Notes under the pieces: model-generated
What the model saw: the letters and a program-made list of their open reading frames with translations, nothing else
Told to the model about the DNA's origin: nothing
Database searches by the model: none
Part shown: positions 1-64,000 of the stretch, piece by piece
Layout: the number at the start of each line of letters is the position of its first letter
Numbering within the stretch: position 1 is the stretch's first letter
Source of the DNA: an uncultured Olsenella sp.
Lineage (GTDB): Bacteria; Actinomycetota; Coriobacteriia; Coriobacteriales; Atopobiaceae
Direction of reading: 5' to 3'
NCBI GenBank assembly: GCA_900314535.1
Contig: OMVT01000012.1
Span: 1-64,000 of the forward strand
Length of the DNA: 64,000 nt
Position numbers and translations under genes: made by a program

Positions 1-84
1 TAGAGTGCCATTTCTACCGGATGCGCGGCAACCTGGCGGGCAGCGGAAGGCCGGGCGGTGCGATTCGGCCTGGTGAGCTATGCT

Positions 85-297
85 TTAATCATCGTTTCCA
101 TAGGTCTCGATTGCGATATCGAAATCGCGGAGTGCCTGGATGTCGCGATAGATGCTCTTGCGCTCTGCCTCTATGCCATACGCCTTGAGCTTCTTGATGA
201 GCTCTGCCATCGTGAGTCCATGCTCAGGGTCGGTCTCTTCCTGGAAGATCTTCCAGAGATAGAGGATCTTGAGCTTCTCGTTTCCGGTCTTGGACAC
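85..297 (-). CDS. Short HTH protein, N-terminal part of a WYL/DeoR-type regulator
   Basis: The 70-residue product is only a winged-helix DNA-binding domain of the type found at the N-terminus of WYL-domain regulators: KLKILYLWKIFQEETD, then a recognition segment around ERKSIYRDIQALRDF. It stops after IETYGNDD, where a full-length relative would continue into a WYL ligand domain of more than 200 residues. No WYL sequence is visible in the 84 bases that remain before the window edge. I place the start at a GTG preceded by AAAGGAGGACAC, an excellent SD; upstream in-frame ATGs have none. It may be a truncated remnant or a genuine stand-alone HTH protein. It diverges from the HIRAN gene across a strong dyad. 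Confidence 0.65.
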   Translation of the reverse strand: MSKTGNEKLKILYLWKIFQEETDPEHGLTMAELIKKLKAYGIEAERKSIYRDIQALRDFDIAIETYGNDD

Positions 298-355
298 GTG
301 TCCTCCTTTGCTGTTCGGACCCCATGATAGGCTCGGCGAGCCCCATAATCTCCAT

Positions 356-392
356 CTGTCCCATAAACGGTACTGTCCCATAACTGGGACAG
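356..392. promoter_or_regulatory. Operator-like dyad between divergent genes
   Basis: CTGTCCCATAACTGGGACAG at 373-392 is a perfect inverted repeat with 8-bp arms and a 4-bp spacer. A second copy of the half site, CTGTCCCATAA, lies 17 bp upstream at 356. The element sits between the start of the short HTH gene (minus) and the HIRAN gene (plus), so it is well placed to be the HTH protein's own operator. This assignment is inference. Confidence 0.6.
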
Positions 393-450
393 ATAAAGGA
401 AGGACGATGGATACCATAAGCTTTGAGAGCGGAAGCTGAAAGGGGCAGAT

Positions 451-798
451 ATGGCAGAGGATTCAAGGCATCTTGCAGATTTCTTCGTGGCCGGCATGCG
501 CTATTGGGATGGCGCTCTCGTCGTCTCCGACCTGAAGCCGGGAAAGAAGCTCCGCCTTATGGCAGAGCCCGACAATGCCTACGACCACAACGCCGTGGCA
601 ATCTGGCGCAAGAAGACGAAGCTCGGCTATATCCCGGCTGACGAGAATGCGCTCGCAGCCCAGCTCCTGCGCTTCGGGCACGGCGATGTTATCGAGTGCC
701 GAGTGCTTTCGGTCGACCCGACCGCAGATCCCTGGAAGCAGGTCAGGGCAGGACTCTTCATCACCGACGCACGCAAGGATGCGCAGACGCAAGAATAG
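451..798 (+). CDS. Stand-alone HIRAN-domain protein
   Basis: A 115-residue protein made almost entirely of one HIRAN domain. It shows the family's pattern of a first strand (FFVAGMRYWDG), the signature LMAEPDNAYDHNAVAIW, and a GYIPADENALAAQLL helix. HIRAN domains bind DNA ends or damaged DNA in Rad5/HLTF-type helicases; small bacterial stand-alone versions have unknown roles. The start ATG follows GAAAGGGGCAGAT. It ends 25 bp before the next gene, with which it is probably co-transcribed. The domain call is fairly secure; the function is not. Confidence 0.75.
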   Translation: MAEDSRHLADFFVAGMRYWDGALVVSDLKPGKKLRLMAEPDNAYDHNAVAIWRKKTKLGYIPADENALAAQLLRFGHGDVIECRVLSVDPTADPWKQVRAGLFITDARKDAQTQE

Positions 799-823
799 CG
801 TCCGCGGAGAGGAAGGAGCAGCT

Positions 824-1672
824 ATGGAGAAGGATGAAGACAAGGCGCCAGCGCCCGCAGAGCCTGAGGAGGGAAAGCCTGAGAAGAAGCACAGGAGGGG
901 ACGCGTCGTCCTCATTGCCGCAATCGTCCTCGTCGTCCTCATCGCTCTTGTCGGTGCCTTCGGCGGCAGCAAGAAGAAATCGGACGAACCCTTCGATCCG
1001 AGCACCTATGAGAGCATGGACTACGCGGCAGTCGCGCAGAATCCCGACTCCTACAAGGGCAAGAAGCTCTATGCGAAGGGTAAGATCGTGCAGGTCATCG
1101 AAGGCGACTCTGAGACGGATCTGCGCGTCGCGACTGCCACGAACGGCTACGACGATATCGTCTTCGTTGCCTACGATCCCGATATCCTCGACGGTGCGCA
1201 TCTGACGGAGGGGCAGTATATCGGCGTCTATGGGCACTGCAAGGGCCAGGTGAGCTATACATCTGCGCTCGGTGCAAAGATTTCGATTCCGGGACTCGAT
1301 GCCGACTCCATCGACCAGACCGTCAAGAGCCCTCAGGAAGTCCAGATCGAAGCCATGCAGGCAATGCTTGACGGAGCAGACTTCGAGAAGGTCGACACAT
1401 CGGGATACGGCACCTGGAAGTACGTTGCAAAGATCCAGAACACGACGGAGAACGACTACAGCAATGTGTCTCTTGTCCTCGGCATCTACGATGCATCGGG
1501 CATGCGCATCGGCGAGACCTATGCCAATGCGACAAGCTGGGCTCCGGGAGAGACCATCCAGTTCGAAGGCTATCTCGACAGCACGAAGGCCGATGCGGCC
1601 GTCTCTGTGAAGCCCGAGATTCAGAGCTTCTCGATCGGGTCGGACTATTATTCGCCAAGCCAGCTCTCGTAA
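824..1672 (+). CDS. Single-pass membrane protein with C-terminal FxLYD-like domain
   Basis: A 282-residue protein. A charged cytoplasmic head of about 25 residues rich in Glu/Lys precedes one transmembrane segment (VVLIAAIVLVVLIALVGAF, about residues 27-46). The extracytoplasmic part has an OB-like segment in the middle (KGKKLYAKGKIVQVIEG). The last 100 residues (AKIQNTTENDYSNVSLVLGI ... GETIQFEG) match the FxLYD/DUF4352 style of immunoglobulin-like domain in surface proteins of Gram-positive bacteria. I chose ATG 824, preceded by GGAAGGAGCAGCT, over a much longer in-frame opening that overlaps the HIRAN gene. Function unknown. Confidence 0.7.
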   Translation: MEKDEDKAPAPAEPEEGKPEKKHRRGRVVLIAAIVLVVLIALVGAFGGSKKKSDEPFDPSTYESMDYAAVAQNPDSYKGKKLYAKGKIVQVIEGDSETDLRVATATNGYDDIVFVAYDPDILDGAHLTEGQYIGVYGHCKGQVSYTSALGAKISIPGLDADSIDQTVKSPQEVQIEAMQAMLDGADFEKVDTSGYGTWKYVAKIQNTTENDYSNVSLVLGIYDASGMRIGETYANATSWAPGETIQFEGYLDSTKADAAVSVKPEIQSFSIGSDYYSPSQLS

Positions 1673-1695
1673 GCGAGCTTGCTTATAGGAAGGGA

Positions 1696-1722
1696 AGAGG
1701 AGGAGGCCTTCGGGTCTCCTCT
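1696..1722. terminator. Hairpin between convergent genes
   Basis: AGAGGAG pairs with CTCCTCT around a 13-nt loop, followed by a CT-rich tract. It lies between the converging FxLYD gene and the small minus-strand gene and could end both transcripts. Confidence 0.5.
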
Positions 1723-1750
1723 CTCTTGCGTGGAGCGGCAAGGGTCAGGA

Positions 1751-1936
1751 TTACCTTGCCTCGTGTGCGACATAGCAGGCAAGCGCGAAGAAGCCGGCCG
1801 TCACGATGGGGAGGATGACCTGCCAGAAGGCGGCAAAGGCACCCCCGACCCAAATGGCAAGACACTCCACGGCGAGCATGAGGCCGAGGACGCAGGCGGC
1901 GTAGAGGCTGTATTCCTGAAACGAGATGTCTCCCAT
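1751..1936 (-). CDS. Small two-helix membrane protein
   Basis: A 61-residue hydrophobic protein with two predicted membrane helices (LYAACVLGLMLAVECLAIWV and FWQVILPIVTAGFFALACYV). I place the start at the second of two adjacent ATG codons because GGGAGG lies 5 nt upstream of it; an 88-residue form opening further upstream is possible but has no SD. No family recognised. It stands alone on its strand. Confidence 0.5.
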   Translation of the reverse strand: MGDISFQEYSLYAACVLGLMLAVECLAIWVGGAFAAFWQVILPIVTAGFFALACYVAHEAR

Positions 1937-2148
1937 CATGGCCTCCCGGACAAGAAGCGGATTGCAGCCTATGCTAGGCAGCTCCGATAAGCGCAGAGAA
2001 AGCCATCTGTCAGCCATCTGTTACGGAAATTCGAACAGGGCGCTGAGGACTCTGTACAAAAGCTGAAGGAAAAAGCGGGCGAACCGTAATATGGCCGAAA
2101 CAGAATCTCCGTATGCTCGTCTCATCGTCCACAGGAAGGATGCAGTTC

Positions 2149-2238
2149 ATGTTCGCAGCCACCGACAATGCAGCTCTGAGCGCTCAACGCGTGCTGGGTG
2201 CATGGTGGCGTACAAGGACTTCGAAACTTCCGGCGTGA
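2149..2238 (+). CDS. Trp leader peptide (attenuator) upstream of trpB2
   Basis: A 29-codon reading frame with SD AGGAAGG 9 nt before its ATG encodes a peptide with tandem Trp codons (TGG TGG at 2203-2208) in the context LGAWWRTRTSK. Its TGA at 2236 lies 27 nt before a strong intrinsic terminator, which in turn lies just before a tryptophan synthase beta gene. Immediately after the Trp codons, ACAAGG (2212-2217) can pair with CCTTGT (2245-2250) past the stop, as expected for the 1:2 helix of a ribosome-mediated attenuator. I could not find an equally convincing antiterminator helix. An in-frame ATG at 2140 would add three residues. Confidence 0.75.
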   Translation: MFAATDNAALSAQRVLGAWWRTRTSKLPA

Positions 2239-2264
2239 CGACGGCCTTGTCTTCATACACATCT

Positions 2265-2300
2265 GGGGCTCTCGGTTACGTACCGGGAGCCCCTTTTTTT
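2265..2300 (+). terminator. Attenuator terminator before trpB2
   Basis: GGGGCTCTCGGT (2265-2276) pairs with ACCGGGAGCCCC (2282-2293): 12 bp with one G-T wobble and loop TACGT, followed by seven T. It lies 44 nt before the trpB2 start with no full gene before it, so it can only act as a conditional leader terminator. Confidence 0.88.
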
Positions 2301-2343
2301 GTATGCAGACGCACAGCATTCCCTGAAGAGAAAGAGGAGCAAG

Positions 2344-3741
2344 ATGGGCGCAGAAGCAGCAAAGACCGATCCTTACCGCATCTATCTGAAGGAAGACCAG
2401 ATTCCGACCGCCTGGTACAACCTGCGTGCCGATATGCCGGAACCGCCCGAACCGATGAGGCTGCCGAATGGCAAGGTCGCGACGGTCGACGATATCAAGC
2501 CAGTCTTTGCAGACGAGCTCTGCCGCCAGGAACTCGATGACACGACGCGCTACTTCGAGATTCCCGCTCCTGTCATGGAGATGTACAAGGTCTACCGGCC
2601 GAGCCCGCTCTGTCGTGCCTACAACCTCGAGCGCGCGCTCGACACCCCGGCGAAGATCTATTACAAGTTCGAAGGCAACAACACGTCCGGCTCGCACAAG
2701 CTGAACTCCGCCCTTGCCCAGGCCTACTATGCCTATGCCCAGGGCATCACGAACATCACGACCGAGACCGGTGCTGGCCAGTGGGGCACGGCGCTCTCCG
2801 AGGCAGCAGCGCACTTCGGCCTCAACCTCGACGTGTTCATGGTGAAGTGCTCGTATGAACAGAAGCCCTTCCGCCGTTCTGTCATGCAGACGTTCGGCGC
2901 GACAATCACGCCGTCGCCGTCCGATACGACCGAGGCAGGCAGGAAGATCCTTGCCGCCGATCCGACGTGCACGGGATCTCTCGGCACCGCCATCTCCGAG
3001 GCGGTCGAGCGTGCGCTCAACGTGCCGGGCAACAAGGGACGCTACCAGCTCGGCAGCGTGCTCAACCAGGTCGTGCTCCATCAGTCGATCATCGGCCTCG
3101 AGTCCTATGAGGCGCTCCGTGAGCTCGGCGAATATCCTGACATTGTTATCGGCTGCTGCGGTGGCGGCTCGAACTTCGGTGGCCTCATCGCCCCCTTCAT
3201 GCGCGACAAGCTGACAGGCGTGCATCCTGATACACGCTTCATCGGTGTCGAGCCGGCAAGCTGCCCGTCGCTTACCCGCGGCGTCTATGCCTATGACTAC
3301 GCTGATACGGGCCAGACCTGCCCGCTCTGCAAGATGTATACGCTCGGCAATGGCTTCATCCCGAGCCCTGACCATGCAGGTGGCCTGCGCTATCACGGCA
3401 TGAGCCCAATCGTCTCGAAGCTCAAGCACGATGGCTATATGGAGGCTGTCGCCGTGAAGCAGACTGATGTCTTCGCTGCAGCAGAGAAGTTTGCAAAGCT
3501 TGAGACGATTCTGCCGGCACCGGAGAGCTCGCACGCAATCCTTCAGGCCATCCGCGAGGCAGAAGCCTGCCGAGAGACGGGCGAGGCGAAGACGATCCTC
3601 TTCGGACTTACCGGCACCGGCTACTTCGATATGGCCGCTTATGACAAGTACAACAAGGGCGAGCTCGAGGACCATATCCCCACGGACGAAGAGCTGCAGG
3701 CTGGCTTCGATACGATTCCCCATATTCCGGGCATCCAGTAG
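2344..3741 (+). CDS. trpB2: Tryptophan synthase beta-like protein TrpB2
   Basis: A 465-residue PLP enzyme of the TrpB2 branch (longer than about 400-residue TrpB1, with the N-terminal YLKEDQIPTAWYNLRADMP typical of this branch). It condenses indole with L-serine to tryptophan. The PLP lysine lies in NTSGSHKLNSA (about residue 118) and the phosphate-binding loop is GCCGGGSNFGG (about residue 270). No trpA is nearby; TrpB2 enzymes usually act without a TrpA partner and can use free indole. The start follows AGAGGAGCAAG. The upstream Trp-rich leader and terminator indicate expression when charged tRNA-Trp is scarce, supporting a biosynthetic or indole-salvage role. Confidence 0.93.
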   Translation: MGAEAAKTDPYRIYLKEDQIPTAWYNLRADMPEPPEPMRLPNGKVATVDDIKPVFADELCRQELDDTTRYFEIPAPVMEMYKVYRPSPLCRAYNLERALDTPAKIYYKFEGNNTSGSHKLNSALAQAYYAYAQGITNITTETGAGQWGTALSEAAAHFGLNLDVFMVKCSYEQKPFRRSVMQTFGATITPSPSDTTEAGRKILAADPTCTGSLGTAISEAVERALNVPGNKGRYQLGSVLNQVVLHQSIIGLESYEALRELGEYPDIVIGCCGGGSNFGGLIAPFMRDKLTGVHPDTRFIGVEPASCPSLTRGVYAYDYADTGQTCPLCKMYTLGNGFIPSPDHAGGLRYHGMSPIVSKLKHDGYMEAVAVKQTDVFAAAEKFAKLETILPAPESSHAILQAIREAEACRETGEAKTILFGLTGTGYFDMAAYDKYNKGELEDHIPTDEELQAGFDTIPHIPGIQ

Positions 3742-3828
3742 AAGGAAGCATCTGCCGCTGGCAGGTCTGAGATAACAAGACAGAGACAATGTGTGCGATT
3801 GTGCTCATGTCAAGTCGCATTTCGGGTA

Positions 3829-3868
3829 AGCTCCTCCCAAAAAGACCTTCTGGCCTACGGGAGGAGCT
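3829..3868 (+). promoter_or_regulatory. Hairpin sequestering the ribosome-binding site of the M20 peptidase
   Basis: AGCTCCTCCC (3829-3838) is a perfect complement of GGGAGGAGCT (3859-3868), which contains the SD of the peptidase gene 6 nt before its ATG. The loop is 20 nt. A second weaker helix, TGCGATT with AAGTCGCA, lies just upstream (about 3795-3821). The pairing would hide the SD, suggesting translational control by a ligand, temperature or a trans RNA. No known riboswitch consensus was recognised. Confidence 0.6.
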
Positions 3869-3874
3869 CATATC

Positions 3875-5380
3875 ATGGCTGATTTGAAACGGACGGCTCT
3901 GGTGTCTGCCGGAGCAGCAGTGGCAGGCGTGGCAACTTTGGCGTCGGTGAAGGCGGCACTTCTCAAGCCTTCCAAGCCCAAAGGCGCTCCGATCGGAGCG
4001 GATGGCTATGAGGCAGGGATGGATGCGGTCGAGCGCTTCCAGGAGCTCCTCCGGATTCCTACAGTCTCGAGAGACAATGTCTCGGTGCGCGACGATGAGG
4101 CATTCAGGCGCTGGATCCCGACGCTCGAGCGGCTCTATCCGAAGACGCTTGCGGCAACGGAGCTTCATCGCATCGATGATTTCGGCATCCTCCTCCACTG
4201 GCCAGGACGCGATGCTTCCCTCGACCCTGTCATCGTTATGGCGCACCAGGATGTTGTGCCCACAGAAGGACAGGCCTGGACGCACGATCCCTTTGCGGCA
4301 GAGATCTCTGACGGCGAAATCTGGGGCAGGGGAACGCTCGATACGAAGTGCATCGACTGTGCACTCTTCGAAGCGATGGAATATCTGATCGGTGAGGGCT
4401 ATGTGCCGCCACGCGATGTGTGGTTCTTCTCTTCGGACGGCGAGGAGATCAATGCGCCGACCTCGAAGCATGCGGTTGCCTGGCTCAAGGAGCACAACGT
4501 CACGCCCTATATGGTGCTCGATGAGGGAGGGGCGCTTGCAACAGATGCAGGCCTGGGCGTCACGACCCCGATTGCTATGGTCGGCGTCTCCGAGAAGGGG
4601 CATGTCGACCTGCTGGTGAAGGCGTATGCCGAAGGCGGCCATGCCTCGACGCCGGGCAGAAATGATGCGGCGGCACTGCTCTCCCGTGTCGTTTCGCGCA
4701 TCGTGGACAACCCGCCCGAACCGCACCTGATTCCTGTCGTGGCACGCACGCTCTCAGAGATTGGCGCCTGGGCAGGAGGGCCGTATCCGGCCGTGTTTGC
4801 AAACCTCTGGGCGACGAAGCCTCTTGTCGAGCAGCTCATGAGCAAGAGCCCGGAGACGGCCGCAATGCTTCGGACCACGTATGCCGTGACGCAGCTCAAG
4901 GGGTCGGCAGCGCATAACGTGCTGCCGGCTGTTGCCGAAGCGAACCTCAATGTGCGCGTCGCCCCGTTTGAGACGATCTCCGACGCACTCGAGCGTGCAC
5001 GCATGCTTGCAGCAGCAGAATGCAAGGCATCGGGTGTGCCGCCCACGAGGGTCGAGGTCTCGATTCGCGAGGAGTGCCCCTACGGAGAGCCGGCTCCCAT
5101 CAGCCCCTGGGAGCATGAGCGCGCCTTCGACTATATCCATCGCTGTGTGGCAGGCGTCTATCCCGAAGCAGGCTTTGCGCCCTACGTGCAGAACTCCTCG
5201 ACCGATTCGCTCCAGTTCTGTGCCATCTGCAAGCGGGTCTACCGCTTTGCCGGCTTCATCTATTCGAAGGAAGCCCGCTCCCTCATTCATGCGGCGAATG
5301 AGCGCATCGGCGTCGATGTGTTCAGACGCGGCATTGGCTTCTATGTGGCGTTTCTGGGACACCTCGAGGAGCTGGCATAG
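3875..5380 (+). CDS. M20-family zinc peptidase, membrane anchored
   Basis: A 501-residue member of the M20/ArgE/DapE/CPG2 metallopeptidases, probably a dipeptidase or carboxypeptidase. Metal and catalytic residues are visible: H124 and D126 in AHQDVVP, the bridging D156 in GRGTLDTKC, catalytic E190 and ligand E191 in SSDGEEI, and D216/E217 in VLDEGG. The lid domain with its VDLLVKAYAEGGHAS strand follows. An N-terminal hydrophobic segment (about residues 8-30, rich in Ala/Val) suggests membrane anchoring or a signal, unusual for the cytosolic members. The ribosome site is inside a hairpin. An MFS transporter follows 32 bp downstream and may share the transcript. Confidence 0.88.
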   Translation: MADLKRTALVSAGAAVAGVATLASVKAALLKPSKPKGAPIGADGYEAGMDAVERFQELLRIPTVSRDNVSVRDDEAFRRWIPTLERLYPKTLAATELHRIDDFGILLHWPGRDASLDPVIVMAHQDVVPTEGQAWTHDPFAAEISDGEIWGRGTLDTKCIDCALFEAMEYLIGEGYVPPRDVWFFSSDGEEINAPTSKHAVAWLKEHNVTPYMVLDEGGALATDAGLGVTTPIAMVGVSEKGHVDLLVKAYAEGGHASTPGRNDAAALLSRVVSRIVDNPPEPHLIPVVARTLSEIGAWAGGPYPAVFANLWATKPLVEQLMSKSPETAAMLRTTYAVTQLKGSAAHNVLPAVAEANLNVRVAPFETISDALERARMLAAAECKASGVPPTRVEVSIREECPYGEPAPISPWEHERAFDYIHRCVAGVYPEAGFAPYVQNSSTDSLQFCAICKRVYRFAGFIYSKEARSLIHAANERIGVDVFRRGIGFYVAFLGHLEELA

Positions 5381-5412
5381 AGCAAGAAGATATCCATTGG
5401 CAGGAGGTTCGC

Positions 5413-6744
5413 ATGAGCGATAAGGATATGCGCAAGAAGGCAGCGAAGATCGACTACGCGACGGTTGCATTCGCGAGCCTGCCATTCATGGGGATGATCA
5501 GCTTCTGGCAGGTCTTTGACGGCATCATTCCGAAGATGCTCACGCAGACCTTCGGCCTCTCGAATGCCGTGACTGGATTCGTGATGGCAATAGACAACAT
5601 CTTCGGGCTGTTCCTTCTGCCGCTCTTCGGCATCCTCTCGGACCGCTGCACCTCGAAGCTCGGGCGCCGCACGCCCTTCATCATTGCAGGCTCGTTCCTG
5701 GCCGTTATCGGAACGCCGCTCATCGCAATTGCGAACAATGTCGGCAGCCTGGCCCTTCTGATCTCTGCCATCATCCTGACGCTTGTCGCGATCTGCATGT
5801 ATAGGACCATGACCGTGGCAATCGTGGCAGATATCACGCCGCGTCCCCTGCGCATGAAGACCGACTCCGTCAAGAAGCTTGTCGGCTATGCCGGTACCGG
5901 CGTCATGCTTGTCTGCATCTCGGCCATGGTGCCGAAGACAGAGCATCCTGACTATCTGCCGCTCTTCCTCGTGCAGGCAGGGATGATCCTGCTCTCGCTT
6001 CTTCTCTATCTTGCCAAGGTCAGGGAGCCGAAGCTCGTCGAGGAGATGCATGCCAAGAGCCTCGAGATGGGCATCAAGGAAGACGAGATCGAGAAGGACG
6101 ACTCGCCTGAGGCGGGCGGCAAGGACAAGATCACAGACCCTGACATCCACCGTTCGCTCGCGCTGCTTCTTGCGGCAGACTTCTTCTACTACATGAGCTA
6201 CAACGCAATGACCACGAACATCAGCAGGTATGCCGACACATTCTACGGAATGCAGGGAGGCTCCTTTGCGATCATCAACATCGTGACGATCATCGGTGCC
6301 CTTGCGACCTATGTGCCGCTGGCGAACCTGTCGCTTCGTATCGGCAGGAAGAAGGTCGGCCTCCTCTGCGGCGCTGCCATGGCAGTGTGCCCCGTGATTC
6401 TGTGGCTTGTGCCGGGCTTCCATCCTGCCTTCTATGCCCTCTTCCTTGTTATGGGTGCAGGCCTGGGCGGCGTCGACCTCTGCGTCTTCAACATGATCCT
6501 GGAGCTCTGCTCGGCCCGCTCCGTCGGACGCTATTCCGGCTACTACTACACGGTGTCCATGGCAGCGCAGGTCGCAACGCCTATCCTCTCTGGCCTCGTT
6601 ATGGATGTGGCGCCTGGGACGCTCTTCCTCTACATCGCCCTCATGGGTCTTGCTATGGTCTTCTCGCTGGTCCTTGCGAAGCACGGCGACGCAATCTTGA
6701 TCGACGAGGTCGCAGCACGCGAGGAGAAGGCTGAAGCGCACTAG
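5413..6744 (+). CDS. MFS transporter (sugar:cation symporter-like)
   Basis: A 443-residue, roughly 12-helix major facilitator. The loop between helices 2 and 3 carries GILSDRCTSKLGRRTPFI, the form seen in the GPH/SLC45-like sucrose and oligosaccharide symporters. A charged cytoplasmic loop of about 40 residues (EKDDSPEAGGKDKITDP) separates the halves. The start follows GGCAGGAGGTTCGC. Substrate cannot be read from the sequence; location behind a peptidase does not fix it. Probably in the same operon as the M20 gene. Confidence 0.8.
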   Translation: MSDKDMRKKAAKIDYATVAFASLPFMGMISFWQVFDGIIPKMLTQTFGLSNAVTGFVMAIDNIFGLFLLPLFGILSDRCTSKLGRRTPFIIAGSFLAVIGTPLIAIANNVGSLALLISAIILTLVAICMYRTMTVAIVADITPRPLRMKTDSVKKLVGYAGTGVMLVCISAMVPKTEHPDYLPLFLVQAGMILLSLLLYLAKVREPKLVEEMHAKSLEMGIKEDEIEKDDSPEAGGKDKITDPDIHRSLALLLAADFFYYMSYNAMTTNISRYADTFYGMQGGSFAIINIVTIIGALATYVPLANLSLRIGRKKVGLLCGAAMAVCPVILWLVPGFHPAFYALFLVMGAGLGGVDLCVFNMILELCSARSVGRYSGYYYTVSMAAQVATPILSGLVMDVAPGTLFLYIALMGLAMVFSLVLAKHGDAILIDEVAAREEKAEAH

Positions 6745-6815
6745 ATGGAGCTTTGCTGAGCCGAGCTTCCACTCTGCTACGCTTTGAAGCAGATCCGGAC
6801 TTCAAGGAGGAAACC

Positions 6816-7184
6816 ATGCAGGCACGCTTCATCCACCGCTGCACCCACGTGCTCGATCTCGAAGCCACGAAGAAGTTCTATGAGAAGGCGCTCGGCTTCC
6901 ATGTCGTGAGGGTATCGGGACCCGAGGACGGCTCCTGGTCGAACACGTTCATGGCAAACGACGCAGCGCCTTTCGAGCTCGAGCTTACCTGGAACAGGGG
7001 ACGCACGGAGCCCTACGACAATGGCGGGAGGGACACCCACATCGCCTTTGCGGTCGATGACTTCGAGGCCTACCACGAGCTCCACCGCCGGATGGGCGTC
7101 ATCGACAAGGAGAATCCCGCGATGGGGCTCTACTTCATCTGCGATCCTGACGGGCAGAGGATCGAGATCCTGCCTGAGAAATAA
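6816..7184 (+). CDS. VOC-family protein, lactoylglutathione lyase-like
   Basis: A 122-residue glyoxalase/VOC fold protein. It opens with FIHRCTHVLDLEATKKFYEKA (metal-ligand His in RCTHV), has FELELTWNRG in the middle and a second half with DTHIAFAVDD and CDPDGQRIEILPE, giving the His/Glu ligand set of glyoxalase I-type enzymes. It probably detoxifies methylglyoxal or a related aldehyde. SD AAGGAGG lies 5 nt before the ATG. A terminator follows directly. Confidence 0.85.
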   Translation: MQARFIHRCTHVLDLEATKKFYEKALGFHVVRVSGPEDGSWSNTFMANDAAPFELELTWNRGRTEPYDNGGRDTHIAFAVDDFEAYHELHRRMGVIDKENPAMGLYFICDPDGQRIEILPEK

Positions 7185-7206
7185 GTGGCAGGGAAACCTG
7201 CATCTC

Positions 7207-7243
7207 AAGGGCTTCCGGAATATTCCGGGAGCCCTTCTTCTTT
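7207..7243 (+). terminator. Intrinsic terminator after the VOC gene
   Basis: AAGGGCTTCCGGAA pairs with TTCCGGGAGCCCTT around TA, followed by CTTCTTT. Confidence 0.85.
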
Positions 7244-7267
7244 GGGCGAAGGCATGGACGGAAGACC

Positions 7268-7321
7268 AACTCGACAGGGAATAGTCTCAGCTCGACACCC
7301 CTGAGCGTGAACTCGACAGGG
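7268..7321. repeat. Three direct repeats at exact 21-bp spacing
   Basis: AACTCGACAGGG (7268), AGCTCGACACCC (7289) and AACTCGACAGGG (7310) share the core CTCGACA and start exactly 21 bp apart, two helical turns, so the same face of the DNA is presented three times. They lie in the 440-bp gap before the DUF4012 gene and look like an iterated protein-binding site. Confidence 0.6.
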
Positions 7322-7425
7322 GCTTCTGAAGATGCCTTCAAGGACGCGTTTCGGTAGTGTGAATGTATGGGCTGATGCTGAGGAATTTCGGCTATCCTCG
7401 AGGTCAAGACCTTTCTCGGCGCTAT

Positions 7426-7443
7426 GATTCATGCGCATGAATC
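7426..7443. promoter_or_regulatory. 18-bp perfect palindrome upstream of DUF4012 gene
   Basis: GATTCATGCGCATGAATC is its own reverse complement with no spacer. It lies 183 bp before the DUF4012 start, downstream of the 21-bp repeats. A further small hairpin, GGCAGAG with CTCTGCC, lies at about 7475-7493. No reading frame fits this gap (7244-7625). Confidence 0.5.
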
Positions 7444-7625
7444 CTTCCCGTATGGATATCCCTTCCCAAGACCGCATGGCAGAGCTCTCTCTGCCCCACA
7501 CAAGATGAAACCCCCGGCTTTGCCGGAGCGGCAGGTCCTGCAGGAAGAGACAGGAAAGATCTCACGGGAAAGGTTGAAGACAGAATCGTCCGCCTGGCAG
7601 GCGCCAGGCAGGTGGAGTGATAGCA

Positions 7626-9617
7626 ATGACAGACAAGCAGCATGCACGCCATTTCAAGGAAGAGGAGCCGAAGCGCCGGCGCAGAGAGAGAAAGACCAAG
7701 GAAGAGAAGGCTCCTCAGCGTCCCGCCAAGAGGGAAGAGGCCGCTGCGTATCCCGAAGCTGAACCAGAAGACGAGGATGGCTTCACGCAGATAGCCGATG
7801 TCGTGGATTCTGCGGCGGGAGATGCGTGGGACGACCCCTTCGACCTCATGCCTGAGATGCAGGAAGAGTCTGCACCTGTCCAGCTGAAGGCAGAGCCTGA
7901 GCCGGAGCCGAAGAAGCATCACCCAATCCGGAACCTGATCGTCTTCCTTCTTGTCCTCTTCATTGCAGCGGCAGGTGTCTTCGGCTACGAGTTCCATGAG
8001 AGTGCCCAGTCTGTCGCCTCCTCTGCACGTGCTGTGGCAGCGACAGGATCTGACTTCATGTCGTCGGTGCAGTCGGGCTCGACCACCTCGCTTTCCGGGA
8101 ATGCCGAGAGCCTTGCGCGCTATGCCACCTCGATGGAGCAGGAGACCGAGAGTCCGGTCTGGAAGATTGCAGAGCACCTTCCTGTCATCGGAGACGATGC
8201 GTCGCGTGTGGCTACGCTTGCCGATGTGGTCCAGGACCTGACGGACAATGTCGCGAAGCCGGTCGCAGAGAGCCTTTCTGCCGTCTCAGGCGAGCAGCCC
8301 TTTGCCGATCATGCAATCAATGCCTCGGTCCTGAAGACCTACTGCGACGCACTGGCCGATGCTGCGCCTTCGCTTGCCGCCGCGCAGGAGACGGTCGACA
8401 GTCTCGGCACAGCAGATTTCGCCGAGGTTGCTGAACCGCTTGCTGCCATACAGGAGAGGCTCGACACGATTGGCGCTGTTGCAGGACGTGCCGAGGAGCT
8501 CTCGCCGGTGATCTCCGGCATGCTCGGGGCAGAGGGGGAGAGGACCTATCTCTTCGTCGTCGAGGACACCTCCGACATCCGCTCGGTCGGCGGCGCTGCG
8601 ACGGCTGCTGCGGTCATGACCATAGACAATGGAGCAATCAGGCTCGAGAGCTTCGAGGATCTCTCCGATGAGCTTGTCAGAGATGATGTGCTGACCGACG
8701 ACGAGCAGACGCTTCTCGGTCTCATGGGGCTTGATGGCAGCTTCACGGCAGACGACGCAGGCTCGCTTCCGAGCTTCTCCCGCGCCGCGCAGGTACTCAT
8801 CCAGGCCGCAGAGGCTTCTGGCAAGACGAAGATTGACGGCGTGATTGCGGTCGACCCGCTGTTCCTGCAGAGCATGCTTGGCCTTACGCGTGGCGTCACG
8901 GCATCCGATGGCACGAAGCTCGACGGGACAAATCTCGCAGCCCTGCTGCTTGCCCCTGATGATGAGGGCACCGCCAATACGTCGTTTGCGCAGACCGCGA
9001 GCCTTGCGGTCAATGCCGTGCTCTCGAACATGGACGAGATGTCCTACGGCAGCCTCGCAAAGGTCCTGAATGCCGGCGTGGACGAGGGACGCCTGCTCTT
9101 CTACATGGCAGAAGACGATGAGGAGAAGGTGCTCGATGCTATCGGTGCGGCTGGCTCCTTTGCAGAGGATGCCTCGACGTCCGAGACCGGCTTCTTCCTC
9201 TCCGATGTCTCGGATACGGGGCTCGGCAGCTCGATCTCGATCGAAGGGACCATCGGCGATGCGGTGGTCGCATCCGATGGCAGCATCTCCTACGACGTGG
9301 CCGTGAAGCTTGCCAACAGTGCCGAAGACACAGACGAAGAGCGGACGCTTTCGGCTCCGGGCAAGAAGGCAGAGGAGCCCTCGACATTCATGGGCTTTGC
9401 TATCACCGCCCCTGCAGGTGCTGCAATCTCCAAGCTTTCCTGCGATGCAGCGTCCGAGTCGGACGATGAGCTTTCGCTTTACGGGACCGATGCGTGGGCG
9501 GGTACGTTCAGCCTCGGTCCGGGAGAGTCGGCATCCTTCACCTACACGGTGACGCTTCCTGCAGGAGCAGATGCCGCGCTCACGCTCAGGATGACGCCGC
9601 AGCCGATGGCTGCCTGA
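7626..9617 (+). CDS. DUF4012 membrane-anchored protein
   Basis: A 663-residue protein. The first 100 residues are charged and cytoplasmic, followed by one membrane helix (LIVFLLVLFIAAAGVFGY, about residues 105-122) and a large extracellular part. The recognisable DUF4012 region includes YLFVVEDTSDIRSVGGAATA and DGVIAVDPLFLQSMLGLT. DUF4012 proteins occur next to exopolysaccharide and LytR-CpsA-Psr genes in actinobacteria, but their activity is unknown. The C-terminal 100 residues resemble a beta-sandwich. ATG 7626 is chosen from GGTGGAG 8 nt upstream. It is preceded by an unusual set of DNA repeats and ends in a strong terminator. Confidence 0.82.
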   Translation: MTDKQHARHFKEEEPKRRRRERKTKEEKAPQRPAKREEAAAYPEAEPEDEDGFTQIADVVDSAAGDAWDDPFDLMPEMQEESAPVQLKAEPEPEPKKHHPIRNLIVFLLVLFIAAAGVFGYEFHESAQSVASSARAVAATGSDFMSSVQSGSTTSLSGNAESLARYATSMEQETESPVWKIAEHLPVIGDDASRVATLADVVQDLTDNVAKPVAESLSAVSGEQPFADHAINASVLKTYCDALADAAPSLAAAQETVDSLGTADFAEVAEPLAAIQERLDTIGAVAGRAEELSPVISGMLGAEGERTYLFVVEDTSDIRSVGGAATAAAVMTIDNGAIRLESFEDLSDELVRDDVLTDDEQTLLGLMGLDGSFTADDAGSLPSFSRAAQVLIQAAEASGKTKIDGVIAVDPLFLQSMLGLTRGVTASDGTKLDGTNLAALLLAPDDEGTANTSFAQTASLAVNAVLSNMDEMSYGSLAKVLNAGVDEGRLLFYMAEDDEEKVLDAIGAAGSFAEDASTSETGFFLSDVSDTGLGSSISIEGTIGDAVVASDGSISYDVAVKLANSAEDTDEERTLSAPGKKAEEPSTFMGFAITAPAGAAISKLSCDAASESDDELSLYGTDAWAGTFSLGPGESASFTYTVTLPAGADAALTLRMTPQPMAA

Positions 9618-9635
9618 GAGGACTGCAAGATGCGA

Positions 9636-9672
9636 GAAAGGCTCCTGGCGGATGGTCCGCCAGGAGCCTTTC
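9636..9672. terminator. Strong bidirectional terminator
   Basis: GAAAGGCTCCTGGCGGA pairs perfectly with TCCGCCAGGAGCCTTTC around TGG. It separates the DUF4012 gene from the converging dehydratase operon. Confidence 0.9.
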
Positions 9673-9698
9673 CATGTCTGGACCCTCTCCCGCGATGT

Positions 9699-11423
9699 CT
9701 ATCTCTTCAGGCCCTGAAGTCCCAGAAGCGCTGCTCCGATGGCTCCGCAGAGCTGGGAGTCGGGATGCGTGGCGACAGGGGAGCCGAGTGCCTCGGAGAG
9801 GGCTGTGACGACACCTGCGTTCTGGGCGACGCCTCCGGTCATGAGATAGGGGCCCTCGGCGTGCACGCGCTTTGCGAGCGCCACGGTCTTGGCGGCAACC
9901 GAGACATCGAGGCCGTGGATGATGTCAGGGACAGGCGTGTCCTGTGCGACGAGGCTCACGACCTCCGACTCGGCGAAGACCGTGCACATGCTCGAGATCT
10001 TCACCTCGTGCTTCCAGGTGAGGCCGAGGCGACAGAACTCGTCGAGCGGCAGCTCAAGCGTCCTTGCCATCATCTCGAGGAAGCGGCCCGTGCCGGCGGC
10101 GCACTTGTCGTTCATTGCGAACGAGAGTACCTCGCCTTCGGGGGAGAGATGGATCGCCTTCGAGTCCTGGCCGCCGATATCGATGATCGAGCGGACAGAG
10201 GGCATGAGGAAATGGGCGCCGGCAGCATGGCAGGTGATCTCAGTGATGGTCGTATCCATGCCAGGGATGTTCATGCGACCGTAGCCGGTAGCCACAGAGA
10301 GGCCGATGTCTTCCGGAGAAAGGCCTGCCTCCTCGAGCACGGCTGCCTTTGCCGCTTCGGCGGCGCGGCTCGCCTTGGCGCCGGTAGCCAGGATCTTCGT
10401 TGCGAGGATATGGCCATCGGCGTCCATGAGGACGGCGTCGGTCGAGGTTGAGCCTGAGTCGATGCCGAGAACATAGCGGACCGGGGCATCCGTACGTGTT
10501 GCGGCTGGCTGCTTCTTGGCGCCGATCGTCTCCGTGAATGCCTCGATGCGCGTGGCAAGCTGGCCTGCGCTCTGGGAGCTTCCGTCTGTCTCTATCTTCA
10601 CGGTGGGCACGCTGCCTTTCATGTCGCGGCATTCGAAGCCGTAGTAGTCGCAGAATTTCATCGTGTGGTAGATGATGCCGCGCTCGCCCTTTTCGCTGAA
10701 GAGCTTCTGGCGTGCAGTGTCGTCCTGCATGCGCATGCACGGCATCTGGTCGAGGAGTGCCTCCGCGTACCAGTCAAGGAAGGCAGAAAGAGGCACTCTC
10801 TTCTCTTCAGGGCCGCAGGCTTCGCAGTGCCCCTGCCTCTCCATGCGGGCGAGGCTTCGGGGCAGCGTATCAGGAAGATGCCGGGAAGTGCAGGTCGCAT
10901 TCTCGACAGGAAGCGCTATCTCGCGCCCGACAGCAGAGAGCAGGGCCTTCGAGGCATGGGCGCCGGCAAGCGTCACGTGATCCTGCGCAAGAGGGACTGC
11001 CGGCTCGAGAGCGGCTAGCGCACGTCCGAGGTCGAACGTCTTGCCGCAAGTCTCGGCATAGCTTTTCGCAAGCGTCTCGAGCCGCGCGCGAAAGAGGGCC
11101 ACCTCTCTCGGTCCGCGCTTCCTCGGAAGATCGAGCAGATAGAGGAAGCGGTAGCGTCCGGGGTGCTTCTCTTCGGTCTCTCTGAGCACGTCGAATACGC
11201 GCTTCACGGCGTCGCAGCACGTGACAAGCACGACCTCGTGCACATCGTCCTCGAGCAGGCGCTCGAGCATGCCCTTTGCGTAGCCGCAGAGGTTTGCGTG
11301 CGCGAGCGTTGCGGCAGCCTGAAAGTCGGATGTGTCTGTCTCGGCGAGGTGTGCTGCGGTGCCGAAGCCGGCAAAGAGCTCCGTCGGCGTGTACTTGCAG
11401 GCGTAGAAGATCTCGTCAGCCAC
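9699..11423 (-). CDS. Fusion of 2-hydroxyacyl-CoA dehydratase-like subunit and HgdC-type activase
   Basis: A 574-residue two-part protein. Residues 1-290 resemble a small dehydratase subunit, with probable cluster cysteines in FYACKYTPTEL, ANLCGYAKG and VTCCDAVKR. From about residue 312 it is an ASKHA ATPase of the HgdC/BcrA type: VLGIDSGSTSTDAV phosphate loop, and the two cysteines that bridge a [4Fe-4S] cluster between monomers in NDKCAAGTGRFLE and SSMCTVFAESE (about 437 and 476). Such activases inject an electron into the partner dehydratase with ATP hydrolysis. A GTG start with GGAGG six nt upstream makes it overlap the upstream gene by 8 bp, showing translational coupling. Separate subunits are the usual arrangement. 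Confidence 0.85.
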   Translation of the reverse strand: MADEIFYACKYTPTELFAGFGTAAHLAETDTSDFQAAATLAHANLCGYAKGMLERLLEDDVHEVVLVTCCDAVKRVFDVLRETEEKHPGRYRFLYLLDLPRKRGPREVALFRARLETLAKSYAETCGKTFDLGRALAALEPAVPLAQDHVTLAGAHASKALLSAVGREIALPVENATCTSRHLPDTLPRSLARMERQGHCEACGPEEKRVPLSAFLDWYAEALLDQMPCMRMQDDTARQKLFSEKGERGIIYHTMKFCDYYGFECRDMKGSVPTVKIETDGSSQSAGQLATRIEAFTETIGAKKQPAATRTDAPVRYVLGIDSGSTSTDAVLMDADGHILATKILATGAKASRAAEAAKAAVLEEAGLSPEDIGLSVATGYGRMNIPGMDTTITEITCHAAGAHFLMPSVRSIIDIGGQDSKAIHLSPEGEVLSFAMNDKCAAGTGRFLEMMARTLELPLDEFCRLGLTWKHEVKISSMCTVFAESEVVSLVAQDTPVPDIIHGLDVSVAAKTVALAKRVHAEGPYLMTGGVAQNAGVVTALSEALGSPVATHPDSQLCGAIGAALLGLQGLKR

Positions 11424-12741
11424 GGTGTGCCTCCAGAAGCTCGAGGAAGGCATCGAATCTCGTGGTCATCTGTCCTTCCATGCAGTTTGCGCGGTCGACC
11501 GCATCGCCGTCGAGCACGAGGACCGGATATCCTGCGTCTTCGAGCATCTGGCGCATGAGCTGTGAGGCGCCTGCCGTCTGTCGGCATCCCCAATGGCAGA
11601 AGATCACGGCGCCATCGGCATGCGTCGCCTGAGCGAGGCGTACAAGCGTGCGTCCGCGGCGCTCGGCAGGGCCGTTGAAGCAGTTCCTGACGACCCTTTC
11701 TGCCATGAACTCATAGGGAGTCTCTGGTCCGAAGAGAAGCCCGTCCGCACGGGCACCCTGAAGCCTGGCCTCTTCGCCCTCCGGCTCAAGGAAGTCAAAC
11801 ATCATGTCCGACGCTACGATCTGGGCACGCTCTGAGCAGTCGATCTGCCTTCCTATGCCTTCGAGGAAATACGGGGAGACATGGCCCCAGACAAGGTTCA
11901 GGCCCTGGTATGTATCGGCGTAGGCGATATCGTGCTTCATGTGTGACGCAAATCGCTCTGCCTCAGGCGTGCCAAGCAGGAGATGCAGGTCGAGCATCTC
12001 CATCATCTCGAGCGTCATCGTGTTCCTGAGATTCTTGCCGCTGCGGTGGGGAAGGGTAGAGAGAAGCGCCTTCCTCGTGCGTTCGGAGCTCTCGCAGAGC
12101 TCTGTGAGCTTCGTCTCGCTGAGCTTCTTTCCGAAGGCATCCTCTGCCATCTTCCCCATGTCCCTGAGCTCGTCTGCGACGTAGAGGATTGCATCGCAGG
12201 AGAGCTCGTAGGGGACATCGATGAAGGAGAAGGGCACGCCCCAGCGCGCAGCGAGCGTCTTGAAGCTCAGATTGTTCGCGTCGCAGGCGACGGAGGTCGC
12301 AGCAAGCATGCGGGGCGCCTCGAGCACGCCTGTCGTGGCAAGGCCCATGAGCGTCTTGTGGTAGCTGCAGTAGGTCTCGGGGATGCCTGAGGCTTCTGCG
12401 GCTGCGATGATGCCGGACTCTGCCTGGGCGCCGCTTGCAAAGCTTGCGATGGCCTCAGCCGTGGCCGGAAGAGCGCCAAGCGCATGGAAGATCTCATTCG
12501 GGCAGAAGACGCTTGTCACGGCCATGCGCTCAGGATGTGCCATGGCAGAGACGACGCGGGACATGAAGAGGGCATAGCCCTCGCGTCCCGAAGGCAGGAA
12601 GCGCCTGTCTCCTGCTATCTGTGTCTTTGCCGCCATGCCCTTGTAGCCTGCCATGAGCCAGGCGCGGGCAAAGGAAGGACGTGTGGCCAGCGCATTGTCG
12701 GCCACACGTCCATACCAGGCGATAATGTCGTCTGCCGTCAT
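11416..12741 (-). CDS. 2-hydroxyacyl-CoA dehydratase, HgdB/FldC-like subunit
   Basis: A 441-residue member of the 2-hydroxyglutaryl-CoA dehydratase D-component family. Landmarks are TSVFCPNEIFHALGALP, ETYCSYHKT, a SVACDANN cysteine, and the C-terminal CHWGCRQTAG followed by DGDAVDRANCMEGQMTTRF. These iron-sulfur enzymes dehydrate 2-hydroxyacyl-CoAs by a ketyl radical, or reduce activated aromatic rings, after activation by an HgdC partner. Here that partner is fused in the next gene. The ATG begins directly after the TAG of the M16C gene. The true substrate is unknown: no CoA-transferase or acyl-CoA dehydrogenase lies nearby. Confidence 0.87.
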   Translation of the reverse strand: MTADDIIAWYGRVADNALATRPSFARAWLMAGYKGMAAKTQIAGDRRFLPSGREGYALFMSRVVSAMAHPERMAVTSVFCPNEIFHALGALPATAEAIASFASGAQAESGIIAAAEASGIPETYCSYHKTLMGLATTGVLEAPRMLAATSVACDANNLSFKTLAARWGVPFSFIDVPYELSCDAILYVADELRDMGKMAEDAFGKKLSETKLTELCESSERTRKALLSTLPHRSGKNLRNTMTLEMMEMLDLHLLLGTPEAERFASHMKHDIAYADTYQGLNLVWGHVSPYFLEGIGRQIDCSERAQIVASDMMFDFLEPEGEEARLQGARADGLLFGPETPYEFMAERVVRNCFNGPAERRGRTLVRLAQATHADGAVIFCHWGCRQTAGASQLMRQMLEDAGYPVLVLDGDAVDRANCMEGQMTTRFDAFLELLEAHRG

Positions 12742-15711
12742 CTATGCCTCATCCGGTGACATGAGCTGGACGACCTCGAACGGATGCTTCGAGGAGGCGA
12801 TGATGTCAGAAGAGCCGAAGACGCAGGATACGTGGTGCTCGGCACACCAGGCAAGCGGCGTGGCCAGGCCCCTGATATCGTCTGCAGACGTCTCGAGCAC
12901 CTCGTGCCTCAGATCCTGTCGCCACGTGGCGGGACGCTCCTGGAAGCGTGCGCCATCCTGGAGCCGTGCCCAGGAGCGGGGCTTCTTCGGCGCATCGATG
13001 CCGGCGACGGTCGAGACAAGGTATCCCGTGAGCTCGCCGTCCTGTGGCTCCCAGTCCTTGAGCCAGGCAGCCTGGCCTTCGTAGCGCGCAAGCGTCTCGT
13101 CGATATGGGGGTCGCGGTAGGAGTAGTTCTGCGTCATTCCGTTCGACTGATGACGGATGCCGGCGCCGTAGGCGCCGCCCTTCACGCGGACCTCGTTCCA
13201 GAGGTAGCCGAAGGAGAGCGGACGGGTACCGACCTGCCAGACACCGAGCGAGCTCGTATCGTCAGGGCAGGGAAGCGAGGACGTCCCGACATAGACGACG
13301 TTCGATGGCACGACGAAGGCCTCGTCGACAGGCTCTGCAGGCGGAATCTTGAGATTCTCCTCGGTGACCTGGCCGCCCTTGAAGGGAAGGCCGAGGTCAC
13401 CTGCGGCATCCCAGAAGCGGGCAAGGTCCTCGTCTGAACCGGTGAAGCTCACTTGGATATCGTCTGCCGTGAAGATGCGGCCGGCAAGGTTGTAGAGCAC
13501 CTCGACGGTCGGCTGCTTCCTGTACTGCCAGCGGTCCAGGAGCTTCTTCAGGAACAGATAGAAGTCGACGCCCGAGAGCTTGTCCATGAAGCGGGAGAGC
13601 GGCAGAATCTTCGACGTGGCCCTGTTCATTGCAAGGACATGGCCGTTGTTCATGAACTCCTGCTCCATTGCAACACGGCGCTGCTGGAGGATCTGGTAGA
13701 TCTTGTCGGTGTCCTCGCCGAAGAGCGTCTCTGCCCAGACCTCGCGCGGAATTGAGGCAAGGGACGCCACGTTCTCGGAGAGTGCGGAGGCGCCGACGAC
13801 GAGCTTCGGATTCACGAAGCCGAGGTCGCCCTGCTTGCCATAGGCCTCGCAGAACACGCTGAAGCTGCCGAGCTTCGTCTCGACGAGCGTGTCGAGATCG
13901 GATGCCGTGTGGTGCTGCGTCGAGAGATTGCCCAGAAGGTCGGAAAGGATCGCGACATAGGGGAGCTCTTCGAAGCCGACGCGCTTGAGGTCGAAGTAGT
14001 AATAGATATAGTCGATGTGGTGCGTCTCGATCCTGTGGTGCCAGCAGGGAAGAGGCGTGCTCGACTCTGCGACTTCAGGATCTTTCGTTCCCTCATCGAT
14101 ATCGGAGAGGGCAAGGGCGGGAAGCTTCGCCAGGTTCTCCGGGCTGTCTGGCGCCTCCTGCTCGGCCCTGAGCGCAGCCTCCTCGTCCATCACCTGCTGA
14201 AGGGCAGCGTCGTCCATCTTGGCCTTGAGGTCGGAGAGCTCCTTCTCCTCTTCGGCGTGGCTTCCTTCCTCGGCAGGCACGAGCTCGACGGCGGCGGTGT
14301 GTGCGCTTTCGCAGATGAGCTCGGAGAGGAGCTTCTCGAAGTAGCCCTTCTCGATGCCTGCATGCATATGGGCCAGTGCATCCTCATAGCGCAGGTAGTC
14401 ATAGGGACGATCGTCGTCGTAGAGCCAGCTCGAGAGAGCCTGGATCGAGAGCGCGACACCGTCGGAGTAGCCCCAGTCGCCTTCGCGCAGGTTGAACTCT
14501 GCCTGGGCAAGGGAGGCTTCGAGCTTCTCATGGTCGATACCGTCGGAGACGAGCTTTTGGCAGAAGTCCTCGACGAAGGGACGGAACTTCTCTGCAGCTC
14601 CGTCGTGGAGCCCCTTGAGCTCGAGGAAGGCAAGCGGCTGCTGCACGCCGTCGACAAGCGTCGCCGTGAAGTCGTCTGCAAGCCCTGCTTCCATCACGGC
14701 ATGCTTCAAGGGTGCCTCGTTCGAGCCGGCAAGGGTATCGAGCAGGACATCTGTGGCCAGCACGCGCTCGCGGTCATGCGAGGTGCCGATTACATAGCCC
14801 AAGGCAGCGGAAGCGTTCTCCTTCGCTGTTGCCATCTCCAGCCTCTTCATCTCAAGGCTCTTGAGAGGCTTCTGGAGCGGAAGCGGATTGGGGTCTTTGG
14901 CATGGCGGTCGGTGGCGCCTTCGAAGCGCTCGCCGATGAAGGCAAGCTCGCGCTCGATATCCATGTCGCCGTAGAGCACGGTGTAGGAATTCCTGAGCTG
15001 GTAGTGGCGGGCGTGGGTGTCGAGGAACTGCTCGTAGGTGAGCGTCACGATCTTCCTCGGGTCGCCGCCCGACTCGAAGGCATAGGGCGTATCCGGGAAG
15101 AGCGCTTCCTGCATTCCGTGGTAGAGGACATCGTCGGGATCGGAGAGGGCTCCCTTCATCTCGTTCAGGACGACACCGTTATACGTGAGCGGGGCGTCTT
15201 TCGAGGCAAGCTCCAGGTGCCAGCCTTCCTGCTCGAAGATGCGCGGACGCGTATAGATGGCAGGATGCAGCACGGCGTCGAGATAGACGTCCATGAGGTT
15301 CTCGAGGTCCTTCTCGTTCGTGGAGGACACGGGATAGACCGTCTTGTCCGGGAATGTCATTGCGTTCAAAAACGTCTGCATCGACGTCTTGAGGAGGTTG
15401 ACGAAAGGCTCCTTTACGGGGAACTTCTCCGAGCCATCGAGGACGGAGTGCTCGAGGATATGGAAGACGCCGGTCGAATCCTGTGGCGCCGTCTTGAAGC
15501 CGATCGCGAAGGACTTGTTCGTATCGTCGGTTGCAAGCCAGAGCAGGCGTGCTCCTGTTGCCTCATGCTTCATCACATAGGCGCAGCCGGGGAGCTCCGA
15601 GATGGGCTCGGCAGAGACGACCTTAAATCCATGGTGGACGGTGCCCGGAGCAAGAGACGGATCGGGCTTGAGGAAATCGGGAGCCTTTGCTCCCTCGGAA
15701 GAATCAGGCAT
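12742..15711 (-). CDS. M16C-family metallopeptidase (presequence-protease type)
   Basis: A 989-residue insulinase-superfamily peptidase. The inverted zinc motif HILEH (H84, E87, H88) is followed by the EPFVNLLKTSMQTFLNAMTF stretch characteristic of the PreP/Cym1 subfamily. The second half retains the M16 fold without the motif, as usual. Such enzymes degrade unstructured peptides up to about 65 residues in a closed chamber. The ATG follows AAGGAGGCTCC; the longer opening at 15726 has no SD. It heads an operon with the two dehydratase genes, the three reading frames abutting or overlapping, which is an unexpected partnership. Confidence 0.92.
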   Translation of the reverse strand: MPDSSEGAKAPDFLKPDPSLAPGTVHHGFKVVSAEPISELPGCAYVMKHEATGARLLWLATDDTNKSFAIGFKTAPQDSTGVFHILEHSVLDGSEKFPVKEPFVNLLKTSMQTFLNAMTFPDKTVYPVSSTNEKDLENLMDVYLDAVLHPAIYTRPRIFEQEGWHLELASKDAPLTYNGVVLNEMKGALSDPDDVLYHGMQEALFPDTPYAFESGGDPRKIVTLTYEQFLDTHARHYQLRNSYTVLYGDMDIERELAFIGERFEGATDRHAKDPNPLPLQKPLKSLEMKRLEMATAKENASAALGYVIGTSHDRERVLATDVLLDTLAGSNEAPLKHAVMEAGLADDFTATLVDGVQQPLAFLELKGLHDGAAEKFRPFVEDFCQKLVSDGIDHEKLEASLAQAEFNLREGDWGYSDGVALSIQALSSWLYDDDRPYDYLRYEDALAHMHAGIEKGYFEKLLSELICESAHTAAVELVPAEEGSHAEEEKELSDLKAKMDDAALQQVMDEEAALRAEQEAPDSPENLAKLPALALSDIDEGTKDPEVAESSTPLPCWHHRIETHHIDYIYYYFDLKRVGFEELPYVAILSDLLGNLSTQHHTASDLDTLVETKLGSFSVFCEAYGKQGDLGFVNPKLVVGASALSENVASLASIPREVWAETLFGEDTDKIYQILQQRRVAMEQEFMNNGHVLAMNRATSKILPLSRFMDKLSGVDFYLFLKKLLDRWQYRKQPTVEVLYNLAGRIFTADDIQVSFTGSDEDLARFWDAAGDLGLPFKGGQVTEENLKIPPAEPVDEAFVVPSNVVYVGTSSLPCPDDTSSLGVWQVGTRPLSFGYLWNEVRVKGGAYGAGIRHQSNGMTQNYSYRDPHIDETLARYEGQAAWLKDWEPQDGELTGYLVSTVAGIDAPKKPRSWARLQDGARFQERPATWRQDLRHEVLETSADDIRGLATPLAWCAEHHVSCVFGSSDIIASSKHPFEVVQLMSPDEA

Positions 15712-15917
15712 GGAGCCTCCTTGCATGTGTTGCGTACGAGAGCTGCCTGACAGCTCTTATGTGTCATGCTTCAAGACTTTAGCATGAGTCGGGGCGGTGC
15801 TTCAGGCCTGCGCCAAGGCAACATTGTTGTCGGCGGCACGCGCTGCGCTTTCCACGGGGGAAACCAGGCACTCTCTGGAAGATGTGCCGGAAAGCATGGA
15901 ACGGGCGGAGAAGAGAT

Positions 15918-16376
15918 ATGGAGCGGATAGACACGGGCAAGCTCCATCAGTTCAGATACGTCGTGAATCCCTATCTCAGGCATCTCGAAGCACAGGGGGC
16001 GCTCTGCCCGAAGTGTGCAGCAAAGCTCTCTATTGAGCCTGCTTCCTAAAGCCCTGATTTCGGCCTCTGGGTCTGCCCGAGGTGCGGCGTCGTGGACGGC
16101 GTGCAGGCTCCTGAGTTTGCATCGATGCCCATGGATGAGGCGATTGCGGCGGACAGGGCAATGGCAGAAGACCCAGATGAGAAGAGCCGCCAGCAGAGCG
16201 GCATGCTGCAGAACGGGAGGCAGCTTGCTCACGGAGATGCTTCAAGCCTGTCTAGGGACTCGGAACTTATTCATGTCTCCGCATGCCGGAAGGACGCCAG
16301 AGGTCCTGAAGGAAGCTTCCTCTCGGGCGCTACAATCTGGATGGAACAGCAGATCGAGGAGGCGCCGTGCAGATGA
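15918..16376 (+). pseudogene. Zinc-ribbon protein interrupted by an in-frame TAA
   Basis: An ATG with GGAG 8 nt upstream opens a 43-codon frame ending CPKCAAKLSIEPAS and TAA (16047-16049). The same frame continues without further stops as SPDFGLWVCPRCGVVDGV to 16376. The two halves carry the paired CPxC knuckles of one zinc ribbon (CPKC, then CPRC about 22 residues on), so the stop divides a domain. A single GAA-to-TAA change would explain it. The 3' end overlaps the start of the next gene. Sequencing error, a true nonsense mutation or read-through are all possible. Confidence 0.6.
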
Positions 16377-16885
16377 TGACAGAAGACGAGCTCGACAAGG
16401 CGGAAAGCTACTGGACGAGCCAGGAGAAGGATGCCAAGAAGATGCCGGCCGAGGTGCTGCGAGAGAAAGCCGAGGCATTCCTCACGTCGCACAATACCTG
16501 CGCGCTTGCGTGCGGTGCAGGCGATTTCGTGCGCTGTACGCCGCTCGAATATGTCTGGCGTGACGGGGCCATCTGGATCTTCACCGAAGGCGGACTCAAG
16601 TTCCATGCCCTCCGCAAGAATCTGCGGGTGAGCCTTGCCGTGTTCGAGCCGTATGCGGGCTTCGGCAAGCTTGCGAGCATCCAGGTCGCCGGCACGGCCG
16701 AGATCGTGGACACCGAGAGTGCAGAGTATGCGGCAGCTGCCGCAGCGAAGGGCATACCCCAGGAGATGCTCGAGCGTGTGCGGACCCGTCTCCATCTCCT
16801 GAAGATAGAGCCCTCCCATATGGATCTTCTCATGAGCGGCTTGCATGATGAGGGCTACAGCCCGCGCCAGAGCCTCGACTGCTAG
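16367..16885 (+). CDS. Pyridoxamine 5'-phosphate oxidase-like flavin split-barrel protein
   Basis: A 172-residue protein with a helical N-terminal extension (EVLREKAEAFLTSHNTCALA) followed by the PNPOx-like split barrel: CTPLEYVWRDGAIWIFTEGG, LKFHALRKNLRVSLAVFEPY, and IQVAGTAEIVD. Relatives bind FMN, F420 or heme; the ligand here is not evident. GAGGAGG lies 4 nt before GTG 16367 and 10 nt before ATG 16373, so either could be the start. It follows the broken zinc-ribbon gene with a short overlap. Confidence 0.78.
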   Translation: MQMMTEDELDKAESYWTSQEKDAKKMPAEVLREKAEAFLTSHNTCALACGAGDFVRCTPLEYVWRDGAIWIFTEGGLKFHALRKNLRVSLAVFEPYAGFGKLASIQVAGTAEIVDTESAEYAAAAAAKGIPQEMLERVRTRLHLLKIEPSHMDLLMSGLHDEGYSPRQSLDC

Positions 16886-16995
16886 CTTCTGTCCGCCAAG
16901 ACATCCTGGCATCTGTCCTGCTTGGGTGTTGTGCCCATCGCTATACTCTTTGTGCGGACTCTCGGGAGGAGCGTTCGGCACTTGAGGGGAGCGGC

Positions 16996-17904
16996 ATGGC
17001 AGAGGAGAAGATAAACGAGCATCCGGCACGGCCTGTGCTGGTGCGCGGCATCCTGATCACGCTTGCAGGAGCGGCGCTCTGGGGAATGAACGGCACGATT
17101 GCCAAGGTCCTCATGGAGCGCTATGAGGCGGATCCGCTCTGGATCGCGTGCTTCCGGCAGCTTGGCAGCTGTGTGCTCTTCCTGCTTGCGGCCCATATCG
17201 CGCAGAAGGGGAGGGTCGGCGAGCTTGTGCATGATCGGCAGGCGCTCAAGGGCGTCTTCGGCGTGGCGCTCGGATCCTTCCTGCTTTCCCAGGTTGCCTA
17301 CCTCATGGCCATCAAATGGACGAACTCCGGCACGGCAACAGTTCTCCAGAGCCTGCAGATGCTCATCTGCCTTGCCTATGTCTGTGTGAAGGTGAGAAGG
17401 CGACCGAGGAGGCGCGAGCTTCTGGGGACTGCCCTGGCCTTGGCAGGCACCTACCTCATCGCAACCGGCGGAAATCCAGGCACGCTGCAGCTGCCGCCTC
17501 TGGGGCTCTTCTGGGGGCTTGTCGCTGCCCTTGCGGGTGCAATACTTGCCATCCAGCCTGCAAAGCTCCTCGCCAGGTGGGGAAGCTTTGCCGTGAACGG
17601 CGTCGGCTTCCTGATTTCGGGCCTGATCTTGACAGCCTTCTTCCAGCCCTGGAACCATATGCCGGCACTTGACGGATTCGGCTGGCTTCTCATCACGCTC
17701 TCGATTGTCCTCGGCACCTTCGGTGCCTACGGTCTCTATCTCCAGGGCGTGAAGGAAGTGGGGTCGCTCCGGGCAACGCTTCTCGGCACGATGGAGCCGG
17801 CCATGGCAACAGTGACATCGGTCGTATGGCTCGGCACCGTGTTCGACCCGGCTACGCTCGTCGGCTTTGTCCTCGTTATCGCAATGGTCTATCTCACCGC
17901 ATAG
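16996..17904 (+). CDS. EamA/DMT-family transporter
   Basis: A 302-residue protein with about ten membrane helices in two EamA repeats (ALWGMNGTIAKVLMERY in the first half, GAYGLYLQGVKEVGSLRATL and GTMEPAMATVTSVVWLG in the second). Such drug/metabolite transporters usually export amino acids or metabolites. SD GAGGGGAGC lies 5 nt before the ATG; a TATACT -10-like element lies at 16942. A second EamA protein lies at 32.6 kb. Confidence 0.87.
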   Translation: MAEEKINEHPARPVLVRGILITLAGAALWGMNGTIAKVLMERYEADPLWIACFRQLGSCVLFLLAAHIAQKGRVGELVHDRQALKGVFGVALGSFLLSQVAYLMAIKWTNSGTATVLQSLQMLICLAYVCVKVRRRPRRRELLGTALALAGTYLIATGGNPGTLQLPPLGLFWGLVAALAGAILAIQPAKLLARWGSFAVNGVGFLISGLILTAFFQPWNHMPALDGFGWLLITLSIVLGTFGAYGLYLQGVKEVGSLRATLLGTMEPAMATVTSVVWLGTVFDPATLVGFVLVIAMVYLTA

Positions 17905-17905
17905 A

Positions 17906-17933
17906 AGAAGCGGCGCCTGCGGGCGCCGCTTCT
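17906..17933. terminator. Bidirectional terminator
   Basis: AGAAGCGGCGCC and GGCGCCGCTTCT pair perfectly around TGCG, between the EamA gene and the converging UspA gene. Confidence 0.85.
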
Positions 17934-17958
17934 GGCATATCTGCTGCTGTGATTCCTG

Positions 17959-18408
17959 CTACTTCACGACGAGCACGTCGCACTTCGAGCTCCTGATCAG
18001 ATAGGTCGAGATGGAGCCCAGAAGGGCATACTTGATCGACGAGAGGCCACGGGCGCCGCAGATCACGATATCCGGCTGGATGATATCGAGCATCTCTTCC
18101 TTCAGGGTCTCGCGGATGCGTCCTGCCTTCACGACGACTTCGACCTTCTTGATCTGCTCGATGCCTTCGGCACGCTTGACCTGATCGGCTATGGAGTCGC
18201 GGAAGCCTGCCTCGAGCGTCGGGATGAGCTCGAGCGGATAGGTTCCTGCCGTCTCGAGCGCGGTCGAGTCGATTACGTGGCCGATGTAGAGCTCTGCATT
18301 GTTGTTTGCCGCCACGATGATGGCGCGGTCGAGCACCTTGTCCTGCTGCTCCGATCCATCGAGAGAGACGAATACCTTGTCGTAGCCGAGATCCTGGAAG
18401 CTTGTCAT
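17959..18408 (-). CDS. Universal stress protein, UspA family
   Basis: A 149-residue single-domain Usp. It begins with KVFVSLDGSEQQDKVLDRAI (nucleotide-binding Asp strand) and ends with CGARGLSSIKYALLGSIST, the ATP-binding GxxG-x9-GS/T signature of the UspFG class, then CDVLVVK. GGAGGTTGTC precedes the ATG. Role in stress survival is by family only. Monocistronic. Confidence 0.92.
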   Translation of the reverse strand: MTSFQDLGYDKVFVSLDGSEQQDKVLDRAIIVAANNNAELYIGHVIDSTALETAGTYPLELIPTLEAGFRDSIADQVKRAEGIEQIKKVEVVVKAGRIRETLKEEMLDIIQPDIVICGARGLSSIKYALLGSISTYLIRSSKCDVLVVK

Positions 18409-18626
18409 GACAACCTCCTCGCACGGGGCGCCCTTTTGTGTCTAGCAGCGCCGGTAACCCTCAAAGGGGCATCTGTTCGTCCTGTACCCCGGAAATGATG
18501 CGCTTTGCGCGAAAGCGGCGGACTTTGCGGCGAGCGGCAGCTTTGCTGTCTATGATGGGTTGGATGAAACGTCAGAGAAAGATTGTGGGCATGCAGGGTG
18601 CGTGCCCTTGTAGGAGGTAGATACCT

Positions 18627-19562
18627 GTGCCCGTTATCGAGCTTCTGAAAGCTGCGCTCTACGGCCTCGTCGAAGGCATCACCGAATGGCTGCCGATTTC
18701 CTCGACCGGCCATATGCTCCTTCTGAACCAGTTCGTCACCCTCGATGTCTCGCAGGACTTCTGGGACATGTTCCTCGTCGTGATCCAGCTTGGTGCCATC
18801 CTCGCTGTCGTCGTGCTGTTCTTCTATCAGCTGAACCCGTTCTCGCCCTCGAAGGGCAAGGACGGAAGAAAGGCGACCTGGCGTCTCTGGGGCCAGATCG
18901 TCGTTGCCTGCCTTCCTGCTGCGATCATCGGCGTGCCGCTCGATGACTGGATGGAAGAGCATCTTGGCAGCCCCTTCGTTATCGCTGCAGCGCTCATCGT
19001 CTACGGCATTGCCTTCATCGCAATCGAGTCCCACCGCGAGCGCAAGGCGAAGCGCCTCGCAGACGAGCAGGCAGCAGAGGGCCATGCAAAGCACTTCGCG
19101 GTCCGCACGTTCGAGGACTTCGATACGCCGTCCGAGCTTGCTGACGCCGATGCGGCTGTCCAGGATGTGAAGGAGATGCCGTGGAAGACTGCCTTCGGCA
19201 TCGGCTGCTTCCAGGTGCTCTCGATGGTGCCGGGAACCTCGCGCTCTGGCTCCACGATCATCGGCGGCCTCCTTCTCGGGTGCTCGCGTGCCGTGGCAGC
19301 AGAGTTCACGTTCTATCTTGCCATTCCTGTCATGGTCGGCGCATCCGGCCTTCGTCTCGTGAAGTTCTTCTTGAAGGGCAACAGCTTCACGACGACCGAG
19401 GCCCAGGTCCTGGGCGTCGGCTGCATCGTCGCCTTTGTCGTCTCGCTTCTTGCGATTCGCTTCCTCATGAGCTTCGTGAAGAAGCATGACTTCAAGCCGT
19501 TCGGCTGGTACCGCATCATCCTCGGCGCCTTGGTCATTGCCTACTTCGCGCTGGTGGCCTAG
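18627..19562 (+). CDS. uppP: Undecaprenyl-diphosphatase UppP
   Basis: A 311-residue integral membrane phosphatase that recycles undecaprenyl diphosphate for peptidoglycan synthesis and confers bacitracin tolerance. The two active-site segments are present: EGITEWLPISSTGH (residues 16-29) and MVPGTSRSGSTI (about 198-209). A GTG start follows TAGGAGGTAGATACCT. A charged insertion of about 45 residues (ESHRERKAKRLADEQAAEG) in the middle cytoplasmic loop is longer than in the E. coli protein. The stop codon overlaps the start of the U32 gene by one base, indicating coupling. Confidence 0.95.
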   Translation: MPVIELLKAALYGLVEGITEWLPISSTGHMLLLNQFVTLDVSQDFWDMFLVVIQLGAILAVVVLFFYQLNPFSPSKGKDGRKATWRLWGQIVVACLPAAIIGVPLDDWMEEHLGSPFVIAAALIVYGIAFIAIESHRERKAKRLADEQAAEGHAKHFAVRTFEDFDTPSELADADAAVQDVKEMPWKTAFGIGCFQVLSMVPGTSRSGSTIIGGLLLGCSRAVAAEFTFYLAIPVMVGASGLRLVKFFLKGNSFTTTEAQVLGVGCIVAFVVSLLAIRFLMSFVKKHDFKPFGWYRIILGALVIAYFALVA

Positions 19563-20800
19563 TGGGAGCTTCTCCTCAACAGAAGAGCGTGCCGGAGCTC
19601 CTTGCTCCGGCTGGTGGCCCCGAGCAGCTGCTCGAGGCCATCCATTTCGGTGCCGATGCCGTGTATCTGGCAGGGCCGAGGTGGGGCATGCGTGCAAGGG
19701 CGAGGAACTTCTCGCTCGAAGAGCTCGCGCATGCTGTGCAGACTGCCCATGCGGCCGGCGTGAAGGTGCACGTGACGCTCAATGCCGTGATGCGCGATGC
19801 AGACATGGCAGAGCTTCCGGCCTACCTTGAGGCGCTCGAAGAGGCAGGCGTCGATGCCCTGATCGTGGCCGACCTCGGTGCAATGCAGCTGGCACGGACA
19901 TATGCTCCCACGATCGAGCTCCATATCTCGACGCAGGCCAATGTGACGAGCGCCGAGACGGCCAAGGCGTTCCAGAGCTTGGGCGCCAAGAGGATTGTGC
20001 TTGCGCGTGAGATGACAATAGAAGAGATTGCGCATATGCGCGACGAGCTGCCGCCCGAGCTTGAGCTCGAAGCCTTCGTGCATGGCTCGCTCTGCCTTGC
20101 CTATGCGGGGCGCTGCCTTCTCTCTTCTGCCCTTATGGGACCCGAGCGTGCCGCATCGCGCGGTGCCTGCGCACAGCCCTGCCGCTGGGGCTGGGCGCTT
20201 GCAGACGAGCGGGACCCCTCGCGCAGGCTTCCCCTCATCGAGGAAGGCAAGGAGAGCTTCATCCTCTCCTCGAACGATATCTGCATGATCGAGCATCTCG
20301 ATGACCTTATCGCGGCGGGAGTCGACTCCCTCAAGATCGAGGGCAGGAACAAGGGCGCCTATTATGTGGCCTGCGTCACGAATGCCTATAGGCAGGTGCT
20401 CGACGGGGGAGAGGCGGGCTTGTGGCGCGAGGAGCTCGAGCACGTGAGCCACCGTCCCTATTCATGCGGCTACTACTATGGGCACCCGGAAGAGAACCAG
20501 GGCGAGCCCGAGTATGCCCGCGACCGTGCGCTCATAGGCATCGTCGCTGACGTGAAGACGGAAGATGGCACGTGCTGGGCAGAGTTCTCGCTCAGGAACC
20601 GGGCCGACGCAGGATGTGCGCTTGCGGTGCTCTCTCCTCATGAGCCGGTGCGCACGTTCGTGCCTGAGCATCTGGAAGCCTGGGATGAGGAGAGCGCATC
20701 CTGGAAGGATGTGCCCTCGCTCGCAAAGACCATGGGGCGCTGCCGTATGGAAGTTCCCTTTGCGGTCTCTTCCGGAGACGTGCTTGCACGGGAGCTCTAG
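19562..20800 (+). CDS. U32-family peptidase-like protein (TrhP/RlhA type)
   Basis: A 412-residue U32 protein. It starts PELLAPAGGPEQLLEAIHFG, has SLCLAYAGRCLLSS and GACAQPCRWGW cysteine motifs that bind an iron-sulfur cluster in the family, and IEGRNKGAYYVACVTNAYR near the middle. Members once called collagenases are now known to hydroxylate tRNA or rRNA (TrhP, RlhA) or ubiquinone precursors; the single-domain-plus-cap length here fits TrhP, which modifies U34 of tRNAs. The GTG start overlaps the uppP stop. Confidence 0.85.
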   Translation: MGASPQQKSVPELLAPAGGPEQLLEAIHFGADAVYLAGPRWGMRARARNFSLEELAHAVQTAHAAGVKVHVTLNAVMRDADMAELPAYLEALEEAGVDALIVADLGAMQLARTYAPTIELHISTQANVTSAETAKAFQSLGAKRIVLAREMTIEEIAHMRDELPPELELEAFVHGSLCLAYAGRCLLSSALMGPERAASRGACAQPCRWGWALADERDPSRRLPLIEEGKESFILSSNDICMIEHLDDLIAAGVDSLKIEGRNKGAYYVACVTNAYRQVLDGGEAGLWREELEHVSHRPYSCGYYYGHPEENQGEPEYARDRALIGIVADVKTEDGTCWAEFSLRNRADAGCALAVLSPHEPVRTFVPEHLEAWDEESASWKDVPSLAKTMGRCRMEVPFAVSSGDVLAREL

Positions 20801-20901
20801 CTCTCCTCTTTTCGCGGAGGAGCGCATGCGCGCTCTTGCCTGTCGCGTGCAGCCATTAGACTTGAATCTTGCAAACGACTGATCTTTCCAAGGAAGCACA
20901 T

Positions 20902-23382
20902 ATGCCTTTGACCCAACGCTCGCTTTTCCAGCCCGACCATGCACCTCAAACGCCCCAGGCACCCGGGGCAACATTCAATGGACCCGACCTTTCTGCCCTG
21001 AATCCCCAGCAGAGGGAGGCGGCGCTCTGCACGAAGGGCCCGCTTCTCGTCCTTGCCGGCGCAGGCTCGGGCAAGACGCGCGTCCTCACGATGCGCATCG
21101 CGCACATGATTGCCGATGAAGGGGTGCGTCCCTGGCAGGTCCTTGCCATCACGTTCACGAACAAGGCGGCGACCGAGATGCGCGAGCGTCTCGCCCAGGT
21201 CGTGCCGGGCGGCATCCGTGGCATGTGGGTCTGCACGTTCCATGCCATGTGCGTGAGGATGCTCCGCGAGGACGGCGAGCTTCTCGGCTATACGAATTCG
21301 TTCTCCATCTACGACGACGATGATTCGAAGCGTCTCGTGAAGTCGATCATGACAAGCATGGATATCGACCAGAAGCAGTTCCCGATTCCTGCCATCCGCT
21401 CGCGCATCTCGAATGCGAAGAACGCGATGATCGGTCCTGACGAGCTTGGCTCCCAGTCGAACTCTCCGCTCGACCAGAAGGCAGCCCGCGTCTGGCGCGA
21501 GCTCGACCGCAGGCTCGAGCGAGCCAATGCGATGGACTTCGATGACCTTCTGCTCAAGGCATATGAGCTCCTGAGCAAGCATCCTGAGGTGCTGAGCAAA
21601 TATCAGGAACGCTTCTGCCAGATCAGCGTCGATGAGTATCAGGATACGAACGGCGTGCAGTATGCGCTCACGAACCTTCTGGCCAGCCGCTACCGCAACC
21701 TCATGGTCGTCGGCGACGACGACCAGTCGATCTATTCCTGGCGTGGTGCTGACATCAAGAATATCCTCTCGTTCGAGCAGGACTATCCGGATGCGAAGGT
21801 CGTGAAGCTCGAGCAGAACTACCGCTCGACGGGACACATCCTGAACGCCGCGAATGCGGTCGTGGCGCACAATTCGAAGCGCAAGCCGAAGCGGCTCTTC
21901 ACGGACAAGGGGGACGGGGAGAAGATCCGCGTCTTCCAGGCAGCAGACGAGCGCGATGAAGGACGCTGGATCGGTGCCGAGATCGAGAAGCTGCACGATG
22001 CGGGCACATCCTACGACGATATGGCGCTCTTCTACCGTACGAATGCCCAGTCCCGCATCCTCGAAGATATGCTCCTGCGTGCCGGCGTCCCGTACAAGAT
22101 CGTCGGCGGCACGCGCTTCTTCGACCGTGCCGAGATCCGCGATGTGATGGCATACCTGAAGCTCGTCGTGAACCCCCATGACGATGTCAGCGCCCTGCGC
22201 GTCGTGAATACGCCGAGGCGCGGCATCGGCTCGACCTCCATCGGGAAGATTCAGGCATTCGCACGCGATGAAGGCATCTCGTTCTTCAGCGCCTGCGAGG
22301 CTGCGGCGACGGAGACGGGGCTGCTCTCTGCCAAGGCACGAAATGCCCTCATGAGCTTCACGCAGACGATCGAGGCGGGGCGCCACTACACAGGCGAGCT
22401 TTCCCAGGTCGTCTCGATGATCGTCGACCAGTCGGGCCTCATCAAGGCACTCGAGGCAGAGCATTCCGAGGAAGCGGATTCCCGCATCGAGAACATCAAG
22501 GAATTCTTCGGCGTCGCGCAGGAATTCGACGAGAGCCATGAGGACATGACAGCGACGCTCGAGAGCCTGGAAGAGCTCAAGGAGGCGGGTGCGCTCGATG
22601 CACGGACAGCCTCGGGCGTCGGGACGCCCGAGGAGGCGGCGCCCCAGGGCGACATCCTGCCGCCTCCGGCATCTGACAAGCTCCCTGCCTTCATGGAATG
22701 GCTGGCGCTCAGGAGCGACCTCGATGCGCTCGGCGACTCGACGAGCGCTGTCACGCTCATGACGGTACACTCCGCAAAGGGACTGGAGTTTCCAGTCGTC
22801 TTCGTTGCCGGCATGGAGGAAGGCATCTTCCCGCACTCCGGACACCAGGAGGACCCTGCGGGACTCGAGGAGGAGCGCAGGCTTGCCTATGTCGCAATCA
22901 CGCGTGCAGAGAAGCGCCTCTATCTGACGTATGCGGCAACGAGGCGTACCTACGGCTCGACCCAGGCAAATCCCAGAAGCCGCTTCGTCGATGAGATTCC
23001 AGCCAAGGATATCGAGCCCGTCGGCGTCGGCTCTGCAGGATTTTCCGGTGTCGGCTGGGAGAAGAGGGGAGACCGCCGCGGCACGTTCGGCAGCGGCCGA
23101 GGCTCTCAGGTCTACGGCGGCCATGTCTTCGGCTCGGTCACGCGCTCCACAAATGCCGGTGCCCATGCGCAGGCGGGGGCACAGCGCGCTCCTGAGCGTC
23201 CGCAGCCGACGCGTGCGGCGCAGACGTCCTTTGCGCCGGGCGACAAGGTCACGCACAAGACGTTCGGTCCTGGTGTTGTCATCAAGGCCGACCGCGATAC
23301 GATCGATGTGCGCTTCGACCGTACTGGCAAGACGAAGAAGCTCATGAAGGGCTTCGCGCCTATCGTGAAGATCGAGGGATAG
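20902..23382 (+). CDS. pcrA: ATP-dependent DNA helicase UvrD/PcrA
   Basis: An 826-residue SF1A helicase with all motifs: LAGAGSGKTRVL (Walker A, about residue 51), DEYQDTNGVQYAL, VGDDDQSIYSWRGAD, QNYRSTGHI, TVHSAKGLEFPVVF and EERRLAYVAITRAEKRL. After a Gly/Arg-rich linker, the C-terminal FAPGDKVTHKTFGPGVV is the small Tudor-like fold of PcrA that contacts RNA polymerase. It unwinds DNA in repair and resolves transcription conflicts. ATG 20902 follows AAGGAAGCACAT. The MscS gene begins one base after its stop. Confidence 0.95.
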   Translation: MPLTQRSLFQPDHAPQTPQAPGATFNGPDLSALNPQQREAALCTKGPLLVLAGAGSGKTRVLTMRIAHMIADEGVRPWQVLAITFTNKAATEMRERLAQVVPGGIRGMWVCTFHAMCVRMLREDGELLGYTNSFSIYDDDDSKRLVKSIMTSMDIDQKQFPIPAIRSRISNAKNAMIGPDELGSQSNSPLDQKAARVWRELDRRLERANAMDFDDLLLKAYELLSKHPEVLSKYQERFCQISVDEYQDTNGVQYALTNLLASRYRNLMVVGDDDQSIYSWRGADIKNILSFEQDYPDAKVVKLEQNYRSTGHILNAANAVVAHNSKRKPKRLFTDKGDGEKIRVFQAADERDEGRWIGAEIEKLHDAGTSYDDMALFYRTNAQSRILEDMLLRAGVPYKIVGGTRFFDRAEIRDVMAYLKLVVNPHDDVSALRVVNTPRRGIGSTSIGKIQAFARDEGISFFSACEAAATETGLLSAKARNALMSFTQTIEAGRHYTGELSQVVSMIVDQSGLIKALEAEHSEEADSRIENIKEFFGVAQEFDESHEDMTATLESLEELKEAGALDARTASGVGTPEEAAPQGDILPPPASDKLPAFMEWLALRSDLDALGDSTSAVTLMTVHSAKGLEFPVVFVAGMEEGIFPHSGHQEDPAGLEEERRLAYVAITRAEKRLYLTYAATRRTYGSTQANPRSRFVDEIPAKDIEPVGVGSAGFSGVGWEKRGDRRGTFGSGRGSQVYGGHVFGSVTRSTNAGAHAQAGAQRAPERPQPTRAAQTSFAPGDKVTHKTFGPGVVIKADRDTIDVRFDRTGKTKKLMKGFAPIVKIEG

Positions 23383-23383
23383 C

Positions 23384-24205
23384 ATGGACTGGGGAGCAAC
23401 GGCGGCATTCTTCTCGCTCGATGCAATCGGCGGCAAGATCCTGTATCTCGCTGTCGTGGCAGGCATCGCCTATGTGATTGAGCGGGCGCTCTCAGCTTTC
23501 CTCTCGCGCGTCTTCGATGCGACGGATATCCCGGCTGCCTCGATCTTTGTGAACATCGTGAAGGCCTTCATCTGGGCGCTTGCCCTGCTCGCGGTGCTCC
23601 AGCCTGTCTTTGGCATCCAGCCGACTGCCTTTGTCGCAGCCCTGGGCGTCACCTCCGTCGTGATCTCTCTGGGCCTCCAGGATACGGTCTCGAACGTGAT
23701 CGGCGGCCTTGCCCTCATGCTCGGCCAGGTCGTGAAGCCGGGCGACTACATCACGGTCGGCTCCCAGTCGGGCATCGTGATCGATGTCACCTGGAGGAAC
23801 ACCCTTCTCACGGATGCGACAGGATCGACCCAGATCATCCCGAACTCGGTCCTCAACAAGACGGCTGTGACGATCCGCTCTGCCTCCGATGTCACGTCCT
23901 GCACCGTGCCGCTCCTGCTCAGAAGCGATGTGGATGTGGATGAGGCGACAGCAGACATCCTGAAGAGGGGACAGGAGGCGCTGGGCGACTGGGCGGACCC
24001 CGATTTCAAGCCGCTTCTCTGCCTCATCTCGTTCGGGACGTATGGCATAGAGGCAAAGGCCATCTTCCATGCAAAGGCAGACCAGAGCTCGCTTCTGGCT
24101 GCCGACAGGGTGGCGCGTGCCATCGCCGGCACGCCCTGGCTTGCGAGGATGGACCGTGAAGTGCCAGAACATGGGTCTGCATCCGAGCAATCTCGCCTAT
24201 CCTGA
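23384..24205 (+). CDS. MscS-family mechanosensitive channel
   Basis: A 273-residue small-conductance mechanosensitive channel with about three N-terminal helices. The pore helix and following beta domain are clear: FVAALGVTSVVISLGLQDTV, NVIGGLALMLGQVVKPGDYI, then ITVGSQSGIVIDVTWRNTLL and NSVLNKT. It releases solutes on hypo-osmotic shock. The start lies one base after the pcrA stop, with AGGG in the pcrA end as SD. LuxS follows 30 bp later, so pcrA-mscS-luxS-mtnN may be one transcript. Confidence 0.9.
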   Translation: MDWGATAAFFSLDAIGGKILYLAVVAGIAYVIERALSAFLSRVFDATDIPAASIFVNIVKAFIWALALLAVLQPVFGIQPTAFVAALGVTSVVISLGLQDTVSNVIGGLALMLGQVVKPGDYITVGSQSGIVIDVTWRNTLLTDATGSTQIIPNSVLNKTAVTIRSASDVTSCTVPLLLRSDVDVDEATADILKRGQEALGDWADPDFKPLLCLISFGTYGIEAKAIFHAKADQSSLLAADRVARAIAGTPWLARMDREVPEHGSASEQSRLS

Positions 24206-24235
24206 GTTCTGTCAGCAACCGTGAAGGAGTTCGTA

Positions 24236-24724
24236 ATGGAAAAGATTGCAAGCTTCACGATCAACCATCTTCTGCTCGAGCCAGGAATCTATCTGTCCCG
24301 CAAGGACAAGGACCCTGAGACGGGCTGCATCATCAGCACGTTCGATCTCAGGCTCACGGCACCCAACCGCGAGCCTGTCATGAACACGGCAGGGGTCCAC
24401 GCTATCGAGCATCTCGGCGCCACGTATCTGAGGAACGATCCCGAGTGGGCAGCACGTACGGTCTACTTCGGGCCCATGGGCTGCCGCACCGGCTTCTATC
24501 TCGTCGTCTTCGGCGACTATAGCTCGAAGGACATGGTGGATATCGTGACGAGGCTCTTCGAATTCATCCGCGATTTCGAAGGGGACATTCCGGGTGCCAC
24601 GCCGCGCGACTGCGGCAACTGGCATGACGCGGACCTGAACGAGGCAAAGTGGTGGGCTCGCCGCTATCTCAGCGAGACGCTTGATGGTATCGACGAAGCG
24701 CACCTCAACTATCCCGAAGCGTAA
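24236..24724 (+). CDS. luxS: S-ribosylhomocysteine lyase LuxS
   Basis: A 162-residue LuxS. The metal site is intact: H55 and H59 in HAIEHLGATYLRN with catalytic E58, and C126 in RDCGNWH; PMGCRTGFYLV contains the catalytic Cys83. It cleaves S-ribosylhomocysteine to homocysteine and DPD, the precursor of AI-2. AAGGAG precedes the ATG. The next gene, mtnN, supplies its substrate from S-adenosylhomocysteine, so the pair completes detoxification of SAH and recycling of homocysteine. Confidence 0.97.
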   Translation: MEKIASFTINHLLLEPGIYLSRKDKDPETGCIISTFDLRLTAPNREPVMNTAGVHAIEHLGATYLRNDPEWAARTVYFGPMGCRTGFYLVVFGDYSSKDMVDIVTRLFEFIRDFEGDIPGATPRDCGNWHDADLNEAKWWARRYLSETLDGIDEAHLNYPEA

Positions 24725-24734
24725 AGGAGCATCC

Positions 24735-25445
24735 ATGGAGGCAATCAAGGTCGGCATCATCGGTGCCATGGCAGAAGAAGTGAACTGGCTCAAGGCCCAG
24801 CTCAAGGACTCTCAGACAACGCAGATTGCCCAGCGCGACTTCTGCGAGGGCAAGCTCGGCGGAACGGATGTCGTGGTCTGCGAGTGCGGCGTCGGCAAGG
24901 TCAATGCCGCTATGGTCGCGCAGACCCTCTGCGAGCGCTACCACGTGACCCATCTCATCAACACCGGTGTCGCAGGCTCGCTCAACAACGACATCAACAT
25001 CGGCGACATCGTCGTTGCGACCGACGCCGTCCACCACGATATGGACGTCTGCAACCTCGGCTTCAAGCCGGGAGAGGTGCCGGGGCTCGATACCGTGGCC
25101 TTCCCGGCAGACCCTGAGCTCCGCTCTGCAGCGCTCGATGCAGTCGCTGCCGTCGCTCCGGAGATCAAGGGCTTCGCAGGGCGCGTTGCCTCGGGCGAGC
25201 AGTTCGTCCGTACGCAGGAGCAGAAGGACCGCATCAAGTCCCTGTTCGACGCTGACTGCACCGAGATGGAGGGCGCACCTATCGCCCAGGTAGCCTACCT
25301 CAACAAGGTGCCGTTCGTCGTCGTGCGTGCCATCTCCGACAAGGCAGACGGCTCTGCCTCTGTCGACTATCCGACATTCGAGAAGCAGGCAGCAGAGCAC
25401 TGCGCAAAGATCGTCGAGTACCTCGTTGCCAAGCTCACGGCCTAG
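24735..25445 (+). CDS. mtnN: 5'-methylthioadenosine/S-adenosylhomocysteine nucleosidase
   Basis: A 236-residue PNP/UDP-fold nucleosidase. Family marks are VGIIGAMAEEVNWL at the N-terminus, INTGVAGSL, the FVRTQEQKDRI loop, CTEMEGAPIAQVAY with the ribose-binding Met-Glu, and VVRAISDKADGSA with the catalytic Asp. It removes adenine from SAH and MTA. SD AAAGGAG overlaps the end of luxS (10-bp gap), so the two are co-translated. A strong terminator follows. Confidence 0.96.
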   Translation: MEAIKVGIIGAMAEEVNWLKAQLKDSQTTQIAQRDFCEGKLGGTDVVVCECGVGKVNAAMVAQTLCERYHVTHLINTGVAGSLNNDINIGDIVVATDAVHHDMDVCNLGFKPGEVPGLDTVAFPADPELRSAALDAVAAVAPEIKGFAGRVASGEQFVRTQEQKDRIKSLFDADCTEMEGAPIAQVAYLNKVPFVVVRAISDKADGSASVDYPTFEKQAAEHCAKIVEYLVAKLTA

Positions 25446-25469
25446 ACGCTTCAAGAGGCCCAGAAGGAA

Positions 25470-25503
25470 GGGAGGCCGGATGCCTGCAGGCATCCGGCCT
25501 CCC
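25470..25503. terminator. Strong bidirectional terminator
   Basis: GGGAGGCCGGATGCC and GGCATCCGGCCTCCC pair perfectly around TGCA between mtnN and the converging nitrilase-family gene. Confidence 0.9.
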
Positions 25504-25524
25504 TCATGTCTATCTGTTGTGACC

Positions 25525-26352
25525 TCAGAGATAGAGATCGGGCCTGCGCTCATCGAGCCAGGTACGCTCGCTGCGGATCTTGGCAACACGGCCGAGGTCG
25601 ATGTCTGCGACAAAGAGGCTCTCCTCGGCTCCTGCCTTGCCGACGAGCGTGCCATCGGGTGCTGCCACAAGCGACTCCCCAGCAAAGACAGGGCCGTCGT
25701 TCGGCTCCTTGCCCGATCGGTTGCAGAGTGCGACATAGCAGGTGTTCTGGAATGCCTGGACGCGCATCTCCCATTCGAAGAGCTCGAGCGGCTCGTCCTC
25801 GACATTCACAGTTGGCACGAGTACAAGCGCGGCACCTTGGGCAGCGCAGCTCCTGATGCTTTCCGGGAAGTGGCGGTCATAGCAGATCACGACACCTATC
25901 CTGCCCCACGGGGTGTCGTAGACCTGAAAGCCCGAAGGGGAGGGCGTGTAGTAGTCGGCTTCGAAGAAGCCGGAATAGTTTGCGACATGGACCATGCGGG
26001 CAGGTTCGCCCAGAAGCGTGCCATCCGGACCTGCCGTGATCGACGTGTCGTAGGCATGGCCATCAGGCCACCTGCACCAGAGGTTGAACGAGGCAGCGAT
26101 GCCAAGAGAGCGGCAGGTGCCGAGGAGCTGTCCCAAGGCAGGAGATCCGAGGTCGGGGCACATCTCGTCGAGCTTTCCGCTATAGGGGCTCTCGTCTTTT
26201 CTCCAGGCAGGGAAGAACGGTGTGAGCTGCGCTTCAGGGAAGAGCACGAGGTCAGCCTCTGCGGCATCGGCCTGCCTCAGATAGGCAATGCTCGCTTCGA
26301 GATTGCCTGCCATCGATTCCTGCATCTGCATCTGTGCCAGAGCGAGGCGCAT
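25525..26352 (-). CDS. Carbon-nitrogen hydrolase (nitrilase superfamily)
   Basis: A 275-residue CN-hydrolase. The catalytic Glu is E40 in DLVLFPEAQ and the nucleophile is C157 in GVVICYDRHFPES. The second member of the Glu-Lys-Cys triad normally sits in an RK-x-H or SKMVH motif; here the aligned segment reads PARMVHVANY, with no Lys. Such enzymes hydrolyse amides or carbamoyl groups (N-carbamoylputrescine, omega-amides). ATG 26352 has GGAG five nt upstream. It lies downstream of the DUF349 gene on the same strand, separated by a terminator. Confidence 0.85.
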   Translation of the reverse strand: MRLALAQMQMQESMAGNLEASIAYLRQADAAEADLVLFPEAQLTPFFPAWRKDESPYSGKLDEMCPDLGSPALGQLLGTCRSLGIAASFNLWCRWPDGHAYDTSITAGPDGTLLGEPARMVHVANYSGFFEADYYTPSPSGFQVYDTPWGRIGVVICYDRHFPESIRSCAAQGAALVLVPTVNVEDEPLELFEWEMRVQAFQNTCYVALCNRSGKEPNDGPVFAGESLVAAPDGTLVGKAGAEESLFVADIDLGRVAKIRSERTWLDERRPDLYL

Positions 26353-26370
26353 AGGGACTCCAAACGACAA

Positions 26371-26400
26371 AGGGCGGCATGCCCAACTGCATGCCGCCCT
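26371..26400 (-). terminator. Intrinsic terminator of the DUF349 gene
   Basis: AGGGCGGCATGC and GCATGCCGCCCT form a perfect 12-bp stem; on the minus strand it is followed by TTGTCGTTTG. It lies 6 bp after the DUF349 stop. Confidence 0.8.
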
Positions 26401-26406
26401 CTCAGC

Positions 26407-27669
26407 TTATCTGAGTTTCTGCCTGATGTCTTCGATCTGTGCCTTCAGATCCTGGATGCGCTCTTCCTTCTCCTGGATCCAGCCTTCCATGTTGTCGAGG
26501 TACTCCTGACTGGTCGTCGTCTCCATCTTGTCGCGGAGGTGGTCGATCTGGCCTTGGAGGTTCTCGATCTGTGCCTCTCTGCGCTCGATGGCCTCCTCGG
26601 ACTTCTTCTGGGCTATCTCGTGCCGCGCCTCATGGTAGGCACGCTTCTGGAGCCAGAACTTCTCCTTTGCGTCATGGAAGCTCTCCCAGAGCGCATCGTT
26701 CGTCTTCGGGCCGGCATAGCCGATGGCCTTCCACTTGACGTCCAGGCCCTTCATCGTCTCGGTCGCCTCGGGACCGAAGTCCATAGCGGCAGAAACGCGC
26801 TTGGCGGTGTCGATGAGCTCCTGCTTCGCCTCGGCGTTCTTCTTGTACTGTGCCTCGACCGCAGCGTAGTGGGCATGCTGGGCATCGAAGAACTTCTGGC
26901 GGAGTCCATTGAACTCTTCCCAGAGACGGTCGTTCTCTTCGCGGCCTGCCTGGCCGGCAGCTCGCCATTCCGTCATCAGGTCATGGACCTGGTTCGTCTG
27001 TGCCTTCCACTGCGAGGCGCCCCAGGACTCGTCAGGCTCCGGCAGCGCGCGCAGGCGCTCGATGAGCTCCTGCTTCTTGGCGCGGGCCTTTGCGTGGAGG
27101 GAGTCAAGCTCCTGGTAATGGGCATTCCTGCGCTCGAAGAACTCATGCTGGGCGCCATTGAACTTCTCCCAGAGGCGGTCGTCCTCTTCGTGGCCGGCAG
27201 AGCCTGCCTTCTTCCACGCATCCATCAGGAGGTGGAAGCGCTCGGTCGTGGCCTTCCACTCGCGCGAATCGCGGAGCTTGTCGGCTTCCTCGGCGAGCTT
27301 CTCCTTTGCGGCCTGCGATGCTTCCCGCTCATGGGTGCGCTCTGCATAGATCGTGTGGCGGGCGGTCTGGAAGGCTTCCCAGAGCTCGTCCTCCTTGGCG
27401 GTATGCCAGTTGTGGATGGCGCGCCAGGCGTCCATCGTCGGCCTCAGCTGCTGCGAGCCGTGGCGCCAGTCGGATGTGCGTACGAATTCCTGGAGCTCGC
27501 TGACGAGCGCTTCCTTCTTTGCGATGTCAGCCTCGCGCAGAGGATTCGGCTGCACTTCCGGCGCTGTGCTGGATTCTGTCTTTGCCTCGTCTGCCTTCTG
27601 CGCATCCGGCACGCTTTCCTGTGCCGTGGTCTCGGTCGCCTCGGTGTCGCGTTCCTCATTCAAAGCCAT
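26407..27669 (-). CDS. DUF349 repeat coiled-coil protein
   Basis: A 420-residue, highly charged, almost wholly helical protein. After an acidic tail of about 60 residues it has four or five DUF349 repeats of about 75 residues, each with a Trp-rich pattern such as EWKATTERFHLLMDAWKKAG and EENDRLWEEFNGLRQKFFD. The last 80 residues form a coiled coil (AIERREAQIENLQGQIDHLR). DUF349 proteins are conserved in actinobacteria and Bacteroidetes without an assigned reaction. ATG 27669 has GGGAG five nt upstream. Confidence 0.85.
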   Translation of the reverse strand: MALNEERDTEATETTAQESVPDAQKADEAKTESSTAPEVQPNPLREADIAKKEALVSELQEFVRTSDWRHGSQQLRPTMDAWRAIHNWHTAKEDELWEAFQTARHTIYAERTHEREASQAAKEKLAEEADKLRDSREWKATTERFHLLMDAWKKAGSAGHEEDDRLWEKFNGAQHEFFERRNAHYQELDSLHAKARAKKQELIERLRALPEPDESWGASQWKAQTNQVHDLMTEWRAAGQAGREENDRLWEEFNGLRQKFFDAQHAHYAAVEAQYKKNAEAKQELIDTAKRVSAAMDFGPEATETMKGLDVKWKAIGYAGPKTNDALWESFHDAKEKFWLQKRAYHEARHEIAQKKSEEAIERREAQIENLQGQIDHLRDKMETTTSQEYLDNMEGWIQEKEERIQDLKAQIEDIRQKLR

Positions 27670-28461
27670 GGTCACTCCCTGGGTGAGCGAAGAGTAGAGG
27701 TGATGTGTGGATGCAGTTCCCACAAGCCGAAAGACTACCACGTACGGCTTCAGATTTTCACCACATCTCCGGCTTTGGACAGCTGGATTCTGTAGGTGGA
27801 CGCCGTAACAGAAGCGTGCGCAATCAGAAACTTAGAAGAGTGCTTCGGGAAAGCTTCACGGCACCAAGCCATCCTAGACTGGCCTCAGGCGAGCGGGAAA
27901 CGGGAATCTATTCCAGCCAACCGTAAGCCCCTCCCTCCCTGTTGCCTCTGCCTGTCCAAGGGATTGGCAGAGGCATATCAGGCAGAGCTGTCTCGTGGGA
28001 TTCCTGGCGACTCGGCCGTTCGGCGCCAAATTGGCACCGCTCGGCACAGGAGTCCCGAAAGAGACGAAGGACCTGGGTAGGAATATAAGCGAACAGAAAA
28101 GGGTCGCACCAAAGAGGCTGCGACGAGAGAAGGGGGTGAGTCCGATGGGCATAGATGAGAGCTCTATAGTGCGTCTGCCCGAGGACCGCTGACCTTATTT
28201 GACGGGTGTGGGTTTCAGCCCCCCGCGTACTGGCTGTCCGAGACAGAGCAATGCCAGCCGGGCAATCGAGCAGACGTATGATATTTCAGCTGGGTGAGCT
28301 CCAGTGCTTCGTGCATCCATTTCACTTTGGTCCAGCACGTGACGAGCGCGTGGCTGTGGCGGCGGGAATGGGCACTGCGAGCCTGAGGAAGGTTCCGACG
28401 TCTGTTTCGGCATGATGCAGGAAGCAAAGTTCCGATTCCGTTTTGGCGCCTGGCGCCGAGA

Positions 28462-28554
28462 GGGATGACACCAAAGTTCTGAGCAGCAGGGGATTTTTCC
28501 CCACATCAGGCATTTGTAGTCCGTCATCTGAAATGGGGATGACACCAGAGTTCT
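28462..28554. repeat. Two copies of a 19-bp direct repeat
   Basis: GGGATGACACCAAAGTTCT (28462-28480) and GGGATGACACCAGAGTTCT (28536-28554) differ at one base and start 74 bp apart. No transposase or other mobile-element feature accompanies them. Confidence 0.6.
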
Positions 28555-28681
28555 AGCGAGTGGGAGCAGAAGCTCCCTGATTGAGGCATCTATCGGATTG
28601 CCGCACTTCGATGGAAGGCGGCAGAGCGGAGGAGGGGATACCGAAGTAATAGAGACGATCTATCCAATCGTTCGGTTTTTC

Positions 28682-28755
28682 GCTATCCTCGCTCTCGATG
28701 ATAGCTGAGCTGTGGGGGCGGACCGCGCAATCGGGCACGGTCCGCCCTGTTTCAT
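28682..28755 (+). ncRNA. Candidate small RNA with orphan terminator
   Basis: GCTATC...GATAGC with inner TCG/CGA forms a hairpin (28682-28705), followed by GGGCGGACCG pairing with CGGTCCGCCC (28716-28747) and TGTTTC. No plus-strand gene ends within 3 kb upstream, so the terminator has no protein-coding owner. I found no clear -35 element; the 5' end is undetermined. Confidence 0.35.
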
Positions 28756-28821
28756 GTCGGGCCTGTCTGAAAAGCTGCAGGCTGGGTATAGCTTGGAGCC
28801 AGAAAGACAACTTGGGGAGGC

Positions 28822-29253
28822 ATGATGGACGAAGAAGCTGAGTACGTGGTCCCGTCGGATGAAGAGGAACGCAGAGAGGCACGCGAGGCAGGAGAGCGTG
28901 CGCTCAAGAGCCTGAAGGAAGCGCGGGGCTATCTTGCAAAGGCAAGCAGCTGGGGCCTCGTCGACCTCTTCGGCGGCAACTTCATCTCCGGTGCGCTGAA
29001 GCATGCCCGCCTTGCCGAGGCGCGCGAGGCGATCGGCCAGGCAAAGCGCGATGTCCAGGCCTTCCAGAAGGAGTTCGGCGACGTCCGGGATGTCGAGCAT
29101 CTGAAGGTCGATGTGGATGGCTTCCTCGAGTTTGCCGATTTCGTATTTGATGGCGCGATTGCCGACATCCTGGTCCAGTCCAGGATCGAGAAGGCAAAAG
29201 ACTCGGTCGATGATGCTATTGCCGGCATCGAGCGCTCGCTCAGAGACCTGTAA
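28822..29253 (+). CDS. Conserved helical hypothetical protein
   Basis: A 143-residue protein, acidic at the start and helical throughout. The segment SSWGLVDLFGGNFISGALKHA resembles a motif I associate with uncharacterised Firmicutes and Actinobacteria proteins whose repeating heptads suggest a bundle or membrane-curving helix pair. No enzyme motif. SD GGGGAGG lies 2-5 nt before tandem ATG codons. It ends with its own terminator. Confidence 0.65.
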   Translation: MMDEEAEYVVPSDEEERREAREAGERALKSLKEARGYLAKASSWGLVDLFGGNFISGALKHARLAEAREAIGQAKRDVQAFQKEFGDVRDVEHLKVDVDGFLEFADFVFDGAIADILVQSRIEKAKDSVDDAIAGIERSLRDL

Positions 29254-29256
29254 GAG

Positions 29257-29291
29257 AAGCGGGAGGGACACGAAAAGCCTCTCCCGCTTTT
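29257..29291 (+). terminator. Intrinsic terminator
   Basis: AAGCGGGAG pairs with CTCCCGCTT, followed by TT, four bases after the stop of the helical protein gene. It can also serve the converging lipoprotein gene. Confidence 0.75.
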
Positions 29292-29309
29292 GCATTCCTT
29301 CGGATGTTC

Positions 29310-29801
29310 TTACTGGGCTGCTGTGAACGTCAGATGCCCGAGCACGGTATCCAGATCGTCCATGCCAGAGGCATCGCGCAGATAGATGTAGTTCTTTCCA
29401 TCAGGCACCTCGATCAAGGCCTCTGCGATACCGGAGTCCGTATAGGTGATGACAGAGGAGCCGTTGATCTCGGTCGTCGTGTAGTCTGAAGCGGATTTTG
29501 CAGAGGCGACGTAGGAGTCGTAGTCGGCCTTCAGGATCAGGAACCCATAGGCTGCGACCTTGCCGTCTTTCGAGACATCGAAGTTCACGCCCTGCTGCAC
29601 GAGGTCATAGCCATCCGACGTATCGCAGCTGATAGCGACATCGGCATTCTGGAGGATGCCGGTCGTGATCGTCGCTCCGGATGTCTGCTGCGATGCAGCG
29701 GTCGTGGTCTCGCCCGTGCTTCCGCAGGCAGAAAGGCTTGCCGCAAGGAGCAGGCCCGACACGAGGGCACAGACGCGGCGTGCGAGCTTGGTCGGTTTCA
29801 T
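29310..29801 (-). CDS. Small secreted lipoprotein
   Basis: A 163-residue protein with a type II signal peptide: MKPTKLARR, a hydrophobic core, and the lipobox LSAC with lipidated Cys26, followed by a Thr/Ser-rich linker. The mature part is an alpha/beta domain (VAISCDTSDGYDLVQQGVNF ... YGFLILKADYDSYVASAKSA) that I do not recognise. It should be anchored on the outer face of the membrane. GAAAGGAGCATCC precedes the ATG. Confidence 0.75.
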   Translation of the reverse strand: MKPTKLARRVCALVSGLLLAASLSACGSTGETTTAASQQTSGATITTGILQNADVAISCDTSDGYDLVQQGVNFDVSKDGKVAAYGFLILKADYDSYVASAKSASDYTTTEINGSSVITYTDSGIAEALIEVPDGKNYIYLRDASGMDDLDTVLGHLTFTAAQ

Positions 29802-29945
29802 GGATGCTCCTTTCGGGACGGTCTGAAAAGCATGCCCTTCATGCTACCCGAAGATGGCGGAAGCTGTCGGGATTTGATGATTCCTGCACCTCGTGCACCG
29901 GCGGCTTGCTAGGCTTGAAGCAGAAGCTGCGAGGAAGGTGCTGCT

Positions 29946-30629
29946 ATGGATTCTCAGGATATCGATCGGCTGGCGCGCTTGATCTTCGAATACGGCGAGA
30001 GTGCAGATTCAGAGCTTATGCCTGCATCTGCCATCCTGGCCTTCGGAAGCCACGACGAGCATGTGGCGGAGCGGGCAGCGGAGCTCTGGCATGAGGGGCT
30101 TGCTCCCTTCATCATCTTCACAGGTGGCCTGGGACGCATAACGAAGAGGCTCTGGCAGGAGCCGGAAGCAGAGCGCTTTGCCCATATCGCCGAGGAGGCG
30201 GGCGTTCCTGCCGATGCGATCGTCACCGAGCCCGATTCCACGAATACGGGCGACAATATCCGCTTCACACGGGAGCTCATGAGGAAGAAGGGGATCGCGA
30301 AGGCACGCCTCATTGTCGTCGAGCGTCCCTACCGTGCGCTTCGCACAAGGGCGACCGTGGGCTGCCTCTGGCCGGGACTGACGTTCCAGGTTGCCGTGCC
30401 GGATATCGGCTACGATGAGTATGCACGCTGGTATGCAAGCGGCCTGGCACCGATCTCGAAGCATGAGTTCATCTCGGTGCTCGTGGGCGATGTCGAGCGC
30501 AATGTCATCTATCCCGAGCGCGGCTGGCAGGACCCCGTCATGACACCAGAGATGGTGCTCGATGCAAGCAGGATGCTTGCACAGGCAGGCTACATAGAAC
30601 AGCTGCTGCCCGATGTGAGCATCTGGTAG
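29946..30629 (+). CDS. YdcF-family protein (DUF218)
   Basis: A 227-residue DUF218 protein without a membrane helix, like E. coli YdcF. It shows SAILAFGSHDEHVAERAAEL, FIIFTGGLGR, TEPDSTNTGDNIRFTREL and LIVVERPYRALRTRAT, the conserved Gly/Asn/Arg positions of the family. YdcF binds S-adenosylmethionine, but the reaction is unknown. Probably the first gene of a set with the HAD, HD and GNAT genes downstream, which follow closely. Confidence 0.85.
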   Translation: MDSQDIDRLARLIFEYGESADSELMPASAILAFGSHDEHVAERAAELWHEGLAPFIIFTGGLGRITKRLWQEPEAERFAHIAEEAGVPADAIVTEPDSTNTGDNIRFTRELMRKKGIAKARLIVVERPYRALRTRATVGCLWPGLTFQVAVPDIGYDEYARWYASGLAPISKHEFISVLVGDVERNVIYPERGWQDPVMTPEMVLDASRMLAQAGYIEQLLPDVSIW

Positions 30630-30662
30630 GACAGCAGGGGACCCGAAAGATTGGGGGCAGAC

Positions 30663-31511
30663 ATGATCGAAGCGATTCTGCTCGATGTGGACGGCACGCT
30701 CACGAACGGCAGGAAGGAGATCACGCCGAAGACCGAGGCTGCGCTCAGGGCTGCTGAAGCGGCAGGCATCCGGCTTGTGCTGGCAAGCGGCAGGACCGAC
30801 AATGGCCTTTCGCGCTTCGGACGCCAGCTTGGCATGTATGAGCACGACGGTGTCTTCGTCTGCTACAACGGCGCAAAGGCCGTGGACTGCCAGACGGGAG
30901 AGATCCTCTTCAACCAGGCCATGAGCGTAGATGCTGCCAAGCGTGTCCTCGAGCATATGAAGCGCTTCTGTGTGTGGCCGATCATGGACCACGGCTGCTA
31001 CATGTACGTGAACGACGTCTTTGACGGCATGGTCACGAATCCGGATGGCACCCGCCGCAACATCATCGAGTACGAGTCGCGCTCGAACAGCTACCTGCTC
31101 TGCGAAGAGCGCGATCTTGCCGCGTTCGTCGACTGGGAGCCGAACAAGATCCTCGTCGCCGGCGAGCCTGCCTACCTCGAGAAGCATTGGCAAAAGATGG
31201 CAGAGCCCTTCGAAGGCGAGCTCAGCTCCATGTTCACGGCACCCTACTACTACGAGTTCACGGCCAAGGGCGTCGACAAGTCGAAGGCGCTCCGCGAGAG
31301 CTTCTCTGCTCTCGGCATCGCTCCCGAGAACGTGATCGCCTTCGGCGATGCGCAGAACGATATCACGATGCTCAAGTGGGCAGGCATAGGGGTCGCTATG
31401 GGCAACGCCGTCGACGAGACGAAGGAAGCGGCCGACGAGGTGACGCTCTCGAACGAGGAGGACGGCATCGCCGCTTCCCTCGCGAAGCATCTGCCGGATA
31501 TCTGCGGATAG
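30663..31511 (+). CDS. Cof-type HAD-IIB phosphatase
   Basis: A 282-residue HAD hydrolase with a type IIB cap. Motif I is LLDVDGTLTNGR (D10, D12 region), motif II VLASGRTDNGL, and motif IV FGDAQNDITMLKWAG. Such enzymes dephosphorylate sugar phosphates or flavin precursors; specificity cannot be inferred. ATG 30663 follows GGGGGCAGAC; an upstream in-frame opening at 30651 lacks support. Three further HAD genes occur in the window. Confidence 0.88.
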   Translation: MIEAILLDVDGTLTNGRKEITPKTEAALRAAEAAGIRLVLASGRTDNGLSRFGRQLGMYEHDGVFVCYNGAKAVDCQTGEILFNQAMSVDAAKRVLEHMKRFCVWPIMDHGCYMYVNDVFDGMVTNPDGTRRNIIEYESRSNSYLLCEERDLAAFVDWEPNKILVAGEPAYLEKHWQKMAEPFEGELSSMFTAPYYYEFTAKGVDKSKALRESFSALGIAPENVIAFGDAQNDITMLKWAGIGVAMGNAVDETKEAADEVTLSNEEDGIAASLAKHLPDICG

Positions 31512-31522
31512 GGACGGCTTGC

Positions 31523-32047
31523 ATGGATGTGCAGACGGCCGACCCCGATGCTCTGGCAGAGGCGCTCTTCGGCACCGATGAACGTGCGATGCGTGCCTAT
31601 GCCCTTGCCAGGCGTGCCCATGCAGGGCAGCGCGACAAGGCAGGAGCGCCCTATATCCTGCATCCTCTGAGCGTGGCTCAGGGAGTGATGGCAAGCGGAG
31701 ATGAAGATGCCCTCGTCTGCGCCCTGCTCCATGATGTGGTGGAGGATGGAGGCGTGGACCTCGATGAGATACGGCAGGAGTTCGGAGACGCGGCAGGGGA
31801 TGCCGTGGGGCTTCTGACGCATGAAGAAGGCGTGCCCTACCTTGACTATGTAAGGCATATCGCCGAGAGCGGCTCTGCCGCGGCTATCCGGTGCAAGATC
31901 TCGGACCTTGCGCAGAACCTCGATATCGCGCGTCTTCCCGAGGCAGGCCAGAAGGATTTTGAGCGGGTGGAGAAGAAATACCTGCCGGCACTCCGCATTC
32001 TGCTCGACAGGCTCGAGAAAGGTGTGGCAGACGCAGCCGATGAATGA
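31523..32047 (+). CDS. HD-domain phosphohydrolase, RelA/SpoT hydrolase-like
   Basis: A 174-residue protein with an HD_4 domain similar to the hydrolase half of RelA/SpoT: ARRAHAGQRDKAGAPYILHP, CALLHDVVEDGGV with the HD pair, and an IRCKISDLAQNLD segment. No synthetase, TGS or ACT domain, so it may be a small alarmone hydrolase or another nucleotide hydrolase. Its stop overlaps the next ATG (ATGAATGA), indicating coupled translation. Confidence 0.8.
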   Translation: MDVQTADPDALAEALFGTDERAMRAYALARRAHAGQRDKAGAPYILHPLSVAQGVMASGDEDALVCALLHDVVEDGGVDLDEIRQEFGDAAGDAVGLLTHEEGVPYLDYVRHIAESGSAAAIRCKISDLAQNLDIARLPEAGQKDFERVEKKYLPALRILLDRLEKGVADAADE

Positions 32048-32585
32048 GCTTTCGGTTGCTTGCACAGAGCATCTTGCCGGCGAAGATGAACAAGCCGTCC
32101 TGGCACTTCTTGAAGAGACGGAAGGCGAGTTCGTGCCGCCGCTCTCCAAGAGGACATCGACCCATCAGACAGACTTGAGCACGCCTGCAGCCTCAGACAG
32201 GACTGGGGTCGAAGCCTACTTTGCAGAGCTTGCAGGCCAGCCGTTCCTGCTTGCGCGGGAAGGCAGGAGGCTTGCCGGCTTTCTCTCCTATATCAGAGGC
32301 TTCGATGCGGGATGGATCCGTCTCGGTGCAGACGCGGTCTACATCACGACCATCTGCACCGCGCCAGAGCTTCGCCATCGTGGTGTTGCTTCTGCGCTCT
32401 ACCGCGCCCTCGAGAAGAGGATCTGCCCTTCTGCCATGCTCATAAGGACCTGGTCGACAAATGGGGCGCAGCGCTCGCTGCTCGAGAAGGGCGGCTATCG
32501 CATGGTGCGCTGCCTCGCAGATGACCGCGGGCCTGGCATCGACACGCTCTACTATCTGAAGGAGCTCGGGAAGGTCTCAATCTAG
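32040..32585 (+). CDS. GNAT-family acetyltransferase
   Basis: A 181-residue GNAT protein. The acetyl-CoA motif is TTICTAPELRHRGVASALYR (the R-x-x-G-x-A loop), and the C-terminal SLLEKGGYRMVRCLADDRGP is the usual motif B. Substrate unknown. It overlaps the HD gene by 8 bp and precedes a strong terminator, the end of the YdcF-HAD-HD-GNAT cluster. Confidence 0.8.
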   Translation: MNELSVACTEHLAGEDEQAVLALLEETEGEFVPPLSKRTSTHQTDLSTPAASDRTGVEAYFAELAGQPFLLAREGRRLAGFLSYIRGFDAGWIRLGADAVYITTICTAPELRHRGVASALYRALEKRICPSAMLIRTWSTNGAQRSLLEKGGYRMVRCLADDRGPGIDTLYYLKELGKVSI

Positions 32586-32595
32586 GGGAGAAGAA

Positions 32596-32626
32596 AAGGA
32601 CCCGGTGCCTTCTGGCATCGGGTCCT
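32596..32626. terminator. Bidirectional terminator
   Basis: AAGGACCCGGTGCC pairs with GGCATCGGGTCCTT (one G-T wobble) around TTCT, between the GNAT gene and the converging EamA gene; A-rich before and T-containing after. Confidence 0.8.
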
Positions 32627-32650
32627 TGCATGAGCATTGATGGCTCTGCG

Positions 32651-33577
32651 CTAGCGTGCCTGCTGGAGGCTCCTCGAGGGGATGGGTGCTGTCTTTGCAG
32701 CAGGCTTGGCCTTCGCCTTGCCGGAGAGCTCCGAGAAGGCTGCGCCGCCGAGGATGAGGACAGCTCCTGCAAGCTGCGCTGCGCTCATGGGCTCGCCGAG
32801 CAGGATGACAGAGAAGACGACAGCAGAGAGCGGCTCGAGATAGCCGCAGACCGACACGGTCTGGACCGGCAGGTCGTGCATCGCAGCGAAGTAGAGGAAG
32901 CAGCCAAGGCCGGTATTGACGAAGCCGAGCATGAGGGCAGGAGCGATATCGGTGGCAGCAAAGGAAGGAAGCGCCTGGCCTGTCAGAAGCGCATAGATGA
33001 AGACGCAGGCAAAGCTGCCGATGAGCTGCACGGTCGCATTCTCGAGGCCGCAGATGTCGGTGACCTTCTTCGAGAAGATGACCATGAGGGCATACATGAC
33101 CGCGGATATGAAGCCGCAGATAAGGCCGAACAGAGAGAGCGTGCCCTGAAGTCCCTGGCCGACGACGAGGAAGCATCCGCCGACGACAGCTGCAAAGCCG
33201 GCAAGCTTGCGGGCACCGAGGTGCATATGGAAGAGGATCGGCGAGAGGGCCATGACAATGACAGGGCCGCAATAGTAGAGAAGGGAAGAGACGCCGACGC
33301 CGATCAGACGGTAGGCCTGGAAGAGGAAGATCCAGCCGCCACCAAGGGCTGCTCCCGAAAGGGCAAGGAAGAGCGCCTGCTTCGGGTGTGCGGCACTCTG
33401 GAGCGTCTCATGGCTGCGGAGAAGGCCGGCTGCGAGTATGACGGCGAGGAGGAGACTGCCGAGGAACGTGCGCACGAGCACGATCTGGGTGGAAGGAAGG
33501 AGCATCTGTGCCGCTACAATGCCATTGGAGCCAAAGAGAAGCAGCGCTGCGAGATAGCGGAGCAGGGATTTCCTCAT
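32651..33577 (-). CDS. EamA/DMT-family transporter
   Basis: A 308-residue ten-helix transporter with two EamA repeats (FGSNGIVAAQMLLPSTQIVL and FVNTGLGCFLYFAAMHDLPV, then SVCGYLEPLSAVVFSVILLG). AAAGGTGCATCC precedes the ATG. It is divergent from a LysR-type regulator across an AT-rich 114-bp gap, the typical arrangement for a regulator controlling its exporter. The C-terminus is Lys/Ala-rich. Substrate unknown; amino acid or metabolite export is likely. Confidence 0.85.
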   Translation of the reverse strand: MRKSLLRYLAALLLFGSNGIVAAQMLLPSTQIVLVRTFLGSLLLAVILAAGLLRSHETLQSAAHPKQALFLALSGAALGGGWIFLFQAYRLIGVGVSSLLYYCGPVIVMALSPILFHMHLGARKLAGFAAVVGGCFLVVGQGLQGTLSLFGLICGFISAVMYALMVIFSKKVTDICGLENATVQLIGSFACVFIYALLTGQALPSFAATDIAPALMLGFVNTGLGCFLYFAAMHDLPVQTVSVCGYLEPLSAVVFSVILLGEPMSAAQLAGAVLILGGAAFSELSGKAKAKPAAKTAPIPSRSLQQAR

Positions 33578-33691
33578 GGATGCACCTTTCCAGATGATTG
33601 CCGTGCCACCCATTTTCCCAGAGCGTTTCTTACAATAAAAGCGAATATGATAAATATGTTGTATTATGAATTGTGATGGAAAGGAGCGGGC
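33578..33691. promoter_or_regulatory. AT-rich divergent promoter region of EamA/LysR pair
   Basis: The 114 bp between the two starts contain a strongly AT-rich core (33630-33675, with ATATGATAAATATG and TTGTATTATG), in sharp contrast to the flanking GC-rich genes. LysR regulators usually bind AT-rich T-N11-A sites here. I did not single out one operator. Confidence 0.5.
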
Positions 33692-34570
33692 ATGGACACG
33701 AACATCCAGAAGTACCGCGCCCTTATCGAGGCAGTCGATCAGGGCAGCTTCTCGCGGGCGGCAGAGGTCCTCGAATGCTCGCAGCCGGGCATCAGCCGCA
33801 TGATTGCAGATCTCGAGCATGACTGGCGCGTCCGCCTTGTCGAACGTGGCCGTGGCGGCGTCTCGCTCACGGCTGAAGGCAAGAAGATCCTGCCGTACGT
33901 GCGCCGGGTCGTCGAAGAGGACCGGGAGCTCCACAGCCGGATCGACGACGTGAACGGCCTTGCAGTCGGCACGGTGCGCATCGGCTCGTTCACAAGCGTG
34001 GCCACGCACTGGCTCCCGCATGTAATCGCGCGCTTCCAGAAGGACTTCCCGCAGATCGACTATGAGCTCGTGATGGGCGACTACACCGAGATAGAGCGCT
34101 GGGTGCAGGAGGGCAGGGTCGACTGTGGCTTCATTGCCGGAAAGCCGAAGAGCACCCTCATGGACAGGCTGCTCGACCGTGACGAGATGCTGGCTGTGGT
34201 GCCCGAAGGGCACCGGCTCGCCTCCAGGGATTCCTGCGCTCTCGAGGACCTCTGCCGCGAGCCGTTCATGATGCTGCAGCAGAGCGGCGACACCGAGGTC
34301 TCAGGCATATTCGAGGCTGCGCATCTTGCACCTGACGTCCGCTTCGTGACGTGGGATGACTATGCAATCATGTCGATGGTGGAAAACGGCCTCGGCGTCT
34401 CCGTGCTGCCGAGTCTCGTGCTCAAGCGCAATCCCTATCACATCAAGCTGCTGCACCTCGAGGAGCCAGCCTTCAGAAACATCCGCGTGATCACACGTCC
34501 GGACATCTCGAAGATTGCCTCGAAGTTCCTGGAATACCTGAAGTACAGAAACGAGACAGTGGAGGACTAG
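33692..34570 (+). CDS. LysR-type transcriptional regulator
   Basis: A 292-residue LTTR. The winged helix is at residues 5-65 (YRALIEAVDQGSFSRAAEVL, CSQPGISRMIADLE), followed by a linker helix and a periplasmic-binding-like effector domain beginning VGTVRIGSFTSVATHWLPHV. The start follows GAAAGGAGCGGGC. It probably controls the divergent EamA exporter. Its stop overlaps that of the converging macro-domain gene by 3-4 bp. Confidence 0.9.
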   Translation: MDTNIQKYRALIEAVDQGSFSRAAEVLECSQPGISRMIADLEHDWRVRLVERGRGGVSLTAEGKKILPYVRRVVEEDRELHSRIDDVNGLAVGTVRIGSFTSVATHWLPHVIARFQKDFPQIDYELVMGDYTEIERWVQEGRVDCGFIAGKPKSTLMDRLLDRDEMLAVVPEGHRLASRDSCALEDLCREPFMMLQQSGDTEVSGIFEAAHLAPDVRFVTWDDYAIMSMVENGLGVSVLPSLVLKRNPYHIKLLHLEEPAFRNIRVITRPDISKIASKFLEYLKYRNETVED

Positions 34571-35124
34571 CGCAGCTTCTCCACCGCTATGCCTTCTGGC
34601 GCATCCTTGCAGACAAAGAGCTGCTCTGCCAGAGCCTTGCCCTGGCGGAACTCTGCGTCCTTGAAGAGGCAGAAGCGGATCTCGTCGAAAGAGGGCGCTT
34701 CTGCAAGGAGGATCTCGAGCGCCAGAGGCAGTGCCTCTTCGAGGGGATAGCCATAGACGCCGGTCGAGATCGAGCAGAACGAGATCGTGCGCGCGCCTGC
34801 ATGTCTTGCCTCTTCGCATGAGGTGCGGTAGCAGGAGACAAGCTGCTCGCGTGCGCGCTGAGGAGTCTCCCTTGCATAGATGGGGCCGACGGTATGCACG
34901 ATGAAGCGGCAGCCGGTGCGGGCTTCAAGGCTGAAAGACGGCGTCACGACAGCCTGTCCCGTCGGGCAGAAGCCAATCTTCCTGCAGGCACGGTCAAGCT
35001 CTGGACCGGCAAGCGCATGGATCGCTCCGTCGACGCCGCCCCCTCCGGCAAGCGCGCGGTTTGCAGCATTGACGATTGCGTCGGTCTTCTGGTCTGCGAC
35101 CGAACCATGGATGAGATAGAGCAT
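34567..35124 (-). CDS. Macro-domain protein, O-acetyl-ADP-ribose deacetylase-like
   Basis: A 185-residue single macro domain of the MacroD/YmdB type. The ADP-ribose pocket is seen in DAIVNAANRALAGGGGVDGA and the phosphate loop in SISTGVYGYPLEEA. It removes acetyl or ADP-ribose groups from ADP-ribosylated substrates. The second ATG (35124) lies 9 nt from GAAGGGGCGA and matches the family start better than the one six bases upstream. Monocistronic. Confidence 0.9.
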   Translation of the reverse strand: MLYLIHGSVADQKTDAIVNAANRALAGGGGVDGAIHALAGPELDRACRKIGFCPTGQAVVTPSFSLEARTGCRFIVHTVGPIYARETPQRAREQLVSCYRTSCEEARHAGARTISFCSISTGVYGYPLEEALPLALEILLAEAPSFDEIRFCLFKDAEFRQGKALAEQLFVCKDAPEGIAVEKLR

Positions 35125-35193
35125 GAACATTCGCCCCTTCTTTTGCCATACACTATAGACGTTTGCAGAAATGCTCTGCCAGAGAGGTGACCC

Positions 35194-35817
35194 ATGCAGA
35201 TAGCGTCAGACGGAGAGGCCCTTGTGCCTGCACTCGAGGAGCTGGTCTCGAGGGAGCATCCAGTCCTCATCGGTTCTGCTGTCGATGCAGACGAGAGGCC
35301 CCGGACAGACGAAGTGTGGCTCAATGGCTTCGATGGGGAGGGCCTCGCCTTTGCCGTGCGCGCAGGCACGGCGCTCTCATCGTCTCTTCGCCATAGGCGC
35401 TATGTCTCGGCGATGGGAGACGTCGTATGGGAGGGAAGGCCTGCGTTCGTGGGATTTGCAGGACGTGTGCATGAGCTCTCCCAGAGCGACCTTTCGCTTC
35501 GCCTCAGGGAGGCAGGCACGGATGCGGACAGCGTCCTTGCAGGAGGCTATGGGAGCCTTGCCGGCTTTGTCCTCTTCGATGGACGGGGAATACTTCGCCA
35601 GAATGGCACCGAATGGAAGTTCGGCGTCGGCACAGCAGAGCCGCCTGCAACGTATTACGTCACGAACTCCTGCACAGGCTGCGGCATCTGTGTCGTGGCC
35701 TGCCCGCAGCTTGCGATAGATCTCACGAAGAGCCCGGTCATGATCAGCCAGCCACGCTGCATCCATTGCGGCACCTGCTTCGAGAGCTGCCCGAATCATG
35801 CCATCATCAGGCTCTAG
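35194..35817 (+). CDS. PNPOx-like domain fused to a two-cluster ferredoxin domain
   Basis: A 207-residue protein. Residues 1-145 form a flavin split-barrel like that of pyridoxamine phosphate oxidase relatives (VLIGSAVDADERPRTDEVWL ... YVSAMGDVVWEGRPAF). Residues 155-207 carry two [4Fe-4S] motifs, CTGCGICVVACP and CIHCGTCFESCP. It could pass electrons between ferredoxin and a flavin-bound partner. GAGAGGTGACCC precedes the ATG. MurI starts 14 bp downstream, so the genes are likely co-transcribed. Confidence 0.82.
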   Translation: MQIASDGEALVPALEELVSREHPVLIGSAVDADERPRTDEVWLNGFDGEGLAFAVRAGTALSSSLRHRRYVSAMGDVVWEGRPAFVGFAGRVHELSQSDLSLRLREAGTDADSVLAGGYGSLAGFVLFDGRGILRQNGTEWKFGVGTAEPPATYYVTNSCTGCGICVVACPQLAIDLTKSPVMISQPRCIHCGTCFESCPNHAIIRL

Positions 35818-35830
35818 CAGAAGGAAGGTC

Positions 35831-36613
35831 ATGGGTTCCATGGGACAACATGAGGGATGGGTCGGTGTCTTCGATTCGGGCGTCGGCGGCATCAGCGTGC
35901 TCGAGCATCTCGTGCGCGAGCTTCCGCATGAGCGCTTCCTCTTCTTTGGGGACTCGGCGAATGCACCGTACGGAGAGAAGACGGACGAAGAGGTCATGAA
36001 GCTCTCCCGTGCCATCGTGGAGTACATGGTGCATGAAGGCTGCAAGGCCATTGTCATTGCCTGCAATACAGCGACCTCGGTCGCGGCGGCGACGCTTCGT
36101 GCCGAGTATCCAGATCTTCCGATCATCGGCGTCGAGCCAGCGCTCAAGCCGGCAACGCTTGCTCCGAAGCACAGAAGAGTGCTGGTCATGGCAACACCGG
36201 TGACGCTCAGACTCGACAAGTACCATCAGCTCGCAGCTACCTGGGGCTCCGACTCCGAAGTCATCTCCCAGCCCTGTCCGGGGCTTGCGGCAAGGATAGA
36301 GCATGGCAACCTCGATGCTCCCGACCTCACAGAGCTCATCGAGCGCCTCGTCGGCCAGTATGCCGGAACGGTCGATTCCGTCGTGCTGGGGTGCACGCAC
36401 TATCCCTTCGTGGCTCGTCAGATCCGCTCGGTCGTCGGCGATGTGCCGCTCTTCGAATCGGGTGCCGGCACGGCGCGCGAGCTCAGGCGCCGTCTCGAGG
36501 AGACGGGCAGGCTTGCGCCTGCGTCGCAGGAAGGCACGGTCGAGTTCCGGTCGAGCAGGAATACGCCGGAGGAGCTTGCGCTCTACCGCTGGTTCTTCGC
36601 ACAGGAGGTATAG
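35831..36613 (+). CDS. murI: Glutamate racemase MurI
   Basis: A 260-residue racemase making D-glutamate for peptidoglycan. It shows GVFDSGVGGISVLEHL, the catalytic cysteines in IACNTATSVA (about residue 78) and LGCTHYPF (about 187), and FFGDSANAPYGEK. GAAGGAAGGTC precedes the ATG; a second in-frame ATG lies nine bases on. The next gene starts after a 2-bp gap, so it is translationally linked to a HAD phosphatase. Confidence 0.95.
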   Translation: MGSMGQHEGWVGVFDSGVGGISVLEHLVRELPHERFLFFGDSANAPYGEKTDEEVMKLSRAIVEYMVHEGCKAIVIACNTATSVAAATLRAEYPDLPIIGVEPALKPATLAPKHRRVLVMATPVTLRLDKYHQLAATWGSDSEVISQPCPGLAARIEHGNLDAPDLTELIERLVGQYAGTVDSVVLGCTHYPFVARQIRSVVGDVPLFESGAGTARELRRRLEETGRLAPASQEGTVEFRSSRNTPEELALYRWFFAQEV

Positions 36614-36615
36614 GC

Positions 36616-37290
36616 ATGATCCAGGGCGCAATCTTCGATATGGATGGCCTCATGGTCGACTCCGAGCGCGTCTGGTGTGCCCAGTGGCCCCAGGTCTGCG
36701 AAGAGGCGGGAGTGCCCTATCGCCCTGAAGTCGCAGACAGGACGCGCGGCACGACGGACGAGCGGGGAGCTGAAATCCTCGAGGAAATCTATAGCGACAT
36801 CAAGGATGTCGACGGGGCGCAGATGATCAGAAGGCTTCATGAGCTTGCAGGCGTCGTCTTCAGGACCCAGGGTGTTCCGGCAAAGCCTGGCCTCTTCGAA
36901 CTCATGAACTATCTCGGCGGCTGGCATATACCCTGCGCCGTGGCGTCATCTTCTCCGCTCGAGCTCATCCATCTCCACCTCGGCCATCTCGGGCTCGAAG
37001 GAGCTTACCAGGCCATCGTGAGCGGCAGGGATTCCGGCATCGCGCACAGCAAGCCGGCACCCGATATCTTCCTCGAGGCAGCGCGACAGCTTGGGGTAGA
37101 GCCCGAGCGCACGCTTGTGCTCGAGGATTCCTACTCGGGTGTCAAGGCAGGAGCCGCAGGGCATTTCATAACCATCATGGTGCCCGATCTCTCGCCCGTG
37201 ACAGATGAGATGCGAGGCATGGCATCCTACATCTGCCAGGACCTGGCCGAGGTCGCAGACCTTCTGGACCAGGGCTTCATCGATGCCTGA
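36616..37290 (+). CDS. HAD-IA phosphatase, beta-phosphoglucomutase-like
   Basis: A 224-residue HAD protein with a small helical cap. Motif I FDMDGLMVDSERVW is of the DxDGLxxDSE type found in beta-phosphoglucomutase and YcjU/DOG phosphatases; motif II is AVASSSPLELIHLHL, motif III SKPAPDIFLEAAR, motif IV VLEDSYSGVKAG. It hydrolyses or isomerises a sugar phosphate of unknown identity. Two bases separate it from murI. Confidence 0.88.
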   Translation: MIQGAIFDMDGLMVDSERVWCAQWPQVCEEAGVPYRPEVADRTRGTTDERGAEILEEIYSDIKDVDGAQMIRRLHELAGVVFRTQGVPAKPGLFELMNYLGGWHIPCAVASSSPLELIHLHLGHLGLEGAYQAIVSGRDSGIAHSKPAPDIFLEAARQLGVEPERTLVLEDSYSGVKAGAAGHFITIMVPDLSPVTDEMRGMASYICQDLAEVADLLDQGFIDA

Positions 37291-37326
37291 TTGAGACTTC
37301 TCTCAGCTTCATAGGCGTTCCGTGTC

Positions 37327-37361
37327 GGTTTCCTGCCGATCCTAAGGGCCGGCAGGAAACC
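37327..37361 (+). terminator. Hairpin after the murI-HAD operon
   Basis: GGTTTCCTGCCG pairs perfectly with CGGCAGGAAACC. It lacks a good T tract, so termination is probable but not certain. Confidence 0.55.
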
Positions 37362-37410
37362 TGCCTCAAGAGGCGATTATGGAGTGTGGCATCCTCATCG
37401 AAAGGAACAC

Positions 37411-37851
37411 ATGAACAGGAAGACCTATATCGTTCTCATGATCGTCTCTGCGGTTGTTGCCGTGCTCTCGCTTGCCATGGTCCTCTGGACGCATATGTCC
37501 GAGAGCGCCTACGAGTCGCTCGTCACGGCCTCCATGGGCCTGCAGCTTGCCTATATCGTCTCTTCGCCCCTGCTTGTCGAGAGCATCGCCTTTGCCGGCA
37601 TGATCACGCTCGTGCATCTCGGGCACCTGCGCCTCGGCAAGACCCAGAGGATCGTCTCGCTTGTGCTTGGCTGCGTGCTTACGCTCTTCGTCGTCGCAGG
37701 CTCGCTCGTGGCAGCATATCTGCCGTCGGCCCTTCAGGTCGTGGTCGTCGTCTGCGTCCTCATTGCGGCCCAGTACCCGCTCTGCATGATTGTACCTGCC
37801 CTCATGCTCGGATTTGGCCTTGCGCTTCCGAAGGAGCAGGCAGAGGCCTAG
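37411..37851 (+). CDS. Four-helix membrane protein, unknown
   Basis: A 146-residue integral membrane protein with four predicted helices (YIVLMIVSAVVAVLSLAMVL; AYIVSSPLLVESIAFAGMIT; IVSLVLGCVLTLFVVAGSLV; VVVVVCVLIAAQYPLCMIV). No charged motif or family was recognised. CGAAAGGAACAC precedes the ATG. Stand-alone, before the cysK regulatory region. Confidence 0.65.
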   Translation: MNRKTYIVLMIVSAVVAVLSLAMVLWTHMSESAYESLVTASMGLQLAYIVSSPLLVESIAFAGMITLVHLGHLRLGKTQRIVSLVLGCVLTLFVVAGSLVAAYLPSALQVVVVVCVLIAAQYPLCMIVPALMLGFGLALPKEQAEA

Positions 37852-37868
37852 GCCCGATCTGGGCTGGT

Positions 37869-37935
37869 TTAATTCCTCTATGTAACTAGGAATTAACAGA
37901 GCAATCCCATATTCCCACTTGAATGGTAGGAATAT
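37869..37935 (+). promoter_or_regulatory. Two operator-like dyads upstream of cysK
   Basis: TTAATTCCT...AGGAATTAA (37869-37896, 9-bp arms, 10-bp spacer) and ATATTCC...GGAATAT (37909-37935, 7-bp arms, 13-bp spacer) share an ATTCC/GGAAT half site. Rrf2-family cysteine regulators such as CymR bind sites with GGAAT-type half sites, so a cysteine-responsive repressor is plausible, but none is encoded here. A similar dyad occurs at 43757. Confidence 0.6.
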
Positions 37936-38036
37936 AAGTGCCATTCTGTACACAACGAGCTTGCAGGCCATCCAGGACTTGTGTCCCCGGCCAAACCACC
38001 CTCGTATCCAGCAGATAGCAACAGAAAGGCACGAAC

Positions 38037-38948
38037 ATGAAGGTCGCAAAGCACGTCGAGGCACTGATTGGCACCACCCCGCTTGTGGACCTCTCCGCCC
38101 TCGTCGACGGCAAGGCTACGATTCTCGGCAAGTACGAGGCAACGAACCCTGGCGGATCTGTGAAGGACCGTATCGCGAAGGCCATCCTCGATGCCGCAGA
38201 GGCAGACGGCACCCTGAAGCCAGGAGGCACGGTCATCGAGCCGACGAGCGGCAACACCGGTGTCGGTCTTGCCATGCTTTCCGCAGCGCGTGGCTACCAT
38301 ATGATCCTCGTGATGCCTGAGACGATGTCCATCGAGCGCCGCAAGCTTGCTGCCTCCTATGGTGCAGAGATCGTCCTCACGCCGGGCAAGGATGGCATGA
38401 AGGGCGCCATCGCAAAGGCAGACGAGCTCAAGGCCCAGACGCCGGGCGCAATCGTTGCCGGCCAGTTCGTGAACCCTGCAAACCCGCGTGCCCACTACAA
38501 GACGACCGGCCCCGAGATCTGGCGCGACACCGAAGGCACCGTCGATGCAGTCGTCGCAGGCGTCGGCACGGGCGGCACGATTTCCGGCACCGCGAAGTTC
38601 CTGAAGGAGCAGAAGGCTTCCGTCAAGGGCATCGCTGTCGAGCCGGCAGAGTCTGCTGTGCTCGAGGGCAAGCCGGCAGGCCCCCACAAGATTCAGGGCA
38701 TCGGTGCTGGCTTCATCCCGAAGACCTATGATGCCTCCGTCGTGGACGAGGTCGTGCCTATCGCTTCCCAGACTGCAATCGACACGAAGAAGAAGCTCTC
38801 CGACGACTTCGGCATCCTCGTCGGCATCTCCTCCGGCGCTGCTGTCGCTGCCGCCGTCGAGCTTGGCAACCGTCCCGAGTATGCTGGCAAGACGATTGTC
38901 GCGATCATGCCGGATACCGGCGAGCGCTATCTCTCCATGGACCTCTAA
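38037..38948 (+). CDS. cysK: Cysteine synthase CysK (O-acetylserine sulfhydrylase)
   Basis: A 303-residue PLP enzyme converting O-acetylserine and sulfide to cysteine. The PLP lysine lies in NPGGSVKDRIAKAI, the substrate loop is PTSGNTGVGLAM and the phosphate loop GVGTGGTISGTAKFL. GAAAGGCACGAAC precedes the ATG. The serine acetyltransferase gene follows 269 bp downstream with its own promoter; the pair makes a complete serine-to-cysteine route. Control through the upstream dyads is likely. Confidence 0.97.
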   Translation: MKVAKHVEALIGTTPLVDLSALVDGKATILGKYEATNPGGSVKDRIAKAILDAAEADGTLKPGGTVIEPTSGNTGVGLAMLSAARGYHMILVMPETMSIERRKLAASYGAEIVLTPGKDGMKGAIAKADELKAQTPGAIVAGQFVNPANPRAHYKTTGPEIWRDTEGTVDAVVAGVGTGGTISGTAKFLKEQKASVKGIAVEPAESAVLEGKPAGPHKIQGIGAGFIPKTYDASVVDEVVPIASQTAIDTKKKLSDDFGILVGISSGAAVAAAVELGNRPEYAGKTIVAIMPDTGERYLSMDL

Positions 38949-39029
38949 AGCAGATATGCACAGATGGGGGAGGGCAGCCTGCATCGCAGGATGCCCTCCC
39001 TCTTCTTGGCTCGAGACGTGCTGCTCCTG

Positions 39030-39077
39030 TTGACCGGAGTGCCCTTCGAGCGGTATAACTGTCTCTGAAATACCGCT
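39030..39077 (+). promoter_or_regulatory. Promoter with overlapping operator dyad before cysE
   Basis: TTGACC (39030-39035), an 18-bp spacer and TATAAC (39054-39059) form a good vegetative promoter. AGCGGTAT (39049-39056) and ATACCGCT (39070-39077) form a perfect dyad covering the -10 and the likely start point, the position of a repressor site. The half site differs from that of cysK. Confidence 0.6.
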
Positions 39078-39217
39078 TCGCAAGTATGATTTAGAAAGGC
39101 CGGTGCTCGATGCAAAGGGCTGGCAGGAGACAGACGGGAGCCGCCTTGGGCCATGTGCCAGGCGCGCTCTGTATATCCCGCTAGGTCATATCGGCACGTT
39201 CGGCAAGGAGGCTGCCA

Positions 39218-39976
39218 GTGGCTGAAGCTGTTGCAGCAGCGGAATGCGGCATTTTCTCTGGAGAGGCAATGAATGCAGATGAGAGGGGCTTCCTCGAAGC
39301 TCCGGAAGATATGAGCCGTGAACACGGCAAGATCGGCCTTATCAAGATGATGGAGGAGGATGCACGTGCGGTCGTCGCACGCGATCCTTCGGTGTCGTCT
39401 GTGCATGAGGTCGTGTTCTTTGCGGCGGGCCTGCGTGCGGTCTGGGCCTATAGGCGCCAGCATTGGCTGTGGACCCACGGCATGCATTCGCTTGCCATGT
39501 GGTCGCAGAGCCATACGCGCAAGCGCTATGCCATCGATATCCATCCTGCCGCTACGATCGGCAGGCGTTTCGTGATCGACCACGGCATCGGCATCGTTAT
39601 CGGCTCCACCGCCATCCTGGGCGATGACTGCATGCTCTATCAGGGCGTGACCTTGGGCATGACAGGACACCATGCTGGCAAGCGCCATCCTACCCTCGGC
39701 AACAATGTGATGGTCGGCGCGCGTGCAACGGTGCTCGGAGCGATCACGATAGGGGACAACGTGAAGGTCGGCGCGAATGCGGTCGTGCTCGAGGATGTCC
39801 CGGCCAATGTCACGGTTGCAGGCATCCCAGCCCACATCGTGAAGGATCATCGCTGCTGGGAGATGCCCCAGTTCTCGCTCGTGGACGGCGAGGCTGCGGT
39901 GAAGAGCCTCTTGGGCGAGGAGAAGGGCAATACCCTCGACGACGATGAGAACAAGCGCTGGTCCTGTGCACTCTGA
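39218..39976 (+). CDS. cysE: Serine O-acetyltransferase CysE/EpsC
   Basis: A 252-residue acetyltransferase with a left-handed beta helix of hexapeptide repeats (IDIHPAATIGRRFVIDHGIG, TLGNNVMVGARATVLGAITI). The catalytic HPAATIG His and DHGIG loop are intact. It makes O-acetylserine for CysK. A GTG start follows GGAGGCTGCCA. The N-terminal 35 residues extend beyond short EpsC-type enzymes, and the C-terminus ends ENKRWSCAL rather than the usual CysK-binding Ile. Confidence 0.93.
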   Translation: MAEAVAAAECGIFSGEAMNADERGFLEAPEDMSREHGKIGLIKMMEEDARAVVARDPSVSSVHEVVFFAAGLRAVWAYRRQHWLWTHGMHSLAMWSQSHTRKRYAIDIHPAATIGRRFVIDHGIGIVIGSTAILGDDCMLYQGVTLGMTGHHAGKRHPTLGNNVMVGARATVLGAITIGDNVKVGANAVVLEDVPANVTVAGIPAHIVKDHRCWEMPQFSLVDGEAAVKSLLGEEKGNTLDDDENKRWSCAL

Positions 39977-40113
39977 CAGCTTGCTTGAGCCTCGCTGAAA
40001 TAGTTTCCGTCTGTTTACAGGTCCGAGACATCTCCGGACTTGCACGTACCATAGCCACAACTCGATAGTCCGCTGCAGGGGATATCTGCAGCTATCCTTG
40101 AAAGCGAGGTTCC

Positions 40114-41145
40114 ATGTCTGCAAATTTCAAGAGGCGCCTTCCCATCCCGCAGGATCTCAAGAAGGAGATGCCGCTTTCCGATGAGAGCGCCGAGCGCAAG
40201 AAGGCAGTCGACGCCGAGGTTGCCTCGATCATCCGTGGCGAGTCTGACAAGAAGCTCATCATCGTCGGCCCCTGCTCTGCCGACAACGAGGACGCCGTGC
40301 TCGACTACGCGAGCCGTCTTGCCGTGCTCCAGCAGTGCGTCCAGGACAAGCTCGTCATCGTCATGCGCGTCTACACGAACAAGCCGCGCACGAACGGCAC
40401 CGGCTACAAGGGCCTTCTGCACCAGCCCGATCCCGAAGGGGCACCCGACCTGCTCGAGGGCCTCAAGGCCATCCGCCACATGCACCTGCGCGTCATCGAG
40501 GAGACGGGCCTCTTCACGGCTGACGAGATGCTCTACCCGGAGAATGACCGCTTCCTGAACGACCTTCTGGCCTATGTCGCCGTCGGTGCCCGCTCGGTCG
40601 AGAACCAGCAGCACCGTCTTGTCGCCTCTGGCTGCGAGGTTCCTGTCGGCATGAAGAACCCGACGGGTGGCTCCATGTCCGTGATGCTGAACTCCGTCTA
40701 TGCAGCCCAGCATCCGCAGACCTTCATCTACCGCAACTGGGAGGTCGAGACAACCGGCAACCCGCTTGCTCACTGCATCCTGCGCGGATACCGCGGCCTC
40801 GACGATATCAACTACCCGAACTACCACTATGAGTACCTCGAGCGCCTCGCTGCTGCCTACGAGGAGAACGAGAAGTACCAGAATCCGGCTGTCATCATTG
40901 ACACGAACCACGACAACTCGGGCAAGCGTCCTCTCGAACAGATTCGCATCTGCAACGAGGTCCTCGATTCCGCCCACAGGAACGAGGCCATCGGCAAGCT
41001 CTTCCGTGGCTTCATGATCGAGTCCTACATCGAGGACGGCAACCAGCCTATCGGCGGCGGCGTGTATGGCAAGTCCATCACGGATCCCTGCCTCGGCTGG
41101 GCAAAGACGCAGAACCTCATCATGCACATTGCAGACCGCATCTAG
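40114..41145 (+). CDS. aroG: 3-deoxy-7-phosphoheptulonate synthase, class I
   Basis: A 343-residue AroFGH-type DAHP synthase, first enzyme of the shikimate pathway. Marks are LIIVGPCSADNEDAVLDYAS, RVYTNKPRTNGTGYKGLL, GARSVENQQHR, and DTNHDNSGKRP with metal ligands. Feedback specificity (Phe, Tyr or Trp) cannot be told, so the symbol is by family. GCGAGGTTCC precedes the ATG; a hairpin GCTGCAG/CTGCAGC lies at about 40070-40094 in the leader, with no aromatic leader peptide visible. A terminator follows. Confidence 0.93.
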   Translation: MSANFKRRLPIPQDLKKEMPLSDESAERKKAVDAEVASIIRGESDKKLIIVGPCSADNEDAVLDYASRLAVLQQCVQDKLVIVMRVYTNKPRTNGTGYKGLLHQPDPEGAPDLLEGLKAIRHMHLRVIEETGLFTADEMLYPENDRFLNDLLAYVAVGARSVENQQHRLVASGCEVPVGMKNPTGGSMSVMLNSVYAAQHPQTFIYRNWEVETTGNPLAHCILRGYRGLDDINYPNYHYEYLERLAAAYEENEKYQNPAVIIDTNHDNSGKRPLEQIRICNEVLDSAHRNEAIGKLFRGFMIESYIEDGNQPIGGGVYGKSITDPCLGWAKTQNLIMHIADRI

Positions 41146-41168
41146 CATCTGTTTCCCAAGATCTTGCA

Positions 41169-41201
41169 GGGAGGCTGGCTTTCGGGCTGGCCTCCTTTTC
41201 T
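41169..41201 (+). terminator. Intrinsic terminator of DAHP synthase gene
   Basis: GGAGGC pairs with GCCTCC, with a partly paired 14-nt interior, followed by TTTTCT. Confidence 0.75.
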
Positions 41202-41310
41202 GTGCTTGGGCATTCCGTGCATGCGATGCCGGAAGTGCGTGTTGCGGGTAGGATAGGGGAGCATACAAGCGGCAGCATGCGCTGCCAAAGACAAGAAGGA
41301 GCATGATTCT

Positions 41311-42807
41311 ATGCCTTGCACAACCCTTCTGATCGGCAAGAAGGCCTCCTACGACGGCTCCACGATCGTGGCCAGGAACGAGGATTCAGAATCGGGCAGC
41401 TTCTGCCCGAAGCGCTTTGTCGTCGTGCATCCCGAAGAGCAGCCGCGCCACTACGTCTCGAAGATTGCCCATCTCGCAATCGAGCTTCCTGACAACCCGG
41501 AGCGCTACACGGCGCTGCCGAATGCCATCCTCGACGAGGGTATCTGGGCTGAGGCTGGCGTGAACGAGAGCAATGTCTCCATGAGCGCAACGGAGACCCT
41601 CACGACGAACGAGCGTGTGCTCGGCGCCGACCCCTTCGTCGTCTACAAGCCGGCAAAGGGCACGGAAGGCGAAGAGGGCTATGAGCCTGAGGTCGCAGGC
41701 GGCATCGGCGAGGAGGACATGGTCACGATCGTCCTTCCCTACATCAAGAGCGCACGCGAGGGCGTGAAGCGCCTCGGCGCCCTTCTCGAGCAGTATGGCA
41801 CCTATGAGATGAACGGCATCGCCTTCTCCGATGCGGACGAGATCTGGTGGCTCGAGACGGTGGGCGGACACCACTGGATCGCAAAGCGCGTCCCGGACGA
41901 TGCCTATGTGACGATGCCGAACCAGCTTGGCATCGATGCCTTCGACTTCGATGATGCCTTCGGCGCCCAGAAGGACTACCTGTGCTCTGCTGACATGAGG
42001 GAGTTCGTGGAGAAGAACCACCTCGACCTCACGCTCGGAGACGGCCTCATGAATCCGCGCGATGCCTTCGGCTCGCACTCCGATTCCGACCACGTCTACA
42101 ACACGCCGCGTGCCTGGGCCATGCAGCGCTTCCTCAATCCCCATGCCCTCAAGTGGGACGGACCGGATGCCGATCTCACGCCGGAAGCGGATGACATCCC
42201 CTGGAGCCGCGTGCCGGAGCGCAAGCTCACGATCGAGGACGTGAAGTATGCCCTGTCCCTGCACTATCAGGGCACGCCCTTCGACCCCTACAGCCGCCGC
42301 GGCGACGAGAGACGTGGCATGTATCGTCCTATCGGCATCAACCGCAACAGCCAGCTCTCTGTCGTGCAGCTGCGCCCCTATGGGCCTGAAGCGTGCCGTG
42401 CTGTCCAGTGGATTGCCTTCGGCAGCAATGTCTTCAATGCGCTCGTGCCGTTCTACACGAATGTGCGGACGACGCCTGCCTATCTCGAGAAGACGGATGC
42501 CCACGTCACGACCGAGTGCTTCTACTGGGAGAACCGCATCATTGCAGCGCTTGCCGATGCACACTTCCATGATGCAGCAGCAGATGTCGAGCGCTACCAG
42601 GAGAAGGTCGGCGGTATGGGACATGCCATGCTCCACGAGACAGATGCTGCTGTGGAGAAGGGCACAGACGATGTCCAGGCTGTGCTCGAGGCAGCCAACC
42701 AGAAGATGGCTGACGAGCTCAAGGAAGAGACGGATGCGCTCCTCTCGAAGGTCCTCTTCTTCGCAAGCATGGGCATGAAGAACAGCTTCTCGAAGGATGA
42801 CATGTAG
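41311..42807 (+). CDS. C69-family dipeptidase (PepD type)
   Basis: A 498-residue Ntn-hydrolase. After MP, Cys3 is the expected N-terminal nucleophile exposed by processing (MPCTTLLIGKKASYDGSTIV). EDMVTIVLPYIKSAREGVKR, WWLETVGGHHWIAKRVPDD and FGSHSDSDHVYNTPR are typical of PepD/C69. These enzymes cleave dipeptides of broad specificity, in keeping with a peptide-based diet. AAGAAGGAGCATGATTCT contains the SD. Monocistronic, with a terminator after it. Confidence 0.93.
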   Translation: MPCTTLLIGKKASYDGSTIVARNEDSESGSFCPKRFVVVHPEEQPRHYVSKIAHLAIELPDNPERYTALPNAILDEGIWAEAGVNESNVSMSATETLTTNERVLGADPFVVYKPAKGTEGEEGYEPEVAGGIGEEDMVTIVLPYIKSAREGVKRLGALLEQYGTYEMNGIAFSDADEIWWLETVGGHHWIAKRVPDDAYVTMPNQLGIDAFDFDDAFGAQKDYLCSADMREFVEKNHLDLTLGDGLMNPRDAFGSHSDSDHVYNTPRAWAMQRFLNPHALKWDGPDADLTPEADDIPWSRVPERKLTIEDVKYALSLHYQGTPFDPYSRRGDERRGMYRPIGINRNSQLSVVQLRPYGPEACRAVQWIAFGSNVFNALVPFYTNVRTTPAYLEKTDAHVTTECFYWENRIIAALADAHFHDAAADVERYQEKVGGMGHAMLHETDAAVEKGTDDVQAVLEAANQKMADELKEETDALLSKVLFFASMGMKNSFSKDDM

Positions 42808-42838
42808 GATCTTTCGGAGAGCAGAGAGGCAGTGCCTG

Positions 42839-42870
42839 AAGGCGCCTGGATTTATCCGGGCGCCTTTTCT
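42839..42870 (+). terminator. Intrinsic terminator of C69 dipeptidase gene
   Basis: AAGGCGCCTGGA pairs with TCCGGGCGCCTT around TTTA, followed by TTCT. The next 200 bp include an AT-rich patch (42880-42925) that may hold the promoter of the following gene. Confidence 0.85.
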
Positions 42871-43078
42871 GAAAGCTTTCTAAAAATGTATATACGAGCT
42901 TGTCCGATATAACATATCTGCATCTTTTTTTGGGGCGGTATCGAACCGCTTACGGAAAAGTACCGGCCGCCGGCCCATCGCTGTTCAATCTTTTACGCCT
43001 CCGAAATGAGTTTTGGCCAAACTAAGGGGCAGCGAGGGGCGAGAGTCATGGCCGGAACGAAAAGAAGGAGGAAGTGCC

Positions 43079-43573
43079 ATGTCATCCGCAGAGAAACGCT
43101 TTCAATCCTTTATCCGCAAACTCGATAACAGCGATTATGTGTATGACGTGCTGAGGATGGGGCCATCTCCCATTGTCTCGGTCGTCTTCGGAGCCAAGCC
43201 ACGCTCGGGCCATTCGAAGGTCTTCGAGCATGTCGGCAAGAAGCAGCTGCCTCAGCTCTATGTCTATGCCATCTTTTCCAAGGACGGGGAAGAAGTGCAC
43301 TTCCAGACGTCCCCGCTGGTGCGCGTTCCCCAGAACCAGCGCTCCCAGGCGCTTTCGGTATGCAATGCCGCCAACAACCAGCAGCGCTGGATCAAGTTCA
43401 ATCTGAACTCCTCCGACTACATCGTCGGACACTACGATCTTCTGCTCCAGGGCCATGGTGCAAGCGATGCCTGCGTCACGATCGCTCAGCGTGTGGCCGA
43501 TGTGGTCGACGAGACCCTGCCGCTCCTCCAAAGCTGCCTTGAGCAGGATGCCTCCGAAGAGGAAGTCGCCTAA
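43079..43573 (+). CDS. YbjN-like domain protein
   Basis: A 164-residue soluble protein with the alpha/beta pattern of YbjN/T3SS-chaperone-like proteins (YVYAIFSKDGEEVHFQTSPL, NAANNQQRWIKFNLNSSDYI, HYDLLLQGHGASDACVTIAQ). In enterobacteria YbjN modulates stress and motility; here no function is known. ATG 43079 is preceded by AAGGAGGAAGTGCC; the longer frame upstream lacks an SD. It ends at a strong terminator. Confidence 0.68.
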   Translation: MSSAEKRFQSFIRKLDNSDYVYDVLRMGPSPIVSVVFGAKPRSGHSKVFEHVGKKQLPQLYVYAIFSKDGEEVHFQTSPLVRVPQNQRSQALSVCNAANNQQRWIKFNLNSSDYIVGHYDLLLQGHGASDACVTIAQRVADVVDETLPLLQSCLEQDASEEEVA

Positions 43574-43594
43574 GGAAAAGTCCATCTGCAGGAG

Positions 43595-43641
43595 AGCACT
43601 GGAATCCGGAGCATGCCGAAGCTCCGGAAACCAGTGCTTTT
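43595..43641 (+). terminator. Intrinsic terminator of YbjN-like gene
   Basis: AGCACTGG/CCAGTGCT and TCCGGAGC/GCTCCGGA form a long stem with a symmetric AA/AA internal loop, followed by TTTTCC. Confidence 0.9.
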
Positions 43642-43666
43642 CCATATCTCGATGCTCTCTCGGCAT

Positions 43667-43772
43667 AAAAAAGATCCAGCAGGGAGAGGGTCTGCTGGAT
43701 CTCGGACACGTCTGTGTCCCTGGGAATGGGCTCTGAAACGAGGGGGAAGGAAGAGCTAATTCCCATCTGATG
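43667..43772 (-). ncRNA. Candidate small RNA, about 105 nt
   Basis: On the minus strand a consensus promoter (TTGACA, 17-bp spacer, TTTAAT) is followed about 105 nt later by a textbook terminator: AGATCCAGCAG/CTGCTGGATCT with 11 bp and six T. Between them no reading frame has an SD. The 5' part is single-stranded and CU-rich (CTCTTCCTTCCCCCTC), complementary to Shine-Dalgarno-like GGGGGAAGGAAGAG; then comes hairpin GGACAC-AGAC-GTGTCC and the terminator. This is the build of a trans-acting small RNA that binds ribosome sites. Transcript ends are estimates. Confidence 0.6.
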
Positions 43773-43807
43773 ACTAGGATTAAACACCTTTGGCCTGATG
43801 GTGTCAA
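43757..43807 (-). promoter_or_regulatory. Promoter and dyad operator of the candidate small RNA
   Basis: TTGACA (43802-43807) and TTTAAT (43779-43784), both read on the minus strand, are 17 bp apart. An imperfect dyad, TAATTCC (43757-43763) with GGATTAA (43777-43783) in plus orientation, overlaps the -10 and start point and closely resembles the dyad upstream of cysK. Confidence 0.6.
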
Positions 43808-44092
43808 TAGTAAACCAAAGAAAACTTTGTTGCATGGAGGAATTGCGCACTGAATTGTGCAGCGTTTCCGCTGGCTGACAGGCGTGCCTATGCATGGCGA
43901 GTAAGGTCCTCATGCATGTTCGGACAGAGCTGGCTCGAATCTGTGCCATATCGCTGGCTGATATCAGGACATTCTGTTTCAGGCAGGAAAACTCATAGGG
44001 AACGTAGATGCCCACCTGCTTGCGCGTGCGCTAGGGTACGCATATCAAGAAAGCAACAGGCTTTCTTTCAGCCAGCCGGAAAGGGGATCGAG

Positions 44093-44200
44093 ATGGAATG
44101 CGCTTCTTCCAAGCACGCTGAAGCAGCTCTCTCCTCTGTCGGTGCAGCGGCTGTCCTCGGCCTACGAATTACCATGGCCGTACCTCGCATCTGGCTATAG
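44093..44200 (+). CDS. Candidate leader peptide upstream of the Liv transporter
   Basis: A 35-codon frame with GAAAGGGGATCGAG before its ATG lies 197 bp upstream of livK. Its last third, GLRITMAVPRIWL, uses CTA (Leu) twice, ATT (Ile) and GTA (Val), codons that are rare in this genome, as in leucine-control leaders. CTGTCCTCG inside it (44151-44159) can pair with CGAGGACAG (44261-44269), and GCTGCGG/CCGCAGC forms a hairpin just after its stop. No T-rich terminator follows, so the attenuation idea is tentative. The rest of 43810-44397 shows no convincing gene. Confidence 0.35.
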   Translation: MECASSKHAEAALSSVGAAAVLGLRITMAVPRIWL

Positions 44201-44397
44201 CCGGCGGGGGAGGCCTTCTGAGCTGCGGGAATGGTAGCCGCAGCGCTTCTGTTGCAGCAGCGAGGACAGATTGTTTCAGAAAAGAATCTCAAAGTTACTG
44301 ATACATCAAAACCTGTCGGTTCTTGCAAAGCTGCTTTCCAATTGGTCCTAAGTTCTCTATCAGAGCTTCAAGGCACAACAGAAAGGGAGAATCTGTT

Positions 44398-45582
44398 ATG
44401 GCAAGCATCTCACGTCGTTCGTTCCTGAAGGCAACCGGCGCTTCTGCCGCTGCTCTTGGCCTGGCAGCCTGCGGCAACTCGGGCTCCGGCTCCTCTGACT
44501 CCAGCTCGATCAAGCTGGGTGTTCTCGGCCCCTATTCGGGCTCCGTCGCACAGTACGGCCTGGCCGTCCGCAATGGCGTGGAGCTCTACTTCTCGCTGAA
44601 CCCAAAGATCAATGGCAAGGACGTCGAGCTCGACGAGATGGATGAGAAGGGCGATGCCACCGAGGCTGTCAACGCCTACCAGAAGATGGTCGAGAATGGC
44701 GATGTCGCAATCATCGGCGACGTCACCTCGACGCCTTCCATCGCTGTGGCCCAGCAGTCCGTAAACGACAACATGCCGCTCATCTCTGCATCTGCAACGG
44801 CTGCTGGCTTTGTCCAGTATGGCTCCAACGCCTTCCGTGCCTGCATCACCGACCCGTATCAGGGCAAGCTCATGGCAGACTTCGCTGCAAAGCAGGGCTA
44901 CAAGACGGTCGGCACGATCTACAACTCCGGCGGCGACTACGAGAAGGGCGTCAACGACGCATTCGTCGAGGAAGCCGGCAAGAAGGGCATCACGATCACG
45001 ACGCAGCAGGGCTATGCTGACGGCGACGTCGACTTCAACGGCCAGCTGACCGCCATCATCGCTACGAGCCCTGATGCCATCTTCTGCCCGAACTACTACC
45101 AGGACGACGGCAAGATCGTCACCCAGGCTCGCCAGCAGGGCTACAAGGGCGTCTTCATGGGCGCCGATGGCTGGTCCAACATCGTGGGCGGCTCCGAGGA
45201 GTACGCATCCGCTGAGGACCTCGAGGGCTGCTACTATGACTGCTCCTTCGTCTCCGAGAACCCGGACGAGAAGATCCAGAAGTTCATCTCCGACTACAAG
45301 GCAAAGTTCAACGACGAGCCGTCGAACTTCTGCGCCCTCGGCTACGACGCTGCCATGGTCATGGCCAACGCCATCGAGACCGTGGAGAAGGACGGCAAGG
45401 CCAAGGCTGGCACTGCCGACTACTCCCAGGCCATCATCGATGCTATCGCCTCTGGCTCCGTTGACGGCGTGACCGGCACGATCAAGTACGAAGGCACGGG
45501 CGACCCGGTCAAGCCGACCCTGGTCATTACGTTCAAGGGTGGCGCGCAGGAGGTCTTCCAGACCGTCGAGGCAGAGTCCTAA
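44398..45582 (+). CDS. livK: Branched-chain amino acid ABC transporter substrate-binding lipoprotein
   Basis: A 394-residue periplasmic-type binding protein (Leu/Ile/Val family) that delivers ligand to the LivHM permease. It has a twin-arginine-like start (SRRSFLKATGASAAALGLAA) ending in lipobox LAAC with Cys25, so it should be an exported, membrane-anchored lipoprotein. The mature part begins IKLGVLGPYSGSVAQYGLAV and has the usual Ser/Thr pocket region SASATAAGF. AGAAAGGGAGAATCTGTT precedes the ATG. A terminator separates it from livH, probably raising its expression over the permease. Confidence 0.93.
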   Translation: MASISRRSFLKATGASAAALGLAACGNSGSGSSDSSSIKLGVLGPYSGSVAQYGLAVRNGVELYFSLNPKINGKDVELDEMDEKGDATEAVNAYQKMVENGDVAIIGDVTSTPSIAVAQQSVNDNMPLISASATAAGFVQYGSNAFRACITDPYQGKLMADFAAKQGYKTVGTIYNSGGDYEKGVNDAFVEEAGKKGITITTQQGYADGDVDFNGQLTAIIATSPDAIFCPNYYQDDGKIVTQARQQGYKGVFMGADGWSNIVGGSEEYASAEDLEGCYYDCSFVSENPDEKIQKFISDYKAKFNDEPSNFCALGYDAAMVMANAIETVEKDGKAKAGTADYSQAIIDAIASGSVDGVTGTIKYEGTGDPVKPTLVITFKGGAQEVFQTVEAES

Positions 45583-45608
45583 GACGCAAGCTCATAGCTC
45601 AGCCAAAG

Positions 45609-45648
45609 GAGCGGGCATCCGGCCAAATGCCGGGCGCCCGCTCTTCTT
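45609..45648 (+). terminator. Terminator between livK and livH
   Basis: GAGCGGGC/GCCCGCTC with inner CCGGC/GCCGG, followed by TTCTT. In a liv operon this would act as a partial terminator giving excess binding protein. Confidence 0.8.
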
Positions 45649-45781
45649 GGGCTCGAGGATACGCAGGTAAACGGCCTGTTACCATTGAGATACTAGCTAT
45701 AGCAATTTCTTCTTTTCTTCTTGGGCGAAGCTATTCTAAATATCGAGTATTTAACCATTGCTATGAAAGGGGTGGTCAGGC

Positions 45782-46657
45782 ATGACACTCGTCACGCAGA
45801 TCATGAACGGTCTGCAGCTGGGCAGCGTCTATGCGCTTGTGGCCCTGGGCTACACGATGGTGTACGGCATCATCCTGCTGCTCAACTTCGCACACGGCGA
45901 CATCATCATGGTCGGCGCCTACATCTCATGGATTGTCATGTCCCAGCTGGGCATGCCTCCATTTGTTGCTGTCGTACTCTCTATCGCAGGCTGCACGCTG
46001 CTCGGCGTACTCATCGACAAGGTCGCCTATGCGCCGCTTCGCAATGCGCCGCGTCTGTCGATCCTGATCACGGCCATCGGCGTCTCCTACTTCCTGGAGA
46101 ACGGCGCACAGCTCGTCTTCGGCGCTGACGCAAAGGTTGTGCCTTCCTTCATCGATTCCACGACAGTCGAGATCGGCGGCATGCAGATCTCGTCGGTCGC
46201 CCTTCTTACGGTCATCGTGACGGCCATCTCGACAATCATCCTCACGCAGCTGGTGGACAGGACGAAGCTCGGCAAGGCCATGCGTGCCGTCTCTGAGGAT
46301 ATGGGTGCTGCACGTCTCATGGGCATCAATGTGAACAACACGATTTCCTTCACGTTCGCTGTGGGCTCTGCGCTTGCTGGCATCGGTGCTGTCCTCTACT
46401 CGATGGCATACAGCCAGGCGACGCCGACCATGGGCATCATGCTCGGCACGAAGGCCTTCGTCGCAGCAGTCCTCGGTGGCATCGGCTCGATTCCAGGCGC
46501 CGTCATCGGCGGACTCCTCGTCGGCTTTGCCGAGGTGGCTGTCTCTGCTGTGGGCCTCTCCGTCTGGAAGGATGCTGTCGTCTTCCTCCTGCTCATCATC
46601 GTCCTCATCGTGAAGCCGACGGGCATCCTCGGCCGTCCGATGTCCGAGAAGGTGTAG
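45782..46657 (+). CDS. livH: Branched-chain amino acid ABC permease LivH
   Basis: A 291-residue membrane permease with about eight helices. It opens QIMNGLQLGSVYALVALGYT and MVYGIILLLNFAHGDIIMVG, hallmark LivH sequence, and carries the ATPase-coupling loop GKAMRAVSEDMGAARLMGIN. GAAAGGGGTGGTCAGGC precedes the ATG. LivM begins 9 bp after its stop. Confidence 0.96.
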   Translation: MTLVTQIMNGLQLGSVYALVALGYTMVYGIILLLNFAHGDIIMVGAYISWIVMSQLGMPPFVAVVLSIAGCTLLGVLIDKVAYAPLRNAPRLSILITAIGVSYFLENGAQLVFGADAKVVPSFIDSTTVEIGGMQISSVALLTVIVTAISTIILTQLVDRTKLGKAMRAVSEDMGAARLMGINVNNTISFTFAVGSALAGIGAVLYSMAYSQATPTMGIMLGTKAFVAAVLGGIGSIPGAVIGGLLVGFAEVAVSAVGLSVWKDAVVFLLLIIVLIVKPTGILGRPMSEKV

Positions 46658-46666
46658 GGGATAACA

Positions 46667-47782
46667 ATGGCTGAAGCAATCAACAGGGCGTACCGCACGC
46701 TCTCTACCAAGCAGCGATACCTCATCAATTCGATCCTGGTCGTTGCTTTTCTCGCAATCGGCGAGCTCATGATTTCCGGAGGCGTCATCTCCCGCTACCA
46801 GACGACGGTCCTGGAGCAGGTCGGCATCTACATCATCATGGCAGTGTCGCTGAACATCGCCACCGGCTACCTGGGACAGCTTCCTCTGGGCCATGCCGGC
46901 TTCATGTCGGTCGGCGGCTACTCCTGCGCCATCTTCATCATGCGCATGGCTGACGTCTTCGGTGTCGGCACCCGCGACTTCTCGACGGGCACACCCCAGG
47001 CAATGCTGCTCTTCGTCTGCGGCCTCATCTTCGGCGGCCTCTGCGCTGCCCTTGCCGGCCTCATCATCGGCATCCCGGCCCTGCGCCTCAAGGGCGACTA
47101 CCTTGCCATCGTCACGCTCGGCTTCGCTGAGATCATCCGTGTTGTCATGCTCAACATCGACGACGTCCTCGGCTTCCAGCTCACGGGCGGCGCCAAGGGC
47201 CTGACGGGCATCCCGTCCTACACAAACTTCCTGAACACGTTCATAGTCGTCGCCATATCGCTCTTCCTGATCCACACGATGATGAAGAGCAGGCACGGAC
47301 GCTCGATCCTGTCGATCCGCGACAACGAGATCGCCGCAGAGTCTGTGGGCGTCAACACGACGTACTACAAGACGCTCGCCTTCGTCGTCTCTGCCTTCTT
47401 CGCCGGCATCGGCGGCGGCCTCTATGCAGGCTGCGTCGGCGTCATGATGCCTGCCAAGTTCGGTTTCATGAAGTCGATCGAGATCCTCGTCATGGTCGTC
47501 CTCGGCGGCATGGGCTCCATGCTCGGCTCCGTCCTCTCCGCGACCGTCCTCACGATCCTGCCTGAGGCACTGCGTGCCTTCTCCGACTACCGCATGGTCG
47601 TCTACGCAGTCGTCCTCATCGTCGTCATGATCTTCCGTCCGCAGGGCCTCATGGGCACCTACGACTTCTCGATGGGCAATACGATCGAGAAGATCATGAA
47701 CGGCCAGTTCCCCTGGAAGAAGCAGAAGAAGGAAGAAGCAGTAGCAGAAGAGACGAAGGAGGTGGCGAAAGATGGCCGATAG
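46667..47782 (+). CDS. livM: Branched-chain amino acid ABC permease LivM
   Basis: A 371-residue permease pairing with LivH. Typical segments are YIIMAVSLNIATGYLGQLPL, GHAGFMSVGGYSCAIF and the coupling loop GRSILSIRDNEIAAESVGVN. The C-terminal cytoplasmic tail is rich in Lys/Glu (KKQKKEEAVAEETKEVAKD) and overlaps the start of livG by 11 bp, showing coupled translation. Confidence 0.96.
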   Translation: MAEAINRAYRTLSTKQRYLINSILVVAFLAIGELMISGGVISRYQTTVLEQVGIYIIMAVSLNIATGYLGQLPLGHAGFMSVGGYSCAIFIMRMADVFGVGTRDFSTGTPQAMLLFVCGLIFGGLCAALAGLIIGIPALRLKGDYLAIVTLGFAEIIRVVMLNIDDVLGFQLTGGAKGLTGIPSYTNFLNTFIVVAISLFLIHTMMKSRHGRSILSIRDNEIAAESVGVNTTYYKTLAFVVSAFFAGIGGGLYAGCVGVMMPAKFGFMKSIEILVMVVLGGMGSMLGSVLSATVLTILPEALRAFSDYRMVVYAVVLIVVMIFRPQGLMGTYDFSMGNTIEKIMNGQFPWKKQKKEEAVAEETKEVAKDGR

Positions 47783-48665
47783 CCCGAATGAGATCAAGCG
47801 CAAGCGTCAGCGCGAGGTGCTGCTTCCGGTACCGACGCCCAACCTGGTCACCGAGCGCGACTTCGGAAAGCCGCTCGTCCTCGAGGTCGAGCACCTCGGC
47901 ATCGACTTCGGCGGCCTCACGGCAGTCGATGACTTCAACATCGCAATGGGCCCGACCGAGATTGCCGGCATCATCGGCCCGAACGGCGCCGGCAAGACGA
48001 CGATCTTCAACCTCCTCACGAAGGTCTACCAGCCGACCCGCGGCACGATTCTTCTGAACGGCGTCGATACCGCCGGCATGAACACGATCCAGGTCAACCG
48101 CCTCGGCATCGCCCGTACGTTCCAGAACATCCGCCTCTTCAGCCAGATGACGGTGGAGCAGAACATCCTTGTCGGCATGAACAATTCGATGAACACCTCG
48201 CTTCTCCAGGACATGCTGCGCTTCCCGGCGCACTGGAAGGAAGAGAAGGAGTTCCACGACAAGGCAATGGATCTCTTGGGCATCTTCAACATGCAGAAGT
48301 ATGCCAATGAGCTTGCAGGAAACCTGCCCTATGGTGCACAGCGCCGCCTCGAGATCCTGCGTGCCCTGGGCACGAATCCGAAGCTCCTGCTTCTCGACGA
48401 GCCTGCCGCCGGCATGAACCCGAACGAGACCGAAGAGCTCATGGAGAACATCCAGAAGATCCGCGATGACTTCCAGATCGCCATCCTTCTGATCGAGCAC
48501 GATATGGCTCTCGTCATGGGCATCTGCGAGATTGTCGGCGTCCTCGACTACGGCAAGATCATCTGCAAGGGCACGCCGGAAGAGGTACAGTCCGATCCGC
48601 GCGTCATCGAGGCATACCTCGGCAAGCAGGGTGCCAAGGCTGCCAAGGAGGCGGTGGAGAAATGA
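47772..48665 (+). CDS. livG: Branched-chain amino acid ABC ATPase LivG
   Basis: A 297-residue ATPase. Walker A is GPNGAGKTT (about residue 73), the signature NLPYGAQRRLEIL, Walker B LLLLDEPAAGMNP and the switch His in LIEHDMALVMGI. A 35-residue N-terminal extension of basic residues precedes the first strand and is longer than in most LivG. It overlaps livM upstream and livF downstream (ATGA). Confidence 0.96.
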   Translation: MADSPNEIKRKRQREVLLPVPTPNLVTERDFGKPLVLEVEHLGIDFGGLTAVDDFNIAMGPTEIAGIIGPNGAGKTTIFNLLTKVYQPTRGTILLNGVDTAGMNTIQVNRLGIARTFQNIRLFSQMTVEQNILVGMNNSMNTSLLQDMLRFPAHWKEEKEFHDKAMDLLGIFNMQKYANELAGNLPYGAQRRLEILRALGTNPKLLLLDEPAAGMNPNETEELMENIQKIRDDFQIAILLIEHDMALVMGICEIVGVLDYGKIICKGTPEEVQSDPRVIEAYLGKQGAKAAKEAVEK

Positions 48666-49369
48666 CCATGCTGAAGGTTGATGACCTCCAGGTCTACTAC
48701 GGCGCAATCCACGCCGTGAAAGGAATCTCCTTCGAGGTCAACGAAGGCGAGATTGTCTCCTTGATCGGTGCCAACGGCGCCGGCAAGTCGACGACTATGA
48801 ACACGATTGCAGGCCTCATCAAGCCGAAGGAAGGCAAGATCGTCTACAAGGACGAGGACATTACAGGCCTTCCTGCCCACAAGATCGTCGCGAAGGGCAT
48901 GGCTCTCTGCCCCGAGGGCAGGCGCGTCTTCTCGCATCTGACGGTTCAGGAAAACCTCGAGATGGGCGGCTACTTGAGGACAGCCGCGGAGAACGCGGAC
49001 ACGATGGAGAAGGTCTATACGTACTTCCCGCGCCTGAAGGAGCGCAAAGCCCAGACGGCCGGCACGCTCTCCGGCGGCGAGCAGCAGATGCTTGCCATGG
49101 GCCGTGCTCTCATGAGCCACCCGCAGCTCCTCATGCTCGACGAGCCTTCGATGGGTCTGGCACCTATCCTCGTCGACGAGATCTTCGACATCATCGAGAC
49201 GCTCAACAAGGTGGGCACGACGATTCTGCTCGTCGAGCAGAATGCCCAGATGGCCCTCTCGATTGCAGACAGGGGCTATGTCCTCGAGGTCGGCAATATC
49301 GTCCTCACGGGCACCGGCAAGCAGCTCCTGAACGATCCTGCCGTCAAGAGCGCCTACCTTGGCGGCTGA
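48662..49369 (+). CDS. livF: Branched-chain amino acid ABC ATPase LivF
   Basis: A 235-residue ATPase completing the transporter. Walker A GANGAGKSTTMN, signature TLSGGEQQMLAMGRAL, Walker B LLMLDEPSMGLAP and switch VEQNAQMALSIADRGYVLE are all intact. Its ATG overlaps the livG stop. The gene ends at a strong terminator, closing the livKHMGF operon. Confidence 0.96.
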   Translation: MTMLKVDDLQVYYGAIHAVKGISFEVNEGEIVSLIGANGAGKSTTMNTIAGLIKPKEGKIVYKDEDITGLPAHKIVAKGMALCPEGRRVFSHLTVQENLEMGGYLRTAAENADTMEKVYTYFPRLKERKAQTAGTLSGGEQQMLAMGRALMSHPQLLMLDEPSMGLAPILVDEIFDIIETLNKVGTTILLVEQNAQMALSIADRGYVLEVGNIVLTGTGKQLLNDPAVKSAYLGG

Positions 49370-49401
49370 GACCATACAGCAGACAGATCGAGCGCTACAG
49401 G

Positions 49402-49436
49402 AAGGAGAGCATCCACGGGATGCTCTCCTTTCTTCT
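49402..49436 (+). terminator. Terminator of the liv operon
   Basis: AAGGAGAGCATCC region: GGAGAGCATCC pairs perfectly with GGATGCTCTCC around ACG, followed by TTTCTTCTT. Confidence 0.92.
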
Positions 49437-49500
49437 TGCCGCCGAAATGAGCGTGTGAGCTGGCAGCCGGGTCATGAGGCTCCATGCTTCTGGGATTCGT

Positions 49501-49992
49501 TCATCTGACTTCAGGATAGCGGGACCTCTGGCCAGATTCGATAAGCCAGCTATAGGTCTCGATGGAACAGATGTCGTAGGCTGCACGGTGCTCGCCATCT
49601 ATCACGGCATCTTCCTTGTCGTACCAGATCTTGGCTTCCACCTCATCGCCAATCTTGGGCTCTGGGCCATATGTCCTCTCGGTGTGGTCGTTCCGGATGA
49701 GCATCAGGGTATCGCCCGCCTCTGGCAGGGAGGAGCCGTCCTTTTCTGCCTGGACTGCCGCTGCACCGGTTGCGTCCGCATCTGCGACTCTGATTTCGAT
49801 ATAGGCGATGCTGCCATCGTCGTCGGACGCATCGGAGAAGGTTCTGATATCTTCGACGGTTCCGGCAACAGTCGCGAGAGGCGGGACATAGTTCGATACG
49901 CCTTCAGCGTGGGAAAAGCCCGCTATGAGAGCGATTTCGGCGATAGCCAAGGCAGCCAATGCGGCAGCTGCCACCATGAATGCCTTTCGCAT
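49501..49992 (-). CDS. Exported or membrane-anchored protein, unknown
   Basis: A 163-residue protein with an N-terminal hydrophobic segment (RKAFMVAAAALAALAIAEIA, about residues 2-28) without a lipobox, so a signal peptide or membrane anchor. The remainder is an acidic beta-rich domain (TVAGTVEDIRTFSDASDDDG, AYIEIRVADAD, KIGDEVEAKIWYDKEDAVID) reminiscent of an OB-like barrel. Family unknown. ATG 49992 has GGAGG five nt upstream. It lies downstream of a small membrane protein gene on the same strand. Confidence 0.65.
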   Translation of the reverse strand: MRKAFMVAAAALAALAIAEIALIAGFSHAEGVSNYVPPLATVAGTVEDIRTFSDASDDDGSIAYIEIRVADADATGAAAVQAEKDGSSLPEAGDTLMLIRNDHTERTYGPEPKIGDEVEAKIWYDKEDAVIDGEHRAAYDICSIETYSWLIESGQRSRYPEVR

Positions 49993-50073
49993 GGGAGCCT
50001 CCGGTCTTTGGACGCAAGCAAAACATGAGGAGAATCGGTCTGCGCATGAGAATCCGACCAAGGGAGAAGCTTC

Positions 50074-50448
50074 TTATCGGACAGTTTTCTTCGCAGGCAC
50101 GAGATTGAGGGTGCAGAGATAGGCGAGGCAGGCTGGAGCGCAAGCGAGGGCAAAGGCCGCTCGTGGCCAGAAGCCGAGAAGAAGATGCGCGCAAACCGCC
50201 AGAAGCGCTGCTGCTGGCGCAAGACAGGCGAGGCGCAGGGCTTTGGCACGGGTGTACGTCCTGTCAAAGACGCGGCAGGAAGCCTTGTGCCAGGAGATGA
50301 GCATGCAGCAGGAGAAGAGAAGGACGAAGATGATGAGGGCGGGGCCCGCCCAGACAGATGCGTCCGCTGCCGATGCGATGAGCACAAGATAGCCTGCCAG
50401 GAGATAGGCATCAGCTGTCTCTGCGAACTTTGTCTTCCGCTTCTTCAT
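50074..50448 (-). CDS. Small membrane protein, unknown
   Basis: A 124-residue protein with three or four membrane helices (YLLAGYLVLIASAADASVW, ALIIFVLLFSCCMLISW, LRLACLAPAAALLAVCAHLL, AAFALACAPACLAYLCTL) and basic ends. No family recognised. GGAGATG precedes the start. It may be co-transcribed with the gene downstream (49501-49992). The promoter would lie in the 400-bp structured gap to its right. Confidence 0.6.
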   Translation of the reverse strand: MKKRKTKFAETADAYLLAGYLVLIASAADASVWAGPALIIFVLLFSCCMLISWHKASCRVFDRTYTRAKALRLACLAPAAALLAVCAHLLLGFWPRAAFALACAPACLAYLCTLNLVPAKKTVR

Positions 50449-50520
50449 CTCCGGCTCCTCTTGCTGGTGGCAGAAAAAGGATGTTCTTAGCCTCCTTGCA
50501 GGGAAGCGTACCCGATGGCG

Positions 50521-50622
50521 GGAAAGTGCGGTACCTGGCGTGCTGGGTTTCGGCCAAGGGAATATTGCTTTCGGGAAGTGCTCCTGCTGGATGGCAGGGC
50601 AAAGCCGAAGTGCGCACTTTCC
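50521..50622. promoter_or_regulatory. Nested inverted repeats in divergent intergenic region
   Basis: Three helices nest in 100 bp: GGAAAGTGCG/CGCACTTTCC (50521-50530 with 50613-50622, 10 bp perfect), TTCGGC/GCCGAA (50549-50554 with 50604-50609) and CCTGC/GCAGG (50583-50587 with 50594-50598). The last outer arm also forms the palindrome AAGTGCGCACTT. The arrangement suggests a folded RNA or a multi-site operator between the small membrane protein (minus) and the LytTR gene (plus). Confidence 0.45.
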
Positions 50623-50785
50623 GGTACTCAGGTGCTGGAGGCCCGGGCTGTGCGGATGGCAGGTTTTCCGCCGCAGACGGCATATTATCCTGCTTCGATA
50701 TCGCTTTCATCTGGTTAGACATGTATTTGTTCGCAATAACCCATCGTTCGTTAAGAATCTGCAATACAAGGTTCAATAATTGGTA

Positions 50786-50803
50786 TATCTGTACAGACAG
50801 ATA
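50786..50803 (+). promoter_or_regulatory. Perfect dyad upstream of first LytTR gene
   Basis: TATCTGT-ACAG-ACAGATA is a perfect inverted repeat with 7-bp arms, 45 bp before the LytTR start. A CGTTAA element resembling half of a LytTR-binding repeat lies at about 50750. Confidence 0.5.
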
Positions 50804-50847
50804 ACGATGCGGCGCTTCTTGCAGGACACGCCAAAAAGGTGGTTGCC

Positions 50848-51660
50848 ATGAAGGGTACGCTCTCGGAGAAAGCACTGCGAACATCCGAAGAGATTGTCCG
50901 CGCTTTGTGGAGACAGGATCCAGAGTCCTGTCGTCCCTATCTGCATGAGAGCTTCACCTATATCGGACCGAGCGCGGACGAGTACTGCCTTGTCCCGCAG
51001 TCGCTTGATGCCTATATGGACCATATGCCGAAGGACGGCATCGAGGCCAAGAAGATCTCCGAGGAGTATTTCCAGGTGCGCGTGCAGAGCCCGCACGGGA
51101 TGCTCGTGACAGGACACGTGCTTGCGTCGTATCCGATAGGGCCACATGAGGTGGCCTTCCACCGCTTCCGTGTCACGCTGCTCTGGACCGTCGAGGACGA
51201 CAGGCTCCAGCTTGTGCATCTCCATATCTCGACCCCGACGTGGCAGAGCCATGGGCAGAAGACGATGCATGGAGAGGAGCAGGAGGGCGATGCCAGCACG
51301 GTCTCCGTCCGTCTTCATCCTGATTCCCATCCTCTTGTCATGCGCGATTCCTCGGGTGTCGCCCACTTCCTCGATGCAGATGCTGTCATCTATCTCGAGG
51401 CAGAGCGGCAGTACACGATGGTGCATACGGCGGAGGGCATCTTCCGCCTGGCAAAGGTCCTGGGCAAGGTCGCAGCCGAGCTGCCGCCGAACTTCCTGCG
51501 TGTCCACCGCGGCTTCTTGATCAATGTCGCCCATGTGCGGGAGATCCATACGCGCCAGATCATCCTCGATGAAGGGACGGCTATTCCCATGCCGGAGCGT
51601 CGCTCTGTGCAGGTGCGCAGAGAGGTGGAAGAGGCAATCCGCGCGCTTGGAAGGGCATAG
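50848..51660 (+). CDS. LytTR regulator with N-terminal NTF2/SnoaL-like domain
   Basis: A 270-residue protein. Residues 1-135 look like an NTF2/SnoaL-type cone fold (RPYLHESFTYIGPSADEYCL ... FHRFRVTLLWTVEDDRLQLV), which could bind a small ligand. Residues 165-265 are a LytTR DNA-binding domain (VIYLEAERQYTMVHTAEGIF, FLRVHRGFLINVAHVREI). There is no receiver domain and no neighbouring histidine kinase, so it is not a classical AgrA-type regulator. ATG 50848 has AAGGTGG five nt upstream. A paralogue follows on the same strand. Confidence 0.82.
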   Translation: MKGTLSEKALRTSEEIVRALWRQDPESCRPYLHESFTYIGPSADEYCLVPQSLDAYMDHMPKDGIEAKKISEEYFQVRVQSPHGMLVTGHVLASYPIGPHEVAFHRFRVTLLWTVEDDRLQLVHLHISTPTWQSHGQKTMHGEEQEGDASTVSVRLHPDSHPLVMRDSSGVAHFLDADAVIYLEAERQYTMVHTAEGIFRLAKVLGKVAAELPPNFLRVHRGFLINVAHVREIHTRQIILDEGTAIPMPERRSVQVRREVEEAIRALGRA

Positions 51661-51699
51661 CAGCTTTCTGTCTTTCACGTTTGGGAGGGATGCAGCAGC

Positions 51700-51744
51700 A
51701 AAGACCGGCAATGCTGAGCTTTCTGTTCAGCGTTGCCGGTCTTT
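51700..51744 (+). terminator. Long hairpin between the two LytTR genes
   Basis: AAAGACCGGCAATGCTGA pairs with TCAGCGTTGCCGGTCTTT, 18 bp with one G-T wobble, around a 9-nt loop. It lies 40 bp after the first LytTR stop and likely ends its transcript. Confidence 0.8.
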
Positions 51745-51840
51745 CGTGACCTCTTCGACTTTTTCGCTGCTAGGCACGTTAAACTCATTACGCACATACG
51801 TAAGAAACGAAACGATTCATGTCTGGAGCTTGCGGGTTCC

Positions 51841-52611
51841 ATGCCTGATCGGGTCAGGATGGAGGCGATCTCCTGCATGAGGAAGCAGCTTCAGGAAGAT
51901 GCACTCCGCATGGCGGAGAGCCTTGTGGACCGGCTCCCTGACCATGCGGCGCAGAAGCTCGAGCCGCTCTTTGCTGAAACGCTCCAGGCTGTAGGTCCCT
52001 TGGAAGGGGATTGGCTGCTCGACCGGCATGATTTCCTCCAGGAGCTCGAAGAGCTTGCAGAAGCGTATGAGCTCAGGGGCGTCGGCAAGCGCGATGTGCA
52101 TGCCTGTACGCTCGATGAAGATGCCTGTGTGACCGTAAGCCGCTTTGCTGCCATCACCCGCGAAGGCATGATTCCCTGCCGCCTTACGCTCATCTGGCAG
52201 GAGCTCAAGGGCGAGCTCAAGATCTGCCATGCCCATTTCTCGGTCGCCGTGACGGAGGGGCATGGAGGGGCAGCGGCCCATGCGCTCAGGGAATCGATCG
52301 TGCTGCGTGATGCAGACGGCATCTCGCACTTCCTGAGCCTCTCCGATATCGTCTATATCGAGGCTTCCCGCCAGTCGACGCTTGTCCATGCAGTGACAGG
52401 CACCTTCCGCATGAGCGAGGGCATCACGCATCTGCTCACGCGTCTCGATGGCAAGTTCGTACGTATCCACCGTGGCTTTGCCGTGAACGTGGACCATGTG
52501 GCAGGCATGCGTCCGGGCTATGTGATGCTCGACGAGGGAACGAGCCTGCCCGTGCCTTCGAGGCGCACCCGCGAGGTTGCAGACGATCTCCGCCGTGCCA
52601 TAGGCTCGTAA
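51841..52611 (+). CDS. Second LytTR regulator with NTF2/SnoaL-like front half
   Basis: A paralogue of the preceding gene (about 256 residues). The N-terminal half ends in LTLIWQELKGELKICHAHFS, aligning with the NTF2-like half of the first; the C-terminal half is a LytTR domain (IVYIEASRQSTLVHAVTGTF, FVRIHRGFAVNVDHVAGM). Start is uncertain: ATGs at 51841, 51859 and 51877 are all possible and none has an ideal SD. Its upstream region has its own dyad TTACG-CACATA-CGTAA (about 51789-51804) next to CGTTAA, suggesting separate promoters. Confidence 0.78.
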   Translation: MPDRVRMEAISCMRKQLQEDALRMAESLVDRLPDHAAQKLEPLFAETLQAVGPLEGDWLLDRHDFLQELEELAEAYELRGVGKRDVHACTLDEDACVTVSRFAAITREGMIPCRLTLIWQELKGELKICHAHFSVAVTEGHGGAAAHALRESIVLRDADGISHFLSLSDIVYIEASRQSTLVHAVTGTFRMSEGITHLLTRLDGKFVRIHRGFAVNVDHVAGMRPGYVMLDEGTSLPVPSRRTREVADDLRRAIGS

Positions 52612-52636
52612 GAGCTGATTTCAGACGAGAGAGAAG

Positions 52637-52667
52637 CGGCCTCCCTGCCCTGTGGGCGGGGAGGCCG
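52637..52667. terminator. Bidirectional terminator
   Basis: CGGCCTCCCTGCCC pairs with GGGCGGGGAGGCCG (one wobble) around TGT, between the second LytTR gene and the converging dtd gene. Confidence 0.85.
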
Positions 52668-52673
52668 ATTTCA

Positions 52674-53126
52674 TCAGAGCGTTTCGGTGTCGAGCCAGAT
52701 CGTGAAGGGACCCTTGTTCACAAGCGAGACATCCATCATCGCGCCGAACTCGCCGTGTCCCACGCGGCTCTCTCCGAGGTCTGCCCTTGCATCCTCGAGG
52801 AACGCCTCGTAGAGCCTCTTGGCCGGCTCTGGCTTGGCAGCTCCCGTGAAGGAGGGCCTGTTGCCGTGTGAGCAGTCGGCACAGAGCGTGAACTGGCTCA
52901 CGATGAGGACAGAGCCGCCTGTGTCCTGAAGGGAGAGATTCGTCTTTCCGGCAGCATCGGGAAAGATGCGCAGGCGCAGGATCTTCTTCCAAAGGCGCGC
53001 GGCGGCAACTTCCGTGTCTTCGGGCACGACACCCAGGAATATGCAGAGGCCGGGGCCGGAGGAACCGACAAGCTTTCCTTCGACCGTGACCTCTGCCGTG
53101 TCTATGAGCTGGATGAGCGCGCGCAC
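52674..53126 (-). CDS. dtd: D-aminoacyl-tRNA deacylase Dtd
   Basis: A 150-residue Dtd, which frees tRNA from D-amino acids. It carries the SQFTLCADCSHGNRPSFTGA motif (family SQFTL) and the cross-subunit Gly-cisPro-like NKGPFTIWLDT near the C-terminus. A GTG start lies one base after the stop of the M32 gene, so translation is coupled. The co-transcription with a carboxypeptidase, which may release D-residues, is suggestive but unproven. Confidence 0.93.
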   Translation of the reverse strand: MRALIQLIDTAEVTVEGKLVGSSGPGLCIFLGVVPEDTEVAAARLWKKILRLRIFPDAAGKTNLSLQDTGGSVLIVSQFTLCADCSHGNRPSFTGAAKPEPAKRLYEAFLEDARADLGESRVGHGEFGAMMDVSLVNKGPFTIWLDTETL

Positions 53127-53127
53127 G

Positions 53128-54756
53128 CTACATCTCGATCCCGTAGAGGCGCGTGAACTTCTGCACGAGGTAGTCCGTGTAGTAGGCCACATTGAAGGGC
53201 TCGCCGCAGGCATTGACGACAATCTCTGCCGGGTCGAACGTGCGGCCCCACTGCCAGACATGCTTCTTGAGCCAGGCACGGATCGGCTCGAGATTGCCGG
53301 TCGCAAGGACGCCGTCGAAGTCCATGTCTTCTGCCATCATCTGGTGGCGGAACTGTGCGCCATAGGCGCCACCCAGCGCATAGGTCGGGAAGTAGCCGAT
53401 GAGGCCGTCTGCCCAGTGCGTATCCTGGAGCGCACCGTGCGTGTAGTCAGAAACGCGGACGCCGAGATACTTCTTGTAGCGGTCGGCCCAGAGCATCGGC
53501 ACCTGCTGCGCCGTGATGTCGCCCTCCATCAGGAGCTGCTCGATCTCGTAGCGGATGATGATGTGAAGGGGGTAGGTGAGCTCGTCTGCCTCGGTACGGA
53601 TGAGGCCCGGCTCGACGCGGTTTGCGGCCATGTAGAACTGGCGGGCGCTCACACGGGAGAACTGGCCCGGGAAGTGCTTGCGCAGAAGCGCAAGGAGAGA
53701 CGGCGCGAAGGCTTCGGCACGACCGACATAGTTCTCGAAGAAGCGCGACTGCCCCTCATGCATGCCCATGGACGTGCCGCCCTTGAGCGACGTGTAGTTG
53801 AGGGCGGGGTCGACGCCGGTCTCGTAGAGGGCGTGTCCTCCCTCATGGAGCATCGTGTAGAGGTTCGAGAGCACATCGTCCTCATAGACGTGCGCTGCAA
53901 TCATCGCATAGTTCGTCGTGATGCCATCAGAGTAGGGATGCTCGGTCTTCGTGAGCACCATCACGTCCGGATCGAGTCCTTCGAGGTCCATGAGGTCGCG
54001 TGCCAGGGCCCACTGGCGCTCTGCCTCGAAGCGGCCCTCGACGACCCTGCGGGAGAGCTGCGGACGCTGGGAGATCTCCTGGAGGAGCGGCACGACGCAC
54101 TTCTTCACCTCGCGGAAGAAGTGGTCATAGAATGCGCGGCTCGTGCCCTGCTCGAAGTAGTCGAGCCACACATCGTACGGGTTCCTGTGCGGGTCCTGGC
54201 AGCTGGCAAGATGGCGCATGGCATTGACGACACGGTCAAGATAGGGCTCGAAGCTTGCCCAATCGTTTGCAGCCTTTGCGGCATGCCAGACGGCGCCGGA
54301 CTCGGCGAGCAAGCGCGTGAATGCTGCCTGGTCTGCTGCCGGGACATTTTCGAGACGGGCACGCTCGCGTCTGAGCACGCGCACCTGTGCGCGCTGCGTG
54401 CGGTCGAGGAGCGCCGAGCTCCTCTGGAGACGGTCGAGAAGCTCGCCGGTGTTCTTTGCGCACAGAAGCTCCTGGTCCTCCTCGTCGAGGATGGCCTGCG
54501 CCTCGCCGCGGTCATGCACGGCCTTCTTGGGGTCGATCGAGGGGCCGAAGCAGCCCATCATCGTCTCGGCATACCTGTGGGCATAGAGATGCATCTCGAG
54601 CGAGTTCAGGGCAGCGAGATCTGCCTTCGGGTTCATGACGGCGGCAGGGGAAGCAGCAGGGACACCTGCTGGAGCGGGTGCTGCCTGCGTGTCAGCTTTC
54701 TGCGCAGGCTCGCTCACCTGGGCCTCGGTCTTGCCGCTTTCGTTCGTATCAGCCAT
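53128..54756 (-). CDS. M32-family carboxypeptidase
   Basis: A 542-residue zinc carboxypeptidase of the Taq type. The HEGGH zinc motif lies in YTMLHEGGHALYETG (about residues 303-308) and the third ligand in SMGMHEGQSRFFEN; NRVEPGLIRTEADELTYPLH and GYFPTYALGGAYGAQF are family signatures. A 45-residue Ala/Pro/Gln-rich extension precedes the catalytic domain and is absent from most members. GAGAGGAGCTCGAAT precedes the ATG. Operon with dtd. Confidence 0.93.
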   Translation of the reverse strand: MADTNESGKTEAQVSEPAQKADTQAAPAPAGVPAASPAAVMNPKADLAALNSLEMHLYAHRYAETMMGCFGPSIDPKKAVHDRGEAQAILDEEDQELLCAKNTGELLDRLQRSSALLDRTQRAQVRVLRRERARLENVPAADQAAFTRLLAESGAVWHAAKAANDWASFEPYLDRVVNAMRHLASCQDPHRNPYDVWLDYFEQGTSRAFYDHFFREVKKCVVPLLQEISQRPQLSRRVVEGRFEAERQWALARDLMDLEGLDPDVMVLTKTEHPYSDGITTNYAMIAAHVYEDDVLSNLYTMLHEGGHALYETGVDPALNYTSLKGGTSMGMHEGQSRFFENYVGRAEAFAPSLLALLRKHFPGQFSRVSARQFYMAANRVEPGLIRTEADELTYPLHIIIRYEIEQLLMEGDITAQQVPMLWADRYKKYLGVRVSDYTHGALQDTHWADGLIGYFPTYALGGAYGAQFRHQMMAEDMDFDGVLATGNLEPIRAWLKKHVWQWGRTFDPAEIVVNACGEPFNVAYYTDYLVQKFTRLYGIEM

Positions 54757-54998
54757 ATTCGAGCTCCTCTCGCGCGTCTGCGCGCATGTTCCTATGAATA
54801 GCTTCCAGTGTAGCCTGAGACGTGCCTCAGCTTAAGGGACAGAACGGGATACGCTCAGCAATGGCAGATAGATGGCCATACATGCGTGCTTGGTGCCAAT
54901 CGTGTCGCAGGATGCACCATTGCTGGATATCTCGTTTCAAGGGATTCTTCCTTGCGCCATACTTGGAGTCCCGGAAACGTTTACGGAAGGAAGATCCG

Positions 54999-55943
54999 AT
55001 GAAGTATGTATTGGGCATTGATGTCGGCGGCACATCCATCAAGGCAGGCATCTTCACGCTTGAAGGCCAGCTCAAGGCAGTCCGCACGATTCCGACCTCG
55101 GACCTCACGACACCTCAGGCCTTCGCCGAGGTGACAGATGGCCTCACGAACCTCGTATCCTCGGTCGATGGTGCGATCACCGACGTGGAAGCGGTCGGTC
55201 TCGATATCCCCGGTCCTGTCGATGCGAATGGCAATGTCGGCTTCCTTCCGAACATCAAGCTCGATCCTGACGGACTCAAGAATGCCCTGAAGGAGACGTT
55301 CTTCCAGGCACGCCTTGCCTTCGTGAACGATGCGAATGCCGCAGCGCTCGGCGAGATGTGGATGGGCGGCGCCAAGGGCGTCAAGAACTTCATCATGATC
55401 ACGCTCGGCACGGGCGTCGGCGGAGGCGTCGTCCTCAATGGCCAGCTCGTGGCAGGAGCGAATGGCGCCGGCGGCGAGCTCGGACACCTGACGATGAACT
55501 ACGAGGAGACGCGCACCTGCGGCTGCGGCCGCCATGGCTGCCTCGAGCAGTATGCAAGCGCCTCCGGCATCGTGACGCTCTACAAGGAGGCCTGCGAGAA
55601 GGCAGGCAAGGAGCCCTGCGCGCTCTCGGGCCGCTCCGATTCCTACTCTGTCTTCAAGGCCATGGCAGCAGGGGACGAGTGCGCACGCACTGCCATCTCC
55701 CAGATGCTCGAGTATCTTGCTCGCGCCATGGCACAGCTGTCGTGCGCGGTCGATCCTGAGGCTTTCGTTATCGGCGGTGGCGTCGTCGGCTCGTTCGATG
55801 TCTTCAAGGACGAGCTCACCGAGCGTTTCCAGGCCCACTGCCTGCCAATCTGCAGGAACACGAAGATCGTGCCGGCAGACCTCGGCAACCAGGCCGGCAT
55901 GTATGGAGCTGCGCTCTGCGCCCTCTCTGCAGAAGAAGAGTAA
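54999..55943 (+). CDS. ROK-family glucokinase
   Basis: A 314-residue ROK sugar kinase without an HTH, so a kinase rather than a repressor. The ATP loop is VLGIDVGGTSIKAGIF, catalytic Asp in FVNDANAAALGE, and the ROK zinc motif GCGRHGCLEQY preceded by TCGC (about residues 173-184). It most likely phosphorylates glucose. ATG 54999 follows GGAAGGAAGATCCG; the longer upstream frame is not supported. Confidence 0.93.
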   Translation: MKYVLGIDVGGTSIKAGIFTLEGQLKAVRTIPTSDLTTPQAFAEVTDGLTNLVSSVDGAITDVEAVGLDIPGPVDANGNVGFLPNIKLDPDGLKNALKETFFQARLAFVNDANAAALGEMWMGGAKGVKNFIMITLGTGVGGGVVLNGQLVAGANGAGGELGHLTMNYEETRTCGCGRHGCLEQYASASGIVTLYKEACEKAGKEPCALSGRSDSYSVFKAMAAGDECARTAISQMLEYLARAMAQLSCAVDPEAFVIGGGVVGSFDVFKDELTERFQAHCLPICRNTKIVPADLGNQAGMYGAALCALSAEEE

Positions 55944-55963
55944 GGCACGCCCAGGATATGCGG

Positions 55964-56002
55964 AAGGCGGCTGCAGTCTCAGGGCTGCAGCCGCCTTCTT
56001 CT
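55964..56002. terminator. Bidirectional terminator
   Basis: AAGGCGGCTGCAG pairs perfectly with CTGCAGCCGCCTT, followed by CTTCTTT; separates the ROK gene from the converging arginine deiminase gene. Confidence 0.9.
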
Positions 56003-56017
56003 TTGACGGAATGTGAG

Positions 56018-57223
56018 CTAGAGGAGGTCGCGTACGAGCGGCATGCTCATGCAGTGCGTGCCGCCACGTCCGCGCGAGAGCTCACCCGAGGGGAATGTGT
56101 GGACTGCGATGCCTGCCTTGTCGAGGAGATCGAGCGTGATCGGTGTCCGCTCATAGCCCACGACCTCGCCAGGAGCTATAGCGAGGACATTGGCCCCGAG
56201 GTTCCAGAGCTCCCATTCCGTATCGACCGGATCGTCTCCGCCGCAGGGGATGAGGCGCACATCGGGGTTCCCGGTCGCCTGGGCAAGCGCTCTGTGCCAG
56301 TCCTTGCCGACATAGTCATAGCCGACGCCTGTGGGTGCCGGGAAGAGGCGGTAGATGTCGGTCGTGCCGTCGATCAGGGGGTTGTAGAGGAACGTATCCA
56401 CATCGACCATCGAGAGCGAGATATCGAGGTGCATGGACGCGCGATGCATGCCGATATCGAAGGCATAGACTTCCGTGTAGCCGCGCTCGAAGAGGCTGTG
56501 AGCGATGTATTCGATCGAGACAGGGCTCGTGCGCTCCGAGCAGCCGATGATGACAGAATGGTCGGAAAGGACGAGCACGTCGCCGCCTTCGATGCGCTGC
56601 GGGAAGGAGAGGTCGTAGAGGTCCTCTTCCTTCGTATCCTGAAACTCCTTCGCATGCTGGCGCACATAGCGAAGCACGATCGCCTCGCGCTTGCGGACAC
56701 GCTTCTCCATGTGGGAGTAGATGACATCATGGCCGAGCGAGATCGAGTTGTCACGCATGAAGTAGATGTTAGGGAGCGGGCAGACGGCAAAGACGGCCTC
56801 GCGGGCACCGAGGTTTCCGAACGACGTCACATCCTGGAGGCGCGCATCGTCGCTCCTTATGCCGCAGAGCACGGTCTCGACGAGCTCGTCTGGCGACATG
56901 CGCAGATACAGGTCCTCGAGCTTCTCCACGAGCGCAGGGCTCGTGATATGGGATGCCTCGAGGAACTCGGAGACGAACTCATAGCGGACCTTCGGGGACT
57001 CGAAGGCAGACTTCATGAGGTCGGTGAGATAGAGGACCTCGACACCGGCATCTGTCAGGATCTTGGCAAAGGCATCGTGCTCTTTCTGGGCCTCTGCCAG
57101 ATACGGCGTATCTTCGAAGAGCATGCCCGAAAGCTGCGAAGGAAGCACCTGGCAGAGCTCGCGTCCGGGCCGGTGGAGCATCACCTTTCTGAGACGCCCG
57201 ATCTCCGAATACACCTGTGTCAT
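56018..57223 (-). CDS. arcA: Arginine deiminase ArcA
   Basis: A 401-residue amidinotransferase-fold enzyme converting arginine to citrulline and ammonia. It has IGRLRKVMLHRPGRE, the PNIYFMRDN guanidino-binding motif, QRIEGGDVLVLS, the histidine in DIGMHRASMHLDI and the nucleophilic Cys in GRGGTHCMSMPL (about residue 392). ATG 57223 has GCGAGG six nt upstream; the longer frame to 57262 has none. arcB, arcC and arcD are not in the neighbourhood, so the rest of the ADI pathway lies elsewhere or is absent. Confidence 0.96.
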   Translation of the reverse strand: MTQVYSEIGRLRKVMLHRPGRELCQVLPSQLSGMLFEDTPYLAEAQKEHDAFAKILTDAGVEVLYLTDLMKSAFESPKVRYEFVSEFLEASHITSPALVEKLEDLYLRMSPDELVETVLCGIRSDDARLQDVTSFGNLGAREAVFAVCPLPNIYFMRDNSISLGHDVIYSHMEKRVRKREAIVLRYVRQHAKEFQDTKEEDLYDLSFPQRIEGGDVLVLSDHSVIIGCSERTSPVSIEYIAHSLFERGYTEVYAFDIGMHRASMHLDISLSMVDVDTFLYNPLIDGTTDIYRLFPAPTGVGYDYVGKDWHRALAQATGNPDVRLIPCGGDDPVDTEWELWNLGANVLAIAPGEVVGYERTPITLDLLDKAGIAVHTFPSGELSRGRGGTHCMSMPLVRDLL

Positions 57224-57457
57224 CTTGAGCCTCGCTTCCTCTGCTTCCTGCTGGATGCGCAAACAACGTGGACTAGCCTATTACATACCCACATGGATAT
57301 CTAAAACCGAAAGGCATCCGAAATGTGACGCCAGATAAGCGCTGTGTCGTGTTTCTGGGCCTTTTCTCTCGTGTTTCGCCGGGCTCGGACGAGCGCGGAT
57401 CAGAGCGTTCTGGCCCGGTATACTTTGGAGGAAATGGGAAAGCAAGGGAGCATGCGG

Positions 57458-58161
57458 ATGGATGTGGCATTCTTCGATATCGACAACACGCTGACATGGC
57501 GAGACCCGAAGACGGGCTGGGGAAATGAGGCCACGCCTGCCTCGAAGGACGCTATCAGGCGCTTCAGCGAGCTCGGCAATGTCGCCCTGCTCTCTACCGG
57601 AAGGGCCCCTCAGGGCGTCCCTCAATGCCTTCAGGGCCTGATCTCGAAGAGGCGCTCGCTGAGGCGCATCGTGCACACATGGGCATCCTTTTCAGCGGGC
57701 TGGAAGGCAGGGCCTTTGCAGGAGAGCGGCGCGGCTTCGAATGGCATGCCATACAGGTCGAAAGCCTGGAGGACCTGAAGCGCGTGCTTCCCTCGCTTGA
57801 GGTAGGAAAGCTTGCCTTCCGCTATTTCGACCTTCCGCACTATAAGGAGAGCAGCTTCTTCCAGACGCATTTTGCCTGCTATCAGTCAGCTCCTGACTAC
57901 TTCGAGCTTGTGTGTCCCGGTGTCGGCAAGGATGTGGCAGCGCATGAGCTTGTGCGTGCGCTGGAAGAAGAGGGCGGCACGGTCGGCCGCACGCTTGCCT
58001 TCGGAGACTCGGAGAACGATATCCCGCTTCTCAGAGCAGCTGACATTGCTGTCGCTATGGGCAACGCGTCTCCTGCTGCGAAGGAAGCGGCGAGCTATGT
58101 AACAGACGATGTGCACCACGACGGTGTCGCCCACGCGCTCGCACATCTTGGCTATATCTGA
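57458..58161 (+). pseudogene. HAD-IIB hydrolase gene broken by deletion and frameshift
   Basis: The first frame gives a correct HAD start (MDVAFFDIDNTLTWRD, then NVALLSTGRAPQGVP with motifs I and II). It then runs into unrelated sequence and stops. A second frame, open from about 57625, supplies the missing cap and motif IV (FGDSENDIPLLRAADIAVAM). The segment that normally lies between motif II and the cap core (about 30-50 residues) is absent, so a deletion that was not a multiple of three near 57610-57650 is the simplest cause. SD AGGGAG lies 7 nt before ATG 57458. An intact paralogue follows. Confidence 0.72.
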
Positions 58162-58184
58162 GACACAGACAGGGAGAAGGCCAC

Positions 58185-59033
58185 GTGAAAGAGATTGCAG
58201 CGGATGGAAGCGTGCATGAGTGCCGCCTCATCCTTTCCGATATGGACAGCACGATCCTGCCGAAGGGAGCAAAGACCGTCAGCCCAAGGACGCATGAGGC
58301 GTTTGGCAAGGCACTTGCAGCGGGCATCCCGATAGGCCCCTCCTCAGGCAGGGCGAGAAGCTGGGTGCCGCCGATGTTTGCAGGAGACGAGATGTGTGTC
58401 GCCACGGCGGTCGCCACGAACGGCCTCGAGGTCTATCTCGAAGGCACCTGCATCCATCATGAGTATTTCAGCCATGAGGCACTTCTGAACCTTCTCGATG
58501 TGCTTGGCAGGCATCCTGGATGCGGCCTGCTCTGCTTCCAAGACAGCAAGACGTATATCGTGCGTGGAACACGTGAAGATCTTGCCCAGTCTTTCCCGGC
58601 ATATGCGGAGACGGCGGAGATGCGAGACACGCTTCCTGAGGGTGCAATCACCAAGGTGAACGTGTTCCAGTGCGGCATCACGCGCCCCGAGACGCAGGAG
58701 CTTGTCGATGCGCTGAATGCAGAGGCAGAAGGGCTCGATTTCGATCTGGCGTTTCCGGGATATCTCAATGCGATGCCTGCTGGCTGGAACAAGGGACGGG
58801 GCATACAAGTGCTCTGCGAGGCGCTTGGCTGCACGACGGATGAGGTCGTCGTCTTCGGCGACGCAGACAACGATCTAGCAATGTTCGACGTCGTCGAGAA
58901 CTCTGTTGCCGTCTCGGATGCGACTTCCAATGCGGCGGCTGCTGCGAAGTGGCATATCGGTGCCTGTGCAGATGACGCTGTCGCCGAGGCGATAGAGAAG
59001 CTTGCCGAGGGTGTGTGGCCTTTCACGGCGTAG
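58185..59033 (+). CDS. Cof-type HAD-IIB phosphatase
   Basis: A 282-residue HAD hydrolase. Motif I is ILSDMDSTILPKGA, motif II IGPSSGRARSWVP, motif IV FGDADNDLAMFDVVENS. The cap domain is of type IIB. It begins with GTG preceded by AGGGAGAAGGCCAC, 23 bp after the broken HAD gene, with which it was probably co-transcribed. Substrate unknown. Confidence 0.87.
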   Translation: MKEIAADGSVHECRLILSDMDSTILPKGAKTVSPRTHEAFGKALAAGIPIGPSSGRARSWVPPMFAGDEMCVATAVATNGLEVYLEGTCIHHEYFSHEALLNLLDVLGRHPGCGLLCFQDSKTYIVRGTREDLAQSFPAYAETAEMRDTLPEGAITKVNVFQCGITRPETQELVDALNAEAEGLDFDLAFPGYLNAMPAGWNKGRGIQVLCEALGCTTDEVVVFGDADNDLAMFDVVENSVAVSDATSNAAAAAKWHIGACADDAVAEAIEKLAEGVWPFTA

Positions 59034-59042
59034 GGGCCTGAG

Positions 59043-59910
59043 ATGAAGATTGCCGATGCTGTCGGGTACGTGAAGAAGTTCTGCCAGGGTATCGATGCCT
59101 GGACAGGTGCACCCATCGACGATGCGACGACACGCGACAAGGTGACGTATGGGAGAGAGCACCTCGAAGAGGAGTGCACAGGCATCGTCTGCTGCCTCTG
59201 GGCCACCGCCGATGCGATTCGTATAGCCAAGGCTTCTGGCGCCAATCTCATCATCTGCCACGAGGCGCTCTTCTGGAATCATGGGGACAGGCAGGAGGTG
59301 CTTTCCGGCAATAAGGTCTTTGCGGCAAAGAGGGAGCTCCTCGATACGTGGGGGGGGTGTCGTCTGGCGCTGTCATGACTACATCCACTCCGGCGTGCCC
59401 ATCGATGATGGAAGATACGCAGATGGCATCTTCTTCGGCTTTGCGCAGAAGATGGGATGGCTGGACCTTCGTGTCGGAAACGTCTCTGCCTGCATGGACT
59501 ATCTGATTCCTGAGACCTCGGGCCCAGATCTTGCGGAGTCCCTGGCCCATGCGCTCAGGCTCAATGGCACGCGCATCATAGGAGATGCGGATGCCCCGAT
59601 CTCCCGTATCCAGATTCCCATGCATGTGATGGGCAATCCTGAAGCAGATACGGAAGAGATTGCCACAATCGAGCGAGAAGGCATCGATGCCCTCGTGACG
59701 ATGGAGTTCTGCGACTTCACGGTCAGCGAATACCTCCGCGACAGCTCGCTTCTGGGCAGGGGCAGGTGCGCCATCACTGTCGGCCATTTCAATCTTGAGG
59801 AGCCAGGCATGGAGTGCATGGCGGGATGGCTGCCAGTGGCACTCGGCACCGATGCTGTCCCTGTGCGATTCGTTCCTATGGGCGATACCTATCAGTACGT
59901 GGTGCAGTGA
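59043..59910 (+). pseudogene. Nif3-like dinuclear metal protein, frameshifted at a run of eight G
   Basis: The first frame (59043-59378) reads KIADAVGYVKKFCQGIDAWT and LIICHEALFWNHGD, the N-half of a Nif3/DUF34 protein with metal-binding His. The second (about 59355-59910) resumes at VVWRCHDYIHSGVPIDDGRY. They join exactly if the G tract at 59350-59357 had seven rather than eight G, giving about 288 residues, the normal family length. So this is a one-base insertion in a homopolymer: sequencing error, phase-variable tract or transcriptional slippage. GGGCCTGAG precedes the ATG, 9 bp after the HAD gene. Confidence 0.8.
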
Positions 59911-60012
59911 TTCCTCGTCTGGATGCAGCGGCAGATGTGAACAGAGGGGAAATGTTCATATATCCGGATACAAGTCGCGATGCCTGTGCTAAGCTTGCCC
60001 ACAGGCAATGAC

Positions 60013-60266
60013 GGAGAGGTTCGTCTGCCGCGTAGCTGGAGGACAGAGAAGGGACCCTAGGCTGAGAGGTCCTCGCGAAGGCTGGCGGACGAAGTTCACT
60101 CCACCAGCTGCAACCTGAACGCATCTGCCAGTAGGGAAGCCGTCTGCTCCACGGAACGGAGCTCAACGAGTGGGCGCTCGCGACGCACAAAGCGTGCAGT
60201 GTCAATCAAGGTGGTACCGCGGTCATGAGGCCGTCCTTGAGCAAGTATGCTCGAGGACGGCTTTTT
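60013..60266 (+). promoter_or_regulatory. T-box leader of pheST, Phe (UUC) specifier
   Basis: The T-box sequence AGGTGGTACCGCGG is at 60209-60222. Stem I is GGAG...CTCC (60013-60016 with 60099-60102) plus TCGTCTGCC/GGCGGACGA; the bulge between them holds AGTTCA, presenting TTC (60095-60097), a Phe codon followed by A as expected. The terminator GCCGTCCTTGAG/CTCGAGGACGGC with five T ends at 60266. Uncharged tRNA-Phe should prevent termination and switch on pheST. Confidence 0.93.
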
Positions 60267-60287
60267 CTATGGAAGGGGCAAATCGGT

Positions 60288-61355
60288 ATGTCAATGAACG
60301 ATGACCTCACATCGATTCAGGATCAGGTGCGCGAAGGCGTTGCCAAGGCGCTCACGCCTGAAGCGCTGGAGGAGCTGCGCGTCCAGATTCTCGGCAGGAA
60401 GGGCAGCCTGACCCAGGTCATGCACCAGATGGGCAAGCTCGATCCTGAGGAGCGCCCGATCATGGGCAAGATGGCAAACGACGTGCGTGCGCAGGTCGTG
60501 GCTGCCATCGAGAAGCGCAAGGTCGAGATCACGAAGGAAGTCCTGCAGTCCCGCTTTGCAGCCGAGTCGACCGATGTCACGCTGCCAGGCCGCGTGAAGC
60601 CGCTTGGCACCGAGCATCTGATCTCGCAGATCCGCGAGGAGATCGAGGACATCTTCTGCGGCATGGGCTATACCGTCGAGGACGGCCCGTTCGTCGAGAC
60701 GACCTACTACAACTTCACGGCACTCAATGCGCCTGAAGACCATCCTTCACGTTCTTCCAAGGACACGTTCTACGTCGTCGACAACGCTCCTGAAGGCAAG
60801 GAGCAGCATGTGCTCGGCGAGTCCGACGTGCTCCTTCGCACCCAGACCTCGGGCGTTCAGGTCCATGTGATGGAGAACAGGAAGCCCCCGATCTATATGA
60901 TCTGCCCAGGCACGGTCTTCCGTCCCGATACGGCCGATGCAAACCATCTGCCCCAGTTCACGCAGGTCGAGGGTCTCGTCGTCGATGAGGGCATCACGTT
61001 CGGCGACCTCAAGGGCACGCTCGACTACTTCACGCGCGAGATCTTCGGAAAGGACCGCGCTACCCGCTATCGTCCGCACTTCTTCCCGTTCACGGAGCCG
61101 AGCTGCGAAGTCGATGTGTCCTGCGGCGTCTGCGGCGGCAAGGGCTGCCGCTTCTGCAAGGGCACGGGCTGGCTCGAGATTCTGGGCTGCGGCATGGTGG
61201 ACCCGAACGTCTTCCGCTACTGCGGCATCGACCCGGAGAAGTACACCGGCTTTGCCTTCGGCATCGGCGTCGAGCGCGTGGCAGCGCTGCGCTACGACCT
61301 CCCCGATCTCCGCATGCTGATGACCGGCGACAAGAGGTTCCTGTCCCAGTTCTAA
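60288..61355 (+). CDS. pheS: Phenylalanyl-tRNA synthetase alpha subunit
   Basis: A 355-residue class II synthetase subunit. It has an N-terminal coiled coil, motif 1 region (HLISQIREEIEDIFCGMGYT), motif 2 (TVFRPDTADANHLPQFTQVE) and motif 3 (GFAFGIGVERVAALRYDL). Between motifs lies a cysteine-rich insert, CGVCGGKGCRFCKGTGW (about residues 280-296), likely a zinc knuckle as in many anaerobes. ATG 60288 follows GGAAGGGGCAAATCGGT; ATG 60294 is an alternative. Confidence 0.96.
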   Translation: MSMNDDLTSIQDQVREGVAKALTPEALEELRVQILGRKGSLTQVMHQMGKLDPEERPIMGKMANDVRAQVVAAIEKRKVEITKEVLQSRFAAESTDVTLPGRVKPLGTEHLISQIREEIEDIFCGMGYTVEDGPFVETTYYNFTALNAPEDHPSRSSKDTFYVVDNAPEGKEQHVLGESDVLLRTQTSGVQVHVMENRKPPIYMICPGTVFRPDTADANHLPQFTQVEGLVVDEGITFGDLKGTLDYFTREIFGKDRATRYRPHFFPFTEPSCEVDVSCGVCGGKGCRFCKGTGWLEILGCGMVDPNVFRYCGIDPEKYTGFAFGIGVERVAALRYDLPDLRMLMTGDKRFLSQF

Positions 61356-61403
61356 GGGATCCTCTTCTTTGGACAGTTTCCGCGCAACAGAAAGGCAGAT
61401 ACG

Positions 61404-63863
61404 ATGCGCGTTTCCTATGAGTGGCTGAAGGACATGGTCGATGTCCCCGAGGATCCGAAGGACCTCGTGAAGGAATATATCCACACCGGCACCGAGGTGG
61501 AGGCTGTGGAGAAGGTAGGTGCAGACCTCGAGCACGTCGTGACCGGCAAGGTCCTGACGAAGGTCCCGCATCCCGATTCCGACCATATGTGGCTCACGAC
61601 GGTCGATGTGGGCATGAAGAACGTGGATAAGGACGGCAAGCCCGAGCCGCTGCAGATCGTCTGCGGTGCCCAGAACTTCAATGCAGGCGACCATATCGTC
61701 GTCGCAATGATCGGAGCACACCTGCCGGGCGATGTGAAGATCAAGAAGTCGAAGCTCCGCGGCGTCGAGTCGTATGGCATGAACTGCTCCGAGCGCGAGC
61801 TCGGCCTTGGCTCCGACCACTCGGGCATCATGATCCTGCCTGAGGATGCGCCGGTCGGCGTGGACTTCACGGACTACTATGGCATCTCGGATACGGTCGT
61901 CGACTGCGAGATCACGCCGAACCGTCCGGACTGCCTCTCCATGGAGGGCATGGCAGTCGAGACGTCTGCCATCTTCGATGAGGACACCCATATCACGGAG
62001 CCCCAGATCAAGTCTGAGATTGCGACGCGCGCCGAGGACCTCGTCGATGTCACGATCGCAGATCCTGCGCTCTGCCAGCGCTATGTCGCCCGTGTCGTGA
62101 AGAACGTGAAGATCGGCCCCTCGCCTGAGTGGCTTGCCCGCCGTGTCGAGGCGGCAGGATCGCGTACGATCAACAACGTCGTCGATGTCACGAACTATGT
62201 GATGTATCTCACCGGCCAGCCGCTCCATGCCTTCGACCTCAACAAGCTCGGCGTCCGTGACGGCAAGCGCCATATCGTGATCCGTGCTGCAGAGGACGGC
62301 GAGAAGGTCACGACGCTCGACCACACCGACCGCGACCTCACGTCCGACATGATCGTGATTACCGACGATGGAAAGACGCCGGTCGCGCTTGCTGGCGTGA
62401 TGGGCGGCCTCAACTCCGAGATCGACGACAATACGACGGATGTCCTGCTCGAGAGCGCCTGCTTCGACAAGGGCCACATCTCCCGCACGAGCCGCAACCT
62501 CGACCTTATGAGCGAGGCATCGATCCGCTTCGAGCGTCAGGTCGATGCTGCCGCCTGCTCGCGCATCGCAGACATCGCAGCGGCCCTCTTCGAGGAGTGC
62601 TGCGGGGCCGAGGTCTGCACAGGCAAGGTCGACAATTATCCAGCACCTGTGGAGCCTGCGCATATCCATCTCAGGACCCAGCGTGTCTGCGCCCTCTCCG
62701 GCGCCGATATCGAGCCTGATTTCATGGCACAGCGCCTGCGCCGCCTTGGCTGCGCGGTCACGCCGGCAGAGGATGGCTTCGACGTCGTCGCGCCGACGAA
62801 CCGTCCCGATCTCACCCGCGAGGTCGACCTCATCGAGGAGATCCTGCGCCTCTGGGGCGAGGATGAGGTCGAAGCGACGCTTCCTGCTGCCAGGAACCAT
62901 GCAGGCGGCCTTACGGTCGACCAGCAGCGCATCCGCAAGATCGGCGCCACGCTCAGGGCTCTTGGCCTCTCCGAGACCCAGACCTACAACTTCGCCGATG
63001 CCCGCGACCTCGAGCGCCTGCATATGAGCGAGAAGGGCCGTGGCATCCCGGTCCAGATCATCAATCCGCTCGTCGCAGATCAGAGCCAGATGCGCCGCTC
63101 CATGCTGCCGGGCCTTCTGCGCTCGGTCGAGTACAACATCAGCCACGGCGAGAAGAACATCGCGCTCTATGAGATTGGCCGTGTATTCTTCGGCCATGAG
63201 CACAAGTCCCAGCCGGATGAGCCCCGCTTCGTCTGCGGCGTCATGTCCGGCGCCTGGGACGATGACCAGTGGAACCGCAAGTACCCGAAGCTCAACTTCT
63301 TCGATGCGAAGGGTGTCGTCCAGGAGCTCCTGAAGGCGCTGCGCATCACGAAGGTCCGCTACAAGGTGGCAGACCAGGAAGAGTATGGGTGGCTCCAGCC
63401 GGGCTGCGCTGCCGAGATCTACGCCCACGGCGGAGAGCTCATCGGCTGGGTCGGCAACATCCATCCTGAGGTCCTTCAGAACTTCGAGGTCGAGCAGGAT
63501 GTCGTGGCATTCGAGCTCTCTGTTGAGGCGCTGCTCCGTCTTGCCAAGCGCGAGCTGCCCTATCAGGAGGTGCCGACGCTCCCGGGCGTCTCTGTCGACC
63601 TTGCAATCGTCGTCGACGAGGATGTCACGGCAGAGACCGTCGAGCAGCGCATCCAGTCTGCCGGCGGCAAGCTCCTCGCAGATGTGCGCCTCTTCGACGT
63701 CTTCCGCGATAAGCAGCGTGTCGGCGAAGGCAAGAAGTCGCTTGCGTTCTCGCTCACGTATCGTGCAGCCGACCACACGCTCACCTCTGATGAGGTAGAG
63801 AAGGCGCATGACCGTCTCGTGAAGAAGGTCATGCGCGCCGTGAACGGCGAAGTCAGAAGCTAG
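61404..63863 (+). CDS. pheT: Phenylalanyl-tRNA synthetase beta subunit
   Basis: An 819-residue PheT of normal length. In order: the N-terminal strand MRVSYEWLKDMVDV, the EMAP-like tRNA-binding domain (HPDSDHMWLTTVDV, VCGAQNFNAGDHIVVAMIGA), B3/B4 editing region (EITPNRPDCLSMEGMAVE, GSRTINNVVDVTNYVM), B5 (PTNRPDLTREVDLIEE), and the C-terminal anticodon-binding FDX-ACB domain (DVRLFDVFRDKQRVGEGKKS). GAAAGGCAGATACG precedes the ATG, 48 bp after pheS. Under T-box control. Confidence 0.97.
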   Translation: MRVSYEWLKDMVDVPEDPKDLVKEYIHTGTEVEAVEKVGADLEHVVTGKVLTKVPHPDSDHMWLTTVDVGMKNVDKDGKPEPLQIVCGAQNFNAGDHIVVAMIGAHLPGDVKIKKSKLRGVESYGMNCSERELGLGSDHSGIMILPEDAPVGVDFTDYYGISDTVVDCEITPNRPDCLSMEGMAVETSAIFDEDTHITEPQIKSEIATRAEDLVDVTIADPALCQRYVARVVKNVKIGPSPEWLARRVEAAGSRTINNVVDVTNYVMYLTGQPLHAFDLNKLGVRDGKRHIVIRAAEDGEKVTTLDHTDRDLTSDMIVITDDGKTPVALAGVMGGLNSEIDDNTTDVLLESACFDKGHISRTSRNLDLMSEASIRFERQVDAAACSRIADIAAALFEECCGAEVCTGKVDNYPAPVEPAHIHLRTQRVCALSGADIEPDFMAQRLRRLGCAVTPAEDGFDVVAPTNRPDLTREVDLIEEILRLWGEDEVEATLPAARNHAGGLTVDQQRIRKIGATLRALGLSETQTYNFADARDLERLHMSEKGRGIPVQIINPLVADQSQMRRSMLPGLLRSVEYNISHGEKNIALYEIGRVFFGHEHKSQPDEPRFVCGVMSGAWDDDQWNRKYPKLNFFDAKGVVQELLKALRITKVRYKVADQEEYGWLQPGCAAEIYAHGGELIGWVGNIHPEVLQNFEVEQDVVAFELSVEALLRLAKRELPYQEVPTLPGVSVDLAIVVDEDVTAETVEQRIQSAGGKLLADVRLFDVFRDKQRVGEGKKSLAFSLTYRAADHTLTSDEVEKAHDRLVKKVMRAVNGEVRS

Positions 63864-63877
63864 GAACGAGTCTCGTG

Positions 63878-63901
63878 GGCCCGGGGCGCACGCCCCGGGC
63901 C
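63878..63901 (+). terminator. GC-rich hairpin after pheT
   Basis: GGCCCGGGGC pairs perfectly with GCCCCGGGCC around GCAC. No T tract follows, so termination may be inefficient. Confidence 0.55.
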
Positions 63902-63921
63902 AGATCGGTACAGGAAGGCAT

Positions 63922-64000
63922 ATGCCCAGCTGGAACATACATGCAGCACATGTGGAACGTCTCCTCAGGGAGGAGAAAGCGGATGCTCTTGGCATCCGCG
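63922..64000 (+). CDS. Start of an unidentified gene, cut by the window edge
   Basis: AGGAAGGCAT precedes an ATG opening a frame to the end of the window: MPSWNIHAAHVERLLREEKA and six further residues. The beginning is reminiscent of the zinc-dependent phospholipase-like proteins common in Coriobacteriia, but 26 residues are too few to assign it. Confidence 0.5.
   Translation, partial: MPSWNIHAAHVERLLREEKADALGIR

Follow-up and report, generated by a model that had tools for sequence, protein, structure and literature searches.

The question raised by the start of the window, by which we mean the whole 64,000-nucleotide stretch of Olsenella DNA analyzed here, is why a tryptophan synthase beta gene standing by itself should carry what looks like a tryptophan attenuator. 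The gene, trpB2 (2344-3741, + strand), is intact and encodes a TrpB-like pyridoxal phosphate enzyme of 465 amino acids. Its product matches two profiles over the full length, NF009057 (663 bits, cut-off 366, E = 1.9e-199) and TIGR01415 (559 bits, cut-off 518.85, E = 5.4e-168), and is only distantly related to TrpB1, scoring 137 bits with TIGR00263, where the cut-off is 392. The nearest solved chains, 6HUL, 4QYS, and 6HTE, bear the annotation tryptophan synthase beta chain, and the lysine (HK) and the ETGAGQWG and GGGSN motifs are kept when the protein is aligned with 6HUL chain B (E = 9.5e-118). The neighbors that we examined encode an FxLYD protein, an M20 peptidase, and an MFS-type transporter. 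A preliminary description of this locus had seen no trpA or other trp gene around trpB2, and for the four biosynthetic families tested the absence extends genome-wide: trpA, trpC, trpD, and trpF are all missing from the assembly (2.41 Mb, 98.5% complete), as is tnaA (tryptophanase). Positive controls for the four families gave matches in 14 of 14 reference genomes. Since trpA, trpC, trpD, and trpF are all absent, external indole is the natural reading of the tryptophan source, and TrpB2 can probably turn scavenged indole into tryptophan.

Upstream of the gene, the + strand carries the full anatomy of a tryptophan leader. An SD-like AGGAAGG (2133-2139) lies 9 nt before an ATG at 2149, which opens a leader peptide ORF, MFAATDNAALSAQRVLGAWWRTRTSKLPA, running to 2238. 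There are two in-frame ATGs, at 2140 and 2149, and the length counted from 2149 is close to that of the leaders of relatives, which carry comparable Trp runs. Tandem Trp codons, TGG TGG, occupy 2203-2208 (most relatives have TGG TGG TGG), and the leader ends with TGA at 2236-2238. The stop codon is followed by a strong intrinsic terminator (2265-2300) made of a hairpin with a 12-pair stem and a 5-nt loop (2265-2293) and seven T (2294-2300), and then, after a gap of 44 nt, by the ATG of trpB2 at 2344. All the elements that the preliminary description had listed, from the SD and tandem TGG codons to the spacing before trpB2, can thus be read in the sequence, and only its interval, 2149-2300, was drawn too short, leaving the SD outside. 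A CATACA/TGTATG inverted repeat (2254-2259 and 2300-2305) flanks the terminator and its U tract; similar flanks, GCATACA...TGTGCGC, occur in several relatives. The leader folds far better than its dinucleotide shuffles (z = -4.8), which argues that it is more than a product of chance.

We scanned positions 1700-2600 against Rfam with E values up to 10, and no curated family for the leader was found there; we therefore identified it by comparison. The matches were weak only, the best being a suhB-like terminator similarity of 20.9 bits where the gathering score is 41, and a promoter scan found no sigma-70-like promoter. Both results would fit a hairpin that simply terminates an upstream transcript or a small RNA, with Trp codons that fell in front of it by chance. 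We hold this to be extremely improbable, as the Trp codons, their frame, the position of the stop, and the antiterminator described below are conserved and covary among relatives. Chance Trp codons in particular are already refuted by the retention of a Trp-codon leader across families.

This retention is apparent from a survey of trpB2 in one genome per bacterial or archaeal species, from which we took the best 80 loci, all from species other than that of the window and all Coriobacteriia wherever the record names so narrow a group. A Trp-run leader (WW or WWW) with a terminator precedes the gene in 47 of these 80. With the window included, a Trp-run leader was assigned to 48 of the 81 classified loci and a T-box to 29, and the other 4 have neither or have truncated upstream DNA. 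The peptides of relatives carry WW or WWW near the end, followed by a short tail. Among 53 distinct sequences, that of the window included, the leader stop lies 18-36 nt past the first Trp codon and the start of the terminator 55-68 nt past it. The preliminary description had proposed looking in relatives for a conserved leader ORF with its Trp codons and for compensatory changes; on the first point, Atopobiaceae, Coriobacteriaceae, and Eggerthellaceae all keep the Trp codons, the place of the stop, and the terminator. Leaders with a single Trp codon before a terminator and trpB2 occur in one genus (L120, L129, and L152, from genomes G078, G077, and G079, respectively), for example VGRWHLGKA, and are possibly attenuators that are decaying or have been retuned. 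In four loci (L037, L090, L049, and L050), the terminator lies more than 150 nt upstream of trpB2, with room for a further element or further control steps. Two kinds of apparent overlap between the classes proved spurious on inspection: T-box motif matches within the Trp codons of WW leaders, as in genome G049, and a WW reading within a T-box (G071, locus L091).

If the leader is an attenuator, then another RNA segment should compete with the terminator. The preliminary description had the terminator right and missed the main alternative pairing of the switch, which involves a strand overlapping the leader stop codon (2226-2249, + strand). This segment pairs with the 5′ arm and loop of the terminator at -27.9 kcal/mol, and only 2 of 200 shuffles do as well. 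Across relatives, cognate pairs of stop-codon segment and terminator reach a mean of -22.2 kcal/mol versus -17.8 kcal/mol when permuted (z = -7.7, with none of 5,000 permutations as good and kinship ignored). In the same test, the terminator arms, a positive control, gave z = -13.7, and the 30 nt that precede the Trp codons, a negative control, gave z = -0.6. A fixed-column count on 22 sequences of non-Atopobiaceae type found 228 of 259 cells paired (88%), versus a mean of 81% and a maximum of 85% in 1,000 permutations; 19 cells showed double changes, where permutation gave a mean of 6.4 and at most 15 (kinship ignored in this count). The covarying changes reach into the terminator loop (TAA/TTA, AGA/TCT, and TGA/TCA), and pairing within the terminator alone is therefore an insufficient cause. 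The second point on which relatives were to be consulted, compensatory change, thus came out in favor of the leader, with covariation in the competition between terminator and antiterminator. By this comparative evidence, we conclude that the stop-codon segment is the predicted antiterminator.

Simulated co-transcriptional folding suggests how a ribosome would choose between the two structures. For transcripts ending at 2276-2290, a ribosome placed on a Trp codon leaves the terminator 5′ arm and loop engaged in upstream pairing at a probability of 0.63-0.83. When the ribosome is placed at the stop codon instead, this probability drops from 0.40 to 0.07 across that range of ends. Computationally, the antiterminator thus excludes the terminator and is freed by a ribosome stalled for tryptophan. 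In the full-length window RNA, the terminator is always preferred thermodynamically, and any switching must therefore be kinetic. In folding without a ribosome, transient formation of the antiterminator is seen as well, and the untranslated state is therefore not clearly "off."

The preliminary description had pointed to another pairing, between ACAAGG (2212-2217, + strand), just past the Trp codons, and CCTTGT (2245-2250, + strand), a candidate protector helix. These strands do fold locally with each other in the window, although no better than shuffled sequences (p = 0.28). In non-Atopobiaceae, the helix covaries (z = -4.3), with GGAACAGAAG/CTTCTGTTCC in L078 as a covarying counterpart; in Atopobiaceae, the clade of the window, it does not (z = +0.6). 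As the central switch it is thus unsupported in the clade of the window, by shuffles and permutations alike, and supported in the other lineages.

Taken together, this locus very probably holds a classical ribosome-mediated attenuator through which the level of charged tRNA-Trp governs a solitary trpB2 within a tryptophan-salvage regulon. With ample tryptophan, the ribosome would pass both Trp codons, reach the stop at 2236-2238, and cover the antiterminator strand (2226-2249); the terminator (2265-2293) would then form, and transcription would end before trpB2. When little tRNA-Trp is charged, we infer that the ribosome stalls on 2203-2208 and leaves the antiterminator strand free to pair with the emerging 5′ arm and loop of the terminator, so that RNA polymerase enters trpB2. 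The enzyme would in turn make tryptophan by condensing scavenged indole with either serine or phosphoserine. TrpB2 may prefer O-phosphoserine. Stalling could also control trpB2 by another route, with Rho-dependent termination or mRNA decay in place of competition between intrinsic terminator and antiterminator, and the long gaps (>150 nt) before trpB2 in L037, L049, and L050 would leave room for such extra control. The strong intrinsic terminator and the covarying antiterminator speak against this route, which we consider very unlikely.

We searched the same genome for further leaders of this kind with the DNA pattern TGGTGG-N70-100-TTTTT. This gave 14 overlapping matches; among those that we viewed downstream, two have a Trp-run leader, one before trpB2 and one before a TrpP-like transporter operon. 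The second leader, MIRIAYTADNMNMNWWWRDVNTIGQS, with its stop codon and a terminator, has WWW and begins at C32:4315 (L169, 1016-1130). The operon behind it encodes two TrpP-like proteins, a double ECF ATPase, and a CbiQ-type T component. Against PF17099 (gathering score 27.2 bits), the first TrpP-like subunit falls just under at 24.9 bits, and the second passes at 31.1 bits. A WWW leader precedes the first TrpP-like gene in all 30 family loci fetched, that of the window's genome included. From these matches, it is probable that the operon imports tryptophan. The shared leader type would put the probable importer and the probable indole-to-tryptophan enzyme under common control, and it strengthens the attenuation reading; with the ECF operon behind a leader built like that of trpB2, importer and salvage enzyme would form a single tryptophan-starvation regulon. 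The central proposal of the preliminary description, ribosome-mediated tryptophan attenuation of trpB2, is thus supported by the conserved Trp codons, stop, and terminator, by the covarying competition, and by the second WWW leader.

Another tryptophan sensor is found before the same gene in sister lineages. In 31 other genomes of the family, a T-box stands in place of the leader, and wherever the specifier of a T-box before trpB2 was read, it is UGG (60 of 60, with some genomes counted in both collections). Nine trpB2 loci match the Rfam T-box, RF00230, with E values from 1e-9 to 2e-19, one of them over the gathering score. A UGG T-box before orthologous trpB2 is independent evidence that the gene answers to tRNA-Trp. 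For the trpB2 of the window itself, we rejected a T-box (stem I with its specifier, GGTGGNACCGCG antiterminator bulge), the scan of 1700-2600 with E up to 10 having given no T-box match. The genome of the window does hold two T-box matches, neither of them upstream of trpB2. A T-box leader with UUC at the specifier position lies directly before pheS and pheT (window 59999-60241, + strand; 50.2 bits, below gathering), and a 59.7-bit match (L170, C36:34684-34923, - strand) precedes an ileS-like gene identified by eye.

On a quick TrpB2 tree, the label of leader or T-box changes at least 4 times, 3 of the changes being forced by starred branches; read in this way, the gene tree needs 3 to 4 changes between the two sensors. 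The two groups also differ in gene content: trpC is present in 4 of 32 leader genomes versus 23 of 31 T-box genomes of the family (Fisher p = 7e-7, kinship ignored), and in 3 of 25 versus 11 of 16 when only better assemblies are counted (p = 4e-4, kinship again ignored). Some relatives with a WWW leader do carry trpA or trpC, so the leader is not restricted to auxotrophs. On balance, we favor a scenario in which a Trp leader peptide and a UGG T-box were swapped several times before orthologous solitary trpB2 in Coriobacteriia, and in which, in tryptophan-auxotrophic lineages, the leader type runs a regulon of ECF tryptophan importer and indole-to-tryptophan enzyme, making gut indole cross-feeding a regulated supply of tryptophan.

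The relatives with trpA or trpC have tryptophan regulation although they would not need indole salvage, and they bear on whether TrpB2 makes tryptophan at all. Attenuation could be real and the enzyme could mainly serve another reaction, such as deamination of serine or threonine or the conversion of an indole derivative, its tryptophan regulation being historical; the distance from TrpB1 noted above would agree with this. We find it unlikely. Two different tryptophan sensors stand before orthologous trpB2, the regulon partner is a probable tryptophan importer, its closest relatives of solved structure carry a tryptophan synthase beta chain annotation, with the motifs kept in the alignment to 6HUL, and a bifidobacterial TrpB makes tryptophan from exogenous indole (PMC11085991).

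The mechanism itself is already known. Among the classical trp attenuators predicted by Seliverstov et al. (2005, PMC1262725) for Corynebacterium and Streptomyces is one upstream of a trpB2A operon of C. diphtheriae, and that paper cites experiments on the attenuators of C. glutamicum and S. venezuelae. Like the leader in the window, they combine two or three UGG codons, a GC-rich terminator with poly-U, and a competing antiterminator. Their targets are trp biosynthetic operons or trpS, whereas here one target is a solitary trpB2 and the other an ECF importer operon, in a host that has no trpA, trpC, trpD, or trpF. For its Actinobacteria, a list of genomes without Coriobacteriia, the same paper reports no T-boxes of the classical terminating type. 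The Trp T-box resembles the leader in sensing tRNA-Trp charging before orthologous trpB2, and it differs in that its RNA reads the tRNA directly, whereas the window's leader would be read by a ribosome. Tryptophan synthase beta makes tryptophan from exogenous indole in Bifidobacterium, a gut actinobacterium in which this was shown (PMC11085991), and in Chlamydia trachomatis, which uses indole through trpRBA (PMC4042155); by analogy, we propose the same for TrpB2 here. The settings differ: Bifidobacterium has a TrpC-TrpB fusion and Chlamydia has TrpBA under TrpR, whereas the TrpB2 of the window has no TrpA and would be under attenuation. Indole salvage by TrpB1 and TrpB2 of T. kodakarensis is cited within PMC11085991, and the archaeal chains 6HUL, 6HTE, and 4QYS belong to the same TrpB2 family by sequence, though to different organisms. 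Our literature searches, with subscription journals outside their reach, turned up no description of this leader from Coriobacteriia, no paper on Olsenella with indole and tryptophan synthase, and, for T-boxes with Coriobacteriia, no title concerned with this leader. What is added is a salvage rather than a synthesis target, control shared with a transporter operon, and repeated exchange with a T-box.

The regulation of an enzyme is a guide to its purpose. The role of TrpB2 in making tryptophan is usually argued from activity in vitro; two independent tryptophan sensors on orthologous solitary trpB2 are strong genomic evidence that the stand-alone enzyme makes tryptophan here. The exchange of leader and T-box also offers a clean natural comparison of two modes of sensing one tRNA at one gene. 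Indole is both a microbial signal and a precursor of a uremic toxin, and the regulon predicts which gut Coriobacteriia, among them Olsenella, Thermophilibacter, Collinsella, Adlercreutzia, and Gordonibacter, would take it up, and when. A gut-type bacterium without a tryptophan pathway appears to switch on trpB2 and a probable tryptophan importer only when tryptophan becomes limiting for its ribosomes.
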